From contig JAURJB010000009.1 of NCBI GenBank assembly GCA_030832455.1, positions 1 through 37,107 on the forward strand: a stretch of DNA of 37,107 bases, given 5' to 3'. A program made the translations under genes and the position numbers. Source of the DNA: Acidimicrobiales bacterium. GTDB lineage: Bacteria; Actinomycetota; Acidimicrobiia; Acidimicrobiales; Ilumatobacteraceae. How positions within the stretch are numbered: position 1 is the stretch's first letter; the number at the start of each line of letters is the position of its first letter. This document shows, piece after piece, positions 1 to 37,107 of this stretch. The notes beneath the pieces were generated by a model that was not told where the DNA came from, made no database searches, and saw only the letters and a program-made list of their open reading frames with translations.

Positions 1-120
1 ATCATAAAGACGTGCCTGTTCGACCGGGTCACCCGCATCCACTAGATTAACAAAATTCACGCCCTTTACAACGCGGCCTGCATAAACATCAAGGCAGGGA
101 ATAATCCGCTTCGTCAGCAT
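1..120 (-). CDS. hisF: Imidazole glycerol phosphate synthase cyclase subunit HisF, N-terminal fragment cut by window edge
   Basis: Reverse complement of 1-120 reads [40 protein letters not shown], a characteristic HisF N-terminus; start overlaps the end of hisH by 7 nt. Confidence 0.93.
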
Positions 121-713
121 CGCAAATCTACAAAGGCACGAATAATGCGCTCGCCAACGTCAGCAGACTTTTCAGGATGAAATTGCACTCCGAAAATTTT
201 TTCTTGTTCGACCACTGCCGAAAACGGTTCACCATGTTCGGTGAGCGCAACCGTTTTACTGATTACTGGACAGAAGTAGCTATGAGCAAAATATCCATAC
301 GATCCGTTCATTTCCTGCGCCAAAATTTTCGAACTCTGCGTGAGCTCGAATGAATTCCATCCCATATGTGGAATTCGCTCACCGCCCGAAAACTTCCTTA
401 CTGTGCCTGGGAATACTCCGAGACCGTGATCGGTCGGTGATTCGCTGCTCCCGTCAAAGAGCAAGTGCATTCCCAAGCAAATCCCAAGGAAAGGAACGCC
501 TAAAGCGATTTGCGAAACCATCGCTTGACGAAGTTTTCGAGAGTCAATTTCTGAGCACATATGGCCGAAATGGCCTACTCCTGGAAAGATGATCTTTTCT
601 GCATCCCTCAGTTGTTCACCGAATGTGGCGATCTTGTACTTAACATCAATTTTCTGAAGAATATTCGCGACAGACTGCAGATTCCCAGCACCGTAATCAA
701 CAAGTGCAATCAC
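114..713 (-). CDS. hisH: Imidazole glycerol phosphate synthase glutamine amidotransferase subunit HisH
   Basis: [15 protein letters not shown]-terminus, GICLGMHLL nucleophile motif and FHPEKS motif; GTG start at 713 overlaps hisB stop (GTGA); the 226-aa ORF-track start is probably over-extended. Confidence 0.94.
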
Positions 714-1297
714 AACAGCCCCTTCGTGGAAGGCAGTTGATCTTTGAGGCGTACGTCTGTCGAACACGCATAACGAAGAGCACGGGCGAAACATTTAAAG
801 ATCGCCTCAATCTTGTGATGGCTAGATCGTCCGTACATCACCTTGACATGCACATTCGCTCCAGCGCTATTGGCAAAAGCACCAAAGAAGTCATGAATAA
901 GTTCGACTTGTAGGTCACCAACCATTCGTGCACGGATTTGGTCTGCGTACACCAATGCCGGTCTGCCACTTAAATCAATTGCGGTAACCGCAAGAGTTTC
1001 ATCCATGGGCAACACGAAGTATCCAGCGCGATTGATCCCAACCTTTTTACCCAATGCTTTTTTGAACAACTCACCAAGCACAATCCCAATATCTTCGACG
1101 GTGTGGTGCTGATCGATATCCAAATCGCCGATCGCTCTGACCGTAAGGTCAAAGCCACCGTGCTTGGCGAAGAGCTCGAGCATGTGATCAAGGAATCGGA
1201 TCCCTGTATCGATGTCATACCGACCTTTTCCTTCGATCACCAGACTCGCAGTAATCTGCGTCTCCTTGGTAACTCGCTTTACCGTTGCTTTCCTCAT
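710..1297 (-). CDS. hisB: Imidazoleglycerol-phosphate dehydratase
   Basis: [39 protein letters not shown] motifs; 195 aa, IGPD domain only; ATGA overlap with hisC. Confidence 0.96.
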
Positions 1298-2343
1298 AGT
1301 GCCCTCTCCAACTCATGAATAAAGTTTTTCATTTGATCTGTTGTTCCGACTGTGACCCTGAGACTGCCTTCACATTCATGGCTTCTATTTCGAACGAGTA
1401 CTCCTGCAGCACGAAGATCGGACACAATGCGTTCAGCATGCTCTCCGACCATGAATAGAACAAAGTTGCCATCGGATTTGAAATGCCGAATACCAAGTCT
1501 GCTCATTTCAGCACTGACATAACTTCGAGCTTGAACAACTTGGTTGACGTAGTTTTCTATGTATGCCTTGTCCTTGATTGCGGCCACAGCGGCAGCTACC
1601 GCTACATAATTGACGCTGTACGGAGATTGCGCCTTACGTACCCACCCAATGTTGCTTGCAGATGAAATCAGGAAACCACACCGAAGGCCCGCCATCCCAT
1701 AAGCCTTTGACATAGTTCGACTGATGAATAAGTTTCCATATTCACTCAGTAATCCAATTGCAGTGATGCCACAAAACTCCATATACGCCTCATCAATGAG
1801 CACCACAGCATTCGGCGCAGCCTCCAAAATGCGGCGAATTTCGGGAATCGAGATGGCCCCACCTGTTGGATTGTTGGGATTTGCAATAAAGATTGCATTT
1901 GTTGACGCAGATATTGACAGGAGAAGTGCATCCATAGGGAACTCCAAATCAGTGTCAAGCGAATATTTCACTTCGCGCACTCGCACTCCCGCTACCTCGG
2001 CATAAAAGCGGTACATGGCATATGACGGACTGGTAATCACGAGTTCGTCACCTGCATCCATGTAAGTGTTGATCAGCAACTGGATTGCCTCATCTGTTCC
2101 ATTAGTGATAGCCAACTGCGCCGAGTCAACTTCAAAGAATGAAGAAAAGATGTCTCGTGCCGAGCCGTACTCGGGGTACATGGCCACGCTGTTTTCTGAA
2201 AGCGCCTGTACAACTGCGGCAGTAACCGTTGGCGAACACCCCACGGTATTTTCGTTGAAATCAAGCCGTATTGCTGCTCCTCTTTCTTGCGTGGGAGGAG
2301 AATATGCCTGCATATTCACAATAGATTTACGCGGTTTCATCAT
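1294..2343 (-). CDS. hisC: Histidinol-phosphate aminotransferase
   Basis: [41 protein letters not shown]-lysine motif; his operon context. Confidence 0.93.
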
Positions 2344-3562
2344 TCCTCATTTCCACGCTGCGTGCATGGGCTTCCAAACCTTCTGCACGCGCCAACACCG
2401 TGACAGAGGACTCAAGTGTGCTCAACGCTGTCTTGCTTAATTCCTGAACGGTTATCACTTTCACAAAATCGTTCACGCTCAGCCCGCCCCGAACTGCTGC
2501 AACACCCGATGTCGGTAAAACATGGTTTGGCCCACTCGCGTAATCACCTGCAGCCTCTGTGCTGTACCGACCGACAAAGATTGATCCAGCATTGTTGACC
2601 CGTGCGACATCACCCATCTGCTCAACCGACAAGTGTTCAGGCGCAATAACATTTGCCAGTTCGAAAGCCGACTCAGTTGATTGACACATGACAATCGCGC
2701 TGTTTTCTACGATTGCCTGCTCTGCAACACGTGCAGTTGGCAATGTAGACAACTGAATCGCAATTTCTGCCTGCACGCGTAATGCCAAGTGTTTATCTGT
2801 TGTCAACAACATGGCCCGAGCATCAATATCGTGTTCTGCCTGAGCCAACATATCGGCGGCAATCCAACGGGCGTTCCCCTGTGTAGCGATGATGACAATC
2901 TCACTTGGCCCTGCTACGAAATCAATCGCAACATCTTGCGACACCATTTTCTTTGCTGCTGCAACATAAACATTCCCTGGCCCAACAATCCGCTGAACAC
3001 GGTTCACCGATTCCGTACCATAAGCCATTGCCGCAATCGCCTGTGCTCCACCTGCATGCAGAACCTGCTGTACACCGAGCAATTTGGCAACAGCAAGAAT
3101 TTCCCGACTTGGCTGCGGACATGCAACAACAATGTTGCGAACACCTGCTGCCCGCGCAGGAATCACTGCCATGAGCAACGTACTGATGAGCGGATAACGC
3201 CCTGCGGGAACATACACACCAACCGAATCAAGCGGCCGAATAACTTGACCCAATGTGCGACCCTCTGAGTACTCACGTGTCCATGAAGCAGCAAGTTGTG
3301 ATTCGGAGAACGATTGAATGTTGTTACTCGCCTGCATGACCGCTTGCTGAAGCCCATCGTCAAGTACGCCTGTTGCATCCATATACAGCGGTTCATCCAA
3401 TGCAACAAGATCAAATCGCTGCCGAAACTCCCTCAGCGCTTCGTCACCACGTAGTCGAACATCATTTACGATCGGCGCAACGATCTTCATCGCTTCGTCT
3501 ATTCGATCCTCGGGCCGGTTCAACACGGTCAGTGCTTCAGTCTCAGAGATGATGCGAATCAT
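2327..3562 (-). CDS. hisD: Histidinol dehydrogenase
   Basis: VYVPAGRYPLISTLLM, AIAAMAYGTESV, GPGNVYVAAAKK, AGPSEI, LAQAEHD, APEHL motifs; start overlaps hisG stop by 1 nt (TGATG). Confidence 0.97.
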   Translation of the reverse strand: MIRIISETEALTVLNRPEDRIDEAMKIVAPIVNDVRLRGDEALREFRQRFDLVALDEPLYMDATGVLDDGLQQAVMQASNNIQSFSESQLAASWTREYSEGRTLGQVIRPLDSVGVYVPAGRYPLISTLLMAVIPARAAGVRNIVVACPQPSREILAVAKLLGVQQVLHAGGAQAIAAMAYGTESVNRVQRIVGPGNVYVAAAKKMVSQDVAIDFVAGPSEIVIIATQGNARWIAADMLAQAEHDIDARAMLLTTDKHLALRVQAEIAIQLSTLPTARVAEQAIVENSAIVMCQSTESAFELANVIAPEHLSVEQMGDVARVNNAGSIFVGRYSTEAAGDYASGPNHVLPTSGVAAVRGGLSVNDFVKVITVQELSKTALSTLESSVTVLARAEGLEAHARSVEMRNDETA

Positions 3563-4431
3563 CAGTTAACGATCTTGTTCAATGGATATTCGACAATCCC
3601 AGTTGCACCAGCCGCCTTCAAACGCGGAATAATGGTTCGCACCGTTGACTCATCCAAAATCGTGTTGAGCGCCAACCAGCCGTTCTGAGAAAGATTCGAC
3701 ACAGTCGGCGTTTTCAACGCAGGAAGAACATCGAGCACTGACTGAAGGCAGGATTGTGGCGCATTCATCATCAGCCCAACCTTGCCCATCGCGGCAATCG
3801 CCCCGTCCAACAGCATCTTGATATCGAGGAGTTGTTGCTTCTTGCCTGTGTCCTTCCAGCTTTCCAAGTTGGCAATCAGCTGCGTATTGGACTCCAACAC
3901 GGTTTCGACAACTCGCAAGTTGTTAGCCCTGAGCGATGACCCAGTTTCCGTTACTTCAACGATTGCATCTGCCAATACTGGAGGCTTCACCTCGGTAGCG
4001 CCCCAGCTGAATTCAACCTTTGCGGTTACGCCATTGCGCTCGAGGTAACGCTTTGTTGTCTCCACCAACTCAGTTGCAATCACCTTCCCTTCAAGATCTT
4101 TAACTGACAACACCTCAGAGTTATCTGGAACTGCAAGTACCCAACGAACGCGCCCAAAACTTTGCTTGGCGTACACCAAATCTGCGATTGGTTCAATCGT
4201 CGCTCCAGTCTCTGCAACCCAGTCAAGCCCGGTAAGACCTGCATCGAGAACACCATCTTCCACATAGCGCGCCATCTCTTGCGCACGAATCAACATGCAT
4301 TCGATATTTGGGTCGTCAATCGCGGGAAAGTATGAACGACTATTGACAGTGATCTGAAAACCAGCACGACGGAACAGGTCAATCGTTGCGTTTTCTAAAC
4401 TTCCCTTCGGGATTCCTAATTTGAGTGTCAT
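3562..4431 (-). CDS. hisG: ATP phosphoribosyltransferase (long form with C-terminal regulatory domain)
   Basis: [26 protein letters not shown]-terminus; [15 protein letters not shown] at 4431 forms ATGA overlap with hisI stop, so the ORF-track start at 4488 is over-extended. Confidence 0.93.
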
Positions 4432-4820
4432 TTTGCTCCTCCGTAGATGTCTTGTGGTGAAAAGGTTTGCTGTTCGGTGGTAATCCATTCATTTCCCACG
4501 CGTAGGCGAAAGAAACAACTCTGATAACCCTCGTGACACACGCCTGGACCGTTAGCTTGTACGCGCACAACGATGGCGTCTCTGTCGCAGTCGGTTCTAA
4601 GTGAGACCACCTGCAATGTGTGTCCAGACGACTCACCTTTCACCCATTGCTTGTTGCGCGAACGGCTATAGAACGTGACAAGACCAGTTTCTAGAGTGTT
4701 GGTATAAGCCTCCTGGTTCATAAAACCCACCATCAATACGTCGCTTGTCATGTCGTCCTGCACCACTACGGCTGCAAGGCCGTCGAGTTTGCTGAAGTCA
4801 ATTTCTTCCATGTCGGTCAT
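4428..4820 (-). CDS. hisI: Phosphoribosyl-AMP cyclohydrolase
   Basis: [83 protein letters not shown] upstream of ATG at 4820. Confidence 0.93.
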
Positions 4821-4857
4821 TTGGGTTCCTTTTGCTTGGTTTTGGATCATTCGGGAT

Positions 4858-4891
4858 AATAAAAAAACCCGCCGGTGAAAACCGACGGGCT
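4858..4891 (-). terminator. Intrinsic (rho-independent) terminator serving as the histidine attenuator terminator (region 3:4)
   Basis: Minus strand reads CCCGTCGGT-TTTC-ACCGGCGGG-TTTTTTTATTAT: a 9-position GC-rich stem, 4-nt loop and U-tract, between the leader peptide stop and hisI. Confidence 0.92.
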
Positions 4892-4934
4892 CTGAGCAGT
4901 TTGGAGAAACTGGGTGCGTTACAGATTAGCCCGT
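4885..4934 (-). promoter_or_regulatory. Antiterminator helix (region 2:3) of the his attenuator
   Basis: Minus-strand ACGGGCT (4934-4928) is a perfect complement of AGCCCGT (4891-4885), the 5' terminator arm; CTG (4924-4922) also pairs with CAG (4894-4892) across a 3-nt bulge. Confidence 0.8.
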
Positions 4935-4981
4935 TGCGTCACGTGATGTACGTGATGATGGGCGACATGTGTAATCAACAT
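4919..4981 (-). CDS. hisL: His-rich leader peptide of the histidine operon, MLITHVAHHHVHHVTQRANL*
   Basis: ATG TTG ATT ACA CAT GTC GCC CAT CAT CAC GTA CAT CAC GTG ACG CAA CGG GCT AAT CTG TAA; 6 His codons in 20, directly upstream of a terminator and hisI. Confidence 0.9.
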   Translation of the reverse strand: MLITHVAHHHVHHVTQRANL

Positions 4982-4987
4982 CTGATT

Positions 4988-5021
4988 GATCAGACTAACG
5001 GCTAGTGAGCGCTACAGCAAC
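4988..5021 (-). promoter_or_regulatory. Candidate promoter for the his leader
   Basis: Minus strand TTGCTG, 17-nt spacer, TAGTCT, then 10 nt to the leader ATG; overlaps the end of the preceding CDS; boundaries approximate. Confidence 0.4.
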
Positions 5022-6217
5022 GTGGCAGGAACAGAACTCATCTCGAGATGCAGTTCGCTCCCTGTATACGGATGAGCGAGGGCAACATCTTCATTCAACT
5101 CGATGCCGAGGCCAGGCTCCGTTGGCGGAATGATGAATCCACTTTCGAACTTGATTGACGTCTTCACAAGTTCGGAATGGAAACCCTGCCAACCCTGGAT
5201 GGTTTCCAGGATCAGGAAGTTTGGTGTACACGTCGCCAGCTGGATGTTTGCTGCGGCAACCACCGGACCGCAATACAGGTGTGGCGCAATTTGTGCGTGA
5301 TACACCTCGGCCATGCTCGCAATCTTCTTGCCTTCAAGCAAGCCTCCGCAACGACCCAGATTCGGCTGCAATATTGAGGCTGCACCCGTTTTGAGCAGTT
5401 GATGGAACTCGTATTTTGTTGTCAGTCGCTCGCCTGCCGAGATAGGAATGCTAGTTGCGCGAGCAACTTTGGCAATTTCATCTGGACTATCTGGTGGGCA
5501 CGGCTCTTCAAACCACAACGGGTCGTACTTTTCGAGCTTTTTTGCCAAACGAATTGCACCCGATGCGGTGAACTGACCATGAGTACCGAACAAAATGTCT
5601 GCTCGATCGCCAATCGCATCACGGACCGCGCGCACCATCTTTTCTGAAAGGTCCATTGCATGCAGCGCAGGTTGACGGCCGTCATATACCGAATAGCGAC
5701 CTGCTGGGTCGAACTTCACTCCTGTGAAGCCACGCTCCACTTCGCGCACTGCACATTCGGCGGCAGCATCTGGGTCGCTGTACACAGGATCGTCCGCGTA
5801 CACATCAACACCAACAGGTGGATACAGGTACGTATAGGCACGGAGTTTTTCGTGCACGCGACCACCCAGTAGTTCGTACACAGGCTTGCCGGTCTCTTTT
5901 CCGCAAATGTCCCACATGGCCATTTCCAATCCGGAAACGATCCCGCCCGTGGTGAGATCTGGACGATGCGCATAGCCGCGGCCGTACACGTTGCGCCACA
6001 TGTGTTCGATATGGAATGGATCGGCACCAATGACATGTCGCGCTGCAACTTCTTCTGCCATTTTCGCTACCAAATGCGGCGAATATGTTGCAGTGTAAAT
6101 CTCGCCAATTCCGGAAATACCGGTATCTGTTGTGAGCTTTACGAAGATGAAGTAACGGCCACCGAAACGTGGCGGTGGATTGCCCACCACGAATGTCTTG
6201 ATGTCGACGATTTTCAT
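5012..6217 (-). CDS. Enolase-superfamily (mandelate racemase/muconate lactonizing-like) sugar-acid dehydratase
   Basis: GIGEIYTATYSPH, GLEMAMWDICGKETGKPVYELLGG, WFEEPCPPDSPDE, ISAGERLTTKYEF motifs. Confidence 0.85.
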   Translation of the reverse strand: MKIVDIKTFVVGNPPPRFGGRYFIFVKLTTDTGISGIGEIYTATYSPHLVAKMAEEVAARHVIGADPFHIEHMWRNVYGRGYAHRPDLTTGGIVSGLEMAMWDICGKETGKPVYELLGGRVHEKLRAYTYLYPPVGVDVYADDPVYSDPDAAAECAVREVERGFTGVKFDPAGRYSVYDGRQPALHAMDLSEKMVRAVRDAIGDRADILFGTHGQFTASGAIRLAKKLEKYDPLWFEEPCPPDSPDEIAKVARATSIPISAGERLTTKYEFHQLLKTGAASILQPNLGRCGGLLEGKKIASMAEVYHAQIAPHLYCGPVVAAANIQLATCTPNFLILETIQGWQGFHSELVKTSIKFESGFIIPPTEPGLGIELNEDVALAHPYTGSELHLEMSSVPATLL

Positions 6218-6218
6218 A

Positions 6219-7298
6219 TTAGAAAACGATGACGTTTCGGAGTGCTTCGCCGCGCTTTACTGCGTCGATTGCTTCGTTAATTTGTTCGATTGGGTATGTC
6301 TTGGTGACGAGTTCGTCCAGTTTCACACGACCCTGGCCATACAAGTCGACCAAGTTTGGAATGTCTACTTGAATGCGAGCACTTCCCATTTTTGAACCAA
6401 GAATGTTCTGGCTATATGCGGCCATGGTTCCGGGATCGATCTCTGACATCACTCCACTTGCCGGCATACCCACAAGCACTACCGAACCACTCTTTGCGAG
6501 CATTCCATATGAGGAGTCGAATGCCGACTTCACACCAACGGTGACGAACACGTAGTCGGCACCATGACCTCCGGTGATTTCAAGCACGCGAGCAGCAACA
6601 TCTTCTGTTTTTGAGTTGATGCCATGCGTCGCGCCAAAGCCCTTCGCTGCTTCAATTTTGCTGTCGACGACATCGATGGCAATGACCGTACGTGCGCCAC
6701 TCACATGAGCACCTTGAATGGAGTTCAGTCCAACGCCACCCGTTCCAATGACAACAACATGACTTCCGGCTGGAACTTTCGCCGTGTTGGTTACTGCACC
6801 AAAACCGGTGATCACACCACATGCCAACAATGAAGCACTCGCCATCTTGATGTTCTTTGGCACCGTTACGCATTGTGATTCGTGCACCAACACTTTTTCG
6901 GCGAATCCACCTGTGCGCATACTCTGCACTACTGGCTTGCCATCTTTGTCTTTGATTGGGGTTGCTGCATCGAGCGGGAACTGTGTTGAACATGTAACCG
7001 GGTTACCCATACTGCATCCATGGCAATGACCACACGAACGAATCAGCGTGACCACAACATGATCTCCAACTTTTACCGTGGTAACACCATCTCCAATAGT
7101 TTCAACTACTCCTGCACATTCGTGGCCGTAGACCGCAGGCAATGCTCCACCCCAATGCCCATCGGCATACGTAATGTCGCTATGGCAGATGGCAACAGCC
7201 GACAGCTTTACTTTGACCTCACCTGGGCCAGCATCAGCAAGTGTCACTTCTTCAATGACAAGTGGCTTACCAAATTCGCGGCATACAGCTGCTTTCAT
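6219..7298 (-). CDS. Zinc-dependent alcohol dehydrogenase (MDR superfamily)
   Basis: ICHSDITYADGHWGG, GHECAGVVETIGDGV, structural-zinc-type cysteines CGHCHGCSMGNPVTC, nucleotide-binding VIGTGGVGLNSIQGA. Confidence 0.9.
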   Translation of the reverse strand: MKAAVCREFGKPLVIEEVTLADAGPGEVKVKLSAVAICHSDITYADGHWGGALPAVYGHECAGVVETIGDGVTTVKVGDHVVVTLIRSCGHCHGCSMGNPVTCSTQFPLDAATPIKDKDGKPVVQSMRTGGFAEKVLVHESQCVTVPKNIKMASASLLACGVITGFGAVTNTAKVPAGSHVVVIGTGGVGLNSIQGAHVSGARTVIAIDVVDSKIEAAKGFGATHGINSKTEDVAARVLEITGGHGADYVFVTVGVKSAFDSSYGMLAKSGSVVLVGMPASGVMSEIDPGTMAAYSQNILGSKMGSARIQVDIPNLVDLYGQGRVKLDELVTKTYPIEQINEAIDAVKRGEALRNVIVF

Positions 7299-7340
7299 GA
7301 CAGTTGATTCCTTCTTCTCTTGGGGTTTTTGTAAAAACTA

Positions 7341-8069
7341 CTACTTGGCGTAGTCAGGACACTCGCTATCAAGGATGTGCATTAGTGCTTGGAAATGCAG
7401 TTTCGCCACACCGGGATACTCCCGAGTCTGCTTAGCCACCATTGCCGCGGTTTCGTTATCAACGAGTTGCAGGGGACGCTGTGTGGACAACGCAAGAACC
7501 TGCAATTGCGCTGCCTTCTCGAGGTAATAGAGCGAGTCAAATGCCTGAGCCACAGTTTCGCCCACCACCATCACGCCGTGATTGCCCATGAACAACACAT
7601 CCTTGCCATCACTCAACAGCGAAGCAATTCGCTCACCCTCGGTTGGATCGAGGGCCATTCCCGCGTAGTTGCGATCGTAAGCAATGCGACCATGAAAAGC
7701 ACATGCATTCTGATCCAACATCAAGAACTCAAAATCTTTCAAACATGCGAGCGCCGTCGTGTATGGCATATGGGTGTGCAAAACACATTTGGCATGTGCA
7801 ACATTGCGATGAAGGTATGAATGCAGCACCCAGGCCGTCGGGTCGACGCCAAAGTCGAGAGAATCGCCGCCCATTGATGTATCAACGGCAACAAGCCCAC
7901 TGGCAGTCACTTGAGAGAAATGCGTACCAGCACGATTAACGATGAATCGTTGACCATCATCTGAAACCGCCATGCTGAAATGATTGGCAACCGCTTCATG
8001 CAGATTCAAGCGCGCAGCCCAGCGAAACGCCGCAGCCAACTCTTTGCGAACTTGTTGTTCTTGCGACAT
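7341..8069 (-). CDS. Class II aldolase/adducin family protein
   Basis: NHFSMAV, LHTHMPYTTALACL and GNHGVMVVGETVAQAFDSLYYLEKAA motifs. Confidence 0.9.
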   Translation of the reverse strand: MSQEQQVRKELAAAFRWAARLNLHEAVANHFSMAVSDDGQRFIVNRAGTHFSQVTASGLVAVDTSMGGDSLDFGVDPTAWVLHSYLHRNVAHAKCVLHTHMPYTTALACLKDFEFLMLDQNACAFHGRIAYDRNYAGMALDPTEGERIASLLSDGKDVLFMGNHGVMVVGETVAQAFDSLYYLEKAAQLQVLALSTQRPLQLVDNETAAMVAKQTREYPGVAKLHFQALMHILDSECPDYAK

Positions 8070-8100
8070 CGCTTCCCCCTAGCGCTGACTGAACTCGGTG

Positions 8101-9018
8101 TTATTCGAGTTCAGCTGGAAAGCCTGGCGCACGCAAATCGGTGCCAGTTGCGTCTTCCAGCAACTTCACCACTTGCGACGACCATGCGTCTCCGCCGTAA
8201 GCCTCTTTCGCACGAATAAAAGTTTGGTACGTGTGACCAGCAAGGTCAAGTGGCACACCAAACTCGCGACCGAAGCCCATTGCAAAACCCAAGTCTTTCA
8301 ATGCAAGGTCCATCGTGAAGTTGATGTTGTATGAGCCGTTCAAAATAACTTGGCTTTCGGTTTCGTGCACGAAACTATTGCCAGAGCTTTCTTTAATTGC
8401 TTCGAATGCAACACCAAGGTCGAGGCCTGCGCGCTTTGCGAGCATGAGTGCTTCGCCAGCTGCCACCAAGTGAATGAAGGCAAGCATGTTGGTGATGACC
8501 TTGATTACCGCAGCGCTACCAAGAGGTCCGATATAGAGCACTGGATTACCCATTGCAGCAAGCGCCGCTTTGTGGGCCTGGAATACCTTGTCTTCGCCCC
8601 CAACAAGCACGGTGATGTCGCCGTGTGCTGCTTTGTGCACGCCGCCTGTAACTGGTGACTCAAGGATGTGCACACCCTTTGACTTTGCGATTTCGCCCAA
8701 ACGCATCGTTTCGCTTTGGTCATTCGTGCTCATGTCGACCCATGTGGCGGGATTTGCGCGGCCAGCAAGTGACTCAAGTACTCCGCCTGGTCCAGCGACT
8801 ACTGCATCAATTGCACGAGGCGAAGGCAAACACGTGAACACCGTGTCGGAGGCATCACACAACTCCTTGATTGACGTTGCCCACTTTGCGCCTTTGGCTA
8901 CAAGTGGTTTTCCTGCATCAGCATTGAGGTCGAAAATGGTGACTTCAAAGCCATTGCGTACAAGGCTTCCCGCAAGAAACTTGCCAATGTGACCGAGACC
9001 GATAAATCCGCAACGCAT
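8101..9018 (-). CDS. 3-hydroxyisobutyrate dehydrogenase-like / 2-hydroxy-3-oxopropionate reductase-like NAD(P)-dependent oxidoreductase
   Basis: GFIGLGHIGKFLAGSLVRNGFEVTIFDLN Rossmann start, DMST, PVTGGVHKAAHGDITVLVGG, IKVITNML. Confidence 0.9.
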   Translation of the reverse strand: MRCGFIGLGHIGKFLAGSLVRNGFEVTIFDLNADAGKPLVAKGAKWATSIKELCDASDTVFTCLPSPRAIDAVVAGPGGVLESLAGRANPATWVDMSTNDQSETMRLGEIAKSKGVHILESPVTGGVHKAAHGDITVLVGGEDKVFQAHKAALAAMGNPVLYIGPLGSAAVIKVITNMLAFIHLVAAGEALMLAKRAGLDLGVAFEAIKESSGNSFVHETESQVILNGSYNINFTMDLALKDLGFAMGFGREFGVPLDLAGHTYQTFIRAKEAYGGDAWSSQVVKLLEDATGTDLRAPGFPAELE

Positions 9019-9052
9019 ATATTCCCCTTTGAATACGAATTGATACTTATGT

Positions 9053-10549
9053 TTACAGTTGAATCCAGGTGGTCTTCAAATTCGTGTAGCCCTCGATGGA
9101 GTGCAACGAACGGTCACGACCAGTACCTGACTGCTTAAATCCACCGAATGGTGTGGTGATTGACGAGCGGTCAAACGTGTTAACCCATACGGTGCCTGCG
9201 CGCAACTGGCGAGCAATTTTGTGTGCCTTGCTTACATCGCGAGTCCACAATGCAGCGCCAAGGCCGTATTGCGAATCGTTGGCGATGCGCACTGCTTCTT
9301 CGTCATTCGATACACGAATTGAACCAAGTACTGGTCCAAAGATTTCTTCCTTTTCAATGCGCATTCCAGGCTTCACGTTTTGGAAGATCGTCGGTGGAAT
9401 GTAGATGCCGCCCTTTGTTGGCTCTACTGGCTTGCCACCGGTGTGAATGGTTGCGCCTTCTGCTTGCCCAATGCCGATGTATTCATTGACGCGATCAAAC
9501 TGTGCGCGGTCAACAATGGTTCCCATTGCCGTGCTTGGATCGTATGTGTCGCCCGGCATGATGGTTTCTGAAACCTTGCGAACCTTGTCGAGAAGTTCGT
9601 CTTCGATCTTTTGATCAACGACCATACGCGTACCTGCGTGACATGTTTGGCCCGCGTTGTAGAACACACCCCATGCAATTGCCGATGCCGCTGCGTCAAT
9701 GTCTGGACAATCGCTCAACACCACGTGTGGAGTTTTGCCACCAAGTTCGAGCGACACAGCCTTCGCATTGCTCTCTGCTGCGTACTTCAAGAAGTACTTA
9801 CCCACTTCTGTTGAACCGGTGAATGCCAACTTGTTGACATCCATGTGCTTGCCGAGTGTTCCACCGCAGCTTGGCCCAAAGCCGTTAATCACATTGAACA
9901 CACCTTCAGGCAACCCTGCGCGAACAGCAAGCTCGGCGAACAACAGTGCCGACAATGGCGACTGCTCTGCTGGCTTCAAGATGACGGAGTTTCCTCCAGC
10001 AAGCGCTGCGCCGACTTTCCACGAGCTAATGATGAGCGGGTAGTTCCAGGGAACCACTGCACCAACAACTCCCATTGGTTCGCGCTCAATAAGCGCAATG
10101 CTGTCACGAGGAATTGGTGCAATTTCTCCGTACAACTTGTCAATCGTTTCTGCATACCACTGAATGTTGTTTGCACATGAGGCAACGTCAACATTGAGTG
10201 AGTCGCTAATTGGCTTGCCGCAGTTCATAGTTTCGAGCAGTGCCAACTCTTCAGCGTGTTCACGAATCAGTTGTGCCCACTTCAACATCACGTTCTTGCG
10301 ATCAAGTGGAGCCATCTCACTCCACACACCTGCTTCGAATGTGCGCTTGGCAACAGCCACTGCGCGATTGACGTCTTCAACATCGCCTTCGGCGACTTGT
10401 GCGATAACCGACCCATCGCGCGGGTTAATGGACTCAAATGTTTTCCCACTGGCAGCATCAACAAACTTGCCATCAATAAACAACTGGGTGCGTGCAACTC
10501 TTTGGCCTGCTCGCTTGGTCCAGTCTGCAGTGGTGAGTGCATGTGCCAT
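9053..10549 (-). CDS. Aldehyde dehydrogenase family protein
   Basis: VVPWNYPL, FTGSTEVGKY, LELGGKTPHVV, NAGQTCHAGTR, EEIFGPVL, PFGGFKQSGTGRD; AAGGAG SD supports start at 10549 (MAHALTT). Confidence 0.94.
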   Translation of the reverse strand: MAHALTTADWTKRAGQRVARTQLFIDGKFVDAASGKTFESINPRDGSVIAQVAEGDVEDVNRAVAVAKRTFEAGVWSEMAPLDRKNVMLKWAQLIREHAEELALLETMNCGKPISDSLNVDVASCANNIQWYAETIDKLYGEIAPIPRDSIALIEREPMGVVGAVVPWNYPLIISSWKVGAALAGGNSVILKPAEQSPLSALLFAELAVRAGLPEGVFNVINGFGPSCGGTLGKHMDVNKLAFTGSTEVGKYFLKYAAESNAKAVSLELGGKTPHVVLSDCPDIDAAASAIAWGVFYNAGQTCHAGTRMVVDQKIEDELLDKVRKVSETIMPGDTYDPSTAMGTIVDRAQFDRVNEYIGIGQAEGATIHTGGKPVEPTKGGIYIPPTIFQNVKPGMRIEKEEIFGPVLGSIRVSNDEEAVRIANDSQYGLGAALWTRDVSKAHKIARQLRAGTVWVNTFDRSSITTPFGGFKQSGTGRDRSLHSIEGYTNLKTTWIQL

Positions 10550-10624
10550 GGGGATTTTCTCCTTGAGTCTGTTCGTAAAGCGTAAAAACCGTACCAGCAA
10601 GTGGCATGCTTCTAGGCTTCCAGA

Positions 10625-11428
10625 GTGGAAACGCGCTTGTTTTTAGCCATTGCATCAGTCGAGCGCACCGGCTCCACGCTGCTGTGCTCCATTCTGCGTG
10701 GCACCCACTTGGCGGGCACGCCTATTGAATACCTCAATATTCAAACGAAGAACTTCGAGCGAATTCGCAATCAGTGCGGCCAACCAAAAATTAAGTTCAC
10801 CCACCGCCCCATTGCACGAGTGCGCAAGCTCACGGGTCGCTACCCGTGGCGCGACATCTCGTATTTCAGTTCGACATCGTGGCGCCGTTACCTCAGCGCG
10901 ATTGCCCAGCAGCACACGACCCTAAATGGTGTCTTCGGAATAAAGATGCACTGGAATCAATACAAGCGCCACATGCTCGACATGGGCGTAGACGCAAGTT
11001 TCTGGAATGTACCCGTGAAGTGGGTGCGCATCACACGCGAAGACGAACTCCGCCAGGCAATCTCGTTTGTGCGCGCTGCACAAACCGAATCATGGAACAG
11101 CAACATGGCGACAAAAGCAGAACCCGTGTACGACGCTGACGCAATTGCATCCGCGCTCGCTCGGATCTCTGACGAGAACTCGGATTGGGATGTGTATTTC
11201 GCCCAGAACAACATCACACCACTACACATCACCTACGAGCAACTCACACGCGACATGGATGCCACCATCAGGCGCATCATGTCCTTCATTGAAACTCCCA
11301 TTGATGTGGTTCCCGAACCACAAACCAAGAAACAAGGCGACTCAATAAATAAGGAGTGGGCCGAGCGCTTTCTTACGCAATACCCAGAGCACACCGAGCG
11401 AACACGGATGTGGCAGGGCTTACACTGA
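10625..11428 (+). CDS. Stf0-like sulfotransferase
   Basis: ASVERTGSTLLCSILRGTHLAGTPIEYLN resembles the PAPS 5'-phosphosulfate loop; VKWVRITREDELRQAISFVRA resembles the Stf0 3' region; GTG start. Confidence 0.75.
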   Translation: METRLFLAIASVERTGSTLLCSILRGTHLAGTPIEYLNIQTKNFERIRNQCGQPKIKFTHRPIARVRKLTGRYPWRDISYFSSTSWRRYLSAIAQQHTTLNGVFGIKMHWNQYKRHMLDMGVDASFWNVPVKWVRITREDELRQAISFVRAAQTESWNSNMATKAEPVYDADAIASALARISDENSDWDVYFAQNNITPLHITYEQLTRDMDATIRRIMSFIETPIDVVPEPQTKKQGDSINKEWAERFLTQYPEHTERTRMWQGLH

Positions 11429-11432
11429 GTAC

Positions 11433-12344
11433 GTGAGCACACAGCACGTATCTGACATTTTTGACCCAACACAGTGGAACGAAGTGAAGGGTTTTTCGTT
11501 TAACGACATCACCTACCACCGTGCCAAGGCGCATGGCACCGTGCGCATTGCATTTAACCGTCCGGAAATTCGCAACGCCTTTCGTCCGGCAACCGTTGAC
11601 GAGTTGTTCACCGCACTCGATCATGCACGGCAGTCAAGTGATGTTGGATGTGTGTTGTTAACCGGTAACGGACCATCTCCAAAGGATGGCGGTTGGGCAT
11701 TTTGTAGCGGTGGCGACCAACGCATTCGTGGCAAAGATGGATACAAGTACGCAGACGGCGAAACCGCCAACACGATCGAACCAGGACGAACTGGCCGACT
11801 GCACATTCTTGAAGTGCAACGCCTCATCCGTTTCATGCCCAAGATTGTGATCTGTGTTGTTCCGGGCTGGGCTGCAGGTGGTGGTCACAGTTTGCACGTC
11901 GTGTCCGACCTCACGCTTGCCAGCAAAGAACATGCACGCTTCAAACAAACCGATGCCGACGTCGCGAGCTTTGATGGTGGGTTCGGTTCGGCCTATCTTG
12001 CACGCCAGGTTGGACAAAAGTTTGCGCGCGAAATTTTCTTCCTTGGTCGTGAGTATTCAGCAGAAGACGCACAACGCATGGGCATGGTCAATGCCGTTGT
12101 CCCCCACACCGAACTTGAAGCCACTGCATTGCAATGGGCAAAAGAGATCAATGGCAAGAGCCCCACAGCGCAGCGGATGTTGAAGTTCTCTTTCAACCTG
12201 ATTGATGATGGCTTAGTTGGACAACAGGTGTTTGCGGGCGAAGCCACTCGCCTTGCTTATATGACCGATGAGGCCGAAGAAGGACGAAATTCGTTCCTTG
12301 AAAAACGCGAACCAAACTGGGACGCGTTCCCCTGGCTGTACTAG
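11433..12344 (+). CDS. menB: 1,4-dihydroxy-2-naphthoyl-CoA synthase
   Basis: FCSGGDQRIRGKDGYKY, VVPGWAAGGGHSLHVVSDLTLAS, DADVASFDGGFGSAYLARQVG, C-terminal FLEKREPNWDAFPWLY. Confidence 0.93.
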   Translation: MSTQHVSDIFDPTQWNEVKGFSFNDITYHRAKAHGTVRIAFNRPEIRNAFRPATVDELFTALDHARQSSDVGCVLLTGNGPSPKDGGWAFCSGGDQRIRGKDGYKYADGETANTIEPGRTGRLHILEVQRLIRFMPKIVICVVPGWAAGGGHSLHVVSDLTLASKEHARFKQTDADVASFDGGFGSAYLARQVGQKFAREIFFLGREYSAEDAQRMGMVNAVVPHTELEATALQWAKEINGKSPTAQRMLKFSFNLIDDGLVGQQVFAGEATRLAYMTDEAEEGRNSFLEKREPNWDAFPWLY

Positions 12345-12350
12345 TTCTTC

Positions 12351-13157
12351 ATGATCGTCACGATTGACGATGCGCTCGACCCCAGGTTGAATGCTTTTCG
12401 TTGGCGTGAACGACAATTGACCACCATTGCGCAACGCAAGTCGGCACTCAACGAGGGACTGTTCATCGCTGAGGGTGATCTCGTCGTGCACCGGGCACTC
12501 GAAGCAGGTTGCACTCCCGATGTTGTGCTGTGCGACCCAAAGTGCGCGTCAGAATTTTCTGACGCCGTGCACAACGCTGGCGGGACGACCCTTGTTGCCA
12601 GTGCTGACATTCGTCGCGAAGTAACGGGGCTTGGCGTACCACTTGATGCGATCGGCGTGTTCAAACGCCCACCGCTTATTTCAAGTGACGACCTCATCGC
12701 ACAGTCAACTAGACTGATTGTTCTTGACTGCGTAGACAACCCAAGCAATGTTGGGTCAATTGCGCGCACCGCAGCGGCCCTTGGATGGGACGGATTACTG
12801 CTTGATCCGACTAGTTCTGACCCACTTTCCCGCCGAGCACTGCGCGTCAGCATGGGCACCACGTTCAAACTCGGCTTTGCTCGCTTTGCAAGCACCACAG
12901 AACTGCTTACGCAACTTCATCAATCGGGATACGCCACAATTGGCCTCACACCGCAACATGACACACGAGAAGTGACGAACCTTCGATCCATTCACATCGA
13001 AGGAAAGCGAGCACTCATCCTTGGTTCGGAGCGACAAGGTTTGAGCGACGCAAGCCTCGAACTGTGCACTCAACTCGCCAATATCACCATGGCCGATGGC
13101 GTTGATTCACTGAATGTGGCGTCTGCTTCTGCAATCGCCTGCTTCGCGTTGCTGTAA
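12351..13157 (+). CDS. TrmH/SpoU family RNA 2'-O-methyltransferase
   Basis: LIVLDCVDNPSNVGSIARTAAALG, ALILGSERQGLSD, VDSLNVASASAIACF: the three SPOUT motifs. Confidence 0.9.
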   Translation: MIVTIDDALDPRLNAFRWRERQLTTIAQRKSALNEGLFIAEGDLVVHRALEAGCTPDVVLCDPKCASEFSDAVHNAGGTTLVASADIRREVTGLGVPLDAIGVFKRPPLISSDDLIAQSTRLIVLDCVDNPSNVGSIARTAAALGWDGLLLDPTSSDPLSRRALRVSMGTTFKLGFARFASTTELLTQLHQSGYATIGLTPQHDTREVTNLRSIHIEGKRALILGSERQGLSDASLELCTQLANITMADGVDSLNVASASAIACFALL

Positions 13158-13529
13158 CTAACGATTGACCATGTGCTGAGCAGCATTGGTCATGTACTCG
13201 GTAAGTTGCGCGTGAATGTTTGGATCAGTCGCGCACTCATCCACTGCTGCTTGCATATGCAACATCCATCGATCGCGCTCTAAGTCTCCAATGGCAAATG
13301 GAAAATGCCGCTGACGCAGACGCGGATGACCACGCTCATCGCTATATGTTGTGGGCCCACCCCAGTACTGAATCAGAAATAACGTAAGTCTTTCGCGCGC
13401 TCCGGCCAAGTCATCGTGGTCGGGATACAACGGCCACAACACATCATCTTGCACTACACCTTCGTAAAAGCGATCTACTAGGCGAACAAAGAATTCCTTT
13501 CCACCCACTTCGTCATAGAGCATCGGCAT
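13158..13529 (-). CDS. Group II truncated haemoglobin (GlbO-like)
   Basis: LYDEVGGKEFFVRLVDRFYEGVVQD, LFLIQYWGGPTTYSDERGHPRLRQRHFPFAI. Confidence 0.88.
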   Translation of the reverse strand: MPMLYDEVGGKEFFVRLVDRFYEGVVQDDVLWPLYPDHDDLAGARERLTLFLIQYWGGPTTYSDERGHPRLRQRHFPFAIGDLERDRWMLHMQAAVDECATDPNIHAQLTEYMTNAAQHMVNR

Positions 13530-13534
13530 GTCGA

Positions 13535-14395
13535 CTAGAAGAACTCCGGTTCTTCCCACTCAGGGAAGATATCGGGCAAGTCAGTCGTCACGCGTTCGGT
13601 GAATACCGCTTGACGTTTCTCTAGGAAACTCATCACACCCTCTTGCACATCTTTCGAACGACCGCGTATTTGAATACCCCGACTATCTACGCGATGCGCA
13701 TTCATCGGGTGAGGTGCCCCAAGCATTCTCCACATCATCTGACGTGCAAGAGCAACAGAAACAGGTGCGGCGTTATCGACGATCTCTTTTGCCAGCGCAT
13801 ATGCAGCAGGCAACAAATCTTCTGGTGCGTGGATGCTACGCACCAACCCGCCACGAAGTGCTTCTTCGGCGTCAAACACACGGCCGGTCATTACCCACTC
13901 TTGTGCTTGTGCAATACCAACGATTCGCGGCAAGAACCATGACGAACATGCTTCAGGAACAATTCCACGACGCGTGAATACGAAACCCATTTTCGCGGCA
14001 CTGGATATGAGACGCATGTCCATTGCCAACGTCATCGTTGCGCCAATCCCCACTGCAGGACCATTGATAGCGCCAATGATTGGCTTGTTGCACTTAAACA
14101 TTCTCAACGTCACGGTTCCGCCGCCATCGCGCCGAAATGTGGACTGCGACTCGGTGCTCAATGAACCATCGTTAAAGGTGTCGCCACCGCCAGACAAGTC
14201 CGCACCGGCGCAGAATCCGCGTCCCGAACCAGTCATTACAACAGCGCGAACATTGTCGTCTGCGTCAATGTCATCGAACACTTGATGCAATTCACGCATC
14301 ATCACGTTAGTAAACGCATTGAGTTTGTCTGGTCGATGAAGCGTGACGGTTGCTACTCCATCGCGCACGGAATACAAAAGCTCGGTGTAGGACAT
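13535..14395 (-). CDS. Enoyl-CoA hydratase/isomerase (crotonase) family protein
   Basis: LHRPDKLNAF, GRGFCAGADLSG, INGPAVGIGATMTLAMDMRL motifs. Confidence 0.92.
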   Translation of the reverse strand: MSYTELLYSVRDGVATVTLHRPDKLNAFTNVMMRELHQVFDDIDADDNVRAVVMTGSGRGFCAGADLSGGGDTFNDGSLSTESQSTFRRDGGGTVTLRMFKCNKPIIGAINGPAVGIGATMTLAMDMRLISSAAKMGFVFTRRGIVPEACSSWFLPRIVGIAQAQEWVMTGRVFDAEEALRGGLVRSIHAPEDLLPAAYALAKEIVDNAAPVSVALARQMMWRMLGAPHPMNAHRVDSRGIQIRGRSKDVQEGVMSFLEKRQAVFTERVTTDLPDIFPEWEEPEFF

Positions 14396-14417
14396 CCGCC
14401 CAATCTAGATGGGTGAA

Positions 14418-15323
14418 CTAGACATCTAAGAAGCGTGACGCTGCGATCGCCGATCCAATTGCACCGGCAAGCGCTCCGATCAGCAAAATCACGATCATCA
14501 CGCCAGAGAGATAACCAGACGGAACTACGAGAGACGAAATTCCTGTACCGGGCTTAAAGCCTGCGACACCGCTCGTCCACGCAGAATTGAGCACCCACAG
14601 GCCGCCACATGACAGCACTGCACCAATCAAACCTTGCAGCAGACCTTCGAGCATAAACGGAATACGAATGAACCAGTTTGTTGCGCCCACCAACTTCATG
14701 ACTTCGATCTCTCTACGACGAGCAAACATGGCAGTTCGAATGGTGTTCCAGATGAGACCAACGGCAACGAATAATAATACGAGTGACATTACCAACGTCA
14801 CGGTGCGAACAAACCGTGACAGGGTTGAGATCACTTCAAACTCGTCTTCAGCAAGTGCAACATCTTCTACTCCAGGAAGCGATCGATACTGCTCGCTGAG
14901 TGAACGAACAAGAGCGGGATCCTGTGTAATGGGCACCACTTTGAATTCTGACGGAATGTTTTCGGGTGTCAGCAAACTGAGCGTTACAGGATCACCTGCA
15001 AAGATGCGCTTTGCTTCTTCGTATGTTTGCGTCTTATCAAGGTACTCAAGTTTGTCGACATCAATGATCGTTGGTGCTGATCGAATGGACTCGTCAATTA
15101 AGGCAATTTGTTCTGGGGTTGCGTCGCTACGAACAAACACGATCAACGCGACATCACCCTTCCATTGCACCAACAGATTGTCAAAGGCGCGCTGGATGAG
15201 CAAGGTTGTTCCAACGAGAAGTAACGCAATTGCCGAAGTGAGAATTGCTGCAATCGTCAGCGTGAGATTTCGGCGGAAACTCGCCCACATCTCGCGAAAC
15301 GCATAAGTGATACGAGCGATCAT
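14418..15323 (-). CDS. ftsX: Cell division ABC transporter permease FtsX
   Basis: Fx[25 protein letters not shown]-terminus, 4 TM topology, [25 protein letters not shown]; follows ftsE. Confidence 0.93.
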
Positions 15324-15997
15324 TCGTATACCCCGCGCTCTTGGTCACGAACAATAACTCCACGATCTAACTGAATCACTCGGCGACGCATCGCGTTCAC
15401 CACACGATGGTCGTGCGTTGCCATCATCACCGTTGTTCCCGTCTGATTGATCTCATCAAGCAATGACATGATGCCTTCCCCCGTTGCCGGGTCGAGGTTT
15501 CCAGTGGGCTCATCTGCCAACAAAATCAGTGGACGATTAACGAAAGCGCGAGCGATGGACACGCGTTGCTGCTCACCGCCCGATAACTGATGCGGAAACC
15601 GATCTTCCTTGCCAGCCAGCCCCACAAGATCGAGCACAATCGGCACTTGACGCGCAATCACGTGACGAGGTTTGCCTATCACTTCGAGCGCAAATGCAAT
15701 GTTTTCAAACACTGTCTTACCCGTAAGCAACTTGTAGTCCTGAAAGACATTGCCCATGCTGCGACGCAAAAACGGCACGCGCGAATCAGGAATGTCGTTG
15801 ACATTTTGTCCAGCAACCCAGACGTCACCACGTTCCGGTCGTTCTTGCCGATTCACCAACCGCAAAATGGTTGATTTGCCCGAACCAGACGGACCGACCA
15901 AGAAGACGAAGTCTCCTTTGGCGACATCAAATGACGCGTCCCGAACTGCAACGGTTTCGGACCCGTATCTCTTGGTCACATTTTCCAAACGGATCAT
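15320..15997 (-). CDS. ftsE: Cell division ATP-binding protein FtsE
   Basis: [12 protein letters not shown], Walker [24 protein letters not shown], Walker [12 protein letters not shown]. Confidence 0.95.
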
Positions 15998-16032
15998 GGG
16001 GCCCCTCTCAGGCTTCAAAACCAAAGTCTAAT

Positions 16033-17136
16033 TTATGAATCAGCATGTGCACGGCGCCAGCGCAAGAACCCTTCCATAAAGGAATCTAGGTCGCCATCGA
16101 GAACTGCGGCAATGTTTCCACTTTCAATTTCAGTGCGAACATCTTTCACCATTTGATATGGCTGCATCACATAGCTGCGAATCTGACTTCCCCAACCAAC
16201 TTGTGCCTGCTTTCCGGCAATACTTCGCAACTCACTTTCACGCTCTTCTTCGATTCGCGATGCAACCATTGTCTTCAACCGCTTCAACGCATTTTCACGG
16301 TTTTGCAACTGCGAACGCTCTTGCTGCGATGAAGCAACAAGTCCAGTGGGTTCATGAATCAAACGAACTGCCGACGAAGTTTTATTGACATGCTGTCCAC
16401 CTGCGCCTGATGCACGGAATACTTCCATTCGAATATCGGATTCGTTGATCTCAACATCGACTTCTTCAAGCACCGGCCAAATTTGAACGTTGGCAAAACT
16501 CGTTTGCCGACGACCCTGGTTATCAAACGGGCTGATTCGCACCAATCGATGCGTGCCGCGCTCGGAAGTCAGTAAGCCATACGCGTACCGACCGCGCACC
16601 GTGAAGTCGGCAGACAGAATTCCTGCCTCTGTACCTTGAGAGATATCCCCGATTTCGATCTCAAATCCCTTGCGTTCCGCCCACCGCGTAAACATGCGTA
16701 GGAGCATTTCGCTCCAATCTTGAGCATCGACACCGCCGTCTTTGGCATTGATCTGCACAATTGCATTTGCCTCGTCATGCACTCCTGTAAACAAACTGCG
16801 CAATTCAAGAGCATCGAGTTTCGTACGTGCCTGCGCAATACCGCGCTCTAGATCTGGCTCTTGACTTTCGTCATCAATTTCTCGCGCCATTTCATGGAGC
16901 ACCTCAAGGTCATCCACCGAACCAGACAATGAGGCAAACTCATCCATGTCCGATTTCAAGTTTGCATATTCGGAGTTCACCTTTTTGGCATTGTCCTGGT
17001 CGTCCCACAAATCAGGACGAGCGACTTCGACCTCAAGTTCACTGATTCGTACACGACTAGCTTCCACCTTCAAATAGACAGAGGCCTCATTCACTCGTCG
17101 ACGTAATTCAGTGAGGTCGTTAGAAAAATCGCGCAT
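16033..17136 (-). CDS. prfB: Peptide chain release factor 2 (single frame, no programmed frameshift)
   Basis: GVDAQDWSEMLLRM, RISPFDNQGRRQTSF, ASGAGGQHVNKTSSAVRL, WGSQIRSYVMQPYQMVKD. Confidence 0.95.
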   Translation of the reverse strand: MRDFSNDLTELRRRVNEASVYLKVEASRVRISELEVEVARPDLWDDQDNAKKVNSEYANLKSDMDEFASLSGSVDDLEVLHEMAREIDDESQEPDLERGIAQARTKLDALELRSLFTGVHDEANAIVQINAKDGGVDAQDWSEMLLRMFTRWAERKGFEIEIGDISQGTEAGILSADFTVRGRYAYGLLTSERGTHRLVRISPFDNQGRRQTSFANVQIWPVLEEVDVEINESDIRMEVFRASGAGGQHVNKTSSAVRLIHEPTGLVASSQQERSQLQNRENALKRLKTMVASRIEEERESELRSIAGKQAQVGWGSQIRSYVMQPYQMVKDVRTEIESGNIAAVLDGDLDSFMEGFLRWRRAHADS

Positions 17137-17160
17137 GGTTACTTCTCTATTCGATTGCGA

Positions 17161-19929
17161 TTAGTCGCGCCCGTGGCACATTTTGTACTTCTTGGCAGAA
17201 CCACACGGACACGGTGCATTTCGTGGGGTAAGCGACCAGTCATCGGCTGACTTAACCACGGTCTTCTGAGCATCTGGAGCTGCTGGTTGTGGTGGCGCGA
17301 GCGGATCTGCGGTAGCGCCAGCAAAACCACCTTGGGCATCAGAATCGTATGAGCTCTCCTGAATGTTTTGCACCTGGATTGCGGGGGCATCGTTCTTTAC
17401 GACTTGCACATGCATCACATACTTCACGAAGTCTTGCGCGATGCCCTTCATCAGTGCGCCAAACATTTCAAAACCCTCGCGCTGCCATTCGGTCAGCGGG
17501 TCCTTCTGCCCCATGGCACGCAGGTTGATTCCTTCTTGCAGGTAATCCATTTCTTCGAGGTGTTCACGCCAACGTTGGTCAATGATTCGCAACATCACCT
17601 GACGCTCAACTTCGCGCATTGTCTGCTCGCCCATTTCAGACTCTCGCAGTGCGTAGTATCGCGATGCGTCCGCCATCACATGGTCGTACATATCGTCTGT
17701 CGAACCACAACCCGCAAGTGAGTCTTCGGTGACTTCTGTCGGCCAGAAGGTGCCGAGCTCGCGAGCAAGACCTTCTAAATCCCATTCGTCTTCCGCGTCA
17801 GACACGCAATGGCTATCAATCAAAGAATCCACTGCTTCGGCCAAGTACTCCATTGCCGCAATTTTGAGATCGGCGCCTTCCAGAATTTGATCACGGCGCT
17901 GATAGATGATCTTGCGCTGCTCATTCATTACTTCGTCGTACTTCAATACGTTCTTGCGAATTTCGCCGTTGCGCTGCTCAACAGTGCTTTGTGCTCGCTC
18001 GATTGCTTTGGTCACCATCTTTGCTTCGATAGCTTCGTCTTCTGGCAATGCTCTGCCCATTACCCAACTCAATGCACCAGTTGCGAACAAACGCATGAGC
18101 TCATCATCAAGGCTGAGATAAAAACGACTTTCACCCGGGTCGCCCTGACGGCCCGCACGTCCGCGCAATTGATTATCAATGCGGCGCGATTCGTGGCGCT
18201 CGGTTCCGAGAACATAGAGACCGCCTAGCGCGCGAACCTGAGCACCTTCTTCTTTGCACTGTTCGATGTATTGCGCCAGCACCTCTTCGTACCTCGATTG
18301 CGCGAGCACGCGAGAACCTTGAAACTCTTCGGACATATTGGCAAGTGGCATCGCCAATTCGAATTCATCTTTGAGCAAATCCTCGGAATATCCTTCGCTC
18401 AACACGTGTTGACGTGCAAGCCCTTCAGGGTTGCCGCCCAACAAGATGTCAACACCTCGACCAGCCATGTTCGTTGCAACGGTGACCGAACCTAAACGAC
18501 CTGCCTGAGCAACAATGTGTGCTTCGCGAGTGTGTTGCTTGGCGTTCAACACCTCATGGCGAATACCGCGCTGATTCAGCAAACGGGAGAGCAACTCACT
18601 CTTTTCAACGCTTACCGTTCCGACAAGCACAGGCTGCCCAGCCTTGTGTTTACCTTCAATATCGTCAACGACTGCTGAGAACTTTGCTGCCTCGGACTTG
18701 AAAATGAGATCTGGTTGATCAACGCGAATCATTTCACGGTTAGTAGGAATCGGTACAACAGCCAGGTTGTATGTGTTCATCAGTTCAGCAGCCTCAGTTT
18801 GCGCCGTTCCCGTCATTCCAGAAAGCTTTTCGTACATTCGGAAATAGTTCTGCAAGGTCACCGTTGCCAATGTTTGGTTTTCTTCCTTGATTTTGACGCC
18901 TTCTTTGGCTTCAACCGCCTGGTGAATACCTTCGCTCCAACGACGACCCTCAAGGATCCGGCCTGTGAACTCATCAACAATCATTACTTCGCCGTCTTGA
19001 ACGATGTAGTCCTTATCGCGGTGATACAACACAGCAGCCTTCAATGCAACCTGTAATTGGTGCACCAGATTTTGTTGAATCTCGTCGTAGAGGTTTTCGA
19101 TTCCGAGTTGCTGTTCTACCTTTTCAATACCCGACTCGGTAGGGACAACAATCCGTTTGGCTTCTTCAACTTCGTAGTCAACGTCACGAACCAGCGACCG
19201 CACAATTGATGCAAATCGGTAATACATTTTTGCAGCATCGGCAATTCGACCCGAGATGATCAATGGTGTTCGCGCTTCATCAATCAAAATTGAGTCAACT
19301 TCGTCGACGACAGCAAAGTGATGTCCGCGTTGCACCTTTTCGTTCTTCGATCCCGCCATGTTGTCGCGCAAGTAGTCGAAGCCAAATTCGTTATTCGTTC
19401 CGTATGTGATGTCTGCCAGATAGTCGCGACGCTTTTCTTCTGGCGACGTCCGCACACCAGGAATGATGAGTCCGACTTCCAAACCCATCCAGCGGTGAAT
19501 GCGACCCATCCACTCGGCATGAAAGCGTGCAAGGTAGTCGTTGACCGTAATGACGTGCACGCCCTTACCCGACAATGCATTGAGATACGCCGGCAACGTT
19601 GAAACAAGAGTTTTGCCTTCACCCGTTCGCATTTCGGGAATCCATCCAGCGTGCAACGCCGCCCCGCCCATCATCTGCACATCGAAGTGACGCTGACCAA
19701 TCACCCGCAACGAAGCCTCACGAACGACAGCGAATGCCTCAACCATGAGGTCATCAACATCTTCTCCGCGTTCAATGCGCTGACGAAATTCGGCAGTCTT
19801 GGCTTGCAATGCCACATCGGAGATCTTGTGGAGCTCGGGTTCATAGGCGTTGATGTCGGGCACAAGCGCGGCAAGAGCCTTTACTTTTTTGCCCTCGCCG
19901 GCACGCAGAATTCGATCCAGGAGTGCCAT
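17161..19929 (-). CDS. secA: Preprotein translocase subunit SecA
   Basis: MALLDRILRAGEG start, MRTGEGKTLV, VDEVDSILIDEARTPLIISG, GLYVLGTERHESRRIDNQLRGRAGRQGDPG, C-terminal SEC-C zinc motif RNAPCPCGSAKKYKMCHGRD. Confidence 0.98.
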   Translation of the reverse strand: MALLDRILRAGEGKKVKALAALVPDINAYEPELHKISDVALQAKTAEFRQRIERGEDVDDLMVEAFAVVREASLRVIGQRHFDVQMMGGAALHAGWIPEMRTGEGKTLVSTLPAYLNALSGKGVHVITVNDYLARFHAEWMGRIHRWMGLEVGLIIPGVRTSPEEKRRDYLADITYGTNNEFGFDYLRDNMAGSKNEKVQRGHHFAVVDEVDSILIDEARTPLIISGRIADAAKMYYRFASIVRSLVRDVDYEVEEAKRIVVPTESGIEKVEQQLGIENLYDEIQQNLVHQLQVALKAAVLYHRDKDYIVQDGEVMIVDEFTGRILEGRRWSEGIHQAVEAKEGVKIKEENQTLATVTLQNYFRMYEKLSGMTGTAQTEAAELMNTYNLAVVPIPTNREMIRVDQPDLIFKSEAAKFSAVVDDIEGKHKAGQPVLVGTVSVEKSELLSRLLNQRGIRHEVLNAKQHTREAHIVAQAGRLGSVTVATNMAGRGVDILLGGNPEGLARQHVLSEGYSEDLLKDEFELAMPLANMSEEFQGSRVLAQSRYEEVLAQYIEQCKEEGAQVRALGGLYVLGTERHESRRIDNQLRGRAGRQGDPGESRFYLSLDDELMRLFATGALSWVMGRALPEDEAIEAKMVTKAIERAQSTVEQRNGEIRKNVLKYDEVMNEQRKIIYQRRDQILEGADLKIAAMEYLAEAVDSLIDSHCVSDAEDEWDLEGLARELGTFWPTEVTEDSLAGCGSTDDMYDHVMADASRYYALRESEMGEQTMREVERQVMLRIIDQRWREHLEEMDYLQEGINLRAMGQKDPLTEWQREGFEMFGALMKGIAQDFVKYVMHVQVVKNDAPAIQVQNIQESSYDSDAQGGFAGATADPLAPPQPAAPDAQKTVVKSADDWSLTPRNAPCPCGSAKKYKMCHGRD

Positions 19930-19942
19930 GCAGTCAATGATC

Positions 19943-20554
19943 CTACCTGCGCCGCGCTGGGACGGGAGTAGCGGCAACTGCTGCGCACATGACCCACTTC
20001 GCCCCCGCATCTTCCAAGGCATGCCGAGCATCCCGCAAAGTCGCCCCTGTTGTCACCACGTCGTCAATGACTAAAACGCTGAAGGGTCGAAGTATCTGAC
20101 GTGCAGTGAGCTGATGGCCCACTAATCGTTGTTCCCGAGTTTTTCCTGTTTGGTGGCCATTGCCATGTTTCACTAACAACTTACGCACAGGGATCCCCAA
20201 TTGGCGTGCAACATCACGTGCAATCCGCTCTGCCTGATCATGGCCACGCATAAAACGCCGCTGCCGAGATGTTGGTACCCATGTCACTACATCAACTTGT
20301 GCTGTCTGTTGATGTTCGCACAACCTGCGAACAAGGCATGCACTAAACATGGCCCCCAACTCACGGTGATTGCGATATTTGTAGCCGATCATCAATCGTC
20401 GAGCGACTCCGCTATATGGCATTGCGACAATCACTCCATTGATATCTGCGCTGCGTAACGACATCACATGAACAAGACATCGATCACACTCCGTGCGCAC
20501 ACGCGATCCGCATCCATCACACCGATAAAAAAACAATCCGTTCCTCCAAACCAT
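19943..20554 (-). CDS. ComF family protein (phosphoribosyltransferase-like)
   Basis: N-terminal CxxC-type cysteines, RGHDQAERIARDVA, VLVIDDVVTTGATL PRPP-binding motif. Confidence 0.88.
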   Translation of the reverse strand: MVWRNGLFFYRCDGCGSRVRTECDRCLVHVMSLRSADINGVIVAMPYSGVARRLMIGYKYRNHRELGAMFSACLVRRLCEHQQTAQVDVVTWVPTSRQRRFMRGHDQAERIARDVARQLGIPVRKLLVKHGNGHQTGKTREQRLVGHQLTARQILRPFSVLVIDDVVTTGATLRDARHALEDAGAKWVMCAAVAATPVPARRR

Positions 20555-21218
20555 GTACGACTACGGTGATGGGGTGACGAATTACTTCATCAGCCCACTG
20601 CGTGATCGGCCAATCCAACGCCTCACACGATGTGTGGGCGGATTAGCCCTCTTTGGAATTGGTGTCGGAATGCAAAAGCAGGGTCACATGGGTCTTGCCC
20701 CGTGGGATGTGTTTCACGACGGCTTATCCAAGCAACTCAACTGGCCATTTGGCCGTGCACTGATCTTGACCAGTTTCTTGGTGTTGTTCCTGTGGATTCC
20801 GCTTCGTCAGAAACCAGGTATCGGAACATTGCTCAATGCAGTTGAGATCGGTCTCGTTGCAGGCATCGTCATTGAAATATTGCCTCGAGCCGAATCGTTG
20901 CCACTGCGCATTGCACTAATGCTCGGCGGCATTGTGATTCTTGGAATCGGATCTGGCCTCTACATCGGCGCAGGACTAGGACCTGGTCCTCGTGATGGCT
21001 TATTCACTGGTCTTGCCGAACGCGGATTTACGGTGAGTCGGGCACGCACCCTTGTTGAAATCAGTGTTCTTGTTGTGGGTTTTGCGCTCGGAGGCGCAGT
21101 TGGAGTCGGAACGCTGGTCTTTGCGTTCGGGATTGGGCCAATTGTTGCTCGCACGCTCCCACTGCTCCACCTAACACCGCTAGAAGCGGTTACCGAAGAA
21201 GAGCAGTGGGGCGAGTAA
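20553..21218 (+). CDS. YczE/YyaS/YitT-like integral membrane protein
   Basis: GVGMQKQGHMGLAPWDVFHDGLS, GTLLNAVEIGLV, GLGPGPRDGLFTGLAERGFTVSRARTLVEI; several hydrophobic segments; true start may be GTG at 20574. Confidence 0.75.
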   Translation: MYDYGDGVTNYFISPLRDRPIQRLTRCVGGLALFGIGVGMQKQGHMGLAPWDVFHDGLSKQLNWPFGRALILTSFLVLFLWIPLRQKPGIGTLLNAVEIGLVAGIVIEILPRAESLPLRIALMLGGIVILGIGSGLYIGAGLGPGPRDGLFTGLAERGFTVSRARTLVEISVLVVGFALGGAVGVGTLVFAFGIGPIVARTLPLLHLTPLEAVTEEEQWGE

Positions 21219-21222
21219 CGAG

Positions 21223-22671
21223 TTAGTAGCGGTATGCCTCTGGCTTAAATGGACCACTTGGCGCAATACCGAGGTAGTCGGCCTGCTCATCAGTCATCCG
21301 CGTCAACACTGCACCGAGTGCATCTAGGTGCAACGCTGCAACCTTTTCATCTAGATGTTTCGGCAACACGTACACGCCAAGTGGGTATTTATCAAGATTG
21401 CCAAATAGCTCGATCTGAGCAATTACCTGATTCGAAAATGAGCAACTCATTACGAAACTTGGGTGCCCGGTGGCGCAACCAAGGTTGACCAATCGGCCTT
21501 CCGCCAACACGATCACTGCGTGTCCGTCTTTGAACGTCCACAAATCGGTACCAGGTTTGAGTTCATCTCGTACTGCTCCGCTGCGAGCAAGTCCGGCCAT
21601 GTCAATTTCGTTATCAAAGTGTCCGATATTGCACACAATTGCGTTGTGCTTCATACGCGCCATGTGATCAACAGTGATGATTGCTTCGTTACCCGTTGCT
21701 GTCACGAACACGTCCGCCGTCGCCACCATGTTTTCCAATGTGTCGACCTGGTAGCCCTCCATCGCTGCCTGCAATGCATTGATTGGGTCAATCTCGGTCA
21801 CGATCACGCGAGCTCCTTGGCCACGAAGGCTCTGTGCGCAACCCTTGCCCACGTCGCCATAACCACACACCACTGATGTTTTTCCAGCAAGCATCACATC
21901 GGTTGCACGGTTGATTGCGTCAATCAATGAGTGTCGGCAACCATAAAGATTGTCGAACTTAGACTTCGTCACACTGTCGTTGACGTTGATCGCAGGAAAC
22001 AGCAGTTCACCCTTTTCTGCCATCTTGTACAAACGCTTCACACCCGTTGTGGTTTCTTCCGTTACGCCCTTGATGCCTTTTGCCATCTTCGTCCACTTCG
22101 TTGGATGTGTTTTGAGTGTGCGTTGCAACAAACCAAGCACGATGGCGAGTTCAGGATTTGATGCCGAAGTTGGATCTGGAACTTCACCCGTAGCCTCATA
22201 CTCAACACCCTTGTGCAACAACATGGTTGCATCACCACCGTCATCGAGGATCATGTTTGGTCCATCGCCATCAGGCCATGTCATCATCTGGTCTGTCGCC
22301 CACCAGTACTCTTCGAGCGTCTCGCCCTTCCATGCAAACACTGGGACACCATTTGGCTCATCGACCGAACCATTAGGACCAACAACTACTGCAGCCGCTG
22401 CATGATCTTGCGTAGAGAAGATATTGCAACTCGCCCAACGCACTTCCGCGCCAAGTTCGACAAGTGTTTCGATCAACACTGCAGTTTGAATGGTCATGTG
22501 CAAAGAACCAGAAATTCGGGCGCCCTTAAGTGGCTTCGACTTGCCAAACTCTTTACGCAACGCGCGCAAACCTGGCATTTCGTGTTCGGCCAAATGGATT
22601 TCCTTGCGACCAAAAGGTGCAAGCGACAGATCGGCAACCCGCCAATCACGACGTTGAGCGAATGAAGACAT
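21223..22671 (-). CDS. ahcY: Adenosylhomocysteinase
   Basis: [91 protein letters not shown]. Confidence 0.98.
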
Positions 22672-22739
22672 GAAAACTCCTTAAATGAGTGACTAAGTGA
22701 ACTAATAGATAATGGTGCTCTGCGTACGAAACGCAGCGA

Positions 22740-22973
22740 TTAGCCAAATGTCGGACTAATCGATTCCGCAACGATTCTTCGTTCGAGCTCAGTGTGCTCT
22801 GCGGCATCTACCGCGACGGATTCTTCAACCAACATTACTGGAATTCCATCGCGCACCAAGTACTTCCGACGGAGACGCGGGTTGTAGAGAAATGCGTCGC
22901 CAGCAAAATAGAACAGTGGACCTTTGTCTTCTGGACAGGCCAGGATTTCCAGCAATTTTGTATCGAGCGACAT
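22740..22973 (-). CDS. Trm112-like small protein
   Basis: LLEILACPEDKGPLFYFAGDAFLYNPRLRRKYLVRDGIPVML. Confidence 0.87.
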   Translation of the reverse strand: MSLDTKLLEILACPEDKGPLFYFAGDAFLYNPRLRRKYLVRDGIPVMLVEESVAVDAAEHTELERRIVAESISPTFG

Positions 22974-23000
22974 GGCAACAGACTATTGGATGTCCACCAA

Positions 23001-24353
23001 TTAGGCGGTAATCACACCAAGCAAATCGGCTACATGGTTGTCGCACTCGTCACGCGTGCTGGCTTCTAAGTTCAACCTCAACAGCGGCTCGGTATTGCTT
23101 GGGCGAACGTTGAACCACCACGATCCACAATCAACCGTGAGACCATCCAGGTGATCCTGCGGGTACTGCGCATAATCCTGCCCTATTTGCGCAATAACTT
23201 TTGCGATGTCGGGAACAGTCGTATTGATCTCGCCACTTGACGCATAACGCTCGAGTGGTTTGCGGATCTCGGAGAGCTTGCTGCCGGTGCGGCACATTTC
23301 GCCCAGCACGCCCATGCTTGCGATCAGTCCGCTGTCTGCTCGATAGTTATCTGCAAAGTAGTAATGCCCAGAATGCTCGCCAGCAAAGACGGCACCAGTC
23401 TCTGCCATGATCTGTTTCATATAACTATGACCGTTCTTGGTTCGGATCGCAGTTCCGCCATGCTCGCGGATCACTTCAGGTACAGCGCGCGAACAAATGA
23501 GGTTGTACAAAATGGTCGCGCCAGGGTTCAGGCGCAAAAATCTGGTTGCGAGCAACGCTGTGGTCGTGCTTCCCGACATCCCCTGACCAAGTTCATCAAC
23601 CAAAAACACTCGGTCTGCATCACCATCAAACGCAAGACCGACATCAAAGCCACCCGCGATCACACGAGCCATGAGGTCGCGCTGATTTGCTGTCTGCAAC
23701 GGGTCGGCTGGGTGGTTTGGAAATGTGCCATCGAGTTCGCCGTACATCACTTCAAGTTCAAAATCGGCAAGGCGCTCAAACACGGCTGGAACGACAAGAC
23801 CGCCCATTCCATTTGCCGTGTCAGCAACAACACGCAACTTGCGCAACCTGTCGGAGGAAATGAACTTCACAACATGATCTGCAAACTCCGCCAACATGCT
23901 GACATGATTCAACGTTCCTGCAGTTGCGGCAAACGCAGGTTCGTTACCAGCCAGCACTTCGGCTGCAATCGAGTGAATTTCGCGCAGGCCGTTATCTATT
24001 CCGATTGACCGCGCCCCAGATAGACAGCATTTAATTCCGTTATATTGCGCCGGATTATGCGAAGCAGTAAACATCGCGCCAGGCGAATCGAGTTTGCCCG
24101 ATGCGTAATACAACAAATCACTTGAGGCCAGCCCAAGGTTGGTGATGCTTACGCCATGTGCCAGAACGCCACGCTGGAAAGCGTCAACGAGTTCGGGTCC
24201 ACTTGGACGCATGTCGTGCGCTACGACGATATGTGGCGCCTTGGCAAATTTTGCAAACGCAACACCAATTGCGTAAGCCACTTCGGCATCGAGTTGATCA
24301 GGGACAATGCCCCGAATGTCGTACGCCTTAACGATTGCGTTGAGATCTGCCAC
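23001..24353 (-). CDS. manB: Phosphomannomutase/phosphoglucomutase
   Basis: KAYDIRGIVPDQL, phosphoserine loop FTASHNPAQYNGIK, metal-binding DGDADRVFLVDE, GEHSGHYYF, RPSNTEPLLRLNLEA. Confidence 0.95.
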   Translation of the reverse strand: MADLNAIVKAYDIRGIVPDQLDAEVAYAIGVAFAKFAKAPHIVVAHDMRPSGPELVDAFQRGVLAHGVSITNLGLASSDLLYYASGKLDSPGAMFTASHNPAQYNGIKCCLSGARSIGIDNGLREIHSIAAEVLAGNEPAFAATAGTLNHVSMLAEFADHVVKFISSDRLRKLRVVADTANGMGGLVVPAVFERLADFELEVMYGELDGTFPNHPADPLQTANQRDLMARVIAGGFDVGLAFDGDADRVFLVDELGQGMSGSTTTALLATRFLRLNPGATILYNLICSRAVPEVIREHGGTAIRTKNGHSYMKQIMAETGAVFAGEHSGHYYFADNYRADSGLIASMGVLGEMCRTGSKLSEIRKPLERYASSGEINTTVPDIAKVIAQIGQDYAQYPQDHLDGLTVDCGSWWFNVRPSNTEPLLRLNLEASTRDECDNHVADLLGVITA

Positions 24354-26799
24354 GGGTGTACAGACTACTCAACAATCCCGATTTGTTACGTCGGGCAATA
24401 ACAATCCACACGATTCCGATAAACGTCAGCATGTATGCGAAATAGTCAATGAGCGTCCACCCATAGTGCATTTTGACCGACGAACTTGTTGGCACCACCA
24501 CCATCATGTTGGGTGCGACGCGATACGGGCCGGTGGCACCTTCCACTTTCCAATTCGGAAAGTAACTCACGCGAACCAACACTGGGACACCAATCTTGTC
24601 CACCGAAAACTTAATGCTTTCTTGACCAATTTCCACGTCGCTCACCACTACCGGTTCAAGCGGTACCGACTGAACAGGAGATGACGGTCTGACCACATCG
24701 ACTCGCCTGCTTGGAGAGTCGGGTTCGCCTTCTCGAAGCGCAAGATCTATCTCAACATCAACTCGTTGCCATGACTCGGGACCACTATCGGCAATGGGGA
24801 TTTGCCAAATATCTGGATGCTGAAACCAACTTGTACCCACTTCCAACCAACGCTCACGTGGATTGTCGGAAGACATATTGACGATCACCGGTTGCGTTGT
24901 AAGCGGAACAACGATGTCGCTTCCTTGCACCCGATACACCACCCAGGGACCACTGCGCGCAACTTCGACAAGACCTTCTTGCTGCGAAGCCTGCGCAATA
25001 GCTTCGGGCGTGAAACCCATGAAGTACTTAACGCCAAGTTCTTGCAGATAACGAAGTCCAATAGTTGCGTCGTTGTTGTCATAGCGAAGTTCTCGGACTG
25101 GATTACTGCTCTGCTTCGACATCGCAGCTGCAGTAATGAAGTGATACGGAGTACTTCCCGCGGCCTCGAAGAACAAGCCCTCCATTGACCCAATGCAGCC
25201 ATCGGTCCAATGCGGTAGCAACATCAGACTCATGGTGGTTCCGTACTTATTCAACTCACCATTGTTTTCCCATAGTGCTCGACCACAGCCCAGATTTGGA
25301 TCTTCGCCTAGCGACTTCATGGTTTGCACAATGTCGTAATACTCACCGTACGCGCTCTTGCCTTCGTAGCCCGTGAAGTTCCAGCGAGCCCATCCATCAA
25401 CGAAACCGTCATTGCTTGACTTTGTTTTTAATGGACCCCACACATAGTTGTACTCACCCGCTGCGTTGACTTGCACCGAACCAAACGGAAGCTCTTGAAA
25501 CCGAAACCCGATTGCTACTGCAGTGAGCACCGCAAACCCCGAAAGTATTGCGAGTTGAATCGAGAAACGATCGCGCACAGAGGAAACGTGAAGCACCACG
25601 GGCTCTGCAGATTCGGAGCGGGCAAGTCTTTCGAGCGAGACAACGCGAACGATAAATGCAACCACTTCGCAGATTCCAACAACAAACAAGAAATACCGCA
25701 TGAGATACAAAAATGGAAGGATGCGCGGGTTCCAGAGCAAACCAATAATCGGCAAACTATTGCGAGCGATAAACACGCCAACCGCAAGAACAATCGCCAT
25801 CAATACCATCCACGTTCCTGCTTTATGACGTCTGCGCAGCAGCGACACAGCGCCAATTACCGCGACGACAACGAACGTGATATCGAGCGCGGTGTGTAAC
25901 GGGAAGAACATCTTCCAAAAGGAATCCGTCACCCCGCTTGGCCGGGGCTCGTACTTCATGTCGGTCATATAGGCATGGCTGGTTACGAATGGAAGTACCC
26001 AAAAAGATGACAGCAACATTGCAAGCGCAATGACTTTTGCACCGAAACGCAAGTGATCGCGCTTATTCCATACGACCAACATCAATGCTGCACCACCGAA
26101 CACAAAGATCAAAACAATTCCGTGGCTCAGGGCCGACAGGGCGATGACTATCGCCGCTGCCACACGATGACGACCTGTTTCGAGTCCACGCGCCAACAAT
26201 GCAAACCCCAGCATCGCAAGCGACAGTGAAATAGAGAACGAGAACTCACCAGCCATCGTCGATGCAATGTTGCCCCCATAAATGGTGAAACTTTCATCAA
26301 ACAAAAAGATCGTCGCTGCGATCGCAAATAACTCCGGAATTGGGTACGCGAATCGCGCAAATCTTCCAAACAACCACGAACACAATGGCAACGTCAAAAT
26401 TCCAATTACTGCAACAATCTTCATTGCAATCCCGTACGGCAACACAACGTCAAGCAGCACGATCATGAGTGCTGGCAACACCATATAGAAGCGGTAAATC
26501 GGCAACCCCGAATACCAATCCATACTCCAACCGGAAAGCTTGAATTGCGAAAGCAAATGGTCACGCAGGAATGCCGGCCCCCACACATGGGCGCCCATGT
26601 CGCCTCCCGTTGGGGTGTTATTGCGCAAAATCAGTTCGGGATGCAACGCCATCAACAAAAACAGCGTCGGTCCCGCCACTGCAATGATTGCTGACAGCTT
26701 TTTCCAGTAGGGCTCGTTGCGATCGAACCGATTGGCTATTTGGACTGGATCGGAATCACGCGCAGCATCGACAGCACCGTGTTCGATCTCGTGGTCCAC
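24328..26799 (-). CDS. Large polytopic membrane protein (GT-C/YfhO-like architecture, function unknown)
   Basis: Around 10 or more hydrophobic segments, then a ~300-aa soluble region and a C-terminal TM; MDWYSGLPIYRFYMVLPALMIV; 26-nt overlap with manB. Confidence 0.65.
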   Translation of the reverse strand: MDHEIEHGAVDAARDSDPVQIANRFDRNEPYWKKLSAIIAVAGPTLFLLMALHPELILRNNTPTGGDMGAHVWGPAFLRDHLLSQFKLSGWSMDWYSGLPIYRFYMVLPALMIVLLDVVLPYGIAMKIVAVIGILTLPLCSWLFGRFARFAYPIPELFAIAATIFLFDESFTIYGGNIASTMAGEFSFSISLSLAMLGFALLARGLETGRHRVAAAIVIALSALSHGIVLIFVFGGAALMLVVWNKRDHLRFGAKVIALAMLLSSFWVLPFVTSHAYMTDMKYEPRPSGVTDSFWKMFFPLHTALDITFVVVAVIGAVSLLRRRHKAGTWMVLMAIVLAVGVFIARNSLPIIGLLWNPRILPFLYLMRYFLFVVGICEVVAFIVRVVSLERLARSESAEPVVLHVSSVRDRFSIQLAILSGFAVLTAVAIGFRFQELPFGSVQVNAAGEYNYVWGPLKTKSSNDGFVDGWARWNFTGYEGKSAYGEYYDIVQTMKSLGEDPNLGCGRALWENNGELNKYGTTMSLMLLPHWTDGCIGSMEGLFFEAAGSTPYHFITAAAMSKQSSNPVRELRYDNNDATIGLRYLQELGVKYFMGFTPEAIAQASQQEGLVEVARSGPWVVYRVQGSDIVVPLTTQPVIVNMSSDNPRERWLEVGTSWFQHPDIWQIPIADSGPESWQRVDVEIDLALREGEPDSPSRRVDVVRPSSPVQSVPLEPVVVSDVEIGQESIKFSVDKIGVPVLVRVSYFPNWKVEGATGPYRVAPNMMVVVPTSSSVKMHYGWTLIDYFAYMLTFIGIVWIVIARRNKSGLLSSLYTRGRSQRNR

Positions 26800-26822
26800 G
26801 CGCTAAATCATAGATGTAAGAC

Positions 26823-27551
26823 CTATATGTATTGAGTCAGTGCGAGCGCCGCTAACGCCGTCGCATTAAATGCAATGTGGGTAACGATGGCAAGCCCAAG
26901 TCGCTGAGTGCGCATGAAGCTCGCGCCAAGCACAATTGAAAAGGCAAACAAACCCGGGAACTCGGCAACCTGAAAATGGATTCCCGCAAACCACAACGAC
27001 GAAACAATCAAGGCTGGAATCTTGCCGATTGATGTCCCCAAATACTGTTGGATAAATCCTCGATAGATCACTTCTTCAACAAATGGCGCTCCAAACACAA
27101 CAACAAGAACAAGCACCACCATCCACCCACCCGATGCCGCATCAAACAAGCCCTTTGCGCGCTTTTCGACATTTTCTGAATTGAATACGGACGGAAAAAG
27201 CCAATTGAACGGGATGGTGACCGCGACAACCACAACAAGTTGACTCAATAATCCAAGTGGAATACCCCAAAGATCTCGGGCAGTAAATGAAATTGCAAAA
27301 TCACGTCGAACACTTCCCGAACCACTTCGCTTCGATAACGCTCGGAGCATCACCATAAACGGCACCCACAGAGTGAGCGCCGAAACAGCGAGCACCCAGG
27401 TAGGCAGGTCTTCTGCCCCGGAATAACCAAGTACCGAAAGAACTAGCAAGCTTGCGATGTTGGCAACCACATACGCTGCTAACCACCATGAGATAAGCCG
27501 AAACGGCGAAATACGCAAGAACGAATTAGCCAGCAAGACGATTTGGAACAA
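26823..27551 (-). CDS. CPBP family intramembrane metalloprotease (CAAX protease-like)
   Basis: EEVIYRGFIQQYLG, SSLWFAGIHFQ, VTHIAFNATAL: the three CPBP/ABI motifs; true start may be slightly downstream. Confidence 0.88.
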   Translation of the reverse strand: MFQIVLLANSFLRISPFRLISWWLAAYVVANIASLLVLSVLGYSGAEDLPTWVLAVSALTLWVPFMVMLRALSKRSGSGSVRRDFAISFTARDLWGIPLGLLSQLVVVVAVTIPFNWLFPSVFNSENVEKRAKGLFDAASGGWMVVLVLVVVFGAPFVEEVIYRGFIQQYLGTSIGKIPALIVSSLWFAGIHFQVAEFPGLFAFSIVLGASFMRTQRLGLAIVTHIAFNATALAALALTQYI

Positions 27552-27756
27552 TCAATCGGAATCGATCGCGACGATCTTCCAAACGCCAACCACCCGGAAC
27601 CGTAAACCGGCGACCATGTGTCTCGCACAGGTCGTAGGCGTGCGGATCGACCTCTTCAGCCAAGTCATCAATCCAAACCAACGCACGACTGTATTGATAC
27701 GTCAATGTGAGAGCGGAATCATGCTTACAGGTTGGACGAGAACACTTACGGGCCAC
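27526..27756 (-). CDS. DUF3499-like protein
   Basis: RKCSRPTCKHDSALTLTYQYSRALVWI...PHAYDLCETHGRRFTVPGGWRLED; GTG start. Confidence 0.82.
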   Translation of the reverse strand: MARKCSRPTCKHDSALTLTYQYSRALVWIDDLAEEVDPHAYDLCETHGRRFTVPGGWRLEDRRDRFRLIVPNRLAG

Positions 27757-27767
27757 GTCTCAAACCT
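27757..27767 (-). promoter_or_regulatory. Candidate leaderless -10 region for the DUF3499 gene
   Basis: Minus strand TAGGTT followed by 6 nt (TGAGAC) and GTG; no clear -35. Confidence 0.3.
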
Positions 27768-27839
27768 AATTCTCACGTCGCCTCAATCGGCGGATTTCCC
27801 GCATGGCGGTGTGGCGTAACCCCAGACACAACCCACGAC

Positions 27840-27869
27840 ATGACACTTCAAGACTTCTGCCCGTAACAT
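27840..27869 (+). promoter_or_regulatory. Candidate leaderless promoter for ftsH
   Basis: ATGACA, 18-nt spacer, TAACAT, 6 nt, GTG start at 27876; no SD upstream. Confidence 0.45.
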
Positions 27870-27875
27870 GACCAC

Positions 27876-29804
27876 GTGAGCAAACTTCCACCACCCCCAC
27901 CCCCATCGTCATCACCAAAGCGTAAAAACCCCCTTGGTATTCCCGGCAAACAGAACCAGAACAAGTCAGGCAAAGAGCGCAGTTCGATGCCGCGTTGGGC
28001 CGTGTGGGTCTTAATTGCCATCGCGGCTGGACTCATTCTGGCGCCACGAATTTGGCCAGCATCCACTGCCACAAAGGTGACCTATACCGAATTTCTTGCA
28101 CTAGTCCAAAGCGGAAAAGTAAACAACGTAGAAATCAACAACCTGAACAACACCATTAGCGGAGTCATGGATGATGGCAGCGAGTTCGTCACAACGGGCG
28201 CAACGGCGTTGTCTGATGCCGACGAACAGCTACTCAAAGAAAAGGGTGTCGATTACGACTTCGCAACACCACAGGGCAACTTTTTTACCAATCTGATTCC
28301 TATTTTATTGCCATTCTTTTTGATCATGGGCTTCTTTATCTGGATGCAACGTCGTGCGATGGGCCAAGCAGGCAACATCATGTCGATTGGACGCAGCCGA
28401 GCAAAGAATTACAACGCTGACAAACCAAGCACCACGTTTGCTGATGTTGCTGGCTACGACGGAGTAAAGCAGGAGATCAAAGAAGTTGTTGACTTCTTGC
28501 GAATGCCAGAGCGCTTTAAAGAAATCGGAGCTCGGGTACCAAAGGGAATCTTGCTTGTTGGCCCTCCAGGAACCGGGAAAACTTTGTTTGCGCGCGCAGT
28601 TGCCGGTGAAGCAGGAGTTGGATTTCTTTCGGTAACGGGTTCTGACTTTATGGAAATGTTCGTCGGTGTGGGTGCAAGCCGCGTGCGCGACCTTTTTCAG
28701 CAAGCAGCAAAAATGGGACGTGCGATCATATTTATCGACGAAATTGACTCAATCGGCCGCAAGCGTGGTGCAGGACTTGGTGGCGGTCACGACGAACGTG
28801 AACAAACGCTAAACCAAATGCTCGCCGAGATGGACGGCTTTGAAGCCACCGAAGGCATCGTTGTTCTTGCGGCAACCAACCGCCCCGACATTCTCGACCC
28901 AGCGCTCCTTCGTCCAGGTAGATTCGATCGCCAAATCATCGTTCCATTGCCAGAGTCAGATGAGCGCCTTGCAATTCTGAAAGTTCACTCCCAGGGCAAG
29001 CGCATGGGAACCGACATCGATCTTGACACCATGGCAAAAGCTACGCCAGGAATGAGCGGTGCCGATCTTGCCAACCTTGTCAACGAGGCTGCATTGTTTG
29101 CAGTTCGCCGAGGCTCAACTCACATCGAACGAATTGACTTTGAGAACGCACGTGACCGCGTAGTGCTCGGTGCACGACGAGAAAGCCTTGTGCTTAACGC
29201 TGAGGAAAAGCGCGCAACCGCGTACCACGAAGGCGGCCACGCAGTTCTCGCAACAGTCTTGCCAAATAGCGATCCATTGCACAAAGTGACGATCCTTCCG
29301 CGCGGTATGGCTCTTGGTGTGACGTGGTCACTACCCGAAGAACGCCACACCTATTCACGTGAATACTTTGAAGATGTGATCTGCAAAGCCATGGGTGGTC
29401 GCGTTGCAGAGCAGATCGTCTTTGGGGCACTCAATAGCGGAGCAGCAAACGACCTCGAACAAGCAACAGGCATCGCCCGGCGCATGGTTCGCGAATGGGG
29501 CATGAGCGACGCAGTTGGACCAATGGCATTTGCAGGACAGCAACAGGTATTTCTCGGCGAGGACTTGATGACAAGTGGCCGTGAATACAGCGACGAAATG
29601 GCGCGCAAGATTGATGAAGAGATCAGTCGCATTTTGCGTGAGCAAGAGGCACGTGCACGCGTGACTCTAGAAAAGCATCGACGTGGTCTCGATCTCGTAG
29701 CACATGCGCTACTTGATCAAGAGACCATTGATGGTGCAATGGTGTCGCGCTTGATCCAGCAAGGTCTTGGCGAACCAAGTCGCCAAACAACACCAAACAA
29801 CTAG
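27876..29804 (+). CDS. ftsH: ATP-dependent zinc metalloprotease FtsH
   Basis: [59 protein letters not shown], zinc site YHEGGHAV; N-terminal TMs. Confidence 0.97.
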
Positions 29805-30244
29805 TTACACGACTCATCATGCTGATGAGTCACACCATCTCGCACACGGGCTAACGCAGCCCAGATATCGGTTGCACTGGAAGGCCCTAAAAACCCTTTC
29901 TGCACTACCCCATCGCGGTCCACAATCAACAGAGTTGGCACTGCATCAATCGCATATTTCTTGTGCAGTTCGCGTTGTGCTGTGAATTCACAGACATCAA
30001 CTGCCACTGACTGCGACTCAAGCACACGCGCTTTACGTTCAATGTCTGCACAGGTTGCACAGGTTGCCGAAGTAAATGCCAGTACCAGCCACTCTGATGC
30101 CGGCTGTGCGAAATCTGTGCGATCAATCTGTGTTGGCATCTCGGGGCTTGCCTGAGTTGGCGCGACGTTAAGTCGATTGCGAAGCAAACGATTTGCGAGT
30201 ACCGCGATCAAGACAATTGCGACAACGATGACGAGGCGGATCAC
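29801..30244 (-). CDS. Membrane-anchored thioredoxin-like protein
   Basis: N-terminal TM; LAFTSATCATCADIERKARVL (CATC) and KYAIDAVPTLLIVDRDG (cis-Pro). Confidence 0.82.
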   Translation of the reverse strand: MIRLVIVVAIVLIAVLANRLLRNRLNVAPTQASPEMPTQIDRTDFAQPASEWLVLAFTSATCATCADIERKARVLESQSVAVDVCEFTAQRELHKKYAIDAVPTLLIVDRDGVVQKGFLGPSSATDIWAALARVRDGVTHQHDESCN

Positions 30245-31722
30245 GATTCATCCACTGGAGAAGGAAGCGTTGGTATCGCCAAAACCGCACTGCGACCAGG
30301 CAGATCATGGCCACGAAGCAACATGCGTTGCACCACTACCGGCGAGGATGCCTGAACAATGATCTCGCCTTCAGAAATACCAGCAGGGATTGCAACGACT
30401 GCAAGGCCACCCGCTGACAGCACCACCGACTCAAGCCCAGGAAGCGCCACCGAGCCTGCAGGCCCAACTTGAGACACACTGACCACTGACTCTGCTGGCG
30501 TTGCATTGAACACGATCAAAGCATCTCCGATACCAGATGACACTCCACTTGGTGCAGACCAAATGGTTGATGCAGCACCGTATGGCGCCCCCAAAACAAC
30601 CGAGGTCGCAACCGTATTTCCAATTCGTCGATTGATCACCTGTTCGACAACCACACCGGATGACACTTCACCCGGTACATCAACCGTTGACACAATCATT
30701 CCGTATCGGCCAGTCGGGACACCTGGGTACGAGCCTGTGTCGAACAGGGTTACGCGACCAGCAGGTGCGGTCAGGCTTGCGGGTTGTGTTATTGCGTCAG
30801 ACCCATCGCCCACAACAAATAACACGCTTAATGAAACATCTTCATCACTTGGATTAAGTATCACCAACTGCTCGTTTGCGCCTTCGATGTTTTCTCCATC
30901 GGCAAACCACCACTCGGGACTCGTTCCACTTGATCCAAGCGCCATCGTGTATCCCAACCGACCATCACCGAGATAATGCTGAGACCGACCAACGACAAGT
31001 TTGCCTGCGCTCGCTCGCACCGAGACAGCAAGCACAGGCTCATTGCGCGCACCTTCTTTCGCCATATTCAATGCAACAACAGAAAGCGGTGGAATGACGA
31101 ACCCTTGAAGATGCGCTGGTTCTCGCGTTGAGTCACGCGTGACAAAAGAAATGTCGACGACTGTTGAATCACTGTAAGGATTCGTCAACACTAAATTATG
31201 AAGACTGTCCGCGCCCGTGAAGCCATCAGCAAAATGCCACTCCGTAGCCGGCTCATTTGCGCACAACGCAACCGAGTTGCCTGCGGGATGATTGATCATC
31301 TGCTCCACCGAACCCACTCCACCAATGATTTCAACGATCACACTGATGTACGGTGACTCAATTCCTGCTCTGACATTTTCATAGACATGGGAACGCGCAG
31401 GAACTCCAACCGTGGAGTACACCGGCGCCACACCATTTCCTAAACGTGTAATCGTGGCGATGAAATCTGCATCTGAAGAATTCGAAATTGCAATGGTTCC
31501 TGAAATCGTTCCATCATTTCCGGGAACACCAGGACAAAACCAACTCGACGAAGATTGCGCCGCAGCAGAAACAAATGGCATTTCTAGTGCCACCGGACTG
31601 GCCGTCTCGGTGGTTTTTACGTCTCTGCCATCAATGAAAACCATGAGGCCAACAACCAGCAACGCTACAACGAAGGCAACGAGCTGAGAAATAGTGAGAT
31701 GTCTACGTTGTTGGCTCATCAC
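30241..31722 (-). CDS. DUF5719-like exported protein with four internal repeats
   Basis: N-terminal signal/TM (LVAFVVALLVVGLMVFI); repeated W-x-x-x-G...N...VEQMIN/GRSQHYL/VEQVINR/VQRMLLR units; next to a GT2 membrane fusion. Confidence 0.7.
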   Translation of the reverse strand: MMSQQRRHLTISQLVAFVVALLVVGLMVFIDGRDVKTTETASPVALEMPFVSAAAQSSSSWFCPGVPGNDGTISGTIAISNSSDADFIATITRLGNGVAPVYSTVGVPARSHVYENVRAGIESPYISVIVEIIGGVGSVEQMINHPAGNSVALCANEPATEWHFADGFTGADSLHNLVLTNPYSDSTVVDISFVTRDSTREPAHLQGFVIPPLSVVALNMAKEGARNEPVLAVSVRASAGKLVVGRSQHYLGDGRLGYTMALGSSGTSPEWWFADGENIEGANEQLVILNPSDEDVSLSVLFVVGDGSDAITQPASLTAPAGRVTLFDTGSYPGVPTGRYGMIVSTVDVPGEVSSGVVVEQVINRRIGNTVATSVVLGAPYGAASTIWSAPSGVSSGIGDALIVFNATPAESVVSVSQVGPAGSVALPGLESVVLSAGGLAVVAIPAGISEGEIIVQASSPVVVQRMLLRGHDLPGRSAVLAIPTLPSPVDES

Positions 31723-34700
31723 TTGCCCAACCCATTTAGCCGTCGTTTAAACCTGCCGAGATCAAACATTGCAGTAATCACAACCAGCCATAAGACCAAC
31801 TGAATCAACACGAAGACGTACCGAGTAAGCGGTGTATCAAATACCACCCGCGCAGAACCTGCGCTATCAACGTCGAATGCTGTTGTACCGCCAAAGGCGA
31901 CACGAGAACCGACCTCTTCACCATTCACTTCAAGTTTCAACCGCTCACTGAATGGAACAGCAAAATGCACGGTGGACGGCTCGACTTGGAACACATCGCT
32001 ACCGATGCCTTGACTGCGCGCAATTGGCGAAGCAGCACCGAGCGGAGATGACAGCAGCACGTCGTCTCCTGCTTGCTTACTCAGTTCGGCTGTCTGAGCA
32101 TCAACTACCGCAAGAGACGGAAGCCAAGCCATATTTTCATAAATCACAAGATCGCTTGCCTGATACACACGACGGAAGTCCAGTTGTGTTGCAAGCGCGC
32201 GTTGCAATTCACTCGGTGCCGGCAACGGACGAGACACCGTTGACTCTGCGCCATCGACAATGGGAACAACGATGTAACGCACGGCAAGCGGAGCTAACAA
32301 ACGCCCGCTTCTCACAGTTTCGCGATTGACAACCGCCAACATTGCATCACGAACCGAATCATGCAGCGGAGAAGCGTTGATCCAGCGATCACTAAACGTC
32401 AATTCGCCATCATCAGCAACAACGAAAAACACATCGTTAGTCAATCGCTGAGATGGCAAAGGCAACGTCAAGCGATTGCCGATGTAGAGAACGCTGTAGT
32501 CACCTTCGGGTGGGTCTTGCCGCATCTGGACATACAACTGGGCCACCGTTGTTTTCGATTGCCCCCATGATCCACCGACGCTCATTGACAAAGCAGGGAT
32601 CATTCCGACCAAAGACGCAACAACCGAAATTCCAACGATTGGCTTCCACCACCGATAGCTCATCGACAATTCGTCATCAAAAACAAAACCCGCGAGCGAT
32701 GCAGCACCAAGTGACACACCACAGCCAACAACAACCAGCATCATTCCAAAATCAGGCGTTGGAACACCAATCACATTTGCATCAACGAGCACCAACAGCA
32801 ACCCTGTTCCCACAACAAACAACAACGACCGCGTTGCCCACACAAACGTTGCCGATCGCGTGACTATCACGCTGATAAACACAGGAACATAGAGACCAAG
32901 CGCAATCACCCCAATCCGCAGGAAACCTCCATCAAATTGGGCGAGCTGAGCGAGGCCAACTCTGGACAGTGATTCGGCAGATAAACCAACTAATTGATCT
33001 AGCCAGCGAGAGTTAATGAACTCACTTGACCAAGGCGCATTGAGCACCAGCGCGCCAACCAACATGACACCAAGCAACAGAACCGGCCCGCGCAACGCTT
33101 TTCGCGAAACCCTTGCAATTGCACCACCGACAACCCACAGCAACACCAACCACACCAACAAGGACAGAAACGATGGAACAAACGCCGAGACAACTGCCGC
33201 CAACAACACTGATGCTGCAAGCATTTGTGTCTTTTTAGCACCACGCACATCAGATTCTGCCCGAACCATCATTCGCAACACCCACGGCACAATTGCATAC
33301 ACAATCAAAATGCTGAGCCTGCCTTTGTTGAGTGCGAAATACGGAAGCGGATTTGCCGCATACATCACCATGCCAACAGCGCGAGCGCGTATTGAGAAAA
33401 ACCCTGCAGGAACACGCCACATTCCGGCGATACCCACCAAAACCAATAACACAACACTCCACGTTTGCAACGCACCTAATTGACCAAAGAATGCAACTAC
33501 CGAGAGCGCGACAAGCATCATCCCAGTTGAATTCGACCCCGCTACCCCGAACCCTCCATTCGTCCAACCACTGAAATATGACGTGACTAGATTTCGTGCA
33601 GATTCTGATCCCTGACGCAATGGCAAGAACTCCCCCACGTGTTGCACACCCTCGGTCACAAATCCACGACTACCCACCAACACAAAGCAGACCACTGCAA
33701 TCGAAACAATGGACACCGTCCGTTGATGCTGAATTGCTTCTTTGGTGTCTCTTTGTGCAAATGCTGCTTGCTGAATTCGACGACTGCGTCGGCGGAAAAA
33801 TGATGTCACACGCGCACTCCCTGAAACCTGAAGGGCATGAATTTCACTCGCCACCACCCTGCGCAGTGGCCGAATCTCGGCGCGTCGCCGCACAATGTAA
33901 GGGATGTCGAACACAGCCCCACATGTTGCTCTTAGTGATGCAACGGCACTTTTTAGTCCACCACCAAAAAGACCAACCACAATTTGACCAATCGAAATCA
34001 GCAGCATCTGCAACACAACTAATGGCAACTGCCACCTGCCAGAAAGCGCAACAACACTGCGAACTCGATTTCTTGCTTGCTCTATCTCAAATGACTGTCC
34101 ATCAGTTCGAGTGGCTATTTGATTTCGGTGACGTGCCTTTGCAGCGGGAACAATCAATACTCGCGCACCACTTAAGTGCACACGCCAACACAGATCAATG
34201 TCTTCTCCGAAGAATTCAATGTGTCGATCAAATCCTCCAAGTTCGCGAAACAAATCTGAACGAATAAGCAAACATGCACTCGACAGCGCAAAGACGTCTC
34301 GAACACTGTCGTGCTGTTCCTGATCTTTTTCGTTGAGACCAATCGTTGGTTCAATCTCACCGATCCGATCCACGTGTATACCCACACTTTGCAATATGGA
34401 CGGATCATCCCACTCGACCAACTTCGGTCCTACAACACCAGCGTTAGATCGAAAAACCTCTTCCACCATCAGCTCGATTGCCTGCGGTTCGAGCGCAACG
34501 TCATCATGCAACAGACAGAAAAAGCCACCATCACCCTCAACAAGGCGACTGACCTCATTAATTACTGCCCCGTAGCCAGGATTACCCGACACCCGACGGA
34601 CTACGGCATGAGGCATCAACGAAGCAATGACATCTGCTGGGTCAACCGGCACGTCAATAGCCATGTCAACCGCAACATCAACCAGTTCCGATGATGTGTC

Positions 34701-34877
34701 TTCGACGATAAAGAACAGTGACTGCAGCTGGGGGTAGGACTGGTTCGCCAGCGCCTCTACCGCTTCACGAAACCAAGGCCCAGGTTGGTAGACCACCATG
34801 GCGGCCACCACAGGCGGTGCCACCGCGGTCCTGAGCGGCCCATCTCCTTGAAACTCACGATCATCAGGATTTATCAC
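31719..34877 (-). CDS. GT2-family glycosyltransferase fused to a large polytopic membrane region
   Basis: N-terminal LLHDDVALEP, GYGAVINE, GGFDRHIEFFGEDIDLCWRVHLSG; then many TM segments; GTG start. Confidence 0.87.
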   Translation of the reverse strand: MINPDDREFQGDGPLRTAVAPPVVAAMVVYQPGPWFREAVEALANQSYPQLQSLFFIVEDTSSELVDVAVDMAIDVPVDPADVIASLMPHAVVRRVSGNPGYGAVINEVSRLVEGDGGFFCLLHDDVALEPQAIELMVEEVFRSNAGVVGPKLVEWDDPSILQSVGIHVDRIGEIEPTIGLNEKDQEQHDSVRDVFALSSACLLIRSDLFRELGGFDRHIEFFGEDIDLCWRVHLSGARVLIVPAAKARHRNQIATRTDGQSFEIEQARNRVRSVVALSGRWQLPLVVLQMLLISIGQIVVGLFGGGLKSAVASLRATCGAVFDIPYIVRRRAEIRPLRRVVASEIHALQVSGSARVTSFFRRRSRRIQQAAFAQRDTKEAIQHQRTVSIVSIAVVCFVLVGSRGFVTEGVQHVGEFLPLRQGSESARNLVTSYFSGWTNGGFGVAGSNSTGMMLVALSVVAFFGQLGALQTWSVVLLVLVGIAGMWRVPAGFFSIRARAVGMVMYAANPLPYFALNKGRLSILIVYAIVPWVLRMMVRAESDVRGAKKTQMLAASVLLAAVVSAFVPSFLSLLVWLVLLWVVGGAIARVSRKALRGPVLLLGVMLVGALVLNAPWSSEFINSRWLDQLVGLSAESLSRVGLAQLAQFDGGFLRIGVIALGLYVPVFISVIVTRSATFVWATRSLLFVVGTGLLLVLVDANVIGVPTPDFGMMLVVVGCGVSLGAASLAGFVFDDELSMSYRWWKPIVGISVVASLVGMIPALSMSVGGSWGQSKTTVAQLYVQMRQDPPEGDYSVLYIGNRLTLPLPSQRLTNDVFFVVADDGELTFSDRWINASPLHDSVRDAMLAVVNRETVRSGRLLAPLAVRYIVVPIVDGAESTVSRPLPAPSELQRALATQLDFRRVYQASDLVIYENMAWLPSLAVVDAQTAELSKQAGDDVLLSSPLGAASPIARSQGIGSDVFQVEPSTVHFAVPFSERLKLEVNGEEVGSRVAFGGTTAFDVDSAGSARVVFDTPLTRYVFVLIQLVLWLVVITAMFDLGRFKRRLNGLGK

Positions 34878-34961
34878 GGCCTAAATAGGCTAGTTGCCCC
34901 CTGCCCAGCCAGTCCCCAACCACCATCTAGGCCAAGTCACCTCAATAATCTCGTAAGTCGC

Positions 34962-34990
34962 TTGCAATAGTTAGCACCTATAGATACAAT
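34962..34990 (+). promoter_or_regulatory. Strong candidate vegetative promoter for the 99-aa orphan gene
   Basis: TTGCAA, 17-nt spacer, TACAAT; about 46-nt 5'UTR with AAGGAG SD. Confidence 0.6.
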
Positions 34991-35043
34991 TATTTGCACG
35001 TACTATCCATGCGGCCCATACAGCCGTTGACAAGGAGCCCACC

Positions 35044-35343
35044 ATGAAGATCCCAGGAATCGACCTCACTAAGTTTGATGTCCAAGCCGTCACCTCCCGA
35101 CTTCCGCACATTCCCACCGACAAAGTGGTGACACTTGCAAAGGATGCTGCATACACCACCGTCGGATTTGGCGTGTTGGCATTTCAAAAGTCCCAAGTAC
35201 GACGTCGCGAAATTACAGAAGAGATTCAAGCCAAACTGCCTGCGGTAGCAACAGAAGCAGTAACGAAGGCGACATCTGCACTCACTAACCTACGAGGGCT
35301 TGTCAAATTCGCAAAACCATCAGCAACCGAACAACACAACTAG
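35044..35343 (+). CDS. Small (99 aa) protein of unknown function
   Basis: ATG preceded by CAAGGAGCCCACC; MKIPGIDLTKFDVQAVTSRLPHIPTDKVVTLAKDAAYTTVGFGVLAFQKSQVRRREI; own promoter-like sequence. Confidence 0.75.
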   Translation: MKIPGIDLTKFDVQAVTSRLPHIPTDKVVTLAKDAAYTTVGFGVLAFQKSQVRRREITEEIQAKLPAVATEAVTKATSALTNLRGLVKFAKPSATEQHN

Positions 35344-36637
35344 TTCGCGCATCGCCCTTCCCGAGGGCACCACTTCTGTCGCTATCGGTCTATTCATCGC
35401 AGGTATCTCTGCGTACATCTTTTTTAAGATTGGCCAGCAAGCACTTGGCCAAGATGGATTTAAGCCAATTGTTGCAATGTGGTTTATCGCATTCGCGCTG
35501 GTACCCGGTTTCTTTCTTCCCATTGAACAGGAAGTAAGCCGAGCGATTGCTCACCGCAAGGCCATCGGTCAGGGCGGATTGCCAGTTGTGCAGCGCGTGT
35601 CGCAAATCGCGCTTGCGATATTGGTCGTTTTATGTGTTGGTGTCATTGCACTATCACCACAACTCAATACAACACTGTTCGAAAATGAGCACTTCGTAAC
35701 ATGGTGTCTCCTGTTGTCGTTTGCAACGTATGCTCCGATGCACTTGGCCCGAGGAATCTGCTCGGGATCTGGACGGTTTGGTGCCTACGGACTCATCATC
35801 GGTCTTGATGGCGCACTTCGTGTAGTGGCTTGTGCTGTGTTGTGGATGCTTGGAGTGACTGCGGTAGGGGCATACGCCCTGACCATCGCACTGTCTCCAG
35901 TTTTGGGTGTTCTCATTGCCGGCGCAGCAGGAAAACTTCGCACCGAAGATGGTCCACCTGCATCATGGGCCGAAGTGACACCGAACCTTGGTTGGCTCTT
36001 GCTGGGATCATTATTTGCTGCAGCATTGGTCAACGCAGGACCCATCACTGTTGACATTCTTGGTGCCGACTCACCACCGGAGACAGTGACACGATTTGGT
36101 AATGCCGTGATTTTTGCACGAATCCCACTGTTTTTATTTCAAGCTGTGCAAGCAGCACTGTTGCCGCGACTCGCGCGACTCGCGGCGCAACGCCAACTTC
36201 CCGAATTTAAGCGTGGACTCCGACACCTGTTGATTCTTGTTGTTGGTGTTGGTGTTGTCGGCACCATTGGGGCCTTTGTACTTGGACCATGGTTACTTGA
36301 CCTGGTGTACGACGGCGGAATTGATCGTCGAACCATGACGTTATTGGCGTTTGCCAGTGCGCTGTACATGTTGGCGTTGGCGTTGGCTCAAGCAGTCATC
36401 GCACTGAGCGGCCACGCACAAGTTGCCGCAGGTTGGTGCGCAGGATTCACCACATTTGCACTCGTTGCCTGGCTATCAAGTAACGACCTCTACCTACGTG
36501 TCGAACTTGCACTTGTTGCAAGTTCTGTGGTGTCGCTTGTGATTTTCATTGCCACGCTGAGTTCGCGGATGAACAATGGAGTGATCTTTGACGAAGCGTC
36601 CGTGATTGATACCTTCGCCGAGCGACCACTCGACTAG
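35300..36637 (+). CDS. MOP-superfamily polysaccharide/lipid flippase-like membrane protein
   Basis: Around 12 hydrophobic segments; RGICSGSGRFGAYGLIIGLDGALRV; FQAVQAALLPRLARLAAQRQLPEFKRGL; TTG start overlapping the previous gene is uncertain. Confidence 0.75.
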   Translation: MSNSQNHQQPNNTTSSRIALPEGTTSVAIGLFIAGISAYIFFKIGQQALGQDGFKPIVAMWFIAFALVPGFFLPIEQEVSRAIAHRKAIGQGGLPVVQRVSQIALAILVVLCVGVIALSPQLNTTLFENEHFVTWCLLLSFATYAPMHLARGICSGSGRFGAYGLIIGLDGALRVVACAVLWMLGVTAVGAYALTIALSPVLGVLIAGAAGKLRTEDGPPASWAEVTPNLGWLLLGSLFAAALVNAGPITVDILGADSPPETVTRFGNAVIFARIPLFLFQAVQAALLPRLARLAAQRQLPEFKRGLRHLLILVVGVGVVGTIGAFVLGPWLLDLVYDGGIDRRTMTLLAFASALYMLALALAQAVIALSGHAQVAAGWCAGFTTFALVAWLSSNDLYLRVELALVASSVVSLVIFIATLSSRMNNGVIFDEASVIDTFAERPLD

Positions 36638-36645
36638 ACCACCAA

Positions 36646-37107
<462 letters not shown>

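Follow-up and report, generated by a model that had tools for sequence, protein, structure and literature searches.

A predicted, probably leaderless histidine attenuator precedes an Acidobacteriota-type his operon in freshwater Acidimicrobiia

Organization of the his Locus

The window, i.e., the whole stretch of 37,107 nucleotides that was analysed, belongs to a 1.47 Mb assembly (88% complete) of a freshwater actinobacterium of the class Acidimicrobiia. A his operon is encoded on its minus strand, the first structural gene, hisI, being preceded by a short His-rich reading frame and an intrinsic terminator. The contig ends shortly beyond hisH, and in relatives, two more hisF/hisA-like genes follow this gene. 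The features are as follows:

5015..5020, minus strand: candidate −35 box TTGCTG, overlapping the end of the enolase-superfamily gene located upstream (putative, from a consensus match)
4992..4997, minus strand: candidate −10 box TAGTCT, 10 nt upstream of the leader ATG (from the sequence)
4919..4981, minus strand: leader peptide ORF MLITHVAHHHVHHVTQRANL, followed by a stop codon, with six His codons (direct read; conserved in 6/6 hisI-bearing genomes of the genus)
4960..4963, minus strand: outer strand of region 1, GCCC (fold; cognate 1:2 pairing test)
4955-4939, minus strand: inner hairpin TCACGT/ACGTGA within 1:2 (fold)
4928..4934, minus strand: region 2, ACGGGCT, codons 16-18, pairing with region 1 (GGGC:GCCC) or with region 3
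4897..4912, minus strand: small hairpin CAGTTT-ctcc-AAACTG, in the antiterminator loop (sequence and fold)
4885..4894, minus strand: region 3, CAG-AGCCCGT, 5′ arm common to antiterminator and terminator (sequence and fold)
4861..4889, minus strand: intrinsic terminator CCCGTCGGT-TTTC-ACCGGCGGG plus T7, regions 3:4 (sequence, fold, covariation)
4428..4820, minus strand: hisI (PRA-CH), first structural gene (PF01502, E 4e-32; putative start, from the sequence)
3562..4488, minus strand: hisG (PF01634/PF08029)
2327..3562, minus strand: hisD (PF00815)
1294..2343, minus strand: hisC (PF00155 and operon position)
710..1297, minus strand: hisB (PF00475)
114..794, minus strand: hisH (PF00117)

Translation of hisI probably starts at the ATG at 4820, located after AAGGA, rather than at the mechanical ORF start at 4850. 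The leader had been described in the first-pass annotation as a 20-codon ORF with six His codons at minus 4981-4919, which proved exact to the base. Its codons (4981..4919, minus strand) read ATG TTG ATT ACA CAT GTC GCC CAT CAT CAC GTA CAT CAC GTG ACG CAA CGG GCT AAT CTG TAA, with His at codons 5, 8, 9, 10, 12, and 13 (6/20 codons). No Shine–Dalgarno site was seen in the sequence before the leader ATG of the window. The CAGTTT-ctcc-AAACTG hairpin and the terminator sequences given in the same annotation likewise match the direct read, the terminator hairpin being located at 4889-4868 and the seven T residues at 4867-4861 (minus strand). Furthermore, region 2 (ACGGGCT, 4934-4928) and AGCCCGT (4891-4885) are perfect reverse complements, as had been claimed; however, region 2 comprises codons 16-18 and not codons 15-18.

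Other His-rich frames in the window, at 7551 and 24484, lie inside longer open frames opposite genes. A His-rich stretch at 27889 (window 27876-29804) was rejected, as it represents a shifted frame at the start of an FtsH-like gene, with out-of-frame proline codons and no leader.

Competing Helices and Predicted Mechanism

Folding of the leader region, an analysis already suggested with the initial description, was carried out for positions 4990-4850 (141 nt) and yielded −40.3 kcal/mol (z = −3.1 compared with dinucleotide shuffles), and the competing helices fit. Helices 1:2, 2:3, and 3:4 are mutually exclusive in the window, the antiterminator 2:3 itself being excluded by 1:2, and the predicted energies for antiterminator and terminator are −15.4 and −15.6 kcal/mol, respectively. 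With a ribosome modelled on the leader stop codon, the terminator alone remained in the window fold, and a modelled stall on any of the first five His codons allowed the antiterminator to form before the 3′ arm was made.

Stalling, termination, and the response to histidine can be predicted from this anatomy as follows. RNA polymerase would initiate at the ATG of the leader or a few nucleotides upstream of it, and the leader would be translated in leaderless form. With ample His-tRNA, the ribosome would reach the stop codon (4921-4919) and cover region 2, upon which region 3 would pair with region 4 and transcription would end at approximately position 4861. With His-tRNA being short, the ribosome would stall on the His run and cover region 1; region 2 (4934-4928) would then be available for pairing with region 3 (4891-4885), allowing the polymerase to continue into hisI. 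On an untranslated leader, 1:2 would form and the terminator would be kept.

Candidate Promoter and Start of the Leader

For attenuation, a ribosome must engage the leader shortly after transcription has begun. A spacer of 17 nt separates the candidate boxes TTGCTG and TAGTCT of the window, and the remaining five genus members feature a comparable TTGTGT/TTGGCA...TAGNNT arrangement with a spacing of 17-18 nt. When 70 acidobacterial loci were aligned at the start codon of the leader, 55 of them featured a TATACT-like box whose end lies 8-9 nt upstream of the ATG, TTTC was seen directly before the ATG, and a Shine–Dalgarno-like motif was present in two leaders only. The −10 box TAGTCT of the window, 10 nt from the ATG, is weaker than the acidobacterial consensus. 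Since the ATG follows the −10 box after 8-10 nt and a Shine–Dalgarno site is absent, the mRNA from which the leader is translated is probably leaderless, its start at or a few nucleotides before the ATG being deduced from the spacing.

A leaderless start had not been mentioned in the first-pass annotation, and this form of a His leader looks new. The leader peptide of trpL in Sinorhizobium meliloti is leaderless, with a mapped 5′ end (PMC7298713), and leaderless leader peptides are also encoded by the cysteine-rich upstream small ORFs of mycobacteria (PMC4633059). Both resemble the present case in having a short regulatory ORF at or near the transcript 5′ end, but they differ in amino acid and lineage, and the 5′ end of trpL was mapped, whereas here it is deduced. 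A leaderless start would represent a different route to early ribosome loading on an attenuator leader, which is a testable question.

Conservation within the Genus

The hisI gene was found in 6 out of 23 genus genomes, the same six also carrying a full-length hisD and all belonging to Acidimicrobiia. Leader, terminator, and region 2 are present in each of these six genomes. The alignment of hisI upstream regions of relatives, as proposed in the first-pass annotation, showed that the His run and the pairing are kept in 6/6 genus genomes, and no genome within the genus retained hisI while having lost the His codons or the pairing (0/6). From the leader to the poly-U tract, identity between the window and three relatives amounts to 93-94%, compared to 69-70% for hisI DNA and 60-80% for the upstream flank; for the two most distant genus members, the values are 78% for the leader block and 67-69% for hisI.

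The gene upstream of the leader varies among the genus genomes, while leader and terminator are constant. This observation bears on the explanation that the hairpin merely serves as 3′ terminator for the enolase-superfamily gene upstream and that the His-rich ORF arose by chance. In favour of this explanation, only 30 nt separate the enolase stop codon (5014-5012) from the leader ORF, and the hairpin has the properties of a good intrinsic terminator. However, a different gene ends upstream in L032, L034, L029, and L035, where leader and terminator stay in place, and the same arrangement precedes hisI at dozens of acidobacterial loci, so that this explanation is hardly tenable. Given these differing upstream neighbours, the leader block does not represent the tail end of the enolase-like gene.

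Outside the genus, a short ORF with at least five His in eight codons was detected in none of 85 hisI upstream regions of the same family and order (0/85), and a comparable leader was absent upstream of native hisD (24 loci) and hisG (18 loci). Among Markov-shuffled windows, 2/30 held a comparable His-rich frame.

Both hisI and full-length hisD are absent in 17 of the 23 genus genomes (G002, G004-G012, G014, G015, G017, and G019-G022), and six of the eight good-quality genus genomes lack them. Judged by gene content, these 17 members may be histidine auxotrophs.

Occurrence in Acidobacteriota and Other Acidimicrobiia

The HisI sequence of the genus was scanned against 84,980 bacterial and archaeal species genomes, and the best 80 matches were examined. 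These matches originated from the genus, from one Acidimicrobiaceae bin (L142), and otherwise from Acidobacteriota (Bryobacterales, Solibacter, Terriglobia, and similar). A His leader (at least four His in eight codons) was found in 77 of the best 80 hisI loci, nearly all of them acidobacterial; a clear leader is missing in L126 and L134, and L135 is cut by the contig end, with the His run still visible. In an even Acidobacteriota sample of 92 hisI loci, including three named genomes used as centres, leader occurrence was recorded by identity to the window hisI: 14/15 loci at ≥55% identity, 11/23 at 50-55%, and 1/54 at lower values.

The RNA model R1 (E ≤ 0.001) matched in up to 52/247 genomes, some matches being terminator-only, and most of the inspected matches precede hisI-hisG. 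Matches at the same threshold in Actinomycetota outside Acidimicrobiia were judged false, having neither a His leader nor a his gene, and no match to the attenuator was obtained among phage records.

Acidobacteriota operons beginning with hisD (L375, L379, and L391) or hisG (L369 and L377) each carry a His-rich leader and a terminator. In two other Acidimicrobiia families, the leaders MQRTHIHGHHHHHILVGA and MYTMTHHLHHHHAQEGWLEV, together with terminators, were found before the own hisD and hisG genes:

L358 (G337), 1500-1640: His-rich leader of one of the two Acidimicrobiia families
L359 (G551), 1500-1620: His-rich leader of the other family

Taken together, it appears likely that the leaderless His attenuator is old and common in Acidobacteriota his operons of several architectures, that the cassette of operon and attenuator moved into small-genome freshwater Acidimicrobiia, which are mostly devoid of a his operon, and that comparable attenuators precede the native hisD or hisG of other Acidimicrobiia.

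Structure Tests across Loci

Across 77 loci, cognate region 1:2 and 2:3 duplexes were stronger than permuted ones (z −7.8 and −5.0, respectively; 0/10000 in both cases), relatedness among loci not being fully removed in these permuted-pair tests. For 14 mutually dissimilar loci, the corresponding values were p 5e-5 (1:2) and p 0.02 (2:3). Within the terminator, both-side changes were observed in four pairs among 52 aligned relatives. The 2:3 helix is 80% paired, compared to 32-48% when slid; it features few compensatory changes, and its covariation is weak because the core CGGGC:GCCCG is nearly invariant. In L107-L109, L127, L158, and L161, region 2 is located just past the leader stop codon.

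Instead of causing intrinsic termination, the leader peptide could act on hisI translation or through Rho, as was proposed for other actinobacterial leader peptides, namely cysteine leaders without terminators (PMC1262725). However, the window carries a strong U-tailed terminator, hairpin energies fall below −10 kcal/mol in 78/79 loci, and the hisI start is located approximately 40 nt beyond the U-tract, outside the terminator hairpin; this alternative is accordingly considered unlikely.

The anatomy, conservation, pairing, and distribution observed here thus point to a classical ribosome-mediated attenuator that would sense histidyl-tRNA and control the hisIGDCBH... operon, a reading to which we assign a probability of roughly 0.9. 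Such a ribosome-mediated His attenuator had been proposed from the window alone; His-run conservation, 1:2 and 2:3 pairing, terminator covariation, and the occurrence upstream of his operons in dozens of genomes now argue for it at the level of comparative sequence data.

Origin of the Operon

The HisG and HisD proteins of the genus share 69-80% and 51-57.5% identity, respectively, with those of Bryobacterales, compared to 43-47% and 31-41% with those of native Acidimicrobiia. For 345 genomes sampled from the class, the matches listed include no HisG from beyond the genus with more than 47% identity. The gene order hisI-G-D-C-B is identical in Bryobacterales and in the window, and at native hisI loci of Acidimicrobiia, no recognised his gene is located within 1.5 kb of hisI (85/85 loci). 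The operon was previously designated actinobacterial, which is correct for its host; by HisG and gene order, however, it is of the Acidobacteriota (Bryobacterales) type.

The gene cluster flanking his is present in 22 out of 23 genus genomes. Comparison of the insertion site (L189, L190, and L191 versus L193, L194, and L195) revealed the same two genes (clusters 2 and 3) on either side of the his operon; in three his-less relatives, these genes are 18 nt apart. Conserved flanks and an empty site in relatives indicate that the contig is the genus's own and that the operon was gained or lost at one site. These data also bear on the objection that, although the attenuator exists, the his contig represents an assembly or binning artefact, i.e., acidobacterial DNA in actinobacterial bins, with no transfer involved. 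All genomes concerned are indeed metagenome-assembled; however, six genomes, at least five of them from separate records and projects, carry his, and its flanks correspond to the conserved cluster of the genus that also occurs in sister genomes without his, which makes an artefact extremely improbable.

Next to the enolase-like gene of the window, the first of the two genes flanking the his site is missing. In L193 (G003:C51:12547-12794), the final ~250 bp of the enolase-like gene are duplicated, and the extra copy is located directly before the his leader, approximately 1.9 kb from the full gene, as a remnant of rearrangement at this locus.

In the HisG tree, the genus nests within Acidobacteriota (SH-aLRT 86), and the AU test keeps the alternative with the genus outside (p 0.87-0.88). 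The HisG AU tests are uninformative, because the genus can occupy the long branch between the two groups. The HisD test rejects a grouping of the genus with native Acidimicrobiia (p 0.023). Both trees agree with a transfer and alone do not fix its direction; since the HisG AU test does not exclude the alternative, nesting and direction rest on identity, distribution, and the HisD result (p 0.023). On these grounds, we infer that the operon, apparently with its attenuator, was acquired from Acidobacteriota (Bryobacterales).

A second Acidimicrobiia genome with an acidobacterial-type operon and leader is G120 (L142/L198; Acidimicrobiaceae bin.158). The enolase cluster is absent in the 15 kb read at this locus, and its HisG groups with the genus and its HisD with Bryobacterales.

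Comparison with Known Attenuators

The textbook mechanism of His attenuation has been described chiefly in Proteobacteria and has been predicted in some Firmicutes. The Rfam family RF00514 (His_leader) gave no match at the gathering cutoff in the window and 17 related loci, or at E ≤ 10 for positions 4780-5060, and searches of Rfam at the gathering cutoff and at E ≤ 10 returned chance matches only (snoZ40, and a trpB motif below the cutoff). Regulation by a T-box or a HisR/TrpR-type repressor, with the His leader being secondary, has precedents in the His T-boxes of Corynebacterium and in HisR of Firmicutes (PMC9413887), but no T-box was found in a permissive scan of the leader, and at the gathering cutoff, the window had no Rfam match and the 17 related loci none except one tRNA, so that such regulation appears very unlikely.

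A survey of Actinobacteria from 2005 reported no conserved RNA structure upstream of his operons (PMC1262725), and in a survey from 2010, almost no predicted Acidobacteriota attenuator had an associated function (PMC2965389). No paper describing his attenuation in Acidobacteriota was found in what was mainly open-access literature, so an earlier mention is possible.

The attenuator of this study shares with the enterobacterial his leader (RF00514) the His-rich peptide, the competing 1:2/2:3/3:4 helices, the intrinsic terminator, and a his operon downstream; in contrast, its His run is shorter and interrupted, it is probably leaderless, and hisI instead of hisG is the first gene. In Firmicutes, his attenuators were predicted in 2022 for the Bacillus cereus group, Peptostreptococcaceae, and Erysipelotrichales, including one case of operon and attenuator transfer within the phylum, in Lutispora (PMC9413887). 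These follow the same logic, are also undetected by RF00514, and share the feature of one operon-with-attenuator transfer, but belong to another phylum and have leaders with three to five consecutive His codons (PMC9413887). Within Actinobacteria, the Streptomyces trpS and leuS attenuators (PMC1262725) and the Corynebacterium trp and ilvBNC attenuators (PMC4833913, PMC11857589) likewise combine a leader peptide with a terminator and antiterminator, but serve other amino acids.

The mechanism is therefore known, while the lineage, the leaderless form, and the apparent inter-phylum transfer of a gene set with its switch look new. Textbook His attenuation is now predicted in Acidobacteriota and in Actinobacteria. 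The switch is more conserved than hisI, the first gene that it would control, which suggests that an RNA switch relying on a ribosome can be carried along with its operon from one phylum to another and continue to be selected for.
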